Positions 1 through 64,000 of a stretch of 64,000 nucleotides of DNA are shown here, piece by piece (positions within the stretch are counted from its first letter, which is position 1; every line of letters starts with the position of its first letter). The position numbers were made by a program, and so were the translations under genes. Source of the DNA: Pseudoduganella violaceinigra DSM 15887 (GTDB taxonomy: Bacteria > Pseudomonadota > Gammaproteobacteria > Burkholderiales > Burkholderiaceae_D); NCBI RefSeq assembly GCF_000425385.1, contig NZ_AUDI01000012.1, forward strand, positions 62,001-126,000, written 5' to 3'. The notes beneath the pieces were generated by a model that worked only from the letters and a program-made list of their open reading frames with translations, was not told the origin of the DNA and made no database searches.

Positions 1-1992
1 GGCGTTGTTGTCCTCCGCCGCGGGACACAGGGCTTGCGAGTGATGGCTGCGCGTGCCGGTCGCCGGGTAGACGGTCTCCACCGCATAGCAGGACGACGCC
101 AGCGGGGTGCTGTGATCGGTCCAGTCGCCAGCAGTGATATTGCTTGCGATGAGCTGCCCGTCGCGATAGATGTTATACCGGGCCTCACCCTGCAAGTTCG
201 CGCCCGGCGCGATATGCAGTCTCGCGCCCGGATTCCCGGGCACGATTTGGACGACGGGTTCCGGCGGTGCAGTGGATGCCGTCTCGCCGCCGGCAAAGGT
301 GATTTGCCTGCGTCCCGGCACCAGCGGCCCCATTTCCACCTCGACCAGGTTATCGTCCGCCAGCGCATTCCATGCGACGGGACCTTGGATGTCCTTGCCG
401 TTCACCTTTGCGCCGGTCGGCAGGTAGTAGCCCTCCAGCGCCACGGCAGGAGGAAGCTTGATCTTGATGCGCAGCCGCTTGCCATGCAGGGCGAGCCCGG
501 AAAGTTCCACCTGTTCGCTGCCCGTGAACCATTCGCGGCGCAGGCGGGACGTGATGAATGGATTGATGTTCAGGCGTTCCGAGTCCACGGTGACGCCGAA
601 CGCCTGCTGTACCACCATTCCCAGGAAAGCCCCGACAGACCAAAGCTGGCGCCGGGAATTGATGGCCGGTGCGGACGGATCGCCGCCTTGCCATTCCATG
701 TTCTCCATGTTCGACAGTTTCAGCGCCGCGCCTTGCAGCAGGCTGGCGTAGGCAGCATCCGCCACGGCTACGTTGCCGTATTGGGCCGCAGCGCGCAGGC
801 CGTAGGCGCTCACAAAGGGCCACAAGGCGCGATTGTGGTACGCCGGGACACCTGGCTGCTGCGGCCAGATCACCGGAGCCCCCAGCGGTCCATGCGGATA
901 GCGGGCCAGGATCGATTGCGCCTGTTCGGCATCCGCCACGCCTGTGATGATGGCGAGCGACTCGCCAAGCCAGTCGAACTTGTGCAGGGGCGCACCGTCG
1001 AAATGGCCTGCGGTCAGGCTGCTGTACATGCCGGCGTCCTTGAGCCACAGGCGGTCATTGATGGCAATCTTCAGGTCCGCCGCCCAGAGGACGTAGCGCC
1101 GCACATCGTCGTTATCGCCGGCTTCCAGTGCAAGTTCCGCAGCCAATGTCAGGGCTTTGTAATGTGCGACATTGGTCGACAGAGACTGCGACGTGGCCAT
1201 GCTGGAAAGGTCGTTCGAAATCCAGGCCGCATACGATTGCTCGCGCCAGTCGAGGAAGGACTGCTCTCCGTTGTACAGACCGCTCGCCGGATCGTAGGCG
1301 GCAATGCGGTCGTTCTCAATGGTATTGCGCAGGGCATGCAGCGCGGTCGCCGCAAATTGCGCGCGTTCTTCCGGCGGCAGGGATTTGAGCACCTGTTCGG
1401 CACCGAAGGCCCAGCTGACGCGGTCGGTGCTGACAGGCCAACTGCCGCCGCTGCCGGTATCCTGCACGATCTGCAGGCCGTCTTCGCTGCCTGCCGCCAG
1501 CGCCGGCTTCGCGCCGCGATAGCCGGAGAGCTTGAACTGCAGCGAGTTGCGAGTGCGTTGCGGGTCAAGCATCGCCAGGCCAAGACTAGCTGCGTAGGAC
1601 AGGTCGCGTGTCCACACGTAATGCCATTTCTCCCCGGTTTCGAAGCACAAGCATGCAATCGGCTGGCCAGCGTTATAGCTGCCGTCGCGGATCGCCTGTA
1701 CGGAATCCTGTTTCATTTCCGTAATTGCCAGCGCAAACAGGGCGTCGAAGGCCAGGTTGCCGCTGCGGACCTTGGGCTGGCCTGGCTGTTCGGCATAGGT
1801 GATCGACTGTGGCGCATTGTCGCGCAGCGGCATGGTGGTGGACTGCGTGTAGCTGCGCAGGTCCGCTTGCGTATCAGGCGTGGCGAAGCGCGCCTTGTAG
1901 GCGCCAAAAGGCAGCTCGAAACTGGTATCGGCCAGTGCTGGTGCGCACGCCACCGCACCCGCGATGGCTGCGGCAATAGCGCGCCGCATCAT
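1..1992 (-). CDS. exported six-hairpin glycoside hydrolase (glucoamylase-like), 3' end outside window
   Basis: The reading frame is open for 664 codons from ATG 1992 to the window edge without a stop, so the C-terminus is missing. It starts with a signal peptide ending near ALA-D (residue 22). The core has motifs typical of (alpha/alpha)6 six-hairpin glycosidases, notably WHYVWTRDLSYA near residue 118 and repeated W-rich helices such as ALWPFVSAYG and RRQLWSVGAF, followed by a beta-rich C-terminal part. The start overlaps the stop of the upstream amylase gene as ATGA, which suggests translational coupling. Its place in a starch locus suggests an exo-acting alpha-glucan hydrolase in the periplasm. 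The family (GH15, GH63 or an unassigned relative) cannot be fixed by eye. Confidence 0.75.
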   Translation of the reverse strand, partial: MMRRAIAAAIAGAVACAPALADTSFELPFGAYKARFATPDTQADLRSYTQSTTMPLRDNAPQSITYAEQPGQPKVRSGNLAFDALFALAITEMKQDSVQAIRDGSYNAGQPIACLCFETGEKWHYVWTRDLSYAASLGLAMLDPQRTRNSLQFKLSGYRGAKPALAAGSEDGLQIVQDTGSGGSWPVSTDRVSWAFGAEQVLKSLPPEERAQFAATALHALRNTIENDRIAAYDPASGLYNGEQSFLDWREQSYAAWISNDLSSMATSQSLSTNVAHYKALTLAAELALEAGDNDDVRRYVLWAADLKIAINDRLWLKDAGMYSSLTAGHFDGAPLHKFDWLGESLAIITGVADAEQAQSILARYPHGPLGAPVIWPQQPGVPAYHNRALWPFVSAYGLRAAAQYGNVAVADAAYASLLQGAALKLSNMENMEWQGGDPSAPAINSRRQLWSVGAFLGMVVQQAFGVTVDSERLNINPFITSRLRREWFTGSEQVELSGLALHGKRLRIKIKLPPAVALEGYYLPTGAKVNGKDIQGPVAWNALADDNLVEVEMGPLVPGRRQITFAGGETASTAPPEPVVQIVPGNPGARLHIAPGANLQGEARYNIYRDGQLIASNITAGDWTDHSTPLASSCYAVETVYPATGTRSHHSQALCPAAEDNNA

Positions 1993-3812
1993 TGGACCTC
2001 CATCACGAGCACGCTGCGGGCAGGCAGGGTGAATTTCCCATCGAGCGGCATGCTGCGGCCGGTGATGACGTCGGTGCCGGTTTTCGCGCCAGCCAGCATT
2101 TCGCGGAAGCGGTCGGCGTCCAGTGTGATGTCTCTGGCATTCTTGTTTAGCGCCACCATGATTTTTTGTGTGCCATCGTAACGGAAGTAGACATAGGTAT
2201 CCTGTTCCGGACCGAACTGCATCATTTTGCCATGCTGGACCGCGCTGGATGTCTTGCGCCAGTTGGCGAGCTTCTTCACGAAAACCTGCATCCCGCGCTG
2301 TTCCGCGCTCAGGCCTTCGCCGGTGAATGCGTTTACCTTGTCGCCGGCCCAGCCGCCCGGCATATCGTGGCGGTAGGACGGATCGTCGCGGCCCTTCACC
2401 GTGCTTGGCATCAGGACCTCCGTCCCGTAGTAGAACTGCGGAATGCGCGGCACGGTCATCGTAAAGGCCAGCGCCATGCGCAACAGGGCGGGGTCGCTGT
2501 TCACCATGCTGAAGCTGCGCGCCAGGTCGTGGTTTCCTTCGAACAGGACCAGGTTGGAAGGATTCGGATAGAGGTAATCCTGCGCCAGTGTTTCGTAGAC
2601 GTCGTAAAGGCGGTAAGTGCCGTCTGTGTCGCCCAGCGCCTTGCGCAGCACGTCGTTCAGGGGGAAGTCCATCATGCTTGGTGCGTTGAGCGCCTGCCAG
2701 CGGGCCACGATGGGAATCCGCGTGCTCCATTCCTCGCCGACCATATTCAGGTTCGGGTATTCCGCCAGCAGGCGTTTCGACCATTCGGTCAGGAAGGCCG
2801 ATTCGGAGTAGCCGTAAGTATCCACGCGCAGGCCCGACAGGCCCGCATACTCGATCCACCAGATATTGTTCTGGATAAGATAGTTGGCCACGTAGGGATT
2901 GCCCTGGTTCATATCCGGCATCTGCGGTCCGAACCAGCCCTGGGTAAAGTTGCGCGCGTCTTCCTTGCTGCCGTACGGGTCGGTGTTGGCGACACGGTGG
3001 TGGGCGGTCGGCGTGTACTTGCCGTCGTAGCTGAGCCAGTCCGGCATCGGCATATCCTTCATCCACCAGTGGCGGCTGCCGATGTGGCTCAGCACCACGT
3101 CCTGGATCACGCCAATGCCGCGCGAGCGCGCCTGCGCCACGAAGGCTTTGTAGTCCTCGTTGCTGCCATAGCGCGCGTCGATCTTGTAATGGTTGGTGGC
3201 CGCGTAGCCATGGTAGGAGTGGATATCCTGGTTGTTCTCCACCAGTGGCGTCGGCCAAATCTGAGTGAATCCCATCTCTTTCACATAGTCGAGGTGTGCG
3301 GCCATGCCGGCCAGGTCGCCGCCGTGGCGGCCGTTGCCGTCGGCCCGATTGGCCTGGTCCGGCATGCCGGCCACGCTGTCGTTGGCAGTGTCGCCGTTGG
3401 CGAAGCGGTCCGGCATGACCTGGTAGATGGCGTCGGCACTGGTGAATCCCTGGCGCTGCGCGGAACCGGGGGCGCGCGCCAGGAGCTGGTAGCTATATAG
3501 AAGGGCGGCTTTGCCCGGCGCTGAAAAACGGATATCGAAGCGCCCTGGGGCAACGCCGGGCGCCAGTATCAGGTCGATGAACATGTAATTGCGGTTGGCG
3601 ACCCGGCTGACGCTGCCGATCCGCACGCCCGGGTAGTCGATGGCCGGTTCCAGCTCCGCCACGTTCGTCGCATGCACCATCAGCTGCAGTTTGGGGCTGT
3701 GCATGCCGGCCCACCAGAATGGCGGCTCCATATGCCGGACCGTGGCGGGGGCGGCGGCTGCCCCTTGCAGTAAAGCAATACCCAGCAGGGCGGCGAATGC
3801 GGTCTTCTTCAT
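1989..3812 (-). CDS. periplasmic GH13 cyclomaltodextrinase/neopullulanase (SusA-like)
   Basis: A 607-residue alpha-amylase-family enzyme with a signal peptide (about residues 1-20), a beta-sandwich N-domain to about residue 110, the (beta/alpha)8 barrel and a C-terminal sandwich ending in LPARSVLVMEVQ. GH13 catalytic residues are D331 (GLRVD), E360 (MVGE) and D429 (FEGNHD). Region I reads DVVLSH (238-243), with Ser where most maltodextrinases have Asn. It should hydrolyse cyclodextrins, pullulan-type or linear maltodextrins in the periplasm. GGGAG lies five bases before the ATG. It is transcribed divergently from the TonB receptor across a region with TGTAG-N5-CTACA operators and is coupled to the six-hairpin gene downstream. 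Confidence 0.93.
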   Translation of the reverse strand: MKKTAFAALLGIALLQGAAAAPATVRHMEPPFWWAGMHSPKLQLMVHATNVAELEPAIDYPGVRIGSVSRVANRNYMFIDLILAPGVAPGRFDIRFSAPGKAALLYSYQLLARAPGSAQRQGFTSADAIYQVMPDRFANGDTANDSVAGMPDQANRADGNGRHGGDLAGMAAHLDYVKEMGFTQIWPTPLVENNQDIHSYHGYAATNHYKIDARYGSNEDYKAFVAQARSRGIGVIQDVVLSHIGSRHWWMKDMPMPDWLSYDGKYTPTAHHRVANTDPYGSKEDARNFTQGWFGPQMPDMNQGNPYVANYLIQNNIWWIEYAGLSGLRVDTYGYSESAFLTEWSKRLLAEYPNLNMVGEEWSTRIPIVARWQALNAPSMMDFPLNDVLRKALGDTDGTYRLYDVYETLAQDYLYPNPSNLVLFEGNHDLARSFSMVNSDPALLRMALAFTMTVPRIPQFYYGTEVLMPSTVKGRDDPSYRHDMPGGWAGDKVNAFTGEGLSAEQRGMQVFVKKLANWRKTSSAVQHGKMMQFGPEQDTYVYFRYDGTQKIMVALNKNARDITLDADRFREMLAGAKTGTDVITGRSMPLDGKFTLPARSVLVMEVQ

Positions 3813-3863
3813 CGGGTCTCCCGTTCGAATAACTTATGGGCCCGACAATACACTTAATTTTCG

Positions 3864-3878
3864 TGTAGTTCCACTACA
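3864..3878. promoter_or_regulatory. operator O1, perfect TGTAG-TTCCA-CTACA palindrome
   Basis: Perfect 15-bp palindrome, extended to 17 bp as GTGTAGT-TCC-ACTACAC (3863-3879). It lies about 50 bp before the amylase start and 250 bp before the receptor start. The same motif recurs at 11149, 19434 and 27066. The odd symmetry (a single central base) is unlike LacI operators and resembles the TGTA...TACA sites described for RpiR-family HexR. Confidence 0.8.
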
Positions 3879-3896
3879 CATCGGTATGCGCAGAGT

Positions 3897-3911
3897 TGTA
3901 GCCGAAATACA
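3897..3911. promoter_or_regulatory. operator-like copy TGTAG-CCGAA-ATACA
   Basis: Nine of ten arm positions match the TGTAG-N5-CTACA motif. Its start is 33 bp after that of the perfect copy at 3864, about three helical turns, similar to the 34-bp spacing of the pair upstream of the pullulanase. It is also a perfect GTTGTA-N7-TACAAC dyad (3895-3913). Confidence 0.5.
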
Positions 3912-3985
3912 ACGTGCTTGCCAAAAATCCCAGAGGGAGCCCGCCAATAGAGGCAGAAATACACGGCTGTGATGATGGTCATTCA

Positions 3986-4076
3986 TTGACATCAAATCTA
4001 GTTTTAGTACAGAATCCGGCTCAGAGCGTCCGTAAGAGCGTTCGATTTCCAAGGATTCCCGTGTAGTCGAAATAAA
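3986..4076 (+). promoter_or_regulatory. probable receptor promoter with two degenerate operators
   Basis: TTGACA at 3986-3991 is followed after 16 bases by TACAGA (4008-4013). The -10 region is overlapped by TCTAG-TTTTA-GTACA (3997-4011, 8/10 arm matches), and TGTAG-TCGAA-ATAAA (4062-4076, 8/10) lies downstream. Sites over the -10 box and downstream would fit repression. Transcript start is not known. Confidence 0.45.
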
Positions 4077-4127
4077 CCGGTCTGGGCAGGTTGCGGGAAA
4101 AAATGTTTAATAAGTGAGGGGACTTTG

Positions 4128-6857
4128 ATGACTATCTTCGCCACCAAGCGAGGCAATACCGCTTTCCGACTGAGCCCGGTTGCGGCCGGCTGTGCTGTTT
4201 TCGTATCCGCAATTGCAGGTTCCGCCTACGCGCAGACCGCGGCCACCGGCCAGGCAGCTGAAGCGCCAATGCAATCCGTGACCGTGTCGGGTATCCGCCG
4301 CGGGATTGAGGACGCAATCTCGGTAAAGAAAAACGCGACTTCCATCGTCGAGGCCATCTCTTCGGAAGACATCGGCAAGCTGCCGGATAGCTCCATCGCC
4401 GAATCCATCGCCCGTCTGCCAGGCCTGGCCGCCCAGCGCGTTGCCGGCCGCGCCCAGAACATTTCCGTACGTGGTCTGTCGCCGGACTTCGCCACCACCT
4501 TGCTGAATGGCCGCGAGCAGGTCTCGACCGGTGACAACCGCAGCGTCGAATTCGACCAGTATCCGTCTGAGCTGATCAGCGCAGTGACCATTTACAAGAC
4601 CCCTGACGCCGGCATGGTCGGCCAGGGCTTGTCCGGTACCCTCGACCTGCAAGCCGTGCGTCCCTTGGCCTTCGGCGCGCGCACCGTGTCCATGAACGCC
4701 CGCATGGAAAAGAACTCGATGGGCCGGATCGCCGATACCAGCTCGCGCGGCGGCCGCTTCAGCTTCAGCTACATCGACCAGTTCGCGGACCGCACCATCG
4801 GTGTGGCGCTGGGCTTTGCCCACCTGGATTCCCCGGTCCTGGACCAGGAGACCGGCCTGTACGAGCCATGGAAGAACGAGTCCCGTCCAGGCGTGCCTGC
4901 CGGTACCAACGTCACCGACGGCATCAAGTCCCTGGCACGCAGCGGCTACAACAAGCGCGACGGCCTGATGGGCGTGCTGCAGTACCGTCCGAACAAGAGC
5001 TTCACCTCGATGATCGACGTGTATGCGTCGCGCTTCAAGCATGAAGACACCGCCAACCAGTTCGAAGTACACGTCGGCGGCTACAACGGCGGCTTCACGC
5101 CGGGCCTGAACTTCCAGAATGTCACCACCGACAACGGCGCCTTCGCGACCGGCACCGCAACCGGTGTGTATCCGCTGGTGCGCGGCATGTACGACAAGCG
5201 CAAGGACGATATCCGCGCTATCGGCTGGAACAATGAATGGAAGCTGAGTGGCTGGTCCCTGGTGGCCGATATCAGCCGTTCCACCGCCAAGCGCGATGAA
5301 ACGAACCTGGAAAACAACCTGCAGATCAGCGACGCCGCCGGCAACCCATATCTGGATTCCGTCGCCCTGGCACTGCGCACCGGCGGTTTCCCGACCATGG
5401 ATCCGGGCCGCAACTACAGCGACCCTTCCAGCCTGTATGTGCGCAAGACCATCTACGGTTCGGGCTACGGCAAGACCCCGCATGTGGAAGATACGCTGAA
5501 CGGCTATAAGCTGGCGGCCAATATCCAGTCATCCGGCGCGGTGGAAAAGTACTTCTCGAGTTTCGATATCGGCGTCCATTACTCCGACCGCAGCAAGGAC
5601 AAGCGCCAGCCTGAAGGCGATATTCTGCTGAATGGCGCACCGACCACCATTTCCTCCGACCTGATGTACGCGCCGGTCGACCTGGGCTTTGCCGGCGTGG
5701 GTACCATCCCTGCCTGGAACGTTCCAGGCGTCGTGTCCAAGTACATGACCTTCGCTCCGGTAGACAACAAGAACTATCTGATCTCGAAGGCCTGGACCGT
5801 CAACGAGAAGATCACCACGTCCTTCGCCAAGGCCAATATCGAACACGAGCTGGGCGACGTCAGCCTGCGCGGCAACTTCGGCGTGCAGGTCCAGCACACG
5901 GATCAATCGTCCGACGCCAAATACTGGGACGGCACCGCCCCGGTCGGCCAGGAAGTCAAGGCTGTCCACGACGGCAAGACCTACACGGACGTGCTGCCTA
6001 GCCTGAACCTGGCTTTCCAGCTGCCGAACGATCATACCGTGCGTATGGCATTGGCCAAGCAGATCGCCCGTCCGCGTGTCGACCAGCTGCGCTCCGCGCT
6101 GGACTTCAACGTCAGCACCAACACCTTCAAACCGGGCGGCGAAGGCGGCAATGCCCAGCTGGATCCATGGCGCGCCAAGGCGTTCGACCTGTCGTATGAA
6201 AAATACTTCGGCAAGAAAGCCTATGCGGCGGTGGCGTTCTTCTACAAGAAGCTGGACACCTACATCTTCACCCAGACCATGGAGCACGACTTCTCGGCGC
6301 AGATTCCTGGCACCAATGCGATCACGCCGATCGGTAACTACAAGGCTCCGTACAACGGCCATGGCGGCATCATGAAGGGCCTGGAGCTGACCGCTTCGCT
6401 GCCCCTGAACATGCTGACCCCAGCTCTGGACGGCTTCGGCATGAGCGGCAGCTACTCGTACACCGACAGCGCCATCACCATCGAAGATCCGAACGCGAGC
6501 CTGGGCAAGAACATCATGCTGCCAGGCCTGTCGAAGAACACCAGCAATCTGACCGTGTACTACGAGAAGAACGGCTTCGAGACCCGTCTGAGCCAGCGCA
6601 AGCGTTCTGACTTCGTGGGAGAGATCGGCAACTTCGCCGGCGAGCGTTCGCTGCGCTACGTGGTGGGCGAGAACATCCTCGACTTCCAGATCGGCTACAG
6701 CTTCAGCGAAGGCATGTTCAAGGGCCTGGGCCTGGTGCTCCAGGTGAACAATCTGCGCAACGCCGCCTACGAAACCTACAACGGCAACCGCAACCAGCAA
6801 CTGGAATACCAGAAGTATGGCCGTACTGTCCTGCTGGGCGCGAACTACAAGTTCTAA
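4128..6857 (+). CDS. TonB-dependent maltodextrin receptor (MalA-like)
   Basis: A 909-residue outer-membrane receptor. The N-terminus is a long signal peptide ending SAYAQ; a plug domain follows, with VTVSGIRRGIEDAI, GKLPDSSIAESIARLPG and NISVRGLSPDF, then the 22-strand barrel ending in aromatic LLGANYKF. It takes up a substrate across the outer membrane using TonB-ExbBD energy. ATG 4128 is chosen over the in-frame TTG just before it because GAGGGG (4116-4121) is well spaced. Its place between starch hydrolases and its operators argue for maltodextrin, like MalA of Caulobacter; this substrate is inferred. No TonB-ExbBD genes lie in the window. Confidence 0.9.
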   Translation: MTIFATKRGNTAFRLSPVAAGCAVFVSAIAGSAYAQTAATGQAAEAPMQSVTVSGIRRGIEDAISVKKNATSIVEAISSEDIGKLPDSSIAESIARLPGLAAQRVAGRAQNISVRGLSPDFATTLLNGREQVSTGDNRSVEFDQYPSELISAVTIYKTPDAGMVGQGLSGTLDLQAVRPLAFGARTVSMNARMEKNSMGRIADTSSRGGRFSFSYIDQFADRTIGVALGFAHLDSPVLDQETGLYEPWKNESRPGVPAGTNVTDGIKSLARSGYNKRDGLMGVLQYRPNKSFTSMIDVYASRFKHEDTANQFEVHVGGYNGGFTPGLNFQNVTTDNGAFATGTATGVYPLVRGMYDKRKDDIRAIGWNNEWKLSGWSLVADISRSTAKRDETNLENNLQISDAAGNPYLDSVALALRTGGFPTMDPGRNYSDPSSLYVRKTIYGSGYGKTPHVEDTLNGYKLAANIQSSGAVEKYFSSFDIGVHYSDRSKDKRQPEGDILLNGAPTTISSDLMYAPVDLGFAGVGTIPAWNVPGVVSKYMTFAPVDNKNYLISKAWTVNEKITTSFAKANIEHELGDVSLRGNFGVQVQHTDQSSDAKYWDGTAPVGQEVKAVHDGKTYTDVLPSLNLAFQLPNDHTVRMALAKQIARPRVDQLRSALDFNVSTNTFKPGGEGGNAQLDPWRAKAFDLSYEKYFGKKAYAAVAFFYKKLDTYIFTQTMEHDFSAQIPGTNAITPIGNYKAPYNGHGGIMKGLELTASLPLNMLTPALDGFGMSGSYSYTDSAITIEDPNASLGKNIMLPGLSKNTSNLTVYYEKNGFETRLSQRKRSDFVGEIGNFAGERSLRYVVGENILDFQIGYSFSEGMFKGLGLVLQVNNLRNAAYETYNGNRNQQLEYQKYGRTVLLGANYKF

Positions 6858-6869
6858 GCATCCAGCTGT

Positions 6870-6903
6870 AAAAAAAATCGGGGGCCGCGGCCCCCGATTT
6901 TTG
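6870..6903. terminator. strong bidirectional intrinsic terminator
   Basis: A perfect 24-bp GC-rich palindrome (6876-6899) flanked by seven A residues on the left and a T run on the right. It ends both the TonB receptor (+) and the convergent M2 peptidase (-). Confidence 0.9.
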
Positions 6904-6906
6904 TAT

Positions 6907-8727
6907 TTACTTGGCTTTCGCGGCCAACTGCTTGTTTTGCTCGTCCAGCCAGACTTTCAGCGGGGCGAAGTAATCCAGCAGGGCCTGGCCGTCGATGCGA
7001 TCTTCGCCGGTGGCGGCCTTCAGCTCTTCAGGCCATGGCTTGGACGTACCCATCTCCAGCATGGACCACAGCTTCTTGCCGGCCTTCTCGCTGCCGTAGA
7101 TCGAGCATTGGTGCAACGGGCCGGTGTAGCCGGCTTCCTTGCACAGGGCGCGATGGAACTGGAACTGCAGCAGGTGGGCCAGGAAGTAGCGCGCATACGG
7201 CACGTCGGCGGCCACGTGGTACTTGGCGCCGGCATCGAAGCCGTCAGGCTGCATCGGCAGCGGGCGCTTCACGCCCATGTACTGCTCGCGCAGCTGCCAC
7301 CAGCTCTTGTCGTAGTCGGCAGGCTTGGTCTTGCCGCTGTAGACGTCCCAGCGCCATTTGTCCACGGAGTAGCCGAACGGCAGGAAAGCCACCTTGGCCA
7401 GCGCGCGCTTCAGCAGCACGCCGATGTCGGCGTTCGGATCCGGGTTCTCGTTCATCAGGCCGACCTTCTTCAGGTAGCTCGGGGTGATGGACAGGGCAAT
7501 GGTGTCGCCGATTGCTTCGTGGAAGCCGTCGTTGGCGCCGTTGCGGAACAGGTTGGACTGGTTCTTGTAAGCCAGGTCGTAGTAAATGTGGCCCAGCTCA
7601 TGGTGGATGACGGCGAATTCTTCTTCGGTCGGGCGGATGCACATCTTGATGCGCACATCGTCCTTGCCGTCCATCTGCCATGCGGAAGCGTGGCAAACCA
7701 CGTCGCGGTCGCGCGGTTTTTCCAGCAGCGAGCGCTGGTAGAAGGTTTCAGGCAGCTTTGGCATGCCGAGCGAGGTGTAGAAACGCTCGCCGTACTGCAC
7801 CATTTCCTTGGCGCTGGTTTTGCGCTCTTCCAGCACATTACTCAAGTCGAATTTGGAAGCGCCGGTGGCAGGCATCAGCAGCGGGTAGATATTTTCCCAG
7901 CTCTGGCTCCACATATTGCCGAACAGGTGGGCCGGGATCGGGCCTTCCAGCGGTACCACGTCCGGGCCGTAGGCTTCGCGCAGCTTGTAGCGCGCGTAGG
8001 TGTGCAGGGAATCGTACAGCGGCTTCACTTGCTGCCAGGTGCGTTCCATCTCGGCCGAGAACTGGTCCGGCGTCATGTCGTAGCCCGAACGCCACAGGGC
8101 GCCGGTGTCGGCATAACCCATTTCGCGCGCGCCCTTGTTGGACAGTTCGACGTAGTCGCTGTACAGCTTCTTGTAGGAAGGCGACTGCATATGCCAGCCG
8201 TTCCACGCGTCCAGCAGGACTTTCGGATCGCGGCTGGTGGCCAGGGTCTTTTCCAGATCGCCCAGGGCCATGCACTGGCGACCGTCGGTCGGGCAGTACT
8301 TGGCTTTGCCGTAGGCGCCATTCAGCTTGGCGTTGCCGTCGGCGTAAGCCTGGCGTTCCTTCGGATCCGGCAGCATCAGCGTCAGCTGCAGCAGTTTGAT
8401 CTTGCGCGCTTCATCGTCGCTCAGTTTGACGCCGTTGAAACGGCGTGCTTCCAGCGCCGCCTGGCCGGCCGCATCCAGCTGCAGCTCGCCGAAATAGGCG
8501 GTCAGCGCTTCGGTGTCGTCGGTGATGAAGTTCTGCGCTACCCACGAAGCCTTATTGGCGTCGTCGCTCAGCTTGTCGAACTTTTCTTCGGTCTGCGCGA
8601 TGAACTTCCTGGCCTCGGCCGGGGTGCCCTTGCCTTTTTTCGGGGCTGGAGCGGCATGGGCGAAGCCCGCTGCCAAGGCCAGTCCCAGTGCCAGAACCAG
8701 TGGCTTTTTCATAGTCGTTTTAATCAA
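6907..8727 (-). CDS. exported M2-family metallopeptidase (peptidyl-dipeptidase, ACE-like)
   Basis: A 606-residue zinc peptidase with signal peptide (cleavage after FAHA) and the HEXXH motif HHELGHIYYD (H376, E377, H380, numbered from the TTG). It should release C-terminal dipeptides in the periplasm. The start is uncertain: GAGGAG lies six bases before TTG 8727 but 21 bases before the in-frame ATG at 8712, so ribosome binding favours the TTG. The region to the divergent GH31 gene is only 44 bp. Why a dipeptidase sits inside a starch locus is not evident from sequence. Confidence 0.9.
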   Translation of the reverse strand: MIKTTMKKPLVLALGLALAAGFAHAAPAPKKGKGTPAEARKFIAQTEEKFDKLSDDANKASWVAQNFITDDTEALTAYFGELQLDAAGQAALEARRFNGVKLSDDEARKIKLLQLTLMLPDPKERQAYADGNAKLNGAYGKAKYCPTDGRQCMALGDLEKTLATSRDPKVLLDAWNGWHMQSPSYKKLYSDYVELSNKGAREMGYADTGALWRSGYDMTPDQFSAEMERTWQQVKPLYDSLHTYARYKLREAYGPDVVPLEGPIPAHLFGNMWSQSWENIYPLLMPATGASKFDLSNVLEERKTSAKEMVQYGERFYTSLGMPKLPETFYQRSLLEKPRDRDVVCHASAWQMDGKDDVRIKMCIRPTEEEFAVIHHELGHIYYDLAYKNQSNLFRNGANDGFHEAIGDTIALSITPSYLKKVGLMNENPDPNADIGVLLKRALAKVAFLPFGYSVDKWRWDVYSGKTKPADYDKSWWQLREQYMGVKRPLPMQPDGFDAGAKYHVAADVPYARYFLAHLLQFQFHRALCKEAGYTGPLHQCSIYGSEKAGKKLWSMLEMGTSKPWPEELKAATGEDRIDGQALLDYFAPLKVWLDEQNKQLAAKAK

Positions 8728-8757
8728 TTCAATCTCCTCTCTGATAAAACTGCCCGC

Positions 8758-8772
8758 TAATATAACACCCCA
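8758..8772 (+). promoter_or_regulatory. -10 element next to the GH31 start; possible leaderless mRNA
   Basis: TAATAT (8758-8763) ends eight bases before ATG 8772 and no Shine-Dalgarno sequence precedes the ATG. If this is the -10 box, transcription would begin at or next to the start codon. No good -35 is present. Confidence 0.4.
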
Positions 8773-11153
8773 TGAAACTCATTAAAATTGCAATCCTGGC
8801 CCTTGCCAGCCAGGCCGCCATGGCGCAGAACGCGGAGCGCCATTTCCTCTCTGCCGTACGCAATGGCAATGCCTTCGAAATCGGCACAAGCGACGGCAAA
8901 TACATCATCCGGCCGTATTCGGCGGCCGTGGTGGAGACCACTTTCATTCCGAACGGCGAAAGCGCCGATCCGGTGTCCCATGCGGTAGTGCTGCCGCCTG
9001 CCGATGTGGCCAGCACGCTGCGGGAAGAGGGCGCGATGCTGGAGTTTGCCACCGCGGGTATCGCGGTGCGCGTGGAGAAGCAGCCATTCCGCATCAGCTA
9101 TGTCTACAAAGGCCAGCCGCTGCTGGCCGAGAAGCGGGGCTACCGCCGCGATGGCACGATGGAAGCGATCGAATTCGCACTGGACGGCGATGAGGCGCTG
9201 TACGGCGCGGGCGCCCGCGCCACCGGCATGAACCGCCGCGGCAACCGCTTCCAGCTCTACAACCGGGCCCACTATGGCTACGAGGCCCGTTCGCAGCTGC
9301 TGAATTTCACGATCCCGATGGCGCTGTCGTCGAAAAAATACGCGATACACTTCGATAATCCACAGACCGGCTACCTTGATTTCGACAGCAAAAAGGACGG
9401 CACGCTGTCTTATGAAACCATAGGCGGTCGCAAGACCTATCAAGTGATCGCCGGCGCGCGGTGGGAAGACGTGCTGGCCAACTACACCAGCCTGACGGGC
9501 CGCCAGCCGTTGCCGCCGCGCTGGGCTTTCGGCAATTTCGCCAGCCGTTTCGGCTACCACACCGAAGCTGAAACCAGGGCCGTGGTCGACAAATTCATCG
9601 CCGACAAGATCCCGCTCGACGCCGTGGTACTGGACTTGTACTGGTTCGGCAAGACCGTCAAAGGCACCATGGGCAACCTGGCCTGGGACAAGGACAGCTT
9701 CCCGAACCCGACAGGCATGATGGCCGACCTGGCGGCAAAGGGCGTGAAAACCGTCGTTATCACCGAGCCCTTCGTGCTGACCACCTCCAAGCGCTGGCAG
9801 GAAGCGGTGGACAAGAAGGTGCTGGCCACCGACACCGCAGGCGCGCCCTTCAAGTATGACTTCTACTTTGGCAACACCGGCCTAGTTGACTTATACCGCC
9901 CTGAAGGACGCGAGTGGTTCTGGAATATTTACAAGGAACTGAAGGCGGGCGGCGTGGCCGGATGGTGGGGCGACCTGGGCGAGCCGGAAGTGCATCCGTC
10001 CGCGCTGCGCCATGGCGGCAGTGGGGAGCTGGGCGCGGACCAGGTTCACAACATCTACGGCCACGACTGGGCGCGCCTGATCGCGGAAGGGTACAGGAAA
10101 GACTTCCCGAACGAGCGGCCCTTCATCCTGATGCGCGCCGGCTATTCCGGTTCGCAGCGCTTCGGCATGATCCCCTGGTCGGGCGATGTGCAGCGCAGCT
10201 GGGGTGGCCTGCAGTCGCAAATGGAGATCGCGCTGCAGATGGGTATGCAGGGCCTGGCCTATATGCACTCCGACTTGGGCGGTTTCGCCTCGCCGATGCA
10301 GGATGACGAGCTGTATGTGCGCTGGCTGCAATACGGCGTGTTCCAGCCGGTGTTCCGCCCGCACGCGCAGGAAGAAGTGGCGGCCGAGCCGGTGTTCCGT
10401 GCCGAACGCACCAAGTCGCTGGCGCGCGAAGCGATCCGGCTGCGCTACGCCATGCTGCCGTATAACTACAGCGCGGCCTTCGAGAACAGCCAGACCGGCC
10501 TGCCGCTGATGCGCCCCATCATGTTCGAGGGCGGCGACAACGGCGTGGCCTCGACCTACCTGTGGGGCCGCGACTTCCTGGTCGCCCCGGTCACCGAACC
10601 TGGCGCGCAGCGCAAGGAAGTGAATTTCCCGGCATCGGCCAAGGTTTGGTTCGACTTCTACACTGGTGCCGCGCACAAGGGTGGCATCAACGAGGTGGTG
10701 CCGGTGGCGGTCGAGCATATTCCGGTGTTCGTGCGCGCTGGCGCATTCGTCCCGCTGGCGAATGTGGTGCAGACCACGCGCGACTACAGTACCAGGCAGG
10801 TGGAACTGAACTACTACTACGACGCCAGCGCCGGGGCGACCAGCGGCAAGCTGTATGACGACGACGGCGCCACAGCCAACGCCTACGAGCAGGGCAAATA
10901 CGAAATCGCCCGCTTCGAGGGTGACGCGTCGGCTTCAGGTTTCGGCATCGGTATCGAAACCGAGGTTGGCAAATCCTGGCAGGCCATTTCCCGCGCCTAC
11001 ACCCTGAAAGTTCACAACGTGGCGCGCCGCCCGCGCAGCGTCGAGCTCGATGACAAGCCGGTAGATTCCCGTTGGGATGCCCGCAGCCGCACATTGCAGC
11101 TGATTTTGCCGGCGCGTAGTGCAATGAAGGTAAAACTGAGGGTAACTTTGTAG
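8772..11153 (+). CDS. exported GH31 alpha-glucosidase or 4-alpha-glucosyltransferase
   Basis: A 793-residue GH31 enzyme with signal peptide (MKLIKIAILALASQAAMA), beta-sandwich N-domain, barrel, and a DUF5110-like C-domain (YDDDGATANAYEQGKYE). The nucleophile is D401 in WWGDLGEPE and the probable acid/base is D472 in WSGDVQRSW. GDLGEPE resembles the motif I recall for the Cellvibrio transglucosylase Agd31B, so a glucosyltransferase acting on maltodextrins is possible; this is recollection. No ribosome binding site precedes the ATG. The stop codon TAG is part of the operator palindrome that serves the next gene. Confidence 0.9.
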   Translation: MKLIKIAILALASQAAMAQNAERHFLSAVRNGNAFEIGTSDGKYIIRPYSAAVVETTFIPNGESADPVSHAVVLPPADVASTLREEGAMLEFATAGIAVRVEKQPFRISYVYKGQPLLAEKRGYRRDGTMEAIEFALDGDEALYGAGARATGMNRRGNRFQLYNRAHYGYEARSQLLNFTIPMALSSKKYAIHFDNPQTGYLDFDSKKDGTLSYETIGGRKTYQVIAGARWEDVLANYTSLTGRQPLPPRWAFGNFASRFGYHTEAETRAVVDKFIADKIPLDAVVLDLYWFGKTVKGTMGNLAWDKDSFPNPTGMMADLAAKGVKTVVITEPFVLTTSKRWQEAVDKKVLATDTAGAPFKYDFYFGNTGLVDLYRPEGREWFWNIYKELKAGGVAGWWGDLGEPEVHPSALRHGGSGELGADQVHNIYGHDWARLIAEGYRKDFPNERPFILMRAGYSGSQRFGMIPWSGDVQRSWGGLQSQMEIALQMGMQGLAYMHSDLGGFASPMQDDELYVRWLQYGVFQPVFRPHAQEEVAAEPVFRAERTKSLAREAIRLRYAMLPYNYSAAFENSQTGLPLMRPIMFEGGDNGVASTYLWGRDFLVAPVTEPGAQRKEVNFPASAKVWFDFYTGAAHKGGINEVVPVAVEHIPVFVRAGAFVPLANVVQTTRDYSTRQVELNYYYDASAGATSGKLYDDDGATANAYEQGKYEIARFEGDASASGFGIGIETEVGKSWQAISRAYTLKVHNVARRPRSVELDDKPVDSRWDARSRTLQLILPARSAMKVKLRVTL

Positions 11154-11163
11154 CATGACTACA
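11149..11163. promoter_or_regulatory. operator TGTAG-CATGA-CTACA overlapping the GH31 stop codon
   Basis: A perfect palindrome, extended to seven-base arms (TTTGTAG/CTACAAA, 11147-11165). Its TAG (11151-11153) is the stop codon of the GH31 gene. It lies about 55 bp upstream of the -35 box of the transporter promoter and 75 bp from a second, weaker copy. Confidence 0.75.
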
Positions 11164-11203
11164 AATTGAGCCGAAAACACGCGGTTTACGGGCTGTATAT
11201 GCG

Positions 11204-11238
11204 TTGACAGCCCTAAACTGCCATGTTATTTTGCTACA
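11204..11238 (+). promoter_or_regulatory. sigma-70 promoter of the sugar transporter with overlapping operator
   Basis: TTGACA (11204-11209), 17-base spacer, TATTTT (11227-11232). The degenerate operator TGTTA-TTTTG-CTACA (11224-11238, 9/10 arm matches) covers the -10 box, a classic position for repression. The ATG follows at 11258. Confidence 0.7.
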
Positions 11239-11257
11239 AATTATTCGGGGACAGTAG

Positions 11258-12583
11258 ATGCACTCCATCATCAGCAAACCGCGGCTGACCTTCTGGCAGC
11301 TGTGGAATATGAGCTTCGGCTTCTTCGGCATCCAGTTTGGCTTCGCGCTGCAGAACACCAATACCAGCCGCATTTTCTCCACTCTCGGCGCCACTCCCGA
11401 CGAACTGCCGCTGTTCTGGCTCGCCGCGCCGGTCACCGGCCTGCTGGTGCAACCGATTATCGGCTACCTCTCCGACAATACCTGGCACCCGAAATGGGGC
11501 CGCCGCCGCCCATTCTTCTTCATTGGCGCGCTGCTGGCGAGTATTGCACTGATCCTGATGCCGAATTCCACCGCGCTGTGGATGGCCATCCTCGTGCTGT
11601 GGCTGATGGACGCATCGATCAATATTTCGATGGAACCGTTCCGCGCCTTCGTCGGCGACAAGCTGGACGAATCGCAGCAGACATCTGGCTTTGCGATGCA
11701 GACTTTCTTCATCGGCCTTGGCGGCGTGATTGCCTCGCTGCTGCCGACCATCTTCACCGACTACCTGCACGTCAGTAATGAGGTCGTCAACGGCGCCATT
11801 CCTGACTCGGTACGCTACTCCTTCTACGCGGGCGCCGCCGCCTACTTCTTCGCCGTGCTGTGGACCGTGCTGAGCGCCGACGAACTGCCGCCGGAAGATG
11901 TCGAGAAATTCCGCATGGAGCGCGCGCAGCGCCGCGGCATGCTGTCGTCGCTGAAGGAAGTGTTCGGCGGCTTCGTGCACATGCCGAAAACCATGGTGCA
12001 GCTGGCCGTGGTGCAGTTCTTCAGCTGGTTCGCGCTGATGGGCATGTGGGTCTTCACTACGCCTGCGGTGGCGGAAAACGTGTTCGGCACCACCAATGCG
12101 CAAACCGCCGTCTTCCAGGAAGCCGGCAACTGGGTCGGCAAGCTGTTCGCTTTGTACGGCGGTGTTTCCGCCCTGGTTGCCTTTGTCCTGCCAAAACTGG
12201 CCCACATCACCAGCCGCAAATTCGTGCACATGCTGTCCCTGGTGATTGGCGGCGCGAGCCTGGTCAGCATCGCCTTCATTCACGACAAGAATATGCTGAT
12301 GCTGCCGATGATCGGCGTCGGCATTGCGTGGGCCAGCATCCTGACCATGCCGTACGCGATCCTGGCAGGCGCGCTGCCTGCCAAGCGCATGGGCTATTTC
12401 ATGGGCGTGTTCAATTATTTCGTCGTGCTGCCGCAAATCGTCGCCAACCTGGTGCTCGGCCCGGTCATCAAAAACCTGTTCCATGGCCATTCGGTCAACG
12501 TGCTGGTATTGGGCGGCGTATCGATGGTGGTCGGCGGCATTGTCACCCTGATCGTCAGCGATTCAGCCAAGAAAGAGGCCTGA
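11258..12583 (+). CDS. SLC45/MalY-like MFS sugar transporter
   Basis: A 441-residue inner-membrane protein with about 12 helices. WNMSFGFFGIQFGFALQNTN at the N-terminus and the loop GYLSDNTWHPKWGRRRPFF mark the SLC45 / glycoside-pentoside-hexuronide-like group that includes bacterial maltose and sucrose permeases. It probably imports maltose, small maltodextrins or glucose released in the periplasm. It has its own promoter with operators, and phosphoglucomutase and amylase follow on the same strand. A REP-like palindrome separates it from phosphoglucomutase. Confidence 0.88.
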   Translation: MHSIISKPRLTFWQLWNMSFGFFGIQFGFALQNTNTSRIFSTLGATPDELPLFWLAAPVTGLLVQPIIGYLSDNTWHPKWGRRRPFFFIGALLASIALILMPNSTALWMAILVLWLMDASINISMEPFRAFVGDKLDESQQTSGFAMQTFFIGLGGVIASLLPTIFTDYLHVSNEVVNGAIPDSVRYSFYAGAAAYFFAVLWTVLSADELPPEDVEKFRMERAQRRGMLSSLKEVFGGFVHMPKTMVQLAVVQFFSWFALMGMWVFTTPAVAENVFGTTNAQTAVFQEAGNWVGKLFALYGGVSALVAFVLPKLAHITSRKFVHMLSLVIGGASLVSIAFIHDKNMLMLPMIGVGIAWASILTMPYAILAGALPAKRMGYFMGVFNYFVVLPQIVANLVLGPVIKNLFHGHSVNVLVLGGVSMVVGGIVTLIVSDSAKKEA

Positions 12584-12626
12584 GCCTTCCTGCGGCGCGC
12601 ACCGATCGCGCTATTCGCGGTACAAC

Positions 12627-14359
<1,733 letters not shown>

Positions 14360-14369
14360 GAAAAGCCGA

Positions 14370-15989
14370 ATGAAACTGTCATCCATCGCATTGTCCTTGT
14401 TGTTTTCCGCTGGCGCACACAGTGCATTCGCCGCGCCGCCGAAGCCGTTCCTCTGGGAGAATGCGACCGTTTACTTCCTGGTGACCGACCGTTTCGCGAA
14501 CGGCGACAAGAGCAATGATCTCGCTTATGGCCGCAAGGCCGATGCCGCGCCGCTGCGTGGCTTCATGGGTGGCGACTTCAAGGGACTGACAGCGAAAATC
14601 AAGTCCGGCTATTTCGACGACTTGGGCGTGGATGTGATCTGGACAACGCCTCCGGTAGAACAAGTCCATGCCGGGACCGACGAGGGCACAGGAAAATCCT
14701 ACGGTTTCCACGGCTACTGGGCGCGCGATTTTACGGCGATGGACGCCAATCTCGGCACGGAAAAGGACTTCCGTGATTTCGTCGAAGCAGCTCATGCGCG
14801 CGGCATACGCGTGCTGCTGGATGTGGTGATGAATCACACCGGGCCGGTGACGGTTGCCGATCCGGCTTGGCCGGAAGGCTGGGTGCGTACGGAGCCGCAA
14901 TGCTCGTATAAGGATGTGGCGACCACCGTGAGCTGCACGCTGGTGAAGAACCTGCCCGATTTCCGTACCGAGAGCGATGCGCCGGTTGAATTGCCGGAGG
15001 CGCTGGCAGCCAAGTGGAAGTCCGAAGGGCGGTACGAACGCGAGACGAAGGAGCTGGACGATTTCTTCGCGCGCACCGGCTATCCGCGCGCACCGCGCTA
15101 CTACCTGATGAAGTGGCATGCGGACTGGGTGCGCAAGTTCGGCATCGACGGCTTCCGCGCCGATACGGCCAAGCATGTCGAGCCGGGCGTATGGGCGGAA
15201 TTGCGCAAGGTGGCGCTGGCGGCGCACGATGAATGGAAAAGCCTGAATCCGAAGCAGGTGCTGGGCGATGGCCGCTTTTTCATGGTGGGGGAGGTGTACA
15301 ACTACAACATCGCGCACGGCCTGGACTTCGACATGGGGGGCGGCGCGAAAGCGAATTTCTACGCCAACGGCTTTGATGGCTTGATCAACTTCGGCATGGT
15401 GCACGATGCGAAGGGTGATTACGAGTCCCTGTTCGGCAAGTATGCGACGCAGCTGGCGGGGCCGCTGAAAGGGTACACGGTCATGAACTACATGGATTCT
15501 CACGATGACGGCAATCCATTCGATCCCGCCCGACAGAAGCCTTTCGAGACCGCGAACAAGCTGCTTCTTGCGCCGGGCGCAGCGCAGATTTACTACGGCG
15601 ACGAGATTTCACGGCGCCTTGACGTGGCCGACGCGAAGGGCGATGCGAAGCTGCGCTCGTTCATGAATTGGGGCGACTTGAAGGCGAACGCAAAAATACG
15701 GGCGCATTGGGCGAAGCTTGGAAAATTCCGTCAACAGCATCCGGCGATCGGTGCTGGCGAGCATAAGAAACTGGCGGACGCACCATACACCTTCAGCCGC
15801 GTGCGTGGCGACGATAAGGTTGTCGTCGCGCTGGACGTGAAGACCGTGCAGCCAGTCGATATTGCCGTCGGCGGCGTATTCGCCGATGGCGCAAAAGTGA
15901 GGGATGCCTATTCGGGCCTTTCATATACCGTGAAAAACGGTGCTGTCCATACCAACGGTAAGAACGCTACTATTTTGCTGGCACAGTAA
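14370..15989 (+). CDS. exported GH13 alpha-amylase
   Basis: A 539-residue enzyme with a signal peptide (MKLSSIALSLLFSAGAHSAFA). GH13 regions are DVVMNH (151-156), GFRAD with nucleophile D265, GEV with acid/base E308, and SHDD with D379. It opens with WENATVYFLVTDRFANGD, typical of periplasmic or extracellular amylases. It should cut alpha-1,4 links of maltodextrins. AGGAAAAG lies before ATG 14370; upstream in-frame starts are inside phosphoglucomutase and would bury the signal peptide. It is probably co-transcribed with pgm. Confidence 0.93.
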   Translation: MKLSSIALSLLFSAGAHSAFAAPPKPFLWENATVYFLVTDRFANGDKSNDLAYGRKADAAPLRGFMGGDFKGLTAKIKSGYFDDLGVDVIWTTPPVEQVHAGTDEGTGKSYGFHGYWARDFTAMDANLGTEKDFRDFVEAAHARGIRVLLDVVMNHTGPVTVADPAWPEGWVRTEPQCSYKDVATTVSCTLVKNLPDFRTESDAPVELPEALAAKWKSEGRYERETKELDDFFARTGYPRAPRYYLMKWHADWVRKFGIDGFRADTAKHVEPGVWAELRKVALAAHDEWKSLNPKQVLGDGRFFMVGEVYNYNIAHGLDFDMGGGAKANFYANGFDGLINFGMVHDAKGDYESLFGKYATQLAGPLKGYTVMNYMDSHDDGNPFDPARQKPFETANKLLLAPGAAQIYYGDEISRRLDVADAKGDAKLRSFMNWGDLKANAKIRAHWAKLGKFRQQHPAIGAGEHKKLADAPYTFSRVRGDDKVVVALDVKTVQPVDIAVGGVFADGAKVRDAYSGLSYTVKNGAVHTNGKNATILLAQ

Positions 15990-16025
15990 GACCGCCTGCA
16001 GCGCAAGCGATCGACTAAGCTTGGG

Positions 16026-16052
16026 GGTACGTAGTTGGCAAGCCTACGTACC
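16026..16052. repeat. small inverted repeat between amylase and macro-domain gene
   Basis: GGTACGTAG-N9-CTACGTACC is a perfect 9-bp hairpin in the convergent intergenic region. There is no T run, so a terminator role is weak. Confidence 0.45.
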
Positions 16053-16087
16053 GGCAAGTCATTCGCCGTTGGAGAGTGAAGGCTGTT

Positions 16088-16597
16088 TCATTGTTTGAGA
16101 ATCGCTTCGTAGACTGCAAGGTCAGCTTGCGAAAAGCAGCAGAAGATGACTTCTTGAATGCCTGGGAATTGCTCGACAGCTGTGCGCACTGTCGATACGG
16201 CCAGATTGGCGGCCAACTCGATCGGGTAGCCATAGATGCCCGTACTGATGCTGGGGAATGCCAGCGAGACGGAACCGTGCTTTGCTGCTAACTCGACGCT
16301 GCTGCGATAGCAGGCCGTCAAGAGCTCCGGCTCACCATTTGTGCCGCCGCGCCAAACCGGTCCGACAGTATGGATGATGTGCTTGGCCGGCAGCCGGTAG
16401 CCCTTCGTCAATTTTGCCTGGCCAGTCTTGCAGCCACCGAGGAGTCGACATTCGTGGACTAGGTCTGGCCCCGCAGCGCGATGGATTGCGCCGTCAACGC
16501 CGCCTCCACCCAATAGCGAAGAGTTGGCTGCATTGACGATTGCATCGACCGGCATTTTAGTGATGTCGCCTTGAATTGCGCGGAGTATAGTTGACAT
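16088..16597 (-). CDS. macro-domain O-acetyl-ADP-ribose deacetylase (YmdB-like)
   Basis: A 169-residue single-domain protein matching the macro fold almost end to end: [34 protein letters not shown], and the ADP-ribose phosphate loop [10 protein letters not shown]. It binds ADP-ribose and probably removes acetyl or ADP-ribosyl groups in the cytoplasm. It sits between two starch enzymes with no obvious link to them. Confidence 0.92.
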
Positions 16598-16622
16598 GGT
16601 TGGACGGCCCTGGCCGTAAAGA

Positions 16623-19388
16623 TTATTCGACGAATACTATTGCCGTCCTCGCTGGAATGGTGAAGCTGCCTTTTATTGCATCGTAGCGCGCTTCCATCGC
16701 GCGCTTGTCGCCGGCCTGCGCCGCAGCCTGCACCGGATGCAGGCGATATGCTTTTCCGGCCTCGCCGGGGGAAGTAATCGTTTGCTCCGCCTTATCGACG
16801 TTGATGAAGTACGCCACGGTGCGGAACCCCGCGCCCTCATAGCCTGAACCATCCAGCCTCGCCGCCACGACGCTTGCTACCTGGCCCGGCCCGGTATTGA
16901 GGAAATGCAGGCGCTGCCGGATGTCCTGGGCCGTCCGCATGCGGAAAAGCGTGCTGCTTGCGCGAATGCGCAGCAAATCGCGGAAGGTATCGCGCGCAAA
17001 AGCGATATCGACGGGCGTCGGCTTCAGCGCGGCATTGGCAAGCAAAGGCTGGATCAGGGCGTAGTCCTTGCCGTTGTCGGCTGCCGGTGGCAGGCCGGAG
17101 CCGAAGTAATTGGTCTGGTAGGTCCAGTCGATACGGTTGAACCAGTCGCCCGATTCAAAGCTGTTGCGGTCCATCGACTTGGAGCGCAGGATATCAAAGC
17201 CCGCATGATAGTAGGCTACTCCCTGCGAGAATGCGTTGATCGCCGCCGCCAGCATCTGCACGCGTGCCCGGTCGGCGCTGGTGGTTGCCAGCGGCAGCTT
17301 GAAGGCGTCGATGTCGTACAGCGTCTGGTTATCGTGGTTCTCCACATAGTTGACCACTTCGCCCGGCTGGCTCGCGTAGCCGGCGGGCTGGCTTCCGCCG
17401 TAGGGGATAGTCTGCAGTTCCTTCGTCTCGCCGGTATAGGTCTGCATGCGATAGCTGCGGATCGAACCGGCCAGCCCCACTTTCACCAGGTCGGAAGCGG
17501 CCAGCAGATCCGCCACCGGACGCAGTCCCGCGTTGGCGTTCGGGTCGTACACCAATCCGTTGACGTAGCCTTGCAGGGCAATCATTTGCGGCCCCGAGTC
17601 GCCTGCGCCGCCGCCGCGGACGGCATCGCGTGCACGGTCGCTGAATGTGCCGATCCCGCTGCCATTCAGCGACAGCTGCGAAGCCTGTACGAAGCGCGCA
17701 CCATCCGCTACTTCCCCGAAATTCCAGCCTTCGCCGATCAGGTTCACATGGCGCCCGGCGGCCTTGTTGACGCGCGACTGGAGCGCCTCCATCGCCGCGC
17801 GCGGCTGGTGGCCCATCAGGTCGAAGCGGAAGGAGTCGATGTGGTAGTGCTTTGTCCACAGTTCGGCCGAGTCGATCATCAACTTGGCCATCATGCGGTT
17901 CTCTGTGGCGGTGTTGAAGCAACAGCTTGAATTCTCTACGTCGCCTTTCAGGTTAAGCCGCTGGTAGTACCCTGGGACGATGCGGTCCAGAACGGAACGT
18001 TCATGCTGGCCGCCCCGATAAGTGTGGTTATAGACCACGTCGGTGCCGACCCGCAGGCCGGCCTTGTGCAGTGCCATCACCATTTCGCGCAACTCGATGA
18101 TGCGGCGCGCACCGTCGGATGCGTCAGTACTGTAGCTGCCTTCCGGCGCGTTGTAATGCCATGGATCGTAACCCCAGTTATAGCAGTCCTTCAGGGCGTT
18201 ATCGCCGACGATTTTCTGCTGCTGGTCGCTGTCCGGCGCCCCATGGACGACCGGCGAGACGCAGCCTTTTTCCGGTACGCTACCAAGGTCATACACCGGC
18301 AGCAGGTGCACGTCGGTCAGCCCAGCCCTGGCCAGCATCGCCAAGTGCTTCATGCCGCTGGAGCCGGTTTCGCGGAAGGCTGTGTATTTGCCGCGATTCA
18401 TGGCGCTGACCGAGAGGTCGTTGATCGAGAAGTCGCGCACATGCAGTTCGTAGATCGACATGTCCGGCTGCGCCTTCACCGTGGCCGGTGGCTGGTCTTT
18501 GTTCCAGCCTGCGGGTGCCAGGCGCGGGTCGGCCAGGTCTGCAATATAGCTGCGGGCGGAGTCGGCGGCCAGGCTGACCGAGTAGGGATCGGTAACCAGA
18601 TTGCGCACCAGGCCCGTCCTGGGGGCCACCACATCCACCACATATTTGTAGTAGTGGCCGGACAAGTTGCCGCGCGCGCTGGCGGACCAGATACCGGTCT
18701 TCGTATCGGCGTGCATGGCGGTGATCGATTTTGCTTTGCTGCTGCCGGTGTCGAACACGCACACGGCTACGCGCTGCGCGGTCGGCGCCCACAGTTTGAA
18801 ACCCGTGCTGCCTTTGCCTGCGGTAGCGCCGAGATCGGGGACCTGCTCGGCGGCTGCGTAGAGGTCATCCAAGGCCCCCGGGACTTGCAGTGCGGTCGCG
18901 TCGCGCACGGTGCCATCCGGGTGTTGCTGCACCAGTACCAGCTGCTTGGCCAGCAAGGTTGGCAGGCGGGCGTGGTCGGCGGAGGGAAGCGCCAATACCA
19001 CGCCGTCGCCGGTATATTTGAAGCGTGCGGCCAGCCCCGGTGCCAGCGGCGCGGTAGTTGCGCTCAGTTCCAGTGCTCCGTCGGCGCCGCCGACGGTTCC
19101 GCCTTGCGGCGCGCTGATGCCGGCGGCTGTGGCGTAATAGAGTTTGAAGCTGCCTTCAGCCTCGATCCCGGTCCATTTGGCCAGCCGTCCATCGAGCCAC
19201 AGGGCGCGCGCATCGAAGCCTTGCGTGCGTGCCAGGACAGTTTCGTGTGGGCCTTCGCAGGAAGCCAGCGTGGCGGGTGTCGCGGCGCCCGGCGAGGCGG
19301 TAAGGGCCGTGGTTGGTGCAGCCAGGGCCTGCGATGCGATGCTGGCTGCAAGCGCCGCCAGGGCCGCCGTTAAGTAACGCTGCTTCAT
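16623..19388 (-). CDS. pulA: exported pullulanase-type alpha-1,6-glucosidase
   Basis: A 921-residue GH13 debranching enzyme with signal peptide (cleavage near SQALA). The family signature YNWGYDP begins at Y403; catalytic regions are DVVYNH (450-455), FRFD with D523, GEGWN with E553, and ENHDN with D686. N-terminal sandwich domains precede the barrel. It cleaves alpha-1,6 branches of starch fragments in the periplasm. GGAGA precedes ATG 19388. Two operator copies (19400 and 19434) lie directly upstream, so it belongs to the starch regulon. Confidence 0.95.
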
Positions 19389-19399
19389 GAAGTCTCCGT

Positions 19400-19448
19400 A
19401 GTAGTGGTGCTACAGAAATCTTATCGCAAAGCGTGTAGTTATACTACA
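19400..19448 (-). promoter_or_regulatory. operator pair upstream of pullulanase
   Basis: AGTAG-TGGTG-CTACA (19400-19414, one arm mismatch) and the perfect TGTAG-TTATA-CTACA (19434-19448), 34 bp apart. A weak -10, TAAGAT on the minus strand (19423-19418), lies between them. Two sites flanking the promoter would suit looping or cooperative repression. Confidence 0.7.
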
Positions 19449-19450
19449 TT

Positions 19451-20797
19451 TCAATCGCGCTGGATCTGGTGCTTTTTCAATTTGTCGTACAAGGTCTTGC
19501 GCGGCAGGAGGAGGCGATCCGCAGCCAGGGCCACGTTGTTGTCCGCAGCCGCCAGCGCCCGCAGGATCAGGTCACGTTCAAAGGCGTCGACCTGCTGCGG
19601 CAGTGAGGCTTGTTCGGCATCCACTGCTGCGGGGACGATCGCCGCGGCGCTGGCGATACTGTTTGCCGGGGCGGCCGGGGGCACAAGTCCAAGCGTAAGC
19701 CGTTCCGCGAAATTGCGTAGCTCGCGTACATTTCCCGGCCAGTCGGATGCCTGCCATGCTGCCATCTGCTCCGCCGTCCATTGTGGCAGGGGGCGCTGGT
19801 AGCGCTGCGCCGCTTCCGCGACAAAGTGCGCCAGCAGCAGCGGAATGTCCTCGCGCCGGTCGCGCAAGCGCGGCAAGTCGATGCTGATCACGCCGATCCG
19901 GTAATACAGGTCTTCGCGGAACTGGCCTTGCGTCGATAAGGCCAACAGGTCCGCCTTGCTGGCGGCGATGATCCGGCAGTCCAGTGCGACGGACTCGTTG
20001 CCGCCCAGCCGCTCAAGGCGCCGCTCCTGCAGTACGCGCAGCAGCTTGACTTGCAATGCCATGGGCATGCTCTCGATCTCGTCGAGGAACACCGTGCCGC
20101 CGTTGGCGTATTCAAGCTTGCCGATGCGGCGCTTCTGGGCGCCGGTGAATGCCCCTGGTTCATGGCCGAAGATCTCGCTTTCGAACACGGACTCCGGCAA
20201 GGCGCCGCAATTGATCGCGACGAAATTCCCTTTCCGTCCGCTGGCCGCGTGGATCAGGCGCGCCATCACTTCCTTGCCGGTGCCGGTCTGGCCGTTGACC
20301 AGGATATCGACGCTTGTCGGCGCGATGTTGCGCACCACGACCTTCAAGTGCTCGATGGCTTCGGAGCGGCCGATCAGGTCCGGCATGTCGGGATGCTGTG
20401 CGCGTTCGCTGCGCAGTTGGCGGTTCTCCAGCACCAGGCTGCGCCGCTCCTGGGCGCGTTTGACGGCATCCATCAGCCGTTCGGATGAGAAGGGCTTTTC
20501 AATGAAATCGTAGGCGCCCGCGCGCATTGCTGCCACGGCCATGCTGACATCGCCGTGGCCGGTGACCACGATGACGGGCAATTCGGCATCCAGCGCCGCG
20601 ATGCTTGCCAGAAGATCCAGGCCGGAGCGGCCGGGCAAGCGCACGTCGGTCACGACCACCCCGGGAAAATCGGCCTGCAACAGAGGCGTCGCTTCTTCCG
20701 CGCTGGCACAAGCCTGCACAGCGAATCCGCCCAGTTCCAGTGTTTGCGAAGTGGCGAGGCGCAGCACGGCCTCGTCTTCAACCAATAGCGCCTTCAT
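19451..20797 (-). CDS. dctD: sigma-54-dependent response regulator, DctD-like
   Basis: A 448-residue activator: receiver domain with the phospho-acceptor Asp in VVTDVRLPG (about residue 52), AAA+ domain with GAFTGA (215-220) that contacts sigma-54, Walker B GGTVFLDEI, and a Fis-type helix-turn-helix at the C-terminus (LAADRLLLPRKTLYDKLKKH). It overlaps the kinase gene by four bases. DctD normally activates C4-dicarboxylate uptake, but no dctA or TRAP genes are in the window. The nearest sigma-54-like promoter is at 25195-25211, before an ABC operon. Confidence 0.9.
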   Translation of the reverse strand: MKALLVEDEAVLRLATSQTLELGGFAVQACASAEEATPLLQADFPGVVVTDVRLPGRSGLDLLASIAALDAELPVIVVTGHGDVSMAVAAMRAGAYDFIEKPFSSERLMDAVKRAQERRSLVLENRQLRSERAQHPDMPDLIGRSEAIEHLKVVVRNIAPTSVDILVNGQTGTGKEVMARLIHAASGRKGNFVAINCGALPESVFESEIFGHEPGAFTGAQKRRIGKLEYANGGTVFLDEIESMPMALQVKLLRVLQERRLERLGGNESVALDCRIIAASKADLLALSTQGQFREDLYYRIGVISIDLPRLRDRREDIPLLLAHFVAEAAQRYQRPLPQWTAEQMAAWQASDWPGNVRELRNFAERLTLGLVPPAAPANSIASAAAIVPAAVDAEQASLPQQVDAFERDLILRALAAADNNVALAADRLLLPRKTLYDKLKKHQIQRD

Positions 20798-22485
20798 TTG
20801 CCCGTTCCTTCCTGAATAAGGGGTAAGCGTAACTCAAACTGCGCTCCGCCGGATGCCATGTTATGCGCCGTCAGCCGCCCATTCATCGCTTGTACGATGG
20901 AAGACGAAATCGCCAGCCCAAGCCCCAGACCTTGCCCGGCAGGCTTGGTGGTGAAGAAGGGCTCGAAGAGGTGAGCCGCCGCTTCCTGCTGAATCCCGGG
21001 GCCGTTATCGATGATGCGCGCGACGCCTTCGCTGCCTTCACGGGCCAGAAATACGGAGACGCGCGGCTGCGGCGTCGCTTCAACCGCATCCAGTGCATTG
21101 CGCAGTAAGTTGATCAGGACCTGTTCGATGCGCACCACGTCGCCCGCCACTGTCAGCGGTGCGGCGCCAGTGTCGATCTCCAGCACGACATTGCGCCGCT
21201 TGCTTTCGCTCTCCAGCAGGAAAGCCGAACTGCGTACTGCGCGCCCCAAATCCACGGGACCGACCGCTTCGTCCTTGCGGGCGAAGCCCTTCAACTGGCT
21301 GATGATGGCGCCCATGCGTGCACTGGCATCGCTGATGTGCCCCAGGTTGCTGGCCGCCTGCTCCGGCTGGCCGCGCTCCAGGAAGGTGCGTGCGTTGTCG
21401 GCAAAGGCGCGGATCGCCGCTAGTGGCTGGTTCAATTCATGCGTCATGCCCGCCGCCATCTGGCCCAGCATGGCGAGTTTTCCCGCCTGCACCAGCTCAT
21501 TCTGCGTCGTGCGCAGGATGCGGTTGGTTTCGCTGAGCTGTTGCGTGCGCTGGGCGATGCGGCTTTCCAGTTCGCGGTCAAAGGCCAGGCGCTCTTCGCG
21601 GCGGCGGCGGCGCTGGTGCATGGCCCAGTAGGATATTGCGCCGCAAGCCAGGAGTAGCGCCGCCGACAGCGCCCAGTAGATGCCGCCGCGAACCACGCGC
21701 AGCTGGTTGGGGAAAATCATCAGCTGCCAGCCCAGGCGGCCCACTTCCTGCGTGACGCGCGGGCCGGGATCGCGCGCCAGCGGTGTAACTTGGTGGCCGA
21801 TATATTGCTGCGTGCTGGCCAGTTCCGCCAGGGCGCTGGCTGGCAGCGGCGCCAGGCTGTGGTAGCGCCAGGCGGCGCGGTTGCTGAGGAAGATCACGCC
21901 GTGGCGGTCGGCCAGCAGGATCGGGTCTTCGCTGCTGTTCCAATTGTGTTCCAGTTCGGCGAGGCTGATCTTGACTGCGATGACGCCGGCGATCTCGCCG
22001 TGCCGGGGCACCGGCTGCGAGATAAAGTAGCCGGCTTCGCTGGTGCTGGTGCCGATGCCGTAGAAGCGGCCGGCTTCGCCTTTCAGTGAAGCCTGGAAGT
22101 AAGGGCGGTAAGAGAAATTCTTGCCGGTGAAACCGCGCGGCTGGTCCCAGTTGCTGGCGCCGAGCGTCAGGCCGCTGCGGTCCATCAGGTACAGCGCACC
22201 GACCTTGGCTTGCTGCTGGATGGTTTGCAGGGTCTGGTTCAGGCGGGTGATGGCGTCCTGGTCGTTCGGGTGGGCGAGGGCGTTGGCCAGGTCGGGCTGC
22301 CGGGCCAGGACGAAGGGCAGGGTTTCGAAGCGTTCCAGTACCGATTGCAGTTCCGGCGCCATGAGTTGCAGTTGGCGCCGGCCCTGGGCCAGCTGTTCGT
22401 TGCCGGCGCGGTGGGCGCCGATCAGGTAGGCGGCTGCGATGACGATTGCGGCCGCGGGAAGCAGCAGGAGGTGGGGTTTGCGCAT
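20794..22485 (-). CDS. dctB: membrane sensor histidine kinase, DctB-like
   Basis: A 563-residue kinase: one N-terminal helix, a periplasmic dCache-type sensor with the DctB-like stretch NFSYRPYF, a second helix near residue 285, a coiled coil, the H-box GMTHELNQPLAAIRAF, and a C-terminal ATPase with DNGPGI and GLGLGLAIS. It should phosphorylate the DctD-like regulator encoded next to it. The ligand is a C4-dicarboxylate in known DctB proteins. Here the pair follows a NitT/TauT-type ABC operon, so another ligand is possible. Confidence 0.88.
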   Translation of the reverse strand: MRKPHLLLLPAAAIVIAAAYLIGAHRAGNEQLAQGRRQLQLMAPELQSVLERFETLPFVLARQPDLANALAHPNDQDAITRLNQTLQTIQQQAKVGALYLMDRSGLTLGASNWDQPRGFTGKNFSYRPYFQASLKGEAGRFYGIGTSTSEAGYFISQPVPRHGEIAGVIAVKISLAELEHNWNSSEDPILLADRHGVIFLSNRAAWRYHSLAPLPASALAELASTQQYIGHQVTPLARDPGPRVTQEVGRLGWQLMIFPNQLRVVRGGIYWALSAALLLACGAISYWAMHQRRRRREERLAFDRELESRIAQRTQQLSETNRILRTTQNELVQAGKLAMLGQMAAGMTHELNQPLAAIRAFADNARTFLERGQPEQAASNLGHISDASARMGAIISQLKGFARKDEAVGPVDLGRAVRSSAFLLESESKRRNVVLEIDTGAAPLTVAGDVVRIEQVLINLLRNALDAVEATPQPRVSVFLAREGSEGVARIIDNGPGIQQEAAAHLFEPFFTTKPAGQGLGLGLAISSSIVQAMNGRLTAHNMASGGAQFELRLPLIQEGTGK

Positions 22486-22551
22486 GTGTGCAATTCTAAA
22501 CCGGTAATCCAGGGCCAGGCCCCAGGGCCTGACCCGGCCGCGGAGCGGGGT

Positions 22552-23349
<798 letters not shown>

Positions 23350-23350
23350 T

Positions 23351-24172
23351 TCAGTTCTCCAGGCCGCGGTGCCAGCGCAGCAAGTGATTATTCAATTTGT
23401 TCATGCCGATATCGATCGCCAGGCCAAGCAGGCCGATGCTGATCATGCCGGCGATGATCTTGTCGGACCAGAAGTACTCGCGTGCCTCAAGGATGCGGAA
23501 ACCGAGGCCGTTGTTCACGGCGATCATTTCCGACACAATCACCACGATGAAGGCGGTGCCGATGCCGATGCGCACGCCGGACAGGATGTAGGGTACGGCA
23601 GCCGGCAACATCACGCGCAAGAACATGGTGCTCTGGCTGACGCCCAGGTTGTGGGCGGCGCGGACATAAATGCCGTCCACCTGGCGCACTCCGGCGATGG
23701 TATTCATCAGCACGGGGAAGAAAGCGCCCAGTGCAATCAGGAATACCGCGGGTGCGTTGCCCAGGCCGAACCACAAGATGGCCAGCGGAATATAGGCGAT
23801 CGGAGGAATCGGACGCAGCACCTGCAGCAAGGGGTTGAGCCAGTCGTACATACGCTTGCTCGAACCCATGACCAGGCCGAAAGGCAAGGCCAGGCCGGCG
23901 CCGACGGCAAAGCCGACCAGCACGCGGTACATGCTGCTGACGGTATCGCCAATCAGCTCGCCGGAGAGCGCCCAGGCCAGCCAGGAACTGGCAGCCGGAT
24001 CGTACGCTTGCAACGGCAGCAGGTATTCGACCCACTTGGTCACCACGGCCCACGGCGAGGGCAGCACTTGCGGATTGATCCATTCAAGCGAAGCGCATAC
24101 CTGCCATATTGCGATCAGCAGGACGGGCACGACGGAGCCTGCGGCAACCTGGCGTAAATTCATTTTTGCCAT
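23351..24172 (-). CDS. NitT/TauT-family ABC transporter permease
   Basis: A 273-residue inner-membrane protein with about six helices and the EAA-type loop ALGAFFPVLMNTIAGVRQVDGIYVRAAHNLG, as in SsuC/TauC. It is the second gene of a three-gene operon (binding protein, permease, ATPase), with 13 bases after the binding-protein gene. Confidence 0.9.
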   Translation of the reverse strand: MAKMNLRQVAAGSVVPVLLIAIWQVCASLEWINPQVLPSPWAVVTKWVEYLLPLQAYDPAASSWLAWALSGELIGDTVSSMYRVLVGFAVGAGLALPFGLVMGSSKRMYDWLNPLLQVLRPIPPIAYIPLAILWFGLGNAPAVFLIALGAFFPVLMNTIAGVRQVDGIYVRAAHNLGVSQSTMFLRVMLPAAVPYILSGVRIGIGTAFIVVIVSEMIAVNNGLGFRILEAREYFWSDKIIAGMISIGLLGLAIDIGMNKLNNHLLRWHRGLEN

Positions 24173-24185
24173 GATGGACTCCGCC

Positions 24186-25154
24186 TTATTTGATGTTCAG
24201 GCTTTTCTTGGCTTCGTCCAGCAGGTCGGTCTTGACCCACTCGGTGGCCACGGGCGCCTTGCGCATTTTGCCCACGCCGGTCTTGTTCATCACATCGGTG
24301 GTGATCTGGATGTGCTGCGGCGAGATATCATAGGTGTACGGCGAATTGGAGATCGCGTCCTGGAAATCGTCGGAGGTGATCTGGCCTTTGAAGATTGCGT
24401 TGCGCACGTACTTCTCGGCGGCCGGCTTGTCGTCGATGAAGGTCTTGGTGGCCTGTACGAAGCAGCTCATGAACTTGGCGGCAGTGGCGCGGTGGGTGGT
24501 GTAGAACTTTTCGCTCATGACCAGGGTGCGCACCGGCTCGCCGATCGGGGTGTCATACGGCTTCATGACTTCCACGCCGTAGCCTTTGTTGATGGCTTGC
24601 GAGGATTGCGGCTCCGATTGCATGATGGCGTCCAGGTTCTTGCCGAGCAGGGCCTGGTTCAGATCGGCGAAGGCGAGGAATACCAGCTGCACGTCCTTGC
24701 CCGGCTGGTCGGAGAAGCTCAGGCCGGCCTGCGCCAGTTCGGCTGCCAGCAGCACTTCGTGGATGCCGCCGCGCGTCACGCCGACTTTCTTGCCCTTCAG
24801 GTCCTTGATGGCCTTGATGCCGCTGTCGGGGCGCGCGACCAGGCGCGCGCCACCTTTGGCGAAACCTGCGACAACATAAATCGGGGCGCCATTGGCGCGG
24901 CCCTGGATGGCGGCTTCGGACGCGGTGGCGCCGACATCGAGCTCGCCGGCCAGGATGGCCTGCATCACGTCCGGGCCTTTGGCGAAGACGTGTTCTTCAA
25001 CCTTGATGCCGCACTTGGGGGCGATTTCCTTGATATACGAGACGGCGCCGTAGTGGGCGAACTTCAGGTTGCCGAGGCGGACAACTTCCTCGGCGTTGGC
25101 AGTGGTGGCGAAAGCTGCGGCCACGATGATGGATGCAAGTTTGAGCTTGGTCAT
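24186..25154 (-). CDS. NitT/TauT-family ABC substrate-binding protein
   Basis: A 322-residue periplasmic protein with signal peptide (MTKLKLASIIVAAAFATTANA). It has the NMT1/SsuA-like fold pattern: a KFAHYGAVSYIKE opening, GELDVGATASEAAI, and DLKGKKVGVTRGG. ATG 25154 is chosen because GAGGAG precedes it and it begins the signal peptide; an upstream in-frame start adds an unlikely extension. A sigma-54-type promoter at 25195-25211 lies 40 bp upstream. The substrate is unknown. Confidence 0.88.
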   Translation of the reverse strand: MTKLKLASIIVAAAFATTANAEEVVRLGNLKFAHYGAVSYIKEIAPKCGIKVEEHVFAKGPDVMQAILAGELDVGATASEAAIQGRANGAPIYVVAGFAKGGARLVARPDSGIKAIKDLKGKKVGVTRGGIHEVLLAAELAQAGLSFSDQPGKDVQLVFLAFADLNQALLGKNLDAIMQSEPQSSQAINKGYGVEVMKPYDTPIGEPVRTLVMSEKFYTTHRATAAKFMSCFVQATKTFIDDKPAAEKYVRNAIFKGQITSDDFQDAISNSPYTYDISPQHIQITTDVMNKTGVGKMRKAPVATEWVKTDLLDEAKKSLNIK

Positions 25155-25194
25155 GCTGGGTCTCCTCGACAAGGGTGTGTTTTGACCAGCAATT

Positions 25195-25211
25195 AGCAGC
25201 TTCCATGCCAG
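25195..25211 (-). promoter_or_regulatory. sigma-54-type (-24/-12) promoter of the ABC operon
   Basis: On the minus strand: CTGGCATGGAAGCTGCT. The invariant GG and GC are exactly ten bases apart and the match to TGGCAC-N5-TTGC is good (two mismatches). Transcription would start near 25184, before ATG 25154. The DctD-like activator lies downstream on the same strand. Confidence 0.55.
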
Positions 25212-25360
25212 CAGCGGGCGGCATGGCAAGTGCTTGATTTTATTGGTGCCGGCTAGGCGATGAGCGTTGCCGGGAAACCCAGGTGCGGCGGAAATCCGGA
25301 ATTGCGGCGGCGCCTTGTGCGGATTGCCGCCGTATCGCGCCGCCTCCTGCGGAATGCGTG

Positions 25361-26989
25361 TCAGGCTTTTTGCGCTTCAGGCGTGGTGCCGTAGCAGACT
25401 TGCGGCTCCGGTTCCTTGCGGTAGAAGTCCACCATCCTGTAGCGCATTGCATAGAGCGCGAAGCAGCCCGCCACCAGGGCGGCGAAGGCGGCGAAGAAGT
25501 ACATCTGGAAGGCCATGACCGAGAAGCCGGTGGTCTTGATATATGCCGATACGGCATCGTTCTTCACGCCCGCGTTCAGGATCAACACCCACAGGTTGCC
25601 GACGGTGACCGCCAGGTACCAGAGCGCCATGATCACGCCCTTCATTGAAGACGGCGCCTGGGAATACGCGAACTCCAGGCCGGTGGCGGAAACCAGCACC
25701 TCGCCAAAGGTCAGCAGCGCATACGGCAGGATCTGCCACGCCATCGATACCGGCGTGCCGCCATCCATGACCACCTGCAGCGTGCCGATCACCACCCACG
25801 CCAGCGCGGAGACGAGGATGCCGGTGCCCATGCGGCGCAGCGGCGTCGGCTCGATGCCCAGCTTGCGCAGCAGCGGGAACAGCGCGATGTTGTTAAAGGG
25901 GATCAGCAGCATCACCAGCAGCGGGTTCAGCGCCTGCATCTGCGCCGGCACGAAGGAGAACGACCAGCCCAGGAATTCGTAGGTCGGATGCACCATATCG
26001 TTGGCCTGCACAATCCAGGTGGATGCCTTCTGGTCGAACAGGGACCAGAACGGCGTCACCATGGCAAACACGATAAAGATGCGCAGCACTGCACGCACGC
26101 CGTCCACCGCTTCGTCGCTATGCTTGCCGCGCGCGCGTTCCAGTTGCATCGACGTGCCGATGCCGCCGAACGCCATGACCAGCACCAGGGCGGTACAGGC
26201 TGCGATCACGAAGCCCCAGGACGGCGTCATCGCCAGCGATACGACGCCGGCCACCACCCCAATCAAGGCAACCGTCAGGCCCGGACGCGATTGTCCCGGC
26301 ATGGCCGACATCAGGGCAGTCCTGGCGACGCGCGTGAAGGATTCCTTGCTCGGTTCCGAGGGAGGAATGTGCACATACTTGTTGCGGCCCAGCCAGAATA
26401 CGATGGTGGCGATGAACATCAGGATGCCGGGAACGCCGAATGCCACGGCCGGACCGAAGTCTTTCAGGAAGATCGGCATCAGCAGGGAGGCAAAGAAGGA
26501 ACCGAAGTTGATGCTCCAGTAGAAAGCGTCGAACACCACCTTGGCCTTCTTCTTGTTGGTCTGGTCGAACTGGTCGCCGACGAAGGACACCACCAGGGGC
26601 TTGATGCCGCCCGAACCGAAAGCGATCAGGAACAGGCCGAAGTAGAAGCCATTGAGGTTGGCTTCAAAGAGCGCCAGGCAGGCATGTCCCGCGCAGTAGA
26701 TCAGCGAGAACCAGAACACCGTGTTGTATTTGCCGAAGAAGCGGTCCGACAGCCAGCCGCCCAGCAGCGGGAAGAAGTAGACACCGATCACGAAGGTATG
26801 GAAGACGTGCTTCGCTTCGTTGGCGCGGTGTTCCGCCGGGATGAACAGCAGCAGGGTACTGATCAGGAAAGGCACCAGGATATTGCGCATCCCGTAAAAG
26901 CTGAAACGCTCGCAGGCTTCGTTGGTGATGATGTACGGGATTTGCCGGGGCATTGGCCCGTTACCCTGTTCCAGTTCCTGCGTCGACAT
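25361..26989 (-). CDS. POT-family proton-coupled peptide transporter (PTR2-like)
   Basis: A 542-residue inner-membrane protein with about 14 helices. NEACERFSFYGMRNIL is the POT signature ExxERFxYYG, and AFGSGGIKPLVVSFVGDQF is the second PTR2 pattern. It imports di- and tripeptides with protons. GGGAG precedes ATG 26989. It is divergent from the cytoplasmic alpha-glucosidase, and an operator copy (27066-27080) lies 77 bp before its start, so it may share the sugar regulon. Confidence 0.92.
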   Translation of the reverse strand: MSTQELEQGNGPMPRQIPYIITNEACERFSFYGMRNILVPFLISTLLLFIPAEHRANEAKHVFHTFVIGVYFFPLLGGWLSDRFFGKYNTVFWFSLIYCAGHACLALFEANLNGFYFGLFLIAFGSGGIKPLVVSFVGDQFDQTNKKKAKVVFDAFYWSINFGSFFASLLMPIFLKDFGPAVAFGVPGILMFIATIVFWLGRNKYVHIPPSEPSKESFTRVARTALMSAMPGQSRPGLTVALIGVVAGVVSLAMTPSWGFVIAACTALVLVMAFGGIGTSMQLERARGKHSDEAVDGVRAVLRIFIVFAMVTPFWSLFDQKASTWIVQANDMVHPTYEFLGWSFSFVPAQMQALNPLLVMLLIPFNNIALFPLLRKLGIEPTPLRRMGTGILVSALAWVVIGTLQVVMDGGTPVSMAWQILPYALLTFGEVLVSATGLEFAYSQAPSSMKGVIMALWYLAVTVGNLWVLILNAGVKNDAVSAYIKTTGFSVMAFQMYFFAAFAALVAGCFALYAMRYRMVDFYRKEPEPQVCYGTTPEAQKA

Positions 26990-27065
26990 GAGCTCTCCCG
27001 TTTCGAATAATGGGCGCGATGCTATGCGAAGCCATCTTTCTTGGCAACTACTGGTTTCACTTACA

Positions 27066-27080
27066 TGTAGTTTGACTACT
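27066..27080. promoter_or_regulatory. operator TGTAG-TTTGA-CTACT in the divergent region
   Basis: GTAGT-TTG-ACTAC (27067-27079) is a perfect inner dyad; one outer base differs from the consensus. It is placed between the POT transporter and alpha-glucosidase genes and could serve either. Confidence 0.65.
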
Positions 27081-27121
27081 TGAGAATTTATAAGTTATTG
27101 ATTTTTAAGGAATAATAGGAT

Positions 27122-27157
27122 TTGAACTTCCTGTGTTCATCATGTATATTATCTACA
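27122..27157 (+). promoter_or_regulatory. sigma-70 promoter of alpha-glucosidase with overlapping operator
   Basis: TTGAAC (27122-27127), 17-base spacer, TATATT (27145-27150). The operator TGTAT-ATTAT-CTACA (27143-27157, 9/10 arm matches) covers the -10 box, the same layout as at the transporter promoter (11204-11238). Because this is regulatory DNA, the coding region must begin downstream, at 27184. Confidence 0.7.
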
Positions 27158-27183
27158 TCACAGTTTTTATCGGGATTGGGAAT

Positions 27184-28791
27184 ATGAGCACACCTTGGTG
27201 GAAAGAAGCAATCATTTATCAGGTCTATCCACGCAGCTACCTTGACACCAACGGTGACGGCATCGGCGATCTGGATGGCATCACCGATCGCCTCGACTAC
27301 ATCGCCAAGCTGGGCGTGGACATTATCTGGATCTCGCCTTTCTTCAAATCCCCGATGCGCGATTTCGGCTACGATGTGGCCGACTATTGCGATGTCGACC
27401 CGATGTTCGGCACGCTGGCCGACTTTGACCGCATGATCGCCAAGGCCCACGGCCTGGGCCTGAAGATCATGATCGACCAGGTCATGTCCCACACTTCCGA
27501 AGACCACCCCTGGTTCAAGGAGAGCCGCTCTTCGCGCGACAATCCGAAGTCCGACTGGTATATCTGGGCCGATCCGCTGCCGGATGGGAATCCACCCAAC
27601 AACTGGCTGTCCGTATTCGGCGGCTCGTCGTGGCAATGGGATTCGCGCCGCAAGCAGTACTACATGCACAACTTCCTGGTCAGCCAGCCGGACCTGAACT
27701 TCCACAACCCGGAAGTGCAGCAGGCGCACCTCGACGCGCTGCGGTTCTGGCTCGAACGCGGTGTGGACGGCGTGCGCATGGACGCCTGCAACTTCCACTT
27801 CCATGACCGCCAGCTGCGCAGCAATCCGCCGGCCCTGGTGCGCGACACATCCACCGTCAGCGACGCCAACCCGTACGGCATGCAGGCCCACATCCATGAC
27901 AAGAGCCAGCCCGAAAACGTCGCTTTCCTGGAAAAGCTGCGCGTGCTGCTGGATGAATACGGCGCGGTCGCGATTGGCGAAGTGGGGGCGGACGATTCGC
28001 TGGCCGTCATGGCCGAATACACGGCGGGCGGCAACAAGCTGCACATGGCCTACAGCTTCAATCTGCTCACTGCGGACAGCAGCGCCGGCCATATCCGCAA
28101 GCAGGTCGAGGACTTCAAGGCGCGCGTCAAGGATGGCCAGCCTTCGTGGTCGGTCGGCAACCACGACGCGGTGCGCGTGGTGACACGCTGGAACGGCATG
28201 AGCAACCAGGCGGCCTTCGCCAAGCTGGTGCTGGCCATGCAGCTGTCGCTGAAAGGCACGCCTTGCCTGTACCAGGGCGATGAATTGGCTTTCAGCGAAG
28301 CCGATGTGCCGTATGAGCTGATCCAGGACCCGTACGGGAAGACCTTCTGGCCTGAATTCAAGGGGCGCGATGGCTGCCGTACACCGATCGCCTGGACCAA
28401 CGGCGCGCATGGCGGCTTCACGTCCGGTACGCCATGGCTGCCGGTGGCGGAGGAGCACAAGGCTATCGCGGCTTCGGTGCAGGAGACGGATCCGGATTCG
28501 CCGCTGAACTTCGCGCGCCGCATGATCGCCTGGCGCAAGAGCATGCCGCAGCTGACGCGCGGCGATATCGTGTTCTATGACGCGCCGGAGCCGGTGCTTG
28601 CGCTGCGGCGCGACCTGGAAGGGGAGCGCAGTGTGATCGGGCTGTTTAACCTGGGCGCGGCGCCGGTCAACTTCCGCTTGCCTGCGGCGCAGGGCGCGCA
28701 GAAGCTGGAGCAGCCCGGCTTGCCGGGCGACGTGGTGGACGGCGAGGTTCAGTTGCCGGGGTATGGGGCGTGGTTCGGGTACGCCGCTTGA
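27184..28791 (+). CDS. cytoplasmic GH13 alpha-glucosidase (GH13_23-like)
   Basis: A 535-residue enzyme without signal peptide, beginning MSTPWWKEAIIYQVYPRSY. Region I is DQVMSH (98-103), the nucleophile D200 (GVRMD), acid/base E266 (IGEVG) and D328 (NHD). This pattern is that of cytoplasmic alpha-glucosidases of proteobacteria that split maltose and short maltodextrins to glucose. ATG 27184 is chosen over a GTG 51 bases upstream because the promoter and operator occupy that stretch. The glucose it releases would go to the glucokinase encoded next. Confidence 0.93.
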   Translation: MSTPWWKEAIIYQVYPRSYLDTNGDGIGDLDGITDRLDYIAKLGVDIIWISPFFKSPMRDFGYDVADYCDVDPMFGTLADFDRMIAKAHGLGLKIMIDQVMSHTSEDHPWFKESRSSRDNPKSDWYIWADPLPDGNPPNNWLSVFGGSSWQWDSRRKQYYMHNFLVSQPDLNFHNPEVQQAHLDALRFWLERGVDGVRMDACNFHFHDRQLRSNPPALVRDTSTVSDANPYGMQAHIHDKSQPENVAFLEKLRVLLDEYGAVAIGEVGADDSLAVMAEYTAGGNKLHMAYSFNLLTADSSAGHIRKQVEDFKARVKDGQPSWSVGNHDAVRVVTRWNGMSNQAAFAKLVLAMQLSLKGTPCLYQGDELAFSEADVPYELIQDPYGKTFWPEFKGRDGCRTPIAWTNGAHGGFTSGTPWLPVAEEHKAIAASVQETDPDSPLNFARRMIAWRKSMPQLTRGDIVFYDAPEPVLALRRDLEGERSVIGLFNLGAAPVNFRLPAAQGAQKLEQPGLPGDVVDGEVQLPGYGAWFGYAA

Positions 28792-28855
28792 CCCCGCCGC
28801 GGCGGTTTTAGGGTATTCTCCCGCCTTCAGGTGTTATCTAAAATTTAAATAGAAG

Positions 28856-30730
28856 ATGAAACAGATAGAGGCAGACCCAAAAGCTCACCGTTCCGCTTTT
28901 GCGGATGGCCCCCGCCTGCTGGCTGACATCGGGGCCACCCATGCTCGCCTGGCCCTGCAAACGGCGCCCGGCGAGTTCCAGTCCGTCCGCGTGCTGCAAT
29001 GCGACGACTTCACCGGCATCGTTCCTCTCCTGCGCAGCTATCTGGCCGACCACGGCGACATCACCCTGAATCACGGCGCGCTGGCGCTGGCCAACCCGGT
29101 CCATGGCGATTTCATTCGCATGACCAACCGTGACTGGCAATTTTCAACGGACGAAGTGCGGCGCGAGCTTGGCCTGCATACCCTGCTGGTCGTGAACGAC
29201 TTCACCGCGCTGGCGATGGCGATCCCCGGCTTCAAGGCCGATGACCTGATGCAGGTCGGCGGGGGAACCCCGGCGCAGAATTCCGTGATCGGCGTGCTGG
29301 GCCCCGGCACAGGCCTGGGCTGCTCCGGCGTGATCCCGACCACGGATGGTTTCGTGACCCTGGGATCGGAAGGCGGCCACACCAATTTCGCCCCGGCCGA
29401 CGAGCGCGAATACGCCATCCTGCAATATGCCTGGCAAACCTGGCCGCACGTATCGAATGAACGCCTGATTTCCGGCCCGGGCATGGAAATCATCTACCGC
29501 GCGCTGGCGCGCCGCAACGGCCTGAATGTGCGCGAACTGACGTCGCAGCAAATCATCGCCGGCGCACTGAAAGACAAGAATGAACTGTGCATTGAAGTGC
29601 TGGAATGCTTCTGCGCCATGCTGGGCGGCGCCGCGGCCAACCTGGCGGTGACGCTGGGTTCCTTCGGCGGCATCTTCATCGGCGGCGGCATCGTGCCGCG
29701 CATGGGAGAATGGTTCAAGGAATCGCAGTTCCGCAGCCGCTTTGAAGCCAAGGGCCGCTTCTCGTCCTACCTGGCCGACATCCCGACCTACGTCATCACC
29801 GCGCCGAACCCGGCGTTCTACGGCGTGGCGACCATCCTGTCCGAGCACCTGCGCGGACGCACCGGCGCCAACACCCTGATGGAACGGGTGCAGACGCTCA
29901 AATCGGAACTGACGCCGGCCGAACAGCGCGTGGCGCAGCTGGTGATCGAGCAGCCGCGCCTGGTGCTGAACGAACCGATCGCCGACATCGCCCGCCTGGC
30001 GGAAGTGTCGCAGCCGACCGTGATCCGCTTCTGCCGCTCGCTGGGCTTCCAGGGCTTGGCCGACTTCAAGCTGAAATTTGCCTCCAGCCTGACCGGCGCC
30101 ATCCCGGTACGCCACAGCCAGGTGCGTGTCTCCGACAGCACGCACGACCTGAGCGCCAAGGTGATCGACAACACCGTCTCCGCGATCCTGAAATTCCGCG
30201 ACCAGATGGATGTGCACTCGCTGGATCGCGCCATCGAACTGCTGTCCAAGGCCAAGAAGGTCGAGTTCTACGCCATGGGCAATTCGCGCGTGGTGGCGCT
30301 GGACGGCCAGCACAAGTTCTTCCGCTTCCGTATTCCGACGGCGGCTTACGGCGACTCGCACCTGTTCAAGCTGGCCTCGGAGCTGCTGAAACCGGGTGAC
30401 GTCGTGATCGCGATTTCCAACTCCGGCAAGCTGCCCGAGCTGCTGGAAGCGGTGGAATCGGCGCGTAAAGCCGGCGCCGACGTCATCGCCATCACCAGCA
30501 GCCAGTCGCCGCTGGCCAAGAAAGCCACGCTCTGCCTGGCGGTGGACCACGCGGAAGACAGCAGCGCCTTCCTGTCGATGATCTCGCGCATCCTGCAACT
30601 GCTGCTGATCGACATCCTTTCGGTCGGCATCTCGCTGGACGAGCAAAAAGCCGAACTGGTGCTGGAGCACAAATCCGGCGGCGTTGTGCACGAAAGCCGC
30701 CGGCTGCAGATCTCCCACCTCGACAACTAA
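28856..30730 (+). CDS. glk: bifunctional glucokinase / RpiR-family (HexR-like) regulator
   Basis: A 624-residue fusion. Residues 1 to about 335 are a bacterial glucokinase (LLADIGATHARLAL, VLGPGTGLGCSG, EGGHTNFAP) that makes glucose-6-phosphate. From residue 342 an RpiR helix-turn-helix domain begins (IADIARLAEVSQPTVIRFCR), followed by a SIS sugar-phosphate-binding domain (about 460-600, FYAMGNSRVVALDG). Such fusions are known in Burkholderiales, and the RpiR part is HexR-like. It is placed directly after the alpha-glucosidase. The TGTAG-N5-CTACA sites in this locus are good candidates for its operators; no copy is seen before its own start. Confidence 0.93.
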   Translation: MKQIEADPKAHRSAFADGPRLLADIGATHARLALQTAPGEFQSVRVLQCDDFTGIVPLLRSYLADHGDITLNHGALALANPVHGDFIRMTNRDWQFSTDEVRRELGLHTLLVVNDFTALAMAIPGFKADDLMQVGGGTPAQNSVIGVLGPGTGLGCSGVIPTTDGFVTLGSEGGHTNFAPADEREYAILQYAWQTWPHVSNERLISGPGMEIIYRALARRNGLNVRELTSQQIIAGALKDKNELCIEVLECFCAMLGGAAANLAVTLGSFGGIFIGGGIVPRMGEWFKESQFRSRFEAKGRFSSYLADIPTYVITAPNPAFYGVATILSEHLRGRTGANTLMERVQTLKSELTPAEQRVAQLVIEQPRLVLNEPIADIARLAEVSQPTVIRFCRSLGFQGLADFKLKFASSLTGAIPVRHSQVRVSDSTHDLSAKVIDNTVSAILKFRDQMDVHSLDRAIELLSKAKKVEFYAMGNSRVVALDGQHKFFRFRIPTAAYGDSHLFKLASELLKPGDVVIAISNSGKLPELLEAVESARKAGADVIAITSSQSPLAKKATLCLAVDHAEDSSAFLSMISRILQLLLIDILSVGISLDEQKAELVLEHKSGGVVHESRRLQISHLDN

Positions 30731-30738
30731 TTTACCTT

Positions 30739-32535
30739 TCAAGCTGCACTTGCGATATTGCGGTATTGGCTGAGCTGATGCTGCATCAGGTGGTGGTATA
30801 AGCCTTCGTGGTCACGCAGCAGTTCTTCATGCCGGCCTTGCTGCACAATGCGGCCTTCCTGCATCACCAGGATGCGGTCGGCTTTCACCACGGTCGAATA
30901 GCGGTGGGCGATGATGATGGTGGTGCGGCCGTCCATCAGCCGCTCCAGCGCGGCCTGCACCTGCATTTCGCTGGCGGCGTCCAGCGCGCTGGTGGCTTCA
31001 TCCAGGATCAGGATGGCCGGATTGCGCAACAAGGCCCGGGCGATGGCGATGCGCTGCTTCTGGCCGCCCGATAGCTGCACGCCGCGTTCCCCGACCACGG
31101 TTTCGTAGCCTTGCGGGAAGGCCGCGATAAAGCCGTGCGCATGCGCCAGGTGGGCTGCCGCCGTCACTTCATCGCGCGTCGCCGCCCGCCCAGGCAGAGC
31201 GAACGCGATATTCTCGTGGATGGTGCCTGAGAACAGTGCGGGTTCCTGCTCCACGATGGCGATGCCGGCACGCGCCTCGTGGGGGGCGAGTTGGCGTCCA
31301 TCGAACAGCAGGCGTCCCTCCTGCGGTTCATAAAAGCCGAGCAGCAGGTTGGCGATCGTTGACTTCCCCGCCCCCGATGCGCCGACCAGCGCTATCGTCT
31401 TGCCGGCGTCGACGCTGAAGCTGGCGTTATCGAGCGCCAGTTGCTGCGGGCGCTCGGGGTAGCGAAAGCTGACGCGGTCAAACGTGATCTGGCCGTCCGG
31501 CGCGGCTGCTGCCGGTTCAGGTTCCGGCTGCGGTGCGCTGTCCATGATCTCGAACAGGCGTTCGGTGGCGCCCAGCGTACGCACCCAGTCGGCCCAGAAG
31601 TCGTTGATCATGCTTGCCGATTCCGTCGCCATGGCGGCGTACACCACAAAGGCGGTCAGCTCGCCGATGCTGAGCGCGCCCTGGCCGATCAGGCGCGCGC
31701 CGTACCAGAGCGCCAACAGCAGCGCAAAATAGGTCAGGAAGGAGGATGCGCCGCGATACAGTCCGAACAGGCGGGTGCTGTTCACTGCCGTTCGCAGCGC
31801 CTGGCCGGTGGCCTCCTCATAACGCGCAACGGCGCCCAGGTACTGGCCGAAGGCACGCACCAGGCGGATGTTCGCAAAATGTTCATGGGCTACTTTGCCG
31901 CATGCGGCCTGGGTGCGCTGGATGTCGCGTGCGCGGCCGGCGAGCCGGGTTCCCGCCCAGTTCCCCAGCAGAATGCTGAGCGGCGCATAGCCAAGCAGCA
32001 CCAGGCAAAGCGGCGGCGATATCGCCAGCAGCATGATGATCGCCCCCGCCACAATGCACAGGCAGCGCAGCGTAATCGCCAGGCCCATGCTCAGGGTGTC
32101 GTGCAACTGCTCGACGTCGGCGGCGAGGCGGCTGGTAAGTTCCCCCACGTGATGCTTGTCGTAGAAGGCGATGGGCTGGCGCAGCAGGGCGGCGTACACC
32201 AGGCGCCGGATGCGCGTGACGATCATGTAGCCGGTCGATTCGAACAGGTAGTAGCGCAGGGTGGTGGCGATGGCCTGCAACACCAGGATGCCCAGCACCG
32301 CCAGGAAAAAGCCGGCGTACCATTCCGATGCGTGGCGTTTGCCGATATTGTCGATGAAGTATGCGAGCGCCTTTGGATAGGCCAGTTGCACTGCCACTGC
32401 CAGCGCCATGAACAGCACGCCGGCTGTCATGCGCCACGCGAAGGGACGCATCATGTGCAAGCGTTGCAGGTGCGGATTCAGGCCGCCTCCCGTTGTGCTC
32501 CAATTTCCTGCATCTGCTGCTGGAAGGTTTGCCAA
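30739..32535 (-). CDS. ABC-type exporter (fused permease/ATPase) of the RiPP-like operon
   Basis: A 598-residue half-transporter: six-helix type I exporter domain (to about residue 320), then an ATPase with Walker A GASGAGKST, signature LSGGQKQR and Walker B ILILDEATSALD. There is no N-terminal C39 peptidase domain, so leader removal must be done by another protein. The start is uncertain: TTG 32535 overlaps the thioredoxin gene by 58 bases; an internal ATG at 32454 is possible. It is the last gene of the operon and probably exports the processed peptide. Confidence 0.88.
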   Translation of the reverse strand: MANLPAADAGNWSTTGGGLNPHLQRLHMMRPFAWRMTAGVLFMALAVAVQLAYPKALAYFIDNIGKRHASEWYAGFFLAVLGILVLQAIATTLRYYLFESTGYMIVTRIRRLVYAALLRQPIAFYDKHHVGELTSRLAADVEQLHDTLSMGLAITLRCLCIVAGAIIMLLAISPPLCLVLLGYAPLSILLGNWAGTRLAGRARDIQRTQAACGKVAHEHFANIRLVRAFGQYLGAVARYEEATGQALRTAVNSTRLFGLYRGASSFLTYFALLLALWYGARLIGQGALSIGELTAFVVYAAMATESASMINDFWADWVRTLGATERLFEIMDSAPQPEPEPAAAAPDGQITFDRVSFRYPERPQQLALDNASFSVDAGKTIALVGASGAGKSTIANLLLGFYEPQEGRLLFDGRQLAPHEARAGIAIVEQEPALFSGTIHENIAFALPGRAATRDEVTAAAHLAHAHGFIAAFPQGYETVVGERGVQLSGGQKQRIAIARALLRNPAILILDEATSALDAASEMQVQAALERLMDGRTTIIIAHRYSTVVKADRILVMQEGRIVQQGRHEELLRDHEGLYHHLMQHQLSQYRNIASAA

Positions 32536-33041
32536 TTCTCATCGCCGACCATGCCGCCGGCTTGCAGCTTGCCGTCGTTGTCGACGAACAGGTAGAAAGG
32601 CGAGCCCATGGTCGGGTTCAGCATTTTGTAGTCGCGCATGCCCACCCGCAGCGCATGCTGGGCCAGCGGGCTGCCGCGCAGGAAGCGCCGCAGGCGCCAT
32701 GCCGGTTCGCGGCTGACCAGCCACAGTTCCAGGCCTGCATGCTCGAGCAGCGGAAGGTAGCCGGCGACCTCCGGCAGCTTCTGGCGGCACTTGGGGCAGG
32801 TGCTGGAAAGGAATAGCAGTACGGCCGGCATCTCGAGACTGGAAAGCTCCTTGTGTGCGCGCCCTTGCAGCGGGCGCGCCGAAATGGCCGGGATGACTTC
32901 GTCCAATGGGGGCGTTGGCTGCAGCGTGCGGGCGGCAGCAAAGTTGCGCGCGGCATCGACCGCCGCCAGCGACAGCCTGAGCGAGAGCGCGACGCCAAAC
33001 GCCAGCAGGCCAAGCACCAGGTAAAGGGTGCTGGTATCCAT
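32478..33041 (-). CDS. MauD/TlpA-like membrane-anchored thioredoxin
   Basis: A 187-residue protein with one N-terminal helix (LYLVLGLLAFGVALSL) and a periplasmic thioredoxin-like domain with CPKC at residues 82-85 (FLSSTCPKCRQKLPEV) and a cis-Pro-type MGSPFYLFVDNDG. It resembles MauD, which helps form disulfides in methylamine dehydrogenase; no mau structural genes are here. The start shares one base with the stop of the MauE-like gene. In this operon it is likely to oxidise or isomerise cysteines of the small peptide encoded first. That target is inferred. Confidence 0.85.
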   Translation of the reverse strand: MDTSTLYLVLGLLAFGVALSLRLSLAAVDAARNFAAARTLQPTPPLDEVIPAISARPLQGRAHKELSSLEMPAVLLFLSSTCPKCRQKLPEVAGYLPLLEHAGLELWLVSREPAWRLRRFLRGSPLAQHALRVGMRDYKMLNPTMGSPFYLFVDNDGKLQAGGMVGDENWQTFQQQMQEIGAQREAA

Positions 33042-33574
33042 CACACCGCTCCTTCCCTGGCATACAACAGCAGCATCATGATGTCGTGGGCATTGGCCAG
33101 CACCACGGCCAGCAGCGTCGCCACCCCCGTTGCGCACACGGTGGCTTGCCAGCTGCCGCCGTTCGCGCCGCTTGCCAGGAGGCTGAACGCGATGCCGGCG
33201 ATGATGGCCAGGTTGCGCGCCAGGTCGAAGCCGGAAACGGAGCGGTCGGCGTCGCCGAAGCAGCTGCATTTGACGATGTCCTCTGTCGCATACTTCCACG
33301 CCACGACAGCGGTGAAGAGTGCGAACAGCAGCAGCGCCCCCACCAGTGCCATCCGGCTGGCGGCGCCGCCCGGCAGCAGCCCGATGGCCAGTATCAGCTC
33401 GGCGCCAGCAATGCCCGGCGCCAGCAGGGCCGCCAGCGCGGGGCTGGCGCCGAAACTGGTTGCCAGGTTGTCGCGGAAGCGGTCAAGCGCGCGCCACTTG
33501 CCCCAGGCTGCGGTGCACAGGAGCAGGGCTGCCATCAGCCGCAGCGTGTCGGCGAAGAATTCGGCGGCGCTCAT
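33041..33574 (-). CDS. MauE/DoxX-like membrane protein
   Basis: A 177-residue protein with four to five helices and a C-S-C pair (C103, C105 in VKCSCFGDAD). It resembles MauE, the membrane partner of MauD, thought to pass redox equivalents across the membrane. It overlaps the protease stop as ATGA and the MauD start by one base, so the three genes are translationally linked. ATG 33574 is chosen for this coupling; a longer in-frame start would run into the protease gene. Confidence 0.82.
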   Translation of the reverse strand: MSAAEFFADTLRLMAALLLCTAAWGKWRALDRFRDNLATSFGASPALAALLAPGIAGAELILAIGLLPGGAASRMALVGALLLFALFTAVVAWKYATEDIVKCSCFGDADRSVSGFDLARNLAIIAGIAFSLLASGANGGSWQATVCATGVATLLAVVLANAHDIMMLLLYAREGAV

Positions 33575-34455
33575 GGCGCCAGCCTTGCTTCGCGCCAGCG
33601 CGGATGCAGTCCGCCTGGCCGGCGCCGCCGCATGCTCACGCAATCGCGGCTTGCCAGCAGCATATCGTCCCATTCATCTTCTTCGGAATCGGCGATGCCG
33701 CGCCCGACGCTCGCCTGCAGCAGGCGGGAAATCTGCCAGGCCAGCGCTTCTGCCTGCGGCTGGCGTACCACGTTCAGGCCAAGCTCGCCCAGTTCGCGGC
33801 CGGTGATGGCGTAGTTGTGCGAGTGGTAGTCCTGCATCAGGCGCAGCACGATGGCGCGCCGGCGCGCGGGATCCAGCTGCGGCAGCTGGTGGCGCAGCAG
33901 TTCCTCGCCGATCTGCTCGACTTCAAGCGTGCTGCGGTAGAAGGCGGCCAGGGTTGGCGGGAAGATGTTCTGGCACATCAGGCCCAGCGCCTGTTCGCGC
34001 GCCGCGTCCGGGTCGGCGCCGAACCAGCTGGCGCACATCTTGCCGAACAGGCGGATGTCCTGCGCGGAGAGCGTGCCTGTGCCGGCACCGGCATCGCCGT
34101 GCAGGTGCGGGTCGATGGGGGAGAAGATGGCCAGGTCGCCGGCGACGATTTCATCGGCCGCCATGGCCAGCAGCGTGGCCGACGACTCGCAATAGTGGGG
34201 AACGATCATTCCGAGGTGGCGCGTGAATTCGCGCAGCAGCAGGGCGATGCGGCGCGCGCCGTTGACGATGCCGCCGCGGCTGTGCAGCAGAACGTCGAGC
34301 CGTTCCGTTTTGCCGATGCCGCACAGCTGTTCATACAGCGCGGGCAGCATTTCGATGTCCAGCGTGCTGGCGGCCAGCACCAGTACCCGGCTGCCGCGCA
34401 GCTCTTCCAGTTGGCGCAGCGTGTCTAGCGCTGCAAAGTCGACTGCTGGCGGCAT
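33571..34455 (-). CDS. SDH-family ClpP/SppA-fold serine protease
   Basis: A 294-residue cytoplasmic protein of the SDH protease group (ClpP/crotonase fold): VLLHSRGGIVNGARRI (SRGG at 59-62), the nucleophile region YCESSATLLAMAADEIV with Ser92 the likely catalytic residue, and FSPIDPHL, as in SppA-like proteins. There is no signal peptide. AAGGAG lies five bases before ATG 34455, inside the end of the ATP-grasp gene (31-base overlap). As the exporter lacks a peptidase domain, this is the best candidate for leader cleavage. That role is inferred. Confidence 0.82.
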   Translation of the reverse strand: MPPAVDFAALDTLRQLEELRGSRVLVLAASTLDIEMLPALYEQLCGIGKTERLDVLLHSRGGIVNGARRIALLLREFTRHLGMIVPHYCESSATLLAMAADEIVAGDLAIFSPIDPHLHGDAGAGTGTLSAQDIRLFGKMCASWFGADPDAAREQALGLMCQNIFPPTLAAFYRSTLEVEQIGEELLRHQLPQLDPARRRAIVLRLMQDYHSHNYAITGRELGELGLNVVRQPQAEALAWQISRLLQASVGRGIADSEEDEWDDMLLASRDCVSMRRRRPGGLHPRWREARLAP

Positions 34456-35453
34456 GCACACTCCTTGCACAGTAGGTCGGCCACCGCTTCGAGCAGGCGG
34501 TATTCGGGCACCAGCTGTTCGATGAAGAGAAATTGGCCGCAGGAGTTATTTTCGAGGAAGACGTAGTCGCCCTCCGGTGTGACGATCAGGTCCAGCGCGC
34601 TGAAAGCCAGGCCGTAGCTACGCACGAAAGAGCGGCAACGCTGCTCGATTTCCGGCGGCAGCTGCACGGCGCTGTAGCGCACTTCGGCCGACATGTCGCG
34701 GCAGTCGACCCGCGTGCGCTCGTCATCCTGCGAATCGATGCGCGCGGCGAAGACGCGCTCCCCGATGACGGTGACGCGCAGTTCGTATTGCTTGGGTATG
34801 TATTCCTGGAAGTGGCATGCCAGCTCGCCGACCGCGTCCAGGCAATCGAGCATCTCCTGCGTCACCAGGGTTGTTGCGAGGCCGTTGACGATACGTTCGT
34901 CCTCATCCACCCGGTCGGCGCCCAGAAGGGGCGAAGACAGCGATTTGAAGATCCCTTCGCCGGGCAGTGCGGACAGGAAGGCGCGCGCCTCGCCGGGATC
35001 GTTGGTGACGATGGACGCCGGCACGCGAAAGCCCTGGCACATGGCGCGCTGCAGCTGTTCGCCTTTCCAGTTCGCGCCGCGCAGGGCGGTCGGATGGCTC
35101 ATCCAGAAGCAGTCGATGGTGTAGAGCAGGCCGAATAGCGCCTGCTCGCTTTCCTGCTGCGCATAGGCCAGCTCCTGCGGCGCCAGGTCGGTACTGGGGA
35201 AGGCGAATTCGCCCGATTTCCGGTTCCAGACAGCGCCAATATCGTGCAGGCCCACCTGGGCGCCGCTGGGCAGGTGGCGCAGCCGCCCATGCAAGGCGCC
35301 ATGCATGAAGCGCTGGCTAAGCTGATAGTCGCGCGGGAAGGTATCGAGGTCGATGCGGAAGCACTGCATGCCGCGCATGGCGAGCAGCGGCGCCACCAGG
35401 TCGGCGTGCAGGTCGCCGGAGTTGCTGATGATCAGGACCGTGTTTTTGCTCAT
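34425..35453 (-). CDS. MvdD-type ATP-grasp ribosomal peptide maturase
   Basis: A 342-residue ATP-grasp ligase of the graspetide (microviridin MvdD/MvdC) group. Diagnostic stretches are VLIISNSGDLHADLV and FRIDLDTFP (N-domain), AVWNRKSGEF, IVTNDPGEARAFL, FQEYIPKQYELRVTVIGERV, and the ATP/metal loop LIVTPEGDYVFLENNSCGQF. MvdD-type proteins usually read NPNGQW in this loop; here it is NSCGQF. Such enzymes join Ser/Thr or Lys side chains to Asp/Glu side chains in a precursor peptide. MSKNTVLI is taken as the start by analogy, although the ribosome binding site is weak. It follows the 58-residue peptide gene. Confidence 0.9.
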   Translation of the reverse strand: MSKNTVLIISNSGDLHADLVAPLLAMRGMQCFRIDLDTFPRDYQLSQRFMHGALHGRLRHLPSGAQVGLHDIGAVWNRKSGEFAFPSTDLAPQELAYAQQESEQALFGLLYTIDCFWMSHPTALRGANWKGEQLQRAMCQGFRVPASIVTNDPGEARAFLSALPGEGIFKSLSSPLLGADRVDEDERIVNGLATTLVTQEMLDCLDAVGELACHFQEYIPKQYELRVTVIGERVFAARIDSQDDERTRVDCRDMSAEVRYSAVQLPPEIEQRCRSFVRSYGLAFSALDLIVTPEGDYVFLENNSCGQFLFIEQLVPEYRLLEAVADLLCKECACRQQSTLQR

Positions 35454-35474
35454 GGGAGCGGAAGGCCGGGAAAA

Positions 35475-35512
35475 TGAAAAGCCCCGCTCCATCGGACAGA
35501 GGCTTCCCGGTA
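35475..35512 (-). terminator. weak hairpin between peptide and ATP-grasp genes (attenuator-like)
   Basis: On the minus strand AAGCC pairs with GGCTT around an inner TCC/GGA stem, followed by TTCATTTT. Such leaky intercistronic terminators are common after RiPP precursor genes and would give more precursor than enzyme. Confidence 0.4.
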
Positions 35513-35521
35513 TGCGGCGGT

Positions 35522-35698
35522 TCAGCAGTACACGCCGTTGTCGCCGAAGGAACGGTAGTAGCGTTCCGACGGGAAGGAGCAACCTGCGCTTGCTACGCCT
35601 TCGCGGGCTTGCCACTTGGCGGCTGGTTTCTTGTCGGCTTCGGCTTTCTTATCTGCGACTTTGAAAGCGAACAGCTTTTTCTCGGTTTGCTTTTTCAT
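35522..35698 (-). CDS. 58-residue putative RiPP precursor peptide
   Basis: A small gene read directly from the minus strand. It starts ATG 35698 with AGAAAAGAG upstream and ends TGA 35524-35522. The N-terminal 39 residues are Lys/Ala-rich and look like a leader (MKKQTEKKLFAFKVADKK...). The tail, CSFPSERYYRSFGDNGVYC (residues 40-58), begins and ends with the only two cysteines. The tail offers Ser41, Ser44 and Ser50 as nucleophiles and Glu45 and Asp53 as acids for an ATP-grasp ligase. It is the first gene of the operon, has its own promoter, and is followed by a weak hairpin. I know no characterised homologue. Confidence 0.7.
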   Translation of the reverse strand: MKKQTEKKLFAFKVADKKAEADKKPAAKWQAREGVASAGCSFPSERYYRSFGDNGVYC

Positions 35699-35768
35699 TT
35701 TCGACTCTTTTCTGAAAGTTGATCATGATTGCAGTGTCTCCGCCGCCGCCGATGGTGGCGGCAGATGA

Positions 35769-35797
35769 ATTTAGCGCCAATGTTTAAAAAAGGTCAA
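35769..35797 (-). promoter_or_regulatory. sigma-70 promoter of the peptide operon
   Basis: On the minus strand TTGACC (35797-35792), 17-base spacer, CTAAAT (35774-35769). Transcription would start near 35762, leaving a 5' leader of about 64 bases that contains a GC-rich hairpin (around 35742-35765). Confidence 0.65.
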
Positions 35798-35843
35798 CGT
35801 AAAAAAAACCGTGAAAGTGACTTCCAAAGGTCGGAAAAATCCT

Positions 35844-35876
35844 GTTAAGATATATCGCATTAAGATATATCTTAAC
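35844..35876. promoter_or_regulatory. PadR-type operator, 16-bp palindrome plus extra half copy
   Basis: TTAAGATATATCTTAA (35860-35875) is a perfect palindrome. The first 12 bases are repeated 15 bp upstream (35845-35856), so GTTAAGATATAT and ATATATCTTAAC also form outer arms (35844-35855 / 35865-35876). It lies 17 bp before the PadR start and is probably its autoregulatory site. Confidence 0.75.
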
Positions 35877-35892
35877 TCTCAAGGAGGAAGCC

Positions 35893-36420
35893 ATGTTCCA
35901 TTTTTTCCGGGGCCACCATCGCCTGCACCATGAACACCACCATCACCACCGCGGCGGCGGCGGGCGCGGACCGAAGATGTTCGATTCCGGCGCCATGCGC
36001 TACGTGGTCCTGCAGCTGATCGCCGACAAGCCGCGCCACGGCTATGAATTAATCAAGGAGCTGGAAGCGCTGACCGGCGGCAGCTACACGCCCAGCCCTG
36101 GCGCCATCTACCCGCTGCTGTCGATGATGGCCGATATGGGCCACGTCGACATCGTCAAGGACGGCAACAAGAAGCTGTATTCGATCCTGCCGGAAGGGCA
36201 GCAGTTCCTCGACGAAAACCGTGCCATGGTCGATGCCGTGATGGCGCGCCTGTCCGGCAGCGCCGGCCGCGAGGACGGCGGCGATCTGCGCGCCCTGATG
36301 CATGCACTGAAAGACGCCGTCATCTCGCGCGGCAGGGGACCGGGAAGCACCCGCGAGCACGTCGACGCGATTCGCGCTATCCTCAAGCGCGCAATCACTG
36401 AAATCACCCAACTTAACTGA
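35893..36420 (+). CDS. PadR-family regulator with His-rich N-terminus (YqjI-like)
   Basis: A 175-residue regulator. Residues 1-25 hold ten histidines (HHRLHHEHHHHHRGGG), followed by the PadR winged helix (VLQLIADKPRHGYELIKELE, SPGAIYPLLSMM) and a C-terminal helix ending ITEITQLN. Layout and ending resemble E. coli YqjI, an iron- and nickel-responsive repressor. AAGGAGG precedes the ATG and a perfect palindrome lies just upstream. It shares one base with the MFS gene that follows. Metal sensing through the histidines is inferred. Confidence 0.88.
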   Translation: MFHFFRGHHRLHHEHHHHHRGGGGRGPKMFDSGAMRYVVLQLIADKPRHGYELIKELEALTGGSYTPSPGAIYPLLSMMADMGHVDIVKDGNKKLYSILPEGQQFLDENRAMVDAVMARLSGSAGREDGGDLRALMHALKDAVISRGRGPGSTREHVDAIRAILKRAITEITQLN

Positions 36421-37655
36421 TGACCCAGACACTTACACCGCAACGCGAACGCACCGTCCTTTGGCTGCTTGCGTTCATCCAATTCACCGTCATCATGGAC
36501 TTCATGGTCATGATGCCGCTGGCCCCGCAGCTGATGCGGGCTTTCACGATCAGCGCCGCCCAGGTTTCGGGCGCGGTGTCGGCTTACGCCTGGTGCGCCG
36601 GCCTGTCCGGCCTGCTGGCGGCGACATATGCCGACCGCTTCGACCGCAAGAAGCTGCAGCTGACGGTTTTCATGCTGTTCAACCTGTCCAACCTGGCGTG
36701 TGCGCTGGCGCCTAACTTCCACGTGCTGGTGCTGTCGCGCGCTTTTGCCGGCATGACCGGCGGCGTGCTTGGTGCTATCAGCATGTCCATCATCGCCGAC
36801 CTGATTCCGCAGGAGCGCCGCGGCGCCGCCACCGGCATCGTCATGACTTCCTTCAGCATGGCTGCCATTGCGGGCGTGCCGGCGGGCGTCATGCTCGGGG
36901 CGCACTTCGGCTGGCAGTCGCCGTTCTACCTGCTGGTGGTGCTGTCGATGCTGGTGTGGCTGGTGGCCGCGCGTTCGCTGCCTTCGATGACGGCGCACCT
37001 GGCCAATACGCCGGTGCCGCTGGCGCGCGTGCTGCCGGAGCTGCTTGGCCTGTTCAAGGTGGCGGCGCACTTGCGCGGTTTCCTGCTGTGCTTTCTGGTG
37101 ACGGTCAGCGGCATGATGGTGATTCCCTTCATCTCGCCCATGCTGGTGGGGAACCAGGGTATCGCGCCGGCGCAGATCAGCTACGTCTACCTGTGCGGCG
37201 GCATTGCGACCCTGTTCAGCTCACGCCTGATCGGCGCCTGGTCGGACCGCGCCGGCAAGCAGCGCGTATTCCGCTGGATGGCGCTGTTCTCCATTGCGCC
37301 AACCCTGTTCATGACCCATATGCCGCAGATCCCGCTGCTGCTGGTGATGCTGTTCTTCCCCTTCTTCATGGTGGCGATGTCGGGCCGCTTCGTGCCGATG
37401 CAGGCGCTGCTGACAACGATTCCCGAGCCGCAACGCCGCGGCGCCTTCCTCAGCGCGAATGCGGCGGTACAGCAGGTGGGAACGGGGATTGGCGCGTTTG
37501 CCGGCGGCTTGCTGGTGCATACCGATGCCGCGGGCCACATCCTCGGCTACGACACGATCGGTCTTGTCGCCACTGCGCTGATGCTGTTCTCTGTCTGGTG
37601 GGTTGCCAGGGTGCAGGGCGCACCCGCGCCGCTTACTGCGCGTTCCCCTGCTTGA
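36420..37655 (+). CDS. MFS efflux transporter (DHA1-like)
   Basis: A 411-residue protein with 12 helices. FIQFTVIMDFMVMMPLAPQLM and ATYADRFDRKKLQL (motif A) and GMTGGVLGAISMSIIADLIPQERRGAATG (motif B/C region) are typical of the AraJ/YdhP-type drug or sugar efflux branch. Its ATG overlaps the PadR stop (TGATG), so it is the obvious target of that regulator. The substrate is unknown. Its 3' end overlaps the convergent gene by 23 bases. Confidence 0.87.
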   Translation: MTQTLTPQRERTVLWLLAFIQFTVIMDFMVMMPLAPQLMRAFTISAAQVSGAVSAYAWCAGLSGLLAATYADRFDRKKLQLTVFMLFNLSNLACALAPNFHVLVLSRAFAGMTGGVLGAISMSIIADLIPQERRGAATGIVMTSFSMAAIAGVPAGVMLGAHFGWQSPFYLLVVLSMLVWLVAARSLPSMTAHLANTPVPLARVLPELLGLFKVAAHLRGFLLCFLVTVSGMMVIPFISPMLVGNQGIAPAQISYVYLCGGIATLFSSRLIGAWSDRAGKQRVFRWMALFSIAPTLFMTHMPQIPLLLVMLFFPFFMVAMSGRFVPMQALLTTIPEPQRRGAFLSANAAVQQVGTGIGAFAGGLLVHTDAAGHILGYDTIGLVATALMLFSVWWVARVQGAPAPLTARSPA

Positions 37656-38262
37656 CCACCAGATCCAGCAATCGCTGGCCTTGCTCCAGTACGGGCTTGG
37701 CCAGCTCGTCGCGCACGACGTCGCTGAAAAAACCTTCCGTCACCCGGTTGCCGTCCTGCGACAGGAAGGTGAAGCGCAACTGGCCCGCGCCCGGGACGTA
37801 AGCGGGCTTTTGCTGCGCCGCCTTGAAGAAGGCCGGGATGGCGGTCGCCACGAGTATTTTCGCCTGCTCCGCCACATCGGACGGGGCGCCTTCGAATACA
37901 GCGGTGCGGCCGCTTGCGTTGATGTAGCGCACGCGCCCATCGGCGTAGGCCGCCAGGGTGTCCATGCTCTCTTCCAGCGGTACCTCGATGACCACGCCCA
38001 GCACTTCCGGCGCCGCCGGCGCATGGCCATTGGCGCGCAGCCACTGCGCGGCCAGCAGGCGCACGCGGGATTCTTCATTGGGGTCTTGCGCGATGGCTTG
38101 CACCACGCGCGCGTCCGGCGCATCGCCGAACAGGTGGCCCACATCGTCGGAGAACAGCATATTGTGCACAGTATTCAACTCCTCCGTGCCGTAGGGAGCG
38201 TCAGCGCGCGTCTTCGATTTGGCGCTAAACGCCGCGAACAACTTCTTGAACATCTTCACCAT
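37633..38262 (-). CDS. hypothetical cytoplasmic protein
   Basis: A 209-residue soluble protein (MVKMFKKLFAAFSAK...), with no signal peptide or helix spanning a membrane. I do not recognise a domain. Regular helix/strand patterns such as PEVLGVVIEVPLEESMDTLAAYADGRVRYINASG and an FTFLSQDGNRVTEGFFSDVV stretch suggest a folded alpha/beta protein. The small upstream frame ends inside its start region, hinting at coupling. Confidence 0.65.
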   Translation of the reverse strand: MVKMFKKLFAAFSAKSKTRADAPYGTEELNTVHNMLFSDDVGHLFGDAPDARVVQAIAQDPNEESRVRLLAAQWLRANGHAPAAPEVLGVVIEVPLEESMDTLAAYADGRVRYINASGRTAVFEGAPSDVAEQAKILVATAIPAFFKAAQQKPAYVPGAGQLRFTFLSQDGNRVTEGFFSDVVRDELAKPVLEQGQRLLDLVVKQGNAQ

Positions 38263-38525
38263 CCAGTTAAGGCTTCAACTTCCGTAATTTGGCGCCAGTC
38301 GATACGGGCGCGCATCATGTCGGCATACTTGTGGTGTGCCGGCCAGGTGGTTGCGGGGCGCGGCATATTGCGTGACCATCGCATATGCATGGCCACCATC
38401 GGGTCCGCGCCGGAAAGGACTCGCCCGGCAGATAGGATCGCCATTATCGGGCAAACACCGCTCCAGTGTCGCCCACATGGATTCGATGCGCGTACCTGGT
38501 TCAGTCCTTCAGGCTCTTTCGCCAT
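38256..38525 (-). CDS. uncertain small hypothetical protein
   Basis: An 89-codon frame rich in Trp, Met and His, with no recognised domain. It starts inside the end of the upstream gene (25-base overlap) and ends seven bases into the start of the next (ATGGTGA), an arrangement that would fit translational coupling. The composition is odd and other frames are also open, so it may be spurious or a remnant. Confidence 0.3.
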   Translation of the reverse strand: MAKEPEGLNQVRASNPCGRHWSGVCPIMAILSAGRVLSGADPMVAMHMRWSRNMPRPATTWPAHHKYADMMRARIDWRQITEVEALTGW

Positions 38526-38950
38526 TGATCAAGCGGCAGCAGGTCGCCGCTCACATCGTCTTCCACCAGGATATCGCCATTCGCTTGCGAGACCAGGAAA
38601 CTGGCCATCGCCTGCGCCATATCGTCGCCGTTTTCGACGAAGGAAAGCTGGTAGTAGGGGCGGCCGTTGACATCGCGCGGCGCCGGGTCGGTCTCAATCA
38701 GCGCGCCATGGCGTTCGCCTTCGCTGCGCTTCTCGATCACATCGGCCCAGTGTTTCAGTTCCGGCAGCGCCATCAGCTTTTGCACCGCCTGTTCGCGGCT
38801 CACCGCGGCGGTTGCAGCCGGTGCGGATACTGCGGGCACCGGCGACACTGGCGCTCCAGGTTTGTGGTGACTTACATACCAGGCGCCAAAGCCGGCAACA
38901 AGCAAGCCGGCAATAGTGCCGGCGATAGCGGCATTACGTGAGGAAGACAT
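38501..38950 (-). CDS. hypothetical membrane-anchored protein
   Basis: A 149-residue protein with one N-terminal helix (AAIAGTIAGLLVAGFGAWYV), a Pro/Ala linker and a soluble domain (REQAVQKLMALPELKHWADVIE ... PYYQLSFVENGDDMAQAMASF) likely in the periplasm. The stretch after YYQLSF looks like a PepSY- or cystatin-like sheet but I cannot assign it. ATG 38950 is chosen so that the helix is N-terminal; no clear ribosome binding site is seen. Confidence 0.65.
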   Translation of the reverse strand: MSSSRNAAIAGTIAGLLVAGFGAWYVSHHKPGAPVSPVPAVSAPAATAAVSREQAVQKLMALPELKHWADVIEKRSEGERHGALIETDPAPRDVNGRPYYQLSFVENGDDMAQAMASFLVSQANGDILVEDDVSGDLLPLDQWRKSLKD

Positions 38951-39015
38951 GGGTAGCGCTAGCTGCAGTGAAAGTGGGGCCATACTAACAGATCCGCTTG
39001 CCGGCAAGCAGAATC

Positions 39016-39052
39016 AAAAAAAGCCTGCGAGGGGCGAACCTGGCAGGCTTTC
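39016..39052 (-). terminator. intrinsic terminator after the DUF642-like PEP-CTERM gene
   Basis: AAGCCTGC (39021-39028) pairs with GCAGGCTT (39043-39050); on the minus strand the stem is followed by seven T residues. The loop sequence resembles that of the terminator at 42358-42394. Confidence 0.8.
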
Positions 39053-39071
39053 TTGAAGCGGATGCTGCTGC

Positions 39072-39677
39072 TTATTTCTGGCGGCGGCGCAGGGTGAAAC
39101 CCAGCATGCCGAGGCCGAGCAGGATCGACGCCAGCGTGCCCGGTTCCGGCACTTTGACGGACATCGATACGTTATCCAGCGAGCCGCCGTAGCCGTCGCT
39201 GATGCCGCTGGCCTTGAACTGCAGCGTGGACAGGTTACCGATGGCGAACATCGACAGGTCGATCTTCTGCCATTGCGTCAGGGAGGTGAAGTTATCCTCG
39301 GCCACATGCTTCAGCAGGTTGCCGTTCCAGAACACGTCGATGCCGTTGGTGCTTGCCGCGGTATGCTCGCGCGGGGCGTAGAAGAACGACAGGTTGTACT
39401 GGGCGCCGCTGATCGTATTGAAGGACTGGCTGATCCAGCTGTTGGCGGTCGAATCCAGTTCCAGGTAATTGTTGCCGTCCTTGGCCGCGCCGGCAATGTT
39501 GTTGCGCACTTCCGCGCCGTTCGGACCGACGGTCCAGCCGTCCAGCGCGGACATGATGGTCCACGTGTTGGCGTTCACGCCATTCTTTTCAAAACTGCCA
39601 TTTTTGATGAGTTCAACAGGACCTGCGGTTGCGGCACCGGCGGCGAGAAGGAGTACTGCGGCGAGGAATTTCTTCAT
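39072..39677 (-). CDS. PEP-CTERM protein with DUF642-like domain
   Basis: A 201-residue exported protein: signal peptide ending ATA-G, an N-terminal LIKNGSFEKNG stretch typical of DUF642-like carbohydrate-binding sandwiches, and the C-terminal sorting signal VPEPGTLASILLGLGMLGF followed by RRRQK. PEP-CTERM proteins are cut by an exosortase and released or anchored at the cell surface, often with exopolysaccharide. No exosortase gene lies in the window. Confidence 0.88.
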   Translation of the reverse strand: MKKFLAAVLLLAAGAATAGPVELIKNGSFEKNGVNANTWTIMSALDGWTVGPNGAEVRNNIAGAAKDGNNYLELDSTANSWISQSFNTISGAQYNLSFFYAPREHTAASTNGIDVFWNGNLLKHVAEDNFTSLTQWQKIDLSMFAIGNLSTLQFKASGISDGYGGSLDNVSMSVKVPEPGTLASILLGLGMLGFTLRRRQK

Positions 39678-39756
39678 GTTGTCCCGTTGAAATGTGGCTT
39701 GCGCAAAAGATATCAAGATTGTAGCACGACAATTGCGGAAAAAATCAGCACGCTGA

Positions 39757-39790
39757 AAAAAGCCTGCAACCCAAGGCGGCGTGCAGGCTG
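39757..39790 (-). terminator. intrinsic terminator after the DUF6882-like gene
   Basis: AGCCTGCA (39761-39768) pairs with TGCAGGCT (39782-39789); the minus strand continues with a T run. Confidence 0.75.
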
Positions 39791-39807
39791 ATGATGCTTC
39801 GTGGAAA

Positions 39808-40542
39808 CTAATTGCGCAATTGTGCGGACAGCACGACCATGAAGATGAATCCATTATCCGTCGGTACGCGGTAGGCGCCCATGGCGCCGAGCACGTCGAG
39901 GGCGATGGCGGTCATGTGCCAGCCGTCCTGCTGCTGCGCTTTCCATTTGGGGACGGTGAGCAATGGGTAGTCGTGCTCTTCGCCGAAGTCGCGTACGGCA
40001 AGGATGCGCGAACGGACCGGCTGCAGCAGGCTGAAATTCGCCCATGACCACATCCAGGTGTCGCTGGCGGTGGACAGGGTGCCGACGAATTCGACGTCCG
40101 CCACCAGGTCAGGCTGCGCGCCGCCGGAAAACACCAGCTGCGCGTTTTCCTGGTAATAGTCCCAGCGCGAATAGTCGTTCAGTTTCAGGCGCCCGGTCAT
40201 GGCTTGCTGCTTATCCCGCAGGACCTTGCATTGGGTGTCCAGGTACTGGACCCACGCTTGCGCCGTGGTGTCGTCCATGCTGGTGACGCTTTGCGCAATG
40301 CCCTCCTCGTAGCAATGGCAGCACAGCAGGCCGATCTCGGCCTCGCCTTCATTCTTCTCGTTCCATTCGCCTTCGCGTTCGAACGCTGCATTGCATGCCG
40401 CGCACCAGGCATCGCGCCAGGGCGCATCCTCTTCCGGGTAGCCGCAATACCAAGGCTGGGCCGGGTGCTCGATCAGGTGTTTGCAAACATGGGCGAATTC
40501 GCTGTCGCCATGGGTAGGGCAGGTGATGGTTTCGTTCGTCAT
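39808..40542 (-). CDS. hypothetical protein, zinc-ribbon-like N-part and DUF6882-like C-part
   Basis: A 244-residue soluble protein. The first 90 residues have cysteine pairs (TCPTHGD, VCKHL, DAWCAACNAAF, LLCCHCYEEG) that may bind zinc. The C-terminal half, with TWMWSWANFSLLQPV and FGEEHDYPLLTVPKWKAQQQDGWHMTAIALDVLGAMGAYRVP, resembles DUF6882. Function is unknown. Both flanks have terminators, so it is a single-gene unit. Confidence 0.72.
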   Translation of the reverse strand: MTNETITCPTHGDSEFAHVCKHLIEHPAQPWYCGYPEEDAPWRDAWCAACNAAFEREGEWNEKNEGEAEIGLLCCHCYEEGIAQSVTSMDDTTAQAWVQYLDTQCKVLRDKQQAMTGRLKLNDYSRWDYYQENAQLVFSGGAQPDLVADVEFVGTLSTASDTWMWSWANFSLLQPVRSRILAVRDFGEEHDYPLLTVPKWKAQQQDGWHMTAIALDVLGAMGAYRVPTDNGFIFMVVLSAQLRN

Positions 40543-40620
40543 GCGCGCATGGTATCAGCTGCTGCGCGCAGCCGATCAAGTGAAAGTAATTTGGTGGTCA
40601 TGGCAGCGCCGCAGCGCATG

Positions 40621-40653
40621 AAAAAGCCCGCGTGGTGCGATCCACGCGGGCTT
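40621..40653 (-). terminator. intrinsic terminator after the SDR gene
   Basis: A perfect 12-bp stem (AAGCCCGCGTGG 40624-40635 / CCACGCGGGCTT 40642-40653) with a T run on the minus strand. Confidence 0.85.
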
Positions 40654-40676
40654 GATGCTGCTGTAAAGGAGGGGGC

Positions 40677-41507
40677 TTACAAGCCGGCCAGGCCGCCGCC
40701 GCAAGTGATGACCTGACCGGAGATGTAGTTCGATTCTGGACCGCACAGCATCACGATGGCCGCTGCCGCCTCATCCGGCTGGCCGGGACGGCCCAGCGGA
40801 ATCATCTTCTTCGACATTTCCACCACGGCTTCGCCGATGCCGACCTTGATCTCGCGTCCTTCGATCGAAACAGTCTTGTTTTCATCGCCGCTCAGCGGCT
40901 GCGTCAGGCGCGTTTCGATATGGCCGAATGCCACGCAGTTGACGTTGACCTTGAGCCGCCCCCATTCCTTCGACAGGGTCTTGGTCAGGCCGACGATGCC
41001 GGCCTTGGCGGCGGCATAGTTCACTTGCCCCGCATTGCCTTGCGCGGCGATGGACGACACGTTGACCACCTTGCGGAATACTTCCTTGCCGGCGGCCGCT
41101 TCCGCCTTGGCCGCTGCACTCAGCACGGGATAGGCCGCGCGCAGGATGCGGAATGGCGCCGTGAGATGGCAATCGATGATGGCATACCACTGCTCGTCGC
41201 TCATTTTCTGGATCACATTGTCCCAGGTGTAGCCCGCGTTGTTGACGATGATGTCGATGCCCCCGAAGTTGTCCACCGCGCTCTTGATGAAGCGGTCGGC
41301 GAAATCGGGAGCCGTGACGCTGCCTTCGCAGGCGACGGCGCTGCCACCGGCCGCCTTGATTTCAGCCACAACTTCTTCGGCGGGGCCGGCGTCCAGGTCG
41401 TTGACTACCACGCGTGCGCCTTGTGCCGCCAATTGCAGCGCCACACTGCGGCCGATGCCGCGGCCGGAGCCGGTAACCAGTGCGACTTTTCCTTCGAATT
41501 TGTGCAT
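40677..41507 (-). CDS. SDR-family oxidoreductase (FabG-like 3-oxoacyl reductase)
   Basis: A 276-residue Rossmann protein: NAD(P) motif GSGRGIG, NNAG, catalytic Ser in VVNVSSIAAQG and YxxxK in NYAAAKAG. It reduces 3-oxoacyl or related alcohol/ketone substrates. There is a FabG-like insertion before GRPGQPDEAAA. The gene stands alone with a terminator behind it, so a pathway cannot be inferred. Confidence 0.9.
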   Translation of the reverse strand: MHKFEGKVALVTGSGRGIGRSVALQLAAQGARVVVNDLDAGPAEEVVAEIKAAGGSAVACEGSVTAPDFADRFIKSAVDNFGGIDIIVNNAGYTWDNVIQKMSDEQWYAIIDCHLTAPFRILRAAYPVLSAAAKAEAAAGKEVFRKVVNVSSIAAQGNAGQVNYAAAKAGIVGLTKTLSKEWGRLKVNVNCVAFGHIETRLTQPLSGDENKTVSIEGREIKVGIGEAVVEMSKKMIPLGRPGQPDEAAAAIVMLCGPESNYISGQVITCGGGLAGL

Positions 41508-41580
41508 CGTTGTTTTTCCTTTAGCTGTGATTGGCGTCTACGTCGTTAGCTGCTTGTATTTGCAGCCCCACATGTCAGGC

Positions 41581-42330
41581 CTATTTTTCATATGCTTCGC
41601 GCTGGCGTTCTTCTGCTGCGTGAAGCTCATCGTAGAGTGGAGCATACGCTATCCATTTGTCAGGCTTGGGATCACGGCACCACGATACGCACGAGATCCA
41701 GCACAGTATCCCAGCGACGGCAAGTATTGTCGCCCGTAGCGCGTCGCTTTCCATTGATCCGGCAAGGCTGAATATCGCGGCGGGACCATATTTCAGACTG
41801 AGAATCAGGTTCGCGATCAGGAACCAGAGCGCTCGGAAGGCGACGCTGCCCAATTGGGCTGCTTCCTCCGCGCTCTTCCGATTTTTTTCATCCCATTCTT
41901 TGCATTTTGCGAGGACGTACTGACTTTGTGTGCGGTCCGCATGCTCTTTGAGCTCATGGTATTTGACCATGTTCCTGGGCCGCCACAAACGCCCCACCTG
42001 GTCGGAGTCAGGCGTCCATATCCATTGATAGTAAGCCAGGCGAACCGCGTTGGCAAAGAAGAACTCTAAAAATGGCAGGACTGCGGAAATGAGAATCGAG
42101 AAGAAAAGGGCCGCAACTGCCAATGTTCCCAATGCTGCAGTCCAGTTGAACTTCGGCCAATCGAGGGTCAGTAGATTTTTATGTGCGTGCACCATCAGTG
42201 CGCAGTCGACATAAAGCGTTGTGGCTGCTATCGCGAGCATCCACTTGAATTCCCCAGCCTTCTCTAAAAGCCCGAGGACTTTCGCGTCGGGAGGCGTTCT
42301 GCCGATACCGTTGTTCGAGTCGTCTGTCAC
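41581..42330 (-). CDS. hypothetical integral membrane protein
   Basis: A 249-residue protein with about four helices (MLAIAATTLYVDCAL, AALGTLAVAALFFSILISAVLPFL, ALWFLIANLILSL, ILAVAGILCWISCV) and a charged middle loop. No domain is recognised. Base composition is visibly more AT-rich than that of its neighbours, which hints at transfer. Confidence 0.7.
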   Translation of the reverse strand: MTDDSNNGIGRTPPDAKVLGLLEKAGEFKWMLAIAATTLYVDCALMVHAHKNLLTLDWPKFNWTAALGTLAVAALFFSILISAVLPFLEFFFANAVRLAYYQWIWTPDSDQVGRLWRPRNMVKYHELKEHADRTQSQYVLAKCKEWDEKNRKSAEEAAQLGSVAFRALWFLIANLILSLKYGPAAIFSLAGSMESDALRATILAVAGILCWISCVSWCRDPKPDKWIAYAPLYDELHAAEERQREAYEK

Positions 42331-42357
42331 CGGACACGTCCCTCATATTGTACGAAA

Positions 42358-42394
42358 CAAAAAAGCCTGCAAGGCGCGAACCATGCAGGCTTTC
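42358..42394 (-). terminator. intrinsic terminator after groEL
   Basis: AAAGCCTGCA (42362-42371) pairs with TGCAGGCTTT (42384-42393), with A residues to the left giving a T run on the minus strand. Confidence 0.85.
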
Positions 42395-42417
42395 GGGATG
42401 CTCGTGGGAGCCGGCTA

Positions 42418-44395
<1,978 letters not shown>

Positions 44396-44429
44396 ACAAA
44401 ACTCCTTTTACTCGGTTTATTGTCAGTTG

Positions 44430-44456
44430 TTAGCACTCTCGGCTAACGAGTGCTAA
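44430..44456. promoter_or_regulatory. CIRCE element (HrcA operator)
   Basis: TTAGCACTC-N9-GAGTGCTAA, a perfect CIRCE inverted repeat, placed just downstream of the groE -10 box. The repressor HrcA binds it; hrcA is not in the window. Confidence 0.97.
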
Positions 44457-44458
44457 CA

Positions 44459-44487
44459 ATTATAGGGACGACACTTTCGCTTTTCAA
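44459..44487 (-). promoter_or_regulatory. groESL promoter, sigma-70/sigma-32 overlap
   Basis: Minus strand: TTGAAA (44487-44482), 17-base spacer, TATAAT (44464-44459). CTTGAAA with CCCTATAA 14 bases later also fits the sigma-32 consensus. CIRCE and sigma-32 control thus appear combined. Confidence 0.85.
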
Positions 44488-44592
44488 GAGAATTTCTTTG
44501 CGCTCGGTCAAGCATTAATTAGATGTTAATCATGTAACAATACTAATTCCCTCCTAAACTGGCCCGATACGCCAATCCCCTGGGAGGAGCCC

Positions 44593-44979
44593 ATGCACAT
44601 TTATGTTTTGCTGGCGCTGGTCGCCGCCATGCTGCCGGCGGGCCAGGAAATGTACCAGCCGCCTGCTGCAGAGGGCGCGCGCATGTCTTGCTTGGCGCCG
44701 ACGGAGCTGCTGATCGTGTCGCCGGCGCCGGACAGCGTGGTGGCGCCGCAGGCGCAGATCCGCTTCGAGGGCAGCGCATTCGATTGTGTCGATGGCGTGC
44801 TGGCCGGCGACGCGATTGCCTGGGCATCGGACCGCGACGGCTGGCTGGGGCATGGCCTGATGCTGCGCACTGCGGCGCTCAGCCCGGGAAGCCATACCGT
44901 GACGATGACCGCCACCAATAGCGGGCATCGCTCTGCCAGTGTTTCCGTCAGTTTGCTTGTGGAGGAGCCGTCCCGATGA
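44593..44979 (+). CDS. small exported Ig-like domain protein
   Basis: A 128-residue protein with an N-terminal hydrophobic stretch (IYVLLALVAAMLPAG) and one beta-sandwich domain with the pattern IRFEGSAFDCVDGVLAGDAIAWASDRDGWLGHG...LSPGSHTVTMTA, common in bacterial surface and exported proteins. GGAGGAG precedes ATG 44593. Its end overlaps the convergent ThiF-like gene by 32 bases. Partner and role are unknown. Confidence 0.75.
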   Translation: MHIYVLLALVAAMLPAGQEMYQPPAAEGARMSCLAPTELLIVSPAPDSVVAPQAQIRFEGSAFDCVDGVLAGDAIAWASDRDGWLGHGLMLRTAALSPGSHTVTMTATNSGHRSASVSVSLLVEEPSR

Positions 44980-45829
44980 ACTTACGCCGTGCGAGCGCCA
45001 TCGCCAGGCGCTGCAAGGGATGGCGGTTGCCGCCGGGGCGCCAGGTGGTCACGTAGCGGTCGCTGTATGCGTCGTACTGGAAGCCGTAGGGGGCGGCCAT
45101 GACCTTGCCGCGGCCAAGAAGGATCTTCAGCGCCTGGCTGGCGGCAATCCCCGCACACAGCTGGCAGCCCATGCTGGTGGAGGGGCCGCGGCGCTGCGCC
45201 AGGTCGACCCCTTGCGGCCAGACCAGGTAGCCGCGGTGCAGGCTGGCGGGCGCCAGGCCGACCAGGAAGCGCAGGGCCTTGTCCACCTCCGGGCGGTCGC
45301 CCCACTGGAAGTAGTCTTCAAAACTCATCTGCCCCGGCAGGAAATTCAGGCAGGAGGCGCCCATGCCCAGCGGCGCCGCCATGGTGGCGGGAATGCGTTG
45401 CGCCGCGCAATGGCCGTACACCAGCGTGCGCGCTGCGAACGCGTAGAAGTCCAGGCCGTCGACATAGAGGTCGACGCCATCCAGGAACTGGCCGACGTTG
45501 GCGCTGGTGACGCCGTCGCCGAACTGGCGGATCTCGAGCTGCGGGTTGATGTCCTGCGCCATGCGCGCCGCGACCGCCACCTTGGGCTGCTCCATGGTCG
45601 ACATGAATGCCGCTGCCTGGCGGTTCAGGTTGGGAATGTCGTAGCAATCGAAATCGGCGATATGGAAGGCGCCGATGCCCAGCCTGGCCAAGGTCAGCAG
45701 GTGCACGGCGCCGACGCCGCCCATGCCGGCGATGGCGACGCGCTTGCCCCGCAGGCGCTGCTGTTCTTCCGGCGTGACCCAGCCAAGGTTGCGCGAAAAC
45801 GCCTCTTCATAGTTGAAGCGGGCCGTCAT
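44948..45829 (-). CDS. ThiF/MoeB/HesA-family adenylyltransferase (E1-like)
   Basis: A 293-residue protein with the nucleotide-binding GMGGVG, ADFDCYDIPNLNRQ (acidic and Arg residues of E1-like enzymes) and a partial zinc pair GCQLC. Such enzymes adenylate a C-terminal Gly of a ubiquitin-like protein or a small acid. It overlaps the FeeM-like gene by four bases (ATGA), so the two probably act together. No ubiquitin-like carrier is encoded beside it. Confidence 0.85.
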   Translation of the reverse strand: MTARFNYEEAFSRNLGWVTPEEQQRLRGKRVAIAGMGGVGAVHLLTLARLGIGAFHIADFDCYDIPNLNRQAAAFMSTMEQPKVAVAARMAQDINPQLEIRQFGDGVTSANVGQFLDGVDLYVDGLDFYAFAARTLVYGHCAAQRIPATMAAPLGMGASCLNFLPGQMSFEDYFQWGDRPEVDKALRFLVGLAPASLHRGYLVWPQGVDLAQRRGPSTSMGCQLCAGIAASQALKILLGRGKVMAAPYGFQYDAYSDRYVTTWRPGGNRHPLQRLAMALARRKFIGTAPPQAN

Positions 45830-46587
45830 TTGGGAAGGTTGAGCATGCGGTTGACGATTCCCTCTTCTTCACGCGGCGAAAAGAAGTGCGGGTAGTAGGA
45901 GCGCACGCCCGGGACGGCACCTTTGCCGCCAAAGCGCTGGATCTGCTCTGTCATATAGGCGATTTCGACGGACATGAGGATGCCCGGGTAATTCACCCGG
46001 GGATTGATGACCGGATCGCCGATCTGCTGGAAGCCCAGCGCGTTCTCGAAAAAGCCGCCATGGCGAGGCTGCACTTCGATGAACATATGCGTGCGCTGGT
46101 GCAGATCGCGCGCCGTGATCACGGCCAGATGGAACAGGGCGGCCTGGTATTGCTTGCTGCTGCCGGCGACGTCGAAGGCGAACTTGATGATCTCGCAGAT
46201 TTTGCCGCCGCGGCTCCTGCACTCGTCCAGCTGCGGTTTGAACAGTTCGTCGGCCAGCAGGCCTTCCGGGCAGTCGAGGCCTACGCTCAGCGTGCCGACC
46301 GTTTCGCCGTGCTGGCTTGCCATCAGGGTGACGCGGTTGGCCACCGGCGTCAGCGCATGGTTGCCGCTGAAGCCGCGCCAGCTGTACATGCGGTGGATCA
46401 GCATGCTGGCCTGGTTGCGCCCGGTGGGCGTGTCGACCAGTCTGATGCCGAAGTTAAGTTCCTGCGTGACCTGGTCGGGCAAAAGCGCAATCAGTGGATC
46501 GCCTTCGCTCACGGTGGGGTGCGCGGCCGCGTCCTCCACGGGCAGGTCGGCCGCAGCGGTGGACGTGGTGTCTGGGCTGTTTTGCAT
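45826..46587 (-). CDS. N-acyl amino acid synthase FeeM-like (GNAT fold)
   Basis: A 253-residue protein. After a low-complexity N-terminus, residues 50-190 match the FeeM/NasY type of acyltransferase: MLIHRMYSWRGFS, TLMASQHGETVGTLSVGLDCPEGLLADELF, FIEVQPRHGGFFENALGFQQIG. FeeM joins a long-chain acyl group from acyl-ACP to tyrosine or another amino acid; related proteins occur with exosortase systems. It comes first in a two-gene unit with the ThiF-like enzyme. The actual product is unknown. Confidence 0.75.
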   Translation of the reverse strand: MQNSPDTTSTAAADLPVEDAAAHPTVSEGDPLIALLPDQVTQELNFGIRLVDTPTGRNQASMLIHRMYSWRGFSGNHALTPVANRVTLMASQHGETVGTLSVGLDCPEGLLADELFKPQLDECRSRGGKICEIIKFAFDVAGSSKQYQAALFHLAVITARDLHQRTHMFIEVQPRHGGFFENALGFQQIGDPVINPRVNYPGILMSVEIAYMTEQIQRFGGKGAVPGVRSYYPHFFSPREEEGIVNRMLNLPK

Positions 46588-46744
46588 GGCGAGCTCCTCC
46601 AGCTCGCGCCAAGCGTAAAGTCATCCCGAAAATAGCATTGTGAAAGCTAACAAGTACGACAAACGCGCAGCGCAGAAAAACAATCATGGCACGGCGGGCT
46701 GATGCGGGCAAGCGCAGCAACCTGCCGTACGTTTGCACGGCCGT

Positions 46745-47560
46745 TTAACGGCGGCGCATGCGCTGGCTGCCGACGACCAACAGGCCCAGGCCGAGCAGGG
46801 CCAGGCTGCCAGGTTCTGGCACGGTCTTGCTGTTGAAGTCCAGGATGCCCGACTCCGAATTGATCGCGACCACTTTGGCTCCCACGCAGTTCGCGACGTC
46901 GCAGGTAATACCCTGCGAGGTGTTATTGAAGGCCGAGAACGCGGCCTTGTAGAACGGGCGCGGGTCGGTGAAGAAGTCGTAGCCGTCAGGATTGACCGGG
47001 TCGTCGTACAGTTCAAAACCGAAGTTCAGGTTCTGGAAAGCGCCACCCAGCGGATCGAGGCCGCCTTTGCCGTCGGTCAGCAGGCCGGAGCTGGCCAGCT
47101 TGTACTGGATGCCGGTCAAGCCGATGCTCGGATCCAGCGCCACGGTGGACTGGGAATAGGTGTTGTCGTTGCCCGGGTCGGCCCACAATTCGAAGTTGAA
47201 GCTGGTCACGTTACAAGTCACGTTCGGCGCCAGGATGCCGCTGCAAGTGAATTGCTGGCTGAAGACCGCGTACAGGCCGTAATCGACATTGACGCGCGTA
47301 TTGCCACCGGACACCGGCGAGCTGTTCAGCCCGAAGCCGTTGAAGAAGGCGTAGCCGTTGGCGCGGTAGACGTTTGCCGGATCGGCAGCGTCATGGTGGA
47401 TGCGGTTGGACGAAAAGCCGTTGATGGCGTCGGCTTGGAAGACTTTGCCAGTACCGCTGATCACCGTGGGGTCCACGGAGAAAACCGGAGCGGCCGATGC
47501 CTGGGATGCGCCTAACAGACCCAGAGCACCTGCAATCAGCCCGCATAATTGTTTCTTCAT
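46745..47560 (-). CDS. PEP-CTERM protein, tandem paralogue A
   Basis: A 271-residue exported protein: signal peptide to ASA, a VFSVDPTVISGTGKVFQADA opening, two disulfide-type Cys pairs (CSGILAPNVTC and CDVANC), SFNFELWADPGNDNTYSQ, and the sorting tail VPEPGSLALLGLGLLVVG-RMRRR. It resembles the flocculation-associated PEP-CTERM family by eye. The gene upstream on the same strand is a close paralogue with the same layout. GGAGATCGAGC precedes the ATG. Confidence 0.85.
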   Translation of the reverse strand: MKKQLCGLIAGALGLLGASQASAAPVFSVDPTVISGTGKVFQADAINGFSSNRIHHDAADPANVYRANGYAFFNGFGLNSSPVSGGNTRVNVDYGLYAVFSQQFTCSGILAPNVTCNVTSFNFELWADPGNDNTYSQSTVALDPSIGLTGIQYKLASSGLLTDGKGGLDPLGGAFQNLNFGFELYDDPVNPDGYDFFTDPRPFYKAAFSAFNNTSQGITCDVANCVGAKVVAINSESGILDFNSKTVPEPGSLALLGLGLLVVGSQRMRRR

Positions 47561-47662
47561 GCTCGATCTCCATTCAGTTTTTATAGTGAGGAAGCGACAA
47601 CAAGCAAATGCCTCCTATGCAAGCGCTGTGCCAAGCAATCCATGGCCCTAAAGGAATCAAGC

Positions 47663-47730
47663 ACTTATTGCTTACTTATAAATTGAAACTTTGGAAACTA
47701 CTCTATTGCTGTAAAATTTACCGACATGAA
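47663..47730 (-). promoter_or_regulatory. conserved upstream block of paralogue A
   Basis: ACTTATTGCTTACTT (47663-47677) and CGACATGAA (47722-47730) recur with the same 59-bp spacing at 48739-48753 and 48798-48806 upstream of paralogue B, with CTATTG-N-TGTAAA between them in both. It is a probable shared promoter and control region. Confidence 0.55.
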
Positions 47731-47776
47731 AGTCAATAAAATCAATGACTTGCAATTCGCTACGGGATGCTTCGTA

Positions 47777-47806
47777 CGCTATCCCCGCCCAGGGGAGGGG
47801 ATAGCG
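47777..47806 (-). terminator. hairpin after paralogue B
   Basis: CGCTATCCCC (47777-47786) and GGGGATAGCG (47797-47806) form a 10-bp stem behind the stop at 47819. There is no T run, so termination is only likely. Confidence 0.55.
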
Positions 47807-47818
47807 GCCGTTGCAAGC

Positions 47819-48625
47819 TTAGCTGCGTCGAATGCGGCGGCTGCCCAATAACACCAGGCCGAGTCCCAGCAGGGCCAGGCTGCCCGGCTCCGGCACGGCG
47901 AAGTCCAGGACCCCGGTTTGCGAATTGATGGCGATCTTCTTGGCCTTGTCGCATTTCACGGTATCGCACAGGATGCCCTGCGACGTGTTGTTGAAGGCGG
48001 AGAATGCGGCGGAATAGAAGGGACGCGGGTCCTTGAAGAAGCCATAGCCGTTCGGCTTGGCCGGATCGTCGTGCAGTACCCAGCCGAAATTCAGGTTTTG
48101 GAACGAGCCGCCCAGTTCGTTCAGGCCGCCCCCGCTGTCGCGCAGGAGGCCGGCGCTGGCCAGCTTGTACTGGATGCCTTTCTTCGTCACGGACGGGTCC
48201 TGCGCCAGGCTCGATTGCGAATAGCTGTTGTCGTTGCCCGGGTCCGCCCACAACTCGAAGTTGAAACTCGTCACAGAGCACTTCACGCCCGGCGACACGA
48301 TGGCTTGGCAGGTAATGTTCTGGCTGAACACCGCGTACAGGCCGTAGTCGACGTTGAGCCGGGAATTGCCGCCGGATACCGTCGAGCCTTTCAGCGAGAA
48401 GCCATTAAAGAAGGCGTAGCCATTGGCATGGTAGACATTGGCCGGTTCGCCGGGATTCTGCACGATGCGCGTGGAAGAAAAGCCGTTGATGGCGTCGGCT
48501 TGAAAGAGCTTGCCAGTGCCGCTGATGACGGTGGGGTCGATCGTGAACACCGGTGCTGCATAGGCTTGGGTCGCCGCGGCCAGGGCAAGTGCCCCAGCAA
48601 GCGACCGGCAAAGCGTTTTGTTCAT
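47819..48625 (-). CDS. PEP-CTERM protein, tandem paralogue B
   Basis: A 268-residue paralogue of the gene at 46745: VFTIDPTVISGTGKLFQADA, CQAIVSPGVKC, SFNFELWADPGNDNSYSQ, CDTVKC and tail VPEPGSLALLGLGLVLLGSRRIRRS. ATG 48625 is chosen because GGAG lies six bases upstream and a typical signal peptide follows (ending AYA-A). It is a surface or extracellular protein handled by an exosortase. Confidence 0.87.
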   Translation of the reverse strand: MNKTLCRSLAGALALAAATQAYAAPVFTIDPTVISGTGKLFQADAINGFSSTRIVQNPGEPANVYHANGYAFFNGFSLKGSTVSGGNSRLNVDYGLYAVFSQNITCQAIVSPGVKCSVTSFNFELWADPGNDNSYSQSSLAQDPSVTKKGIQYKLASAGLLRDSGGGLNELGGSFQNLNFGWVLHDDPAKPNGYGFFKDPRPFYSAAFSAFNNTSQGILCDTVKCDKAKKIAINSQTGVLDFAVPEPGSLALLGLGLVLLGSRRIRRS

Positions 48626-48738
48626 GCATTTCTCCATTCAGGTTGCTAATTTGGACGTCATGGTTTTATGGACTTATCAGTTGCAGAGCTGACATAGCAA
48701 AGACCATGCCAAAAGAATAAGCATGAATGAATACAAGA

Positions 48739-48806
48739 ACTTATTGCTTACTTGTTAATTGATATCAGATGGAATATTCTATTGATGTAAAGATTTTCGA
48801 CATGAA
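48739..48806 (-). promoter_or_regulatory. conserved upstream block of paralogue B
   Basis: Second copy of the block described at 47663-47730, at almost the same distance from its start codon (114 against 103 bp). Confidence 0.55.
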
Positions 48807-48858
48807 TACCAATGAAATCAAATACTTGAAAATCGGTACTGGATGGTGGCCTGCTTGT

Positions 48859-49827
48859 TTACGCCTGCGGGACGGTCAGGCGGAAAGTGACTTGGGCGGG
48901 CGTGCACGCGGCCAGGACCAAGTCGCCGCCATGTGCGCGGGCAAGTTCGCGAGCCAGCGCCAAACCCAGGCCAGCGCCGGACATGCGCCGGTTATACGCC
49001 TGGCCGCCGCGGTAGAAGCGGTCGAACAGACGCTCGCGATGCTCAGGAGCGATGCCGGTGGAGGCGTTCGCGATATCGATTTGCCAGCCCGCGCCCGCGG
49101 CGCGGGCCGTGATGGCTATTCATCCCTGCGGAATGCCATATTTGACCGCGTTGCTGGCCAGGTTCTGCGGTACCTGCCGCAGCAGGTCGGCATCGCCGAG
49201 CGCCGGCATGCGCGGCGGCAGCTCAAGGCGCAGCGGGCGGTCGGCGGCCATCAGGTCCAGGTCGTCGGCCAGCTCGCGCAGCAGGGGCGCCAAGTCGAGC
49301 GGCTGCATGGGGATCTGCAGCTGCCCGGCATCGGCACGCGACAGCATCAGCAGCTTGCGCACCACATTATCGAGGCGCCGCACTTCATCCAGCACATCGG
49401 CCAGCGCCTGTTCCAGTTCCGACCAGCAGGCAAAGCAGGAACACTGCGCCGCCGAAACGCCCGATGGTGGGCTTCAGCTGGGCTTCCGACATGTGGTGTT
49501 CACGCCCAGCTGCACCAGCACGCCGCCGCTGTCGTCTACTACCCGCACGATGGCGAAATGCTCCGTGCTTTCAAGCGGGGCAAAGCCGCTGAAACTGGCG
49601 TTCAAGTGGGCGTCGATGGAAGGCAAGACCGCGGCCGCGTTGGTGCCGAAGCCCGGTCCGGACAGATGCGCCGCCATCATGCGGTCCAGGATGCCCGCGC
49701 GCCGCGCCAACACCGTCAGCGCGGACGCGACGAACAGCACCGCGATCACGCCGACGGCGAGCCCGGTCGTGATCAGCGCAATGCGCAGGCGGAAGGAGCG
49801 GAGCGGGGGCGGTCGGGCCGGCGTCAT
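48859..49827 (-). pseudogene. decayed sensor histidine kinase
   Basis: The N-terminal helix and periplasmic start (SFRLRIALITTGLAVGVIAVLF) are intact, then the frame ends early at 49474. After a shift and the loss of the HAMP and H-box region, the gene resumes with ALADVLDEVRRLDNVVRKLLMLSRADAG. It runs to an in-frame TGA (49122-49120, probably from CGA Arg) and continues in the same frame with TARAAGAGWQIDIANASTGI and GAGLGLALARELA to TAA 48859. Without the phospho-accepting His it cannot work. Its start overlaps the regulator remnant as ATGA, the arrangement of an intact pair. Confidence 0.85.
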
Positions 49828-50097
49828 ACATCGTCGTCCGGCTTGCGCAGGCGGTGGCCGACGCCGCGCATGGCTTCAATGGCGACTTGTTCGGGCAGGG
49901 CCAGCTTCTTGCGCAGGCGCTGGTAATCGTCGGCGCCCAGGTTCAACCCTTGCAGGCGGTCGTCCAGTTCATTGCGCACGGTGAGTAGGATCACCGGCGT
50001 ATCGCGCCCCTCGCGGCGCAAGCCTTTCAGGATCTCCAGCCATCACGACCCGGCACCATGATATCAAGCAGGAGGACCTCGTAGTGGCGGGAGCGGC
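49824..50097 (-). pseudogene. decayed OmpR-type response regulator
   Basis: Three lesions are visible. The first 40 or so residues are missing (the remnant begins at RSRHYEVLLLDIMVPG). A one-base loss after GRDG shifts the frame before [21 protein letters not shown] large internal deletion joins NLGADDYQ of the receiver directly to [26 protein letters not shown] of the winged-helix end. The gene is the former partner of the kinase remnant. Confidence 0.85.
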
Positions 50098-50100
50098 AAG

Positions 50101-50120
50101 CGATTACAGATTTGTAATCG
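50101..50120. promoter_or_regulatory. orphan dyad CGATTACA-GATT-TGTAATCG
   Basis: A perfect 8-bp inverted repeat immediately upstream of the regulator remnant. It resembles dyads at promoters of copper/heavy-metal two-component systems (CopR/CzcR type) and may be the old autoregulatory site; this is from memory. Confidence 0.5.
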
Positions 50121-50257
50121 GAGCCGCTTTAGTGGATCTCTTCCACACGGCGCCGCGCAGCCAGGAACATTGCAGGGCCTCACTGCAAATGAGCTACAAT
50201 CGCATGCATGTCTAACACCAAGTTGACCGTGCAAGCGTGCGGCCCTATAGTTTCTGG
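50121..50257 (+). other. upstream region of the zapB-like/zapA operon
   Basis: No gene seen. A possible promoter is TTGCAG (50170-50175) with TACAAT (50195-50200), spacing 19. Confidence 0.4.
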
Positions 50258-50479
50258 ATGATCGCAGACTACCAAGAACTTTCCGATAAAATCGACCGCC
50301 TCGCGGAGCTCGCGCATACCTTGCGCCGAGAGAACGCCCAATTGCGCCAAGCCAATGCGGCCCTGGTGGCCGATAATCTTGAATACCAACGCCGCCTGAG
50401 CGAAGCACATGCGCGCGTGACGGCGCTGCTGGACAAGATTCCGGCAGCCGAAGCTGACACTCCTGAGGATGCCCAATGA
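50258..50479 (+). CDS. small coiled-coil protein, ZapB-like (TIGR02449 type)
   Basis: A 73-residue protein that is almost one coiled coil (QELSDKIDRLAELAHTLRRENAQLRQANAALVADNLEYQRRL), as in the ZapB-like proteins encoded before zapA in betaproteobacteria. It probably helps tether the Z-ring. ATG 50258 is chosen as the start of the coil; a GTG frame start upstream adds an unlikely tail. It overlaps zapA by four bases. Confidence 0.82.
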   Translation: MIADYQELSDKIDRLAELAHTLRRENAQLRQANAALVADNLEYQRRLSEAHARVTALLDKIPAAEADTPEDAQ

Positions 50480-50778
50480 TCCATGTCGACGTGACCATCA
50501 TGGGCCAGCCCTACAAGCTGGCATGCAAGGCCGATGAAGAACGCGCGCTGCGCGAAGCGGCCAACTTGCTGGACAAAAAGATGAACGCCATCCGCGACGC
50601 CGGCAAGGTCAAGGGCAATGACCGCATCGCCGTCATGGCGGCGCTGGGCATGGCGGCCGAGTTCCTGGCGTCGAAGACGGCGAACGGCGGCCCGTCCATG
50701 CTGGAAGTCCAGGAAAAGCTGGGCGCCATGCACAAGGTGCTCGACAACGCACTGACCCCGCAAGAAAATCTGTTCTAA
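50476..50778 (+). CDS. zapA: cell division protein ZapA
   Basis: A 100-residue FtsZ-binding protein: VDVTIMGQPYKLACKADEERALREAANLLDKKM, then a long C-terminal helix. It bundles FtsZ filaments at the division site. It is coupled to the ZapB-like gene by an ATGA overlap, and 6S RNA follows, a conserved arrangement in proteobacteria. Confidence 0.93.
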   Translation: MIHVDVTIMGQPYKLACKADEERALREAANLLDKKMNAIRDAGKVKGNDRIAVMAALGMAAEFLASKTANGGPSMLEVQEKLGAMHKVLDNALTPQENLF

Positions 50779-50828
50779 TTGTCCGAAAGGCCTTTCCCGA
50801 AAATCGTTTGAGGAGTAAACTTCGTGTC

Positions 50829-51003
50829 ACCCTGCGGTGTTCGAGATTTGCCATATATTCCTTGAACCATTTACACGCATCGGTTGCGGAAATTTGTTTG
50901 GCGGGCGTGAGCGTCACTAGTCTGATGAACCCGAAGTTGAACTAACTGTAACCACCTTGAACCGTAAGGTTCGGGATGCCGGCATAACGGCACAGGCGGG
51001 GCC
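50829..51003 (+). ncRNA. ssrS: 6S RNA
   Basis: Located right after zapA, as in many proteobacteria. The ends pair (CCTGC...GTGT with GCAC...GCGGG), the middle has long imperfect arms, and ACCTTGAACCGTAAGGTTCGGG matches the conserved 3' hairpin of proteobacterial 6S. TTTCCC-N17-TAAACT (50793-50821) fits a promoter starting near 50828. It binds sigma-70 RNA polymerase and mimics an open promoter. Exact ends are estimates. Confidence 0.8.
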
Positions 51004-51015
51004 TCATTCATATGA

Positions 51016-51057
51016 AAGCGGTTGCCAGCACCCGAGGGTGCGCAACCGTTTTTTTAC
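51016..51057 (+). terminator. intrinsic terminator after 6S RNA
   Basis: Two stacked stems, GGTTGC/GCAACC and GCACCC/GGGTGC, followed by seven T residues. Confidence 0.85.
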
Positions 51058-51072
51058 GCCCAGAGGGGAGCC

Positions 51073-51534
51073 ATGCAATACTGGTTGATGAAGTCCGAGC
51101 CCGACGAAGTCAGCATCGACGATGTCATGTCCGCCAAGGGCAAGACGGTGCCCTGGTTCGGTGTGCGCAACTATCAGGCCCGCAACTTCATGCGCGACGC
51201 GATGCAACCTGGCGATGGCGTCCTGTTCTACCATTCCTCCTGTCCCGAGCCTGGCATTGCCGGCATTGCGGAAGTGGTCAGCGGTCCGTATCCGGACGCG
51301 ACCCAGTTCGATTCCAAGAGCCATTACTACGATGCGAAAGCCACGCAGGAGCAGCCGCGCTGGGTTTCCGTCGATGTGAAGGGCGTGCGCAAAACGCGCC
51401 TGCTGTCGCTGGCGGAAATGCGCACGCTGCCCCAGCTTGAGGAGATGGTGGTGCTGCAAAAAGGTAGCCGCCTGTCGATCACGCCGGTCACGCCGGCGCA
51501 ATGGGCTGCGGTCAATAAGCTGCTGAAGGATTGA
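51073..51534 (+). CDS. EVE-domain protein (PUA-like, thymocyte nuclear protein 1 type)
   Basis: A 153-residue protein covering a whole EVE domain: YWLMKSEPDEVSIDDV, WFGVRNYQARNFMRDAMQPGDGVLFYHSSC, GIAGIAEVV, WVSVDVKG. EVE domains bind modified bases in nucleic acids. GAGGGGAG lies before ATG 51073. A single-copy household gene, convergent with the Sel1 protein. Confidence 0.93.
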   Translation: MQYWLMKSEPDEVSIDDVMSAKGKTVPWFGVRNYQARNFMRDAMQPGDGVLFYHSSCPEPGIAGIAEVVSGPYPDATQFDSKSHYYDAKATQEQPRWVSVDVKGVRKTRLLSLAEMRTLPQLEEMVVLQKGSRLSITPVTPAQWAAVNKLLKD

Positions 51535-51537
51535 GTT

Positions 51538-52785
51538 CTACAGGCTGGACGGGGCAAAGCTGTCCAGCGCCTTACCGATCCCACCGTCCTTGAAATTGCC
51601 GGCGAGTGCTTGCGCGGCGTCGCGTTCGGCTGCCGTCAGGCGGGTTTCCAGGGCGCTGGCGGCTTCGCGGGCTTCGCTCTTATTCTTGCAGTGATACAGG
51701 ACCGCCAGTTCGCCGATGATGTTTTTGCGCGCCGCAGCTTCCAGGTTTGCTTCAGCCAGCTCTTCCAGCATCCGCGGCTGGTCGTTCAAGGCCGCATTGC
51801 AGAACAGCTGACTGGCATTCGAACTGCTTGCGGCAACGCCGCGTCCCTCTTCATGGAAACGCGCCAGCGCCCGCATCGCGTCGCTGTTTCCTTTTTCGGC
51901 GGCTTCCTGATACCACTTCACCGCCTCGGCGTCGTCGCGTTTGACGCCAAGGCCTTGTGCGTAGAGGTGGCCGCCATTTACAAGACCATCGCTATTCTGG
52001 AAATCGGCCGCCTTTTCGAACCAGTATGCCGCCTGCGCATAGTCACGGGCTACGCCCTGGCCGCGCAGATATAGTTCTCCGATACGGTTCATCGCGCCGC
52101 CGTTCTGTTTCTTTGCGGCGCTCAAGTAGTACTCCATTGCGAGCCCGAAGTCCTTGTCAGTCCCCTGGCCGGCTTCGCTCATGCGCCCTAGCATGTAGTT
52201 GGCCTCACCGGCGTCGTCTCGGACGGATTTGTAGAGCCTGAATGCCTTGGTGTAGCTTTGCGGAGTTCCGGTCCCTTTCGCATACATTTCAGCCAGGCCC
52301 ATTGCGCATAAGGCGTCGTTCAATTCCATACACTCCTTCATTAACCTGAAAGCGCCTTCCTTATCCTGGGGCATATATTTGCCCTTCGATTTATGAAGGG
52401 CGAGAATGCGCAGGCTTTCGGGATTGTGCGCCTTGACGCCTTTCTGGAGCCAGGCGACCCCTTTGGCAGGGTCGAAACGGTCCGACTTTTTCGAGAGATG
52501 CAGGATCGCCACCAGGGTATATGCGTTTTCGACGCCGCGCTCGGCCGCCCGCATGGCATATTCCTCGGACTTCTTGCTGTCCTGCATAACGGCAGCTCCG
52601 TTCGCGTACATGATGCTCAACATCCAGTCACCATCGCCGTAGCCGCGGGCAGACAATTCCTGGAAAATCTTGAGCGCTCTCGCGTAATCGCCGGCACGGT
52701 AGGCTTCAACGCCTGTTTCATAGCCTTCTGCATGGGCAAAAGCGACGCAGCAAGAAAGCACGATGGCGGAAAGCAGTCGTTTCAT
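51538..52785 (-). CDS. exported Sel1-repeat (TPR-like) protein
   Basis: A 415-residue protein: signal peptide (MKRLLSAIVLSCCVAFAHA), then a tandem array of Sel1 repeats of about 36 residues (for example GNSDAMRALARFHEEGRGVA and AAYWFEKAADFQNSDGLVNGGHLYAQGLGV) and an alpha-helical tail. Such solenoids bind partner proteins in the periplasm. ATG 52785 begins the signal peptide; the frame is open further upstream, but that part lies opposite the TauE gene and is not coding. The ribosome binding site is poor. Confidence 0.85.
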   Translation of the reverse strand: MKRLLSAIVLSCCVAFAHAEGYETGVEAYRAGDYARALKIFQELSARGYGDGDWMLSIMYANGAAVMQDSKKSEEYAMRAAERGVENAYTLVAILHLSKKSDRFDPAKGVAWLQKGVKAHNPESLRILALHKSKGKYMPQDKEGAFRLMKECMELNDALCAMGLAEMYAKGTGTPQSYTKAFRLYKSVRDDAGEANYMLGRMSEAGQGTDKDFGLAMEYYLSAAKKQNGGAMNRIGELYLRGQGVARDYAQAAYWFEKAADFQNSDGLVNGGHLYAQGLGVKRDDAEAVKWYQEAAEKGNSDAMRALARFHEEGRGVAASSSNASQLFCNAALNDQPRMLEELAEANLEAAARKNIIGELAVLYHCKNKSEAREAASALETRLTAAERDAAQALAGNFKDGGIGKALDSFAPSSL

Positions 52786-52855
52786 GAAAATGATAAAAAG
52801 ATAAAAGGGCAGTATTTTAACGGAGGCCGGCGACACAGCGTAAAATCCAGGCCTT

Positions 52856-53659
52856 ATGGATATTGGATTGATGTTGATATTGCTCGCGATGGGGGCGGGC
52901 GGCGGGTTCGCGGCGGGCTTGCTCGGAATTGGCGGCGGCATGGTGCTGGTGCCCTTCATCACGATGATCTTCACCGCCAAGGGCTTTCCCCCGGAGCTGG
53001 TGGTGCATATGGCGATCGCGACCTCGCTGGCCACGATCATGTTCACTTCACTGTCTTCGGTGCGCGCGCATCATCGGCATGGCGCGGTGCGGTGGCGCAT
53101 CGTTGCGCTGCTGGCGCCGGGCATCGCGGCCGGCGCCATGCTCGGGCCGTGGATCGGCAAGCAGATGAACACCTGTGCGCAGTCGCTGCTGTTTTCCGCC
53201 TTCGTGGCGTTTTCAGCGGTGCAGATGCTGCGCAGCCGACATCTGTCCGCCGGGCGCGAGTTGCCCGGAACGCCGGGCATGATCGCAGCGGGCGGCGTGA
53301 TCGGTACCATGGCGGGGCTGGTGGGGGCGGGCGGCGGCTTTATTTCCGTCCCCTTCATGGCATGGTGTAATGTGCGGATCCACCAGGCGGTTGCGACCAG
53401 TGCGGCGCTGGGCTTCCCGATTGCCTTGTTCGGCACTGTGTCGAACATCTATGTCGGCTGGGCTGCGCCGGGACTGCCGGCGCATTCGCTGGGCTTTGTC
53501 TATCTGCCGGCATTGCTTGTAATCGCGGCCGCCAGTGTGACGATGGCGCCGCTCGGTGCGCGCCTTGCGCACAAGATGGATGTGGCGTCGCTCAAGCGCG
53601 TCTTTGCCGTGGTGCTGTTCGCGCTGGCGGCGTATATGTTCTATCACGCGCTGGCATAG
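52856..53659 (+). CDS. TauE/SafE-family sulfite/anion exporter
   Basis: A 267-residue inner-membrane protein with about eight helices and two internal repeats, each with the glycine-rich signature (GGGFAAGLLGIGGGMVLVP and GLVGAGGGFISVPF). The family exports sulfite, sulfoacetate or other organosulfur anions; the substrate is not evident here. Confidence 0.9.
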   Translation: MDIGLMLILLAMGAGGGFAAGLLGIGGGMVLVPFITMIFTAKGFPPELVVHMAIATSLATIMFTSLSSVRAHHRHGAVRWRIVALLAPGIAAGAMLGPWIGKQMNTCAQSLLFSAFVAFSAVQMLRSRHLSAGRELPGTPGMIAAGGVIGTMAGLVGAGGGFISVPFMAWCNVRIHQAVATSAALGFPIALFGTVSNIYVGWAAPGLPAHSLGFVYLPALLVIAAASVTMAPLGARLAHKMDVASLKRVFAVVLFALAAYMFYHALA

Positions 53660-53682
53660 CTGCGCGGCGTTTGGAGGCCGGG

Positions 53683-54246
53683 ATGGAAGCAAGAGTCGGA
53701 TGCTGGTCGCTGTTCAAGGTTTTTTCCCATATGGCCCTGCAAGGCTTCGGCGGCGTACTGCCGTTCGCCTATCGCCACTTGGTCGAGCGCACGCAATGGC
53801 TGACGGCATCCGAATTCGGCCAACTGCTCAGCATCGCGCAATTGCTGCCTGGTCCCACGATCTGCAACCTCTCCGTCATGGTCGGCCAGCGCTACGCCGG
53901 TGTGGCCGGTGGATTTTCCGCGCTGGCCGGCCTGCTGCTGGGACCATTTTTTATTGTGATCGCTCTGGGCGCGGCCTACCAGGGGCTGGCAGGCCATCCC
54001 CTCTTCGTCAATGCCATGCGCGGCATGGCGGCGGCCGCGTCGGGCCTGATCCTCGCCACGGCAATCAAGCTGGCGGCAGGCATGCTGCGCGGAACGGTAG
54101 GGGGAGGACGCCGCGCGGCGCAGCTTGCATTGCTGGTGGCCGCGTTCATTGGCCTGGGCGTCGTGAAGGTCGGCCTGATCGCGGTGGTGGCGACGCTGGT
54201 GCCGATCGGTTTCCTGCTGTTCGCCTTCGTGTGGAGGAAACCGTGA
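53683..54246 (+). CDS. chrA1: chromate transporter, N-terminal CHR-domain subunit
   Basis: A 187-residue membrane protein with the CHR pattern FSHMALQGFGGVLPFAYRHLVER and QLLPGPTICNLSVMVGQRYAG. It is half the size of full ChrA and pairs with the next gene, overlapping as GTGA. Together they should make a short-chain heterodimer that exports chromate with proton antiport. GGAGG is six bases before ATG 53683. The symbol reflects position only. Confidence 0.87.
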   Translation: MEARVGCWSLFKVFSHMALQGFGGVLPFAYRHLVERTQWLTASEFGQLLSIAQLLPGPTICNLSVMVGQRYAGVAGGFSALAGLLLGPFFIVIALGAAYQGLAGHPLFVNAMRGMAAAASGLILATAIKLAAGMLRGTVGGGRRAAQLALLVAAFIGLGVVKVGLIAVVATLVPIGFLLFAFVWRKP

Positions 54247-54782
54247 GCGAAGACGTCAAACTGGGCGGGCTGGCTTGGCACCTGGCCGTGCTGTCGCTGA
54301 CGGCGATCGGCGGCGGCGTGGTCCTGGTCGCGCCCGATGTGCACCACTACGTCTCGGTGCAGAACCATTGGATGAGCGATGATCAATTCGCCGCCATGTA
54401 CGCACTGGCGCAGGCGGCGCCGGGCCCCAACCTGCTGTTCGTCACGCTGGTCGGCTGGATGATCAAGGGCTGGCTGGGCGCGGTGGTCGTGACGATGGCG
54501 GCGATCCTGCCTTCGTCATGCCTGGTGCTGGCACTGGGAACGGTGATCAATCGTCATGGCGGCGCCGATGGCCGCTGGACCGGCGCGCTGCGCGATGCGC
54601 TGGCGCCGCTGGCGGCCGGCATGCTGGCCGGCGCCGCGTGGACTTTTCTGAGCGTGGCCGGCGCCGGATGGCGCGGCATGGTGCTGGCGCTGGCCGCCGC
54701 CGGGGCGGCCTATGCAACCAAATTGAACCCGCTGTGGCTGATCGCCTTAGGCGCGCTGGCCGGCGCCGTTGGGCTGGTTTGA
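54243..54782 (+). CDS. chrA2: chromate transporter, C-terminal CHR-domain subunit
   Basis: A 179-residue CHR-domain protein starting at GTG 54243: LAVLSLTAIGGGVVLVAPDVHHYVV-like opening, AQAAPGPNLLFVTLVGW and six or so helices. It is the partner of the previous gene. Its last 36 bases overlap lgt on the opposite strand. Confidence 0.86.
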   Translation: MSEDVKLGGLAWHLAVLSLTAIGGGVVLVAPDVHHYVSVQNHWMSDDQFAAMYALAQAAPGPNLLFVTLVGWMIKGWLGAVVVTMAAILPSSCLVLALGTVINRHGGADGRWTGALRDALAPLAAGMLAGAAWTFLSVAGAGWRGMVLALAAAGAAYATKLNPLWLIALGALAGAVGLV

Positions 54783-55589
54783 GCGGTAAGCCCACACCAG
54801 CATGATGATGGCGCCGACGATCATCGGCAGCGACAACATCTGGCCGGAGGTCACCGGCAGGCCCGCCACGTTAATCTCCCAGTCCGGGGTGCGGAACCAC
54901 TCGGTGAAGAAGCGCGCGCAGCCGTACAGCAGCACGTATAGGGCGCCGACGGCCAGGCGCGGCCGCGCCTTGCGTGCAAACGGCCACAGGATGCAAAACA
55001 CCAGGATGCCGTCCACCAGCATTTGGTAGATCGCGGAAGGGTGGCGCGGCATATTGTCGTACAGGTTCGGATAAATCATCGCCCATGGCAGCGAGGGATC
55101 GCCGACCACACGTCCGGGCAGTTCGGCGTTGATGAAATTGCCCATGCGGCCGGCCGCATAGCCGAGCGGCACCAGCGGCGCGATGAAGTCATACACATCG
55201 AGCAGATTGCGTTTGCGTTTGCGCGACCACAGGGCCATGGCGATCAGCACGCCGAGGAAGCCGCCGTGGAAGCTCATGCCGCCCTCCCAGACCCTGATGA
55301 TGCGCTGAGGCGTCAATAGCATCTCCGGCTGGTAGAAGAATACTTCGCCCAGGCGGCCGCCCACGATCACGCCCAGCATGCCATAGAACAGCATGTCGTC
55401 CAGGTCTTCCTTGGTCCAACCCTGGGCGGCGATGTGCGGCTGCTTGATGCGCACGCGGCCTAGGGCGATGAACATGAGGAAGGCCAGCACGTACATCAGG
55501 CCATACCAGTGGATATTCAGCGGCCCGATGCCGAAGAAGGGGCCGATACTGACGGCGACCGGATCGGGCATTGGATGGTTCAGCGGCAT
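54747..55589 (-). CDS. lgt: prolipoprotein diacylglyceryl transferase
   Basis: A 280-residue enzyme with seven helices: IHWYGLMYVLAFL, GVIVGGRLGEVFFY, GGMSFHGGFLGVLIA, the Lgt signature GRMGNFINAELPGRV, and the C-terminal GCARFFTEWFRTPD. It transfers diacylglycerol to the lipobox Cys of lipoprotein precursors. The LysR-type gene upstream ends at the base before its ATG, so they are co-transcribed. Confidence 0.97.
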   Translation of the reverse strand: MPLNHPMPDPVAVSIGPFFGIGPLNIHWYGLMYVLAFLMFIALGRVRIKQPHIAAQGWTKEDLDDMLFYGMLGVIVGGRLGEVFFYQPEMLLTPQRIIRVWEGGMSFHGGFLGVLIAMALWSRKRKRNLLDVYDFIAPLVPLGYAAGRMGNFINAELPGRVVGDPSLPWAMIYPNLYDNMPRHPSAIYQMLVDGILVFCILWPFARKARPRLAVGALYVLLYGCARFFTEWFRTPDWEINVAGLPVTSGQMLSLPMIVGAIIMLVWAYRSNQPNGAGQRA

Positions 55590-56486
55590 TCAGATTCTCT
55601 TTCTCATTAATTCCAGGAAGCCGCGCAGCACGGGCGAGGCATTGTCGCGCCGCCAGGCCAGGCCGGTTTCCACCAGCGGCGTGCTCTGGACCAGGGGCAG
55701 GTATTCCACCCCGGGCCGGCGCAAATTCGACACGGATTGTGGCACAAGTGCCAATCCCATGCCAGCCGATACCAGGCTGACAATGGTTTGCATCTGGATC
55801 GCCTCCTGGCCCACCTCGGCGGTGATGCCCGCCGCGCGGAACACCGACAGGATGGCGTCGTACAGTCCGGGCGAGATGTGGCGTGGGAAGATGATCAGCG
55901 GCAGGCCGCCCAGCGTGCGCAAGTCGGCCGCCTTGGCGCGCACCAGCGCCGGCATGCCGGCCGGTGCCGCCAGGACCAGTGGTTCCCTTAGCACGGGCAG
56001 GTAATCGAGCTCCTGGCGCGCACGGTCGGGCAGGGGCGGGATCAGCAGGCCGGCATCGACCCGGCCTTCCAGCAAGTCGTCCAGCTGCAGGTCGGAAGTG
56101 GCCTCTTTCAACGTGATCTCGACCTGCGGAAATTCGGCGCGGTAGGCGCGCAGGGTTGGCGGCAGCACGCTGTAATCGGCCGACGACACGAAAGCCAGCG
56201 CGAGCCGCCCGCTGGCGCCGGCGGCGGCGCGTTGCACCAGCTCCGCCAGCCCGGCCGATTGTTCGAGCAGGCGGCGCGCTTCCGGCAGCAGGGCTTCGCC
56301 GGCGGCGGTCAGCGTCACGCCGCGCCGGTTGCGCTCGAACAGGGGCGCCCCCAGCATCTGTTCCAGCGCCATGATGGTTTGCGATAGCGGCGGCTGGGTC
56401 ATATGCAGGCGGCGCGCGGCGCGGCCGAAATGCAGCTCCTCGGCGACGGTGGCGAAATAGCGCAGCTGGCGAAGTTCGATATTCAT
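55590..56486 (-). CDS. LysR-family transcriptional regulator
   Basis: A 298-residue regulator: N-terminal helix-turn-helix (LRQLRYFATVAEELHFGRAARRLHMTQPPLSQTIMALEQMLG) and a C-terminal effector domain (LALAFVSSADYSVLPPTLRAY). It is divergent from ilvD with 90 bp between, the usual arrangement of a LysR protein and its target, so it may control ilvD. ATG 56486 begins MNIELRQLRYF; an in-frame TTG two codons earlier is less likely. Confidence 0.9.
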   Translation of the reverse strand: MNIELRQLRYFATVAEELHFGRAARRLHMTQPPLSQTIMALEQMLGAPLFERNRRGVTLTAAGEALLPEARRLLEQSAGLAELVQRAAAGASGRLALAFVSSADYSVLPPTLRAYRAEFPQVEITLKEATSDLQLDDLLEGRVDAGLLIPPLPDRARQELDYLPVLREPLVLAAPAGMPALVRAKAADLRTLGGLPLIIFPRHISPGLYDAILSVFRAAGITAEVGQEAIQMQTIVSLVSAGMGLALVPQSVSNLRRPGVEYLPLVQSTPLVETGLAWRRDNASPVLRGFLELMRKRI

Positions 56487-56576
56487 TCGCAAAGAATATC
56501 ACAGGCACGCCTATCATATATTTGACAACTATCGGCGCAAAAGGCACCCTTAGGCTCTTATCCAGGAGATCCCACC

Positions 56577-58439
56577 ATGCCGCAATACCGTTCCTATACC
56601 ACCACCCAAGGCCGCAATATGGCGGGCGCCCGCGCCCTGTGGCGCGCCACCGGCATGAAGGACGGCGACTTCAATAAGCCGATCATCGCCGTGGTCAATT
56701 CCTTCACCCAGTTCGTTCCGGGCCACGTGCACCTGAAGGACCTGGGCCAGCTGGTCGCGCGCGAGATCGAAGCTTCCGGCGGCGTGGCCAAGGAATTCAA
56801 CACCATCGCCGTGGACGACGGCATCGCCATGGGCCATGGCGGCATGCTGTACTCGCTGCCGTCGCGCGACTTGATCGCCGACTCGGTGGAATACATGGTC
56901 AACGCGCACTGCGCCGACGCCATGGTCTGCATTTCCAACTGCGACAAGATCACGCCCGGCATGCTGATGGCCGCCATGCGCCTGAACATCCCGGCGGTGT
57001 TCGTTTCCGGCGGGCCGATGGAAGCGGGCAAGGTGATCAAGGCCGTCAACGGCGGCGAGAAAATCATCAAGCTGGATCTGATCGATGCCATGATCAAGGC
57101 CGGCGACAGCAGCGTCTCCGATGCCGACGTGGCCGAAGCCGAGCGCTCGGCCTGTCCGACTTGCGGTTCCTGTTCCGGCATGTTCACCGCCAATTCGATG
57201 AACTGCCTGACCGAGGCCCTGGGCCTGTCCCTGCCGGGCAACGGCACCATCGTCGCCACCCACAGCGACCGCAAGGAACTGTTCCTGCGCGCCGGCCGCC
57301 TGATCGTCGAACTGGCCAAGCGCCACTACGAACAGGATGACTACAGCGTCCTGCCGCGCTCCATCGCCACCAAGCAAGCCTTTGAAAATGCCATGGCGCT
57401 GGACGTATCGATGGGCGGTTCCACCAACACCGTGCTGCATCTGCTGGCGGCGGCGCATGAGGCGCAAGTGCCGTTCACCATGGCCGACATCGACCGCATC
57501 TCGCGCAAAGTGCCTTGCCTGTGCAAGGTGGCGCCGATGACGGACAAGTACCACATCGAGGACGTGCACCGTGCGGGCGGCATCATCTCCATCCTCGGCG
57601 AGCTGGCGCGCGCCGGCCTGCTGGACACCACGCAGCACACCGTGCACACCGCCACGCTGGGCGAAGCGATCGAACAGTACGACATCAAGCGCAGCGACGA
57701 CGCGGCCGTGCACCAGCTGTTCCGCGCGGCGCCGGGCGGCGTGCCGACCCAGGTGGCGTTCTCGCAGTCCGAGCGCTTCGCCTCGTCGGACCTGGACCGC
57801 AGCAACGGCTGCATCCGCGACCTGGAACACGCTTATTCGAAAGACGGCGGACTGGCTGTCCTGTACGGCAATATCGCCGAGAAGGGCTGCATCGTGAAGA
57901 CCGCCGGCGTGGATGAATCGATCCTCACATTCAGCGGCAAAGCGCGTGTATTCGAGAGCCAGGACGCGGCGGTGGAAGCCATACTGGGCGACACCGTGCA
58001 TGCCGGCGACGTTGTGATCATCCGCTACGAAGGCCCGAAAGGCGGCCCCGGCATGCAGGAAATGCTGTATCCGACGTCCTACATCAAATCGAAAGGCCTG
58101 GGCAAGGCCTGCGCGCTGTTCACGGACGGACGCTTCTCGGGCGGCTCCTCCGGGCTGGTGATCGGCCACGCCTCGCCGGAAGCGGCCGAAGGCGGCGCCA
58201 TCGGCCTGGTGGAAGAAGGGGACATGATCGACATCGACATCCCCTCGCGCACCATCAATCTGCGCGTCGCGCCGGAAACGCTGGCGCAGCGCCGCAGCGC
58301 CATGGAGGCGCGCGGCGCCGGCGCCTGGCAGCCGCGCGAGCGCCAGCGCTATGTCTCGCAAGCCCTGCAGGCCTACGCCGCGCTGACCACGTCCGCCGAC
58401 CGCGGCGCCGTGCGCGACCTGTCCCAGCTCAAGCGTTAA
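56577..58439 (+). CDS. ilvD: dihydroxy-acid dehydratase
   Basis: A 620-residue Fe-S enzyme of valine, isoleucine, leucine and pantothenate synthesis. Visible motifs: the N-terminal [43 protein letters not shown] and [24 protein letters not shown], with cysteines that ligate the cluster, and [27 protein letters not shown] precedes ATG 56577. Confidence 0.98.
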
Positions 58440-58455
58440 AAAGGCGGGGCAAAAA

Positions 58456-58525
58456 AGTCGGGGTCAATTCTGGCAATCGGACATGCACATTCGTGCGTGT
58501 CCGAATGCCAGAGTTGACCCCGACT
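58456..58525. repeat. REP-like palindrome, copy 2
   Basis: Imperfect inverted repeat with arms of about 33 bases around ATTC. The outer part AGTCGGGGTCA and the inner TCTGGCAATCGGACA match copy 1 (12627-12709) almost base for base. It lies between ilvD and the convergent Trp-rich protein gene. Confidence 0.8.
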
Positions 58526-58539
58526 GTTGAGCCTGTCGC

Positions 58540-58773
58540 TTACTTGCGCTTCTGCATATCTTCGAAGTTCTTCTTGATGCGTTCCTTGCGCCGCTGCTCG
58601 TCGATGTTGTGCGCCTTGCGCTTGTCGAGGCCCAGCATCGGTTCGACGAATTCGAACCAGAGGAAGGCAACGCCCGCAACGCCGATGATCCACCACCAGG
58701 ACATTTCGGCGAACTTCCAGACTTCAAAATACTTCAGTGCCACGAGGGCGATTAACAATAGAATAATAGGCAT
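58540..58773 (-). CDS. small Trp-rich membrane protein (TIGR04438 type)
   Basis: A 77-residue protein with two hydrophobic stretches (PIILLLIALVALKYFEVW and WWWIIGVAGVAFLWFEFV) and a Lys/Arg-rich tail ending ERIKKNFEDMQKRK. This matches the small Trp-rich proteins common in Burkholderiales. Function is unknown. Confidence 0.88.
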   Translation of the reverse strand: MPIILLLIALVALKYFEVWKFAEMSWWWIIGVAGVAFLWFEFVEPMLGLDKRKAHNIDEQRRKERIKKNFEDMQKRK

Positions 58774-58882
58774 GGATAGCTCCTTAGTATTCCATCATAG
58801 CAATATCCAGCAATCGGTCAACCCATAATACGAAATGGACGTTGTGGAGTAAAATTGTCGCAGTTTTTTCCTGGAGATGAAA

Positions 58883-59194
58883 ATGAAACGTTCCCTGATG
58901 GTTGGTTTCCTGGTTACCGCGGCATTCTCGTCGCAGGCCGCTTTTGCAAACGCCGACCTGGCGAAGGCCAAGAATTGCATGGCTTGCCACGCGATCGCCA
59001 CCAAACTGGTGGGTCCGGCCTACAAGGACGTCGCCGCCAAATATGCTGGCCAGAAAGACGCCGAAGCCAAGCTGGTGGCGAAAGTGATGAAGGGCGGCTC
59101 CGGCGTCTGGGGCGCGGTGCCGATGCCAGCCAACCCGCAGGTGACCGAAGCGGAAGCGAAGACCCTGGTGAAATGGGTCCTGTCGCAGAAATGA
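58883..59194 (+). CDS. cytochrome c (class I, c-551/c8-like)
   Basis: A 103-residue periplasmic c-type cytochrome: signal peptide ending AFA-N, haem-binding CMACH and the distal Met in VPMPANPQV, then the terminal helix EAKTLVKWVLSQ. It carries electrons between membrane complexes. ATG 58883 is chosen because TGGAG lies six bases upstream, whereas the in-frame ATG at 58877 abuts it. Confidence 0.93.
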   Translation: MKRSLMVGFLVTAAFSSQAAFANADLAKAKNCMACHAIATKLVGPAYKDVAAKYAGQKDAEAKLVAKVMKGGSGVWGAVPMPANPQVTEAEAKTLVKWVLSQK

Positions 59195-59202
59195 GATTGA
59201 AA

Positions 59203-59228
59203 AAAAAGCCGGGCTAGCCCGGCTTTTT
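59203..59228. terminator. bidirectional intrinsic terminator
   Basis: AAAAAGCCGGGC-TA-GCCCGGCTTTTT form between the convergent cytochrome and binding-protein genes; T runs on both strands. Confidence 0.9.
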
Positions 59229-59231
59229 CAT

Positions 59232-60359
59232 TTACTTGATCACCTCGATGCGCGTCTTCTTGCCGGCTTTATAGCCGAACAGGGTCAGCGCCCCGTCCTT
59301 GATATCCCCCTTGTCGTCAAAGGCGATCACGCCGCTGATGCCGTCGTAGCGCACCTTTTTCAGGAACGGCAGGTATTTGGCCGGCTCGGCCGATTTGGCG
59401 TCGGCCATGGCTTGCGCGATCGCCATCGCGGCGTCGTAGGCATACGGTGCATAGATCTGCACCTCGTAGCCGTAGCGTTTCTTGAAGCGGCTGGCGAAAT
59501 CGGCCAGCTTCTTCTCCTGCTCGGGCGTCACGCCGCCCGCTTCCGCGCAGACCACCGCGTCGTCGGCGCCGCCCGACAGCTTGGGCAGGGCCTCGGTGCA
59601 GATGCCATCGCCGCCCATCAGCCGGGCCTTGATGCCCAGGGCTTTCATCTGGCGCAGCAGGGGGCCGCCCACCGAATCCATGCCGCCGAAGAACACCAGG
59701 TCCGGGTTCTTGGCGCGGATCGACGTCAGGATGGCGTTGAAGTCGGAGGCCTTGTCGGTCGTGTACTGTTTGTCGACGATCTGCACGCCGTCGCCTTTCT
59801 TGGCCTCCTTCAGGAACTCGGCCGCCACGCCCTGGCCGTAAGCGGTGCGGTCGTCGATCACGGCGATGCGCTTGGCGCCCAGTTTCTGGGTGGCGTACTT
59901 GCCCAGCGAGCTGCCCAGCTTGAAGTCGTTCGCCACCACGCGGAAGGTGGTGTTGAAGCCCTGGCTGGTGTAGATCGGGCTGGTGGACGATGCGGAAATC
60001 TGCGGGATGCCGGCGTCGTAGTAGATTTTCGAGGCCGGGATGGTGGTGCCGGAATTCTGGTGGCCGACGACGCCGCTGACCTTGGCGTCGACCAGTTTTT
60101 GCGCGGCCGAGACGCCTTGTTTCGGGTCGCCGGCGTCGTCTTCGGACACCATCTCGAACTTGACCGCCTTGCCGTTGATCTTGAAGCCTTTGGCGTTCAA
60201 TTCTTCCACCGCCATGCGCACGCCGCTCTGATTGTCCTTGCCCAGGTGGGCGGACTGGCCGGACAGAGGGCCGACGTAGCCGATCTTGACCACTTCCTGG
60301 GCGCTTGCGGCGCCAGCAAAGGTCACGGCGATGGCGGCGATGATGGTTTTGGTTTGCAT
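59232..60359 (-). CDS. branched-chain amino acid ABC binding protein, paralogue 1
   Basis: A 375-residue periplasmic protein: signal peptide ending ASA-Q, KIGYVGPLSGQSAHLGKDNQSG, VSEDDAGDPKQG, GHQNSGTTIPAS, AVIDDRTAYGQGVA. This is the LivJ/LivK fold. AGGAGA lies before ATG 60359; a longer in-frame start is unlikely. No permease or ATPase genes accompany it here. Confidence 0.92.
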   Translation of the reverse strand: MQTKTIIAAIAVTFAGAASAQEVVKIGYVGPLSGQSAHLGKDNQSGVRMAVEELNAKGFKINGKAVKFEMVSEDDAGDPKQGVSAAQKLVDAKVSGVVGHQNSGTTIPASKIYYDAGIPQISASSTSPIYTSQGFNTTFRVVANDFKLGSSLGKYATQKLGAKRIAVIDDRTAYGQGVAAEFLKEAKKGDGVQIVDKQYTTDKASDFNAILTSIRAKNPDLVFFGGMDSVGGPLLRQMKALGIKARLMGGDGICTEALPKLSGGADDAVVCAEAGGVTPEQEKKLADFASRFKKRYGYEVQIYAPYAYDAAMAIAQAMADAKSAEPAKYLPFLKKVRYDGISGVIAFDDKGDIKDGALTLFGYKAGKKTRIEVIK

Positions 60360-60435
60360 TGCACTTTCTCCTGAAACGAAAAGGGCCGCCATGCTGGCTG
60401 GCGGCCCACGGGCTCCCCCCCGATATTCTCGCGTA

Positions 60436-61578
60436 TTACTTTACTACTTCCATCTTGGTCTTGATGCCGCCCTTGTAAGTGAACAGGGTCAGCGCGCCGT
60501 CCTTGATGTCGCCGAACTGGTCGAATTCGATGGCGCCGGTTACGCCCTGGTGCTTGATCCTGGCCAGCACTGGCAGGTATTTGGCCGGCTCGGACGAATT
60601 GGCCTGTTGCATGGCGTCGGCCATGGTCATGATGGCGTCGTACACATACGGCGCGTACAGCTGCACTTCCTGGCCGTACTTCTTCTTGTACCTGGCGCGG
60701 AAGTCGTCCATGTTCTTCTGCATTTCCGCCGTCACACCGCCGGCTTCGGCGCAGGTCACCACGCCGTCGGCGGCGGCGCCGGACGACAGGCGGTACAGGG
60801 CGTCGGTGCAGACGCCGTCGCCGCCCATGAACTTGGCGTTGATGCCCAGGGCCTTCATCTGGCGCAGCAGCGGGCCGCCGACCGAGTCCATACCGCCGAA
60901 GAACACCAGGTCCGGGTTCTTCGATTTGATATTGGTCAGGATGGCGTTGAAGTCGGAAGCGTTGGCGGTGGTGAATTCCTTGCCGACCAGCTGCACACCG
61001 GGCAGGGTTTTCTTGGCGCCCTTGATGAATTCGTCGGCCACGCCCTGGCCGTAGGCGGTGCGGTCGTCGATCACGGCGATCTTCTTGGCGCCCAGCTTCT
61101 GCACGGCGTAAGCGCCGAGGGTGCCGCCCAGCTTATTGTCGTTGGCGACCACGCGGAAGGCGGTGTTGAATTTCTGCTTGGTGTACACCGGCGAGGTCGC
61201 GGCAGGGGAAATCTGCGGGATGCCGGCGTCGTAGTAGATCTTGGAGGCCGGGATGGTGGTGCCGGAGTTCAGGTGGCCGATCACGCCCTGTACCTTGGCG
61301 TCCACCAGTTTTTGCGCGACGGCGGTGCCCTGTTTCGGGTCGCCCGCGTCATCCTCGAACTGGACCGCCCACTTGACCGGCTTGCCGCCGATTTTGATGC
61401 CCTTGGCCGTCAGTTCTTCGATAGCCATCCGGGCGCCGTTTTCCATATCCTTGCCCAGGTGCGAGTTGGGACCCGAAACCGGGGACACGTGGCCGATCCG
61501 GATGGTGTCCTGGGCGTGGGCGGCGCCGGCAAATGCCAGGGCGATGGCGACAGGGATGAACTTGTTCTTGAACTGCAT
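60436..61578 (-). CDS. branched-chain amino acid ABC binding protein, paralogue 2
   Basis: A 380-residue paralogue of the preceding gene, very similar along the whole length (RIGHVSPVSGPNSHLGKD, EDDAGDPKQGTAVAQKLVDAK, AVIDDRTAYGQGVADEF). The signal peptide ends AHA-Q. GGAG precedes the ATG. The two genes, 76 bp apart, are a tandem duplication that may differ in ligand. Confidence 0.93.
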   Translation of the reverse strand: MQFKNKFIPVAIALAFAGAAHAQDTIRIGHVSPVSGPNSHLGKDMENGARMAIEELTAKGIKIGGKPVKWAVQFEDDAGDPKQGTAVAQKLVDAKVQGVIGHLNSGTTIPASKIYYDAGIPQISPAATSPVYTKQKFNTAFRVVANDNKLGGTLGAYAVQKLGAKKIAVIDDRTAYGQGVADEFIKGAKKTLPGVQLVGKEFTTANASDFNAILTNIKSKNPDLVFFGGMDSVGGPLLRQMKALGINAKFMGGDGVCTDALYRLSSGAAADGVVTCAEAGGVTAEMQKNMDDFRARYKKKYGQEVQLYAPYVYDAIMTMADAMQQANSSEPAKYLPVLARIKHQGVTGAIEFDQFGDIKDGALTLFTYKGGIKTKMEVVK

Positions 61579-61650
61579 CGGGGTCTCCAGTCAAAAGATT
61601 CAGATTTGCCAGAGAAAATACAGCAAAAATCCCGAATGGCAAAGCAGGAA

Positions 61651-62004
61651 TTATTTACGCTGGCCGGAGCTGGCCTGCAGGTGGGTGATTTCCTGTTGCA
61701 CGGCGCGGGAAACGATCTGCCCGATGGTGTCGTGCAGGCCTTCGCGGATCTCCGCCGTCAGCCCGTGCAGCGCGTGGTTCAGGACATCGGTGATGCTGTC
61801 CTTGATGCGCTGCTCGAGCACGAAGTCGATGCGGGTCGACAGCTGGTGCAGCACGCGTTCGGACAGGCGCCGTTCCAGGCTGTCCCAGGCTTCAGCGTCG
61901 TCCAGTACCGGCAGCGCAGGCGTTTCGGCTGCAACGGGGGCCGGCGCTTCGTTATTCATGATCTCGGTCAGGACCGGGATGCTGGCGTCAAAAGGCTGGT
62001 TCAT
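61651..62004 (-). CDS. hypothetical protein downstream of holC
   Basis: A 117-residue protein: acidic, Pro/Ala-rich N-terminus, then a long amphipathic helix region (LERRLSERVLHQLSTRIDFVLEQRIKDSITDVLNHALHGL) likely forming a coiled coil. I do not recognise the family with certainty. Its start overlaps the holC stop by four bases, so it is translated with holC. Confidence 0.78.
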   Translation of the reverse strand: MNQPFDASIPVLTEIMNNEAPAPVAAETPALPVLDDAEAWDSLERRLSERVLHQLSTRIDFVLEQRIKDSITDVLNHALHGLTAEIREGLHDTIGQIVSRAVQQEITHLQASSGQRK

Positions 62005-62426
62005 TGCTTGCCTACGGTGAGATGTTTGAGCGGGAAATCCTGCCGTTTGTAGGCAGCATAACGCAGGCGGCCCGCCGCCGCATCGTCCTCGGCGGAGGAT
62101 ATGACTTCGATCAAACGGGGAAACGCTTCGAATTGCGCCGGGGCGCGGCGCGACAGGTTGACCAGCAGCCCCGCTTCCGGCAGTTCGGTGGCGTCGCTAT
62201 CGACCAGGATGATGGCTGAATCGGGCGCCAGCGGGTCGTTGGCGTGCACGTGCGGCAGGAAGTCTGTGGCGGAGAAGGACCACAAGGCCTGGTCCAGCTG
62301 CGCCAGCTGCGCCGCGTCCTCGGTCATGACGACGATGCGCGGCGTGCTGGCGTAGGCCTTGCGCAGCAGGCGGCAGGCGTACGCCACCTTGTCCGCCACG
62401 CCGCTGTGGAAATCAATCTGCGTCAT
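62001..62426 (-). CDS. holC: DNA polymerase III subunit chi
   Basis: A 141-residue protein: TQIDFHSGVADKVAYACRLLRKAYASTPRIVVMTED, LWSFSATDFLPHV, and YAAYKRQDFPLKHL near the C-terminus. Chi links the clamp loader to SSB at the fork. ATG 62426 is preferred to the TTG immediately before it. Confidence 0.93.
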   Translation of the reverse strand: MTQIDFHSGVADKVAYACRLLRKAYASTPRIVVMTEDAAQLAQLDQALWSFSATDFLPHVHANDPLAPDSAIILVDSDATELPEAGLLVNLSRRAPAQFEAFPRLIEVISSAEDDAAAGRLRYAAYKRQDFPLKHLTVGKQ

Positions 62427-62429
62427 CAA

Positions 62430-63062
62430 TCAGAAGCGGAAGTTATCCGGACCGTTGGCCGGCGTGTCGCGTTCGCGGCGCGCCTTCTCGGCCGCGGCGG
62501 CGGCTTCCCTGGCGGCGGCCTTGTTGCGTGCCACTTCTTCCGCGCTTGGCGCGCGCGCACCGGCGGCCGGCGTTGGCGACGGATTGGAATAGCCGGCCGG
62601 CAGCACCTTGGTGGCCGGGTAGCCGGCCTCGGTCAGTGCGGCATCCCAGCTGGCCTGCTCGAAGCCGAGCTGGCGCGCACGGCCGATCAGCAACAGCGGC
62701 ACTTGGCCATCGCTGCCGGCTTTTTTCAGCGCTTCATGGTCCTCGGGCGTATTGACGGTCTTTTCGCGGTAGGGAATGCCGCGCGTGGCCAGCAGGGTGC
62801 GGGCCAGATTGCAGCCGGCGCCGCAGCCGTTGGAGGTGTACAGCACCACCGGGCGGGCGCGCACGACGTCGGCCAGTTCCGGCGGCAGGTCGACCGAGCC
62901 GGTGCCGGAAGTGTTGTAATTCTTCACCTCAGAGTTCTTGGCGCTCACCGGCGGCGGCGACTCGCTGAAGTGGGTGACGCCCTTGTCGTCTTTCCACTTA
63001 TACATCTGAGCGTGCGCCACGCTGGCAGTCAGCAGCAGCAAAAGCAGGGCAGCGCGTTTCAT
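62430..63062 (-). CDS. DUF4124 protein with glutaredoxin-like domain
   Basis: A 210-residue exported protein: signal peptide ending AHA-Q, DUF4124 (MYKWKDDKGVTHFSESPPP), then a glutaredoxin-like fold (ARPVVLYTSNGCGAGCNLARTLLATRGIPYREKTVNT, VPLLLIG) with CGAGC in place of CPYC, and a charged Ala-rich tail. A thiol role in the periplasm is possible. ATG 63062 follows AAAGGAG at ten bases. Confidence 0.85.
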   Translation of the reverse strand: MKRAALLLLLLTASVAHAQMYKWKDDKGVTHFSESPPPVSAKNSEVKNYNTSGTGSVDLPPELADVVRARPVVLYTSNGCGAGCNLARTLLATRGIPYREKTVNTPEDHEALKKAGSDGQVPLLLIGRARQLGFEQASWDAALTEAGYPATKVLPAGYSNPSPTPAAGARAPSAEEVARNKAAAREAAAAAEKARRERDTPANGPDNFRF

Positions 63063-63077
63063 TTCTTTCAATCTCCT

Positions 63078-64000
63078 TTAAGCCGCCATGCCGCTGTGGC
63101 GCAGCAGGGCGTCGATGGTCGGCTCGCGGCCGCGGAAGGCGGTGAACGATTCCAGTGCCGGGCGGGAGCCGCCGACGGCCAGGATCTCCTGCTGGAAGCG
63201 CTTACCGGTTTCGGTGGACAGTTTGCCGCCGTCCAGCGCCGCCGCCTCTTCGAAGGCGGCATAGGCGTCGGCGGACAGCACTTCGGCCCACTTATAGCTA
63301 TAGTATCCCGCCGCGTAGCCGCCCGCAAAGATATGGCTGAAAGCGTGCTGGAAGCGGTTGAAGCTTGGCGGAATGATAACGGCGAACTTGCGCCGGGTGT
63401 CGTCGATCACATCCTGCACCGATTGCGCACCGGATGGCTGGAAATCGTAGTGCAGCAGCATGTCGAGCAGGGCGAATTCCACCTGGCGCAGGGTCTGCAG
63501 GCCGGACTGGAAGTTCTTCGCCGCCAGCATGCGCTCGTACAGGGCGCGCGGCAGCGGCAGCCCGCTTTTCACGTGCGCGCTCATATGGCTCAGCACATCC
63601 CACTCCCAGCAGAAGTTTTCCATGAACTGGGACGGCAGCTCGACCGCATCCCATTCGACGCCGGAGATGCCCGATACCGCCAGTTCCTCGACCTGGGTCA
63701 GCATATGGTGCAGGCCATGGCCGAATTCATGGAACAGGGTGATCACCTCATCGTGGGTGAACAGCGACGGTTGCACCTGGCCGTCTGTTTCCAGCGGCTC
63801 GGTGAAATTGCAGGTCAGGTAGGCGACCGGGGTTTGCAGCGCGCCGTTCTTCATGCGGCGGCCGCGCGCGTCGTCCATCCAGGCGCCGCCGCTCTTGCCT
63901 TCGCGGGCATACAGGTCGAGGTAGAACTGGCCGACCAGCTTGCCGTCGCGCTCGATGCGGAAGAAGCGCACGTCCTTGTGCCAGACCGGCGCGCTGTCAG
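63078..64000 (-). CDS. prlC: oligopeptidase A, 5' end outside window
   Basis: The C-terminal 307 codons of an M3-family zinc peptidase; the frame is open to the right edge. HEFGHGLHH holds the HEXXH zinc site and GISGVEWDAVELPSQFMENF the next conserved block. It also has the typical C-terminal FSHIFAGGYAAGYYSYKWAEVLSADAY. It degrades signal peptides and small peptides in the cytoplasm. Confidence 0.95.
   Translation of the reverse strand, partial: DSAPVWHKDVRFFRIERDGKLVGQFYLDLYAREGKSGGAWMDDARGRRMKNGALQTPVAYLTCNFTEPLETDGQVQPSLFTHDEVITLFHEFGHGLHHMLTQVEELAVSGISGVEWDAVELPSQFMENFCWEWDVLSHMSAHVKSGLPLPRALYERMLAAKNFQSGLQTLRQVEFALLDMLLHYDFQPSGAQSVQDVIDDTRRKFAVIIPPSFNRFQHAFSHIFAGGYAAGYYSYKWAEVLSADAYAAFEEAAALDGGKLSTETGKRFQQEILAVGGSRPALESFTAFRGREPTIDALLRHSGMAA

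Follow-up and report, generated by a model that had tools for sequence, protein, structure and literature searches.

The operon and its surroundings

The window, that is, the whole 64,000-nucleotide stretch of Pseudoduganella violaceinigra DSM 15887 DNA that was analysed, carries on its minus strand an operon of six genes placed head to tail, which encode a short precursor, an ATP-grasp enzyme, an SDH protease, MauE, a MauD-like protein and an ABC exporter, the genes overlapping from the ATP-grasp gene onward. The precursor gene (35522..35698), assigned to the graspetide type from its ORF, family matches, alignment and dN/dS, reads from an ATG at 35698 down to 35522 over 58 codons, MKKQTEKKLFAFKVADKKAEADKKPAAKWQAREGVASAGCSFPSERYYRSFGDNGVYC, the plus strand of the same interval giving a different reading; Cys40 and Cys58 are the only cysteines of its 58 residues. 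A consensus scan detected a candidate promoter-like site, TTGACC-18-TAAATT (35768..35797, minus strand), upstream of this gene. Between the precursor and the ATP-grasp genes lies a weak stem-loop with a T-rich tail (35482-35501), which could lower the expression of the enzymes relative to that of the precursor.

The second gene (34425..35453, minus strand) encodes an ATP-grasp ligase of the MvdD/SAV_5884 type, a predicted graspetide synthetase. Its best profile was TIGR04187 (E 6e-73), with a score of 245.7 bits that lies below the model cut-off of 350, followed by MvdD and MvdC, and the protein contains the MvdD pre-grasp domain PF21068. By sequence, the nearest solved structures were CdnC, MdnC, AMdnB, MdnB and PruB, with E-values of 3.6e-43 to CdnC and 3.4e-37 to MdnC (5ig9). 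A fold search with the predicted model (mean pLDDT 88) returned the same set of synthetases first, with TM-scores around 0.5 and large rmsd, so that it is the sequence E-values that carry the link to the known synthetases. E301 and N303 are invariant across 62 orthologues, as are many other positions, and the gene is absent from only two of the clusters examined.

The third gene (33571..34470, minus strand) encodes an SDH-type serine protease (PF01972, E 1e-16), a putative leader peptidase in which Cys94, Ser96 and His218 are each kept in 61 of 61 orthologues. Its predicted model has a ClpP-like fold, the fold search leading to ClpP and SppA; a sequence search against the PDB gave no match. 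It is followed by a MauE-like membrane redox protein (33041..33673, minus strand, with a likely start at 33574; PF07291, E 1e-19), with several candidate membrane segments, and by a MauD-like thioredoxin (32478..33041, minus strand; AhpC/TSA and MauD matches), whose single N-terminal hydrophobic segment is a candidate membrane anchor. The pair C136-x-C138 of MauE and the CPKC motif (C82-x-x-C85) of the MauD-like protein are conserved in 54 of 54 sequences each; the connection that the earlier note had drawn between the cysteine frame of the peptide and thioredoxin-type genes is thus upheld, both genes lying in the same operon with their redox cysteines kept. The last gene (30739..32535, minus strand) encodes an ABC exporter with membrane (PF00664) and ATPase (PF00005) domains. 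No C39 peptidase domain was detected in it by profile search, and therefore another protease would be needed to remove the leader. A reading of the product as a lanthipeptide or sactipeptide was dropped, as the operon has no dehydratase, cyclase or radical SAM gene.

Other features of the window were also recorded. A perfect 13-nt inverted repeat, GTTAAGATATATC/GATATATCTTAAC (35844-35876), is located just before a divergent pair of genes for a PadR regulator and an MFS transporter (35893-37655), and is probably the PadR operator; this pair was set aside as a part of the system, as only one (L034) of the first 40 clusters shares it. Further away, three proteins (39072-39854, 46745-47560 and 47819-48637) end in a VPEP...RR-type C-terminus similar to a PEP-CTERM sorting signal, the last two being side by side and looking like paralogues.

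The precursor family and its spread

Of 393 genomes of the same taxonomic family, 36 had a precursor match with E < 1e-7, and 46 had one at E 0.1 or better, the matches near 0.01-0.1 being treated as chance; tandem precursor copies numbered from one to ten. None of the 97 copies of the first precursor set, taken from 39 fetched loci plus the window, is interrupted by a stop codon, and the comparison between the window precursor and its nearest orthologue gave a dN of 0.26 and a dS of 0.90 (dN/dS 0.29), with dN reaching 0.34 in the core against 0.23 in the leader. On these three grounds the 58-codon ORF is a genuine gene, far beyond what chance would give. The earlier description of the ORF as an undescribed RiPP precursor agrees with these data and with its conservation across phyla beside the same enzymes: Pfam, NCBIfam and PHROGs contain no family model that matched it, and no such family was found in open papers, the supplementary tables of the graspetide surveys being outside the scope of this search. 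A weak match to NF010330 (E 0.04) was taken as chance, and a plasmid collection gave no match.

The relatives that bear the operon belong to Pseudoduganella, Rugamonas, Duganella, Massilia and Janthinobacterium. In an order-wide sample, where matches with E > 0.003 were treated as chance, a single genome (G691) gave the only real match outside the family, and among 369 genomes sampled class-wide the precursor appeared just in the genome of the window (6.1 Mb), so that beyond Oxalobacteraceae the precursor family is thinly spread. When about 85,000 species genomes were scanned with the alignment, 51 loci were found, distributed among Oxalobacteraceae, Idiomarina, Rheinheimera, Shewanella, Lysobacter, Luteimonas, Brevundimonas, Hellea, Pyxidicoccus and three Bacteroidota, in such a manner that the precursor family also covers Lysobacteraceae, Caulobacterales, Myxococcota and Bacteroidota. 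Most clusters have the whole gene series of the window operon in the same order, in taxa that range from Oxalobacteraceae to Flavobacteriaceae. In a tree of the ATP-grasp proteins the Bacteroidota members cluster together and some Rheinheimera and Luteimonas sequences fall among those of Oxalobacteraceae, a topology that suggests horizontal transfer, several of such branches being long or weakly supported.

One locus (L036, 10444-12662) holds ten tandem precursor genes with diverged cores, in which a tandem repeat program detected no array; for both reasons these duplications are not recent. In Shewanella sp. HN-41 (L127, 7974-8446) each of the two tandem precursors is broken into two frames, in both cases at one and the same lysine-rich position, and those of its close relatives (L105 and L108) are intact; an error of sequencing within a run of A is the likely cause.

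Invariant residues and the predicted product

Seven residues never change across all the taxa found, namely F10, F12, A15, G39, C40, D53 and C58, and residue 41 is Ser or Thr without exception. The first three belong to the leader motif F10-A-F-K-V-A15 (35654..35671, minus strand; FxF[KRQ][LV]A in the family), in agreement with the shared leader that the earlier note had anticipated. The leaders of the family lack the Pro that is part of the common Phhx(1,2)h motif. Given its invariance and the known role of PFFARFL in leader recognition by graspetide enzymes, as stated in the survey text (PMC8939145), we infer that FxFxLA is the counterpart of the latter, and presumably the element on which the ATP-grasp enzyme docks. 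Directly before the core, A38-G39 is invariant in the family; as a small-residue doublet is described in the same survey text as common at graspetide cleavage sites (PMC8939145), the leader is probably cut after this doublet (AG/C).

The core, Cys40-Ser41...Asp53-x-Gly55-x-Tyr57-Cys58 (35525..35581, minus strand), was compared in a set of 106 distinct intact cores. Cys40, Ser/Thr41 (61 Thr and 45 Ser), Asp53 and Cys58 are kept in every one of them, with Asp53 always five residues before the last cysteine; Gly55 is absent from one core, and the residue that precedes the last cysteine is Tyr, Trp or Phe in 96. The stretch between both cysteines varies in sequence and length, the span from first to last being 17-34 residues. 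Free variation of the cysteines or acidic residues, or stop codons in relatives, had been named beforehand as what would speak against the proposal, and neither Cys40, Cys58 nor Asp53 behaves in this way; the two cysteines frame the core throughout, as had been noted for the window peptide. A third cysteine is found in the loop of six cores of the family (loci L125, L128, L129 and L130), for instance in flavobacterial cores with KCNGYHPG or RCNGYHPG.

Acids number two or three, and Ser, Thr or Lys residues two to five, in most cores. Position 41 is the sole Ser/Thr/Lys in 13 of the 106 cores and Asp53 the sole Asp/Glu in three, so the only donor and acceptor common to all of them are Ser/Thr41 and Asp53. 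These counts are strong evidence that a single ATP-grasp bond of known kind, if shared by all members, could only be Ser/Thr41-Asp53. Of the crosslink sites suggested before from the window sequence, Asp53 stands, Glu45 does not (Glu in only 29 of 94 cores), and the serines at 44 and 50 have to be abandoned, neither position being conserved. The data thus point to one Ser/Thr41-Asp53 linkage rather than to several.

We consider it fairly probable from these patterns that the product is a graspetide with one Ser/Thr41-Asp53 ester placed within a Cys40-Cys58 disulfide as a stem-loop, with oxidation by MauE/MauD and leader removal by the SDH protease. The ATP-grasp enzyme, docked on the FxFxLA leader, would activate Asp53 as an acyl phosphate and couple it with the Ser/Thr41 hydroxyl, which would close a single macrolactone around the variable loop (11 residues in the window). 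The SDH protease, likely the leader peptidase, would then cut after Ala38-Gly39, the core would be exported by the ABC exporter, and MauE/MauD would oxidise Cys40 and Cys58 at the inner membrane, in such a way that the disulfide encloses the ester in a two-rung stem-loop. The ester, the disulfide, the site and enzyme of cleavage and the order of the steps are what we infer; for the disulfide we rely on the invariance of the cysteines and the presence of MauE/MauD, MauE having been linked to disulfide formation (PMC7794033). As for bioactivity, protease inhibition is the default guess, by analogy with the graspetide class.

In five clusters of Oxalobacteraceae one mau gene or both are missing, and two of the five lack the ATP-grasp gene as well. 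Those of Duganella sp. BJB480 (L041, 7010-9902) and Rugamonas sp. A1-17 (L066, 7502-10394) consist of precursor, SDH protease and ABC exporter only, and each of these genomes has a second, complete cluster; both mau genes are missing in R. aquatica (L043) and Duganella sp. BJB476 (L045), and the R. rivuli cluster (L049) gave no MauE match. Four of the five genomes have a second cluster, and in all five mau-deficient clusters the precursor shows the complete core pattern. This speaks for the protease and the exporter being, as far as gene content tells, the least dispensable partners of the precursor. The persistence of both cysteines weakens the tie to MauE/MauD, which, and perhaps the ester too, may not be strictly coupled to them; general Dsb enzymes or the second cluster could stand in for the missing pair.

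The protease itself could instead confer immunity or be what the product acts on, the leader being removed by another protease. Carter et al. 2026 suggest in their survey text (PMC13097080) that the serine proteinase found near graspetides of group 9 serves self-resistance, and the characterised graspetides are noted as protease inhibitors in that of PMC8939145. Its retention in both clusters reduced to precursor, protease and exporter is what would be expected of a processing enzyme, and the exporter has no peptidase domain, neither point being decisive; we regard this alternative as the less probable one, though worth keeping in mind. Doubtful, in turn, is that many members carry two or more esters, Ser/Thr41-Asp53 plus member-specific links through acids near 44-45 or through loop residues. 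The additional acids and donors of most cores, such as Glu45, Ser44 and Ser50 in the window, would allow it, and extra crosslinks are possible in some members, but these residues are unconserved and 13 cores have a single Ser/Thr/Lys. A thioester between Asp53 and Cys40 or Cys58, made by the ATP-grasp enzyme in place of the bond to Ser/Thr41, seems to us quite improbable: both cysteines are as invariant as position 41 and a thiol could accept the acyl phosphate, but the strict Ser/Thr at 41 in all 106 cores would be left unexplained, the donors described for graspetides are Ser, Thr or Lys (PMC9576775), and the redox genes of the operon fit a disulfide. That the ORF is spurious or no RiPP precursor, as its shortness and the lack of a Pfam or NCBIfam model might suggest, can be dismissed in view of its conservation across phyla beside the same enzymes, its dN/dS and the 97 uninterrupted copies of the first set.

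Whether the family with one ester within a disulfide makes up a distinct graspetide class, in which an ATP-grasp ester and a disulfide, with a dedicated SDH protease and MauE/MauD, replace the usual multi-ester cage, and which has diversified through tandem arrays and become distributed across Pseudomonadota, Myxococcota and Bacteroidota, is in our judgement an evenly balanced question. If true, this would add a natural scaffold whose enzyme-made ester lies within a disulfide and whose loops vary freely in sequence as well as length, together with more than 100 cores supplied by nature. For a graspetide type exported without a C39 peptidase it would also supply a candidate enzyme for leader removal, a step still open for most of the class, and it would make MauE/MauD a defined redox pair for the study of disulfide gain in exported RiPPs. 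With a single conserved donor and acceptor, the predicted connectivity is directly testable.

Comparison with known systems

An adjacent MvdD/MvdC-type ATP-grasp gene, a short precursor with a conserved leader motif and a variable core, and a conserved donor and acceptor are all present, and by such sequence tests the family is a graspetide one. The best profile of the ATP-grasp protein is that of the SAV_5884-type clusters (TIGR04187), with a score under the curated cut-off, and the precursor matched none of the NCBIfam models. In the survey text, just two precursor clusters of the 2022 graspetide survey allowed only one ester (PMC8939145), and group 9 of the Ramesh/Carter survey is described as having a nearby serine proteinase in over half of its members (PMC13097080). 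Group 9 may be the family studied here, a likeness drawn from the survey description and not from its sequences. In the open papers searched, no graspetide with a conserved cysteine frame and disulfide was found, nor any earlier report of the combination of ester and disulfide, with a listing under group 9 being possible.

Microviridins and chryseoviridin (MdnA/MdnC, CdnC) share with the family a homologous ATP-grasp and an aromatic leader motif. They differ from it in that the window family has a single ATP-grasp, no conserved Lys donor and a conserved cysteine frame, and its cluster includes the SDH protease and MauE/MauD, with an exporter devoid of C39 peptidase. No pair of MvdC and MvdD was found in the window genome, with only one such ATP-grasp, which speaks against a microviridin assignment, and the TxKYPSD motif is absent from the window core, as had been observed before, and from every other core of the family.

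The candidate RiPP families found by decRiPPter in Streptomyces also have mau homologues beside cysteine-bearing precursors, for which a role in disulfides was proposed (PMC7794033). Their precursors are cysteine-rich, with at least 8 cysteines, and an MvdD-type ATP-grasp is not placed beside them in the text of that work (PMC7794033).

The likeness to fuscimiditide and the graspimiditides (ThfA/ThfB) includes a graspetide ATP-grasp and a Thr located before the Asp in the chain. The window family differs in that it has no conserved Asp-Gly in the loop, and a PIMT-type methyltransferase is not among the six genes of the operon, which argues against membership of the graspimiditides. Fuscimiditide has nested stem-loop crosslinks that close a 10-residue loop (PMC12291112); the window family, with one conserved Ser/Thr-Asp pair only, would have a disulfide as the outer crosslink, and its predicted product, as deduced here from sequence, would resemble the fuscimiditide stem-loop with this disulfide replacing the outer ester.
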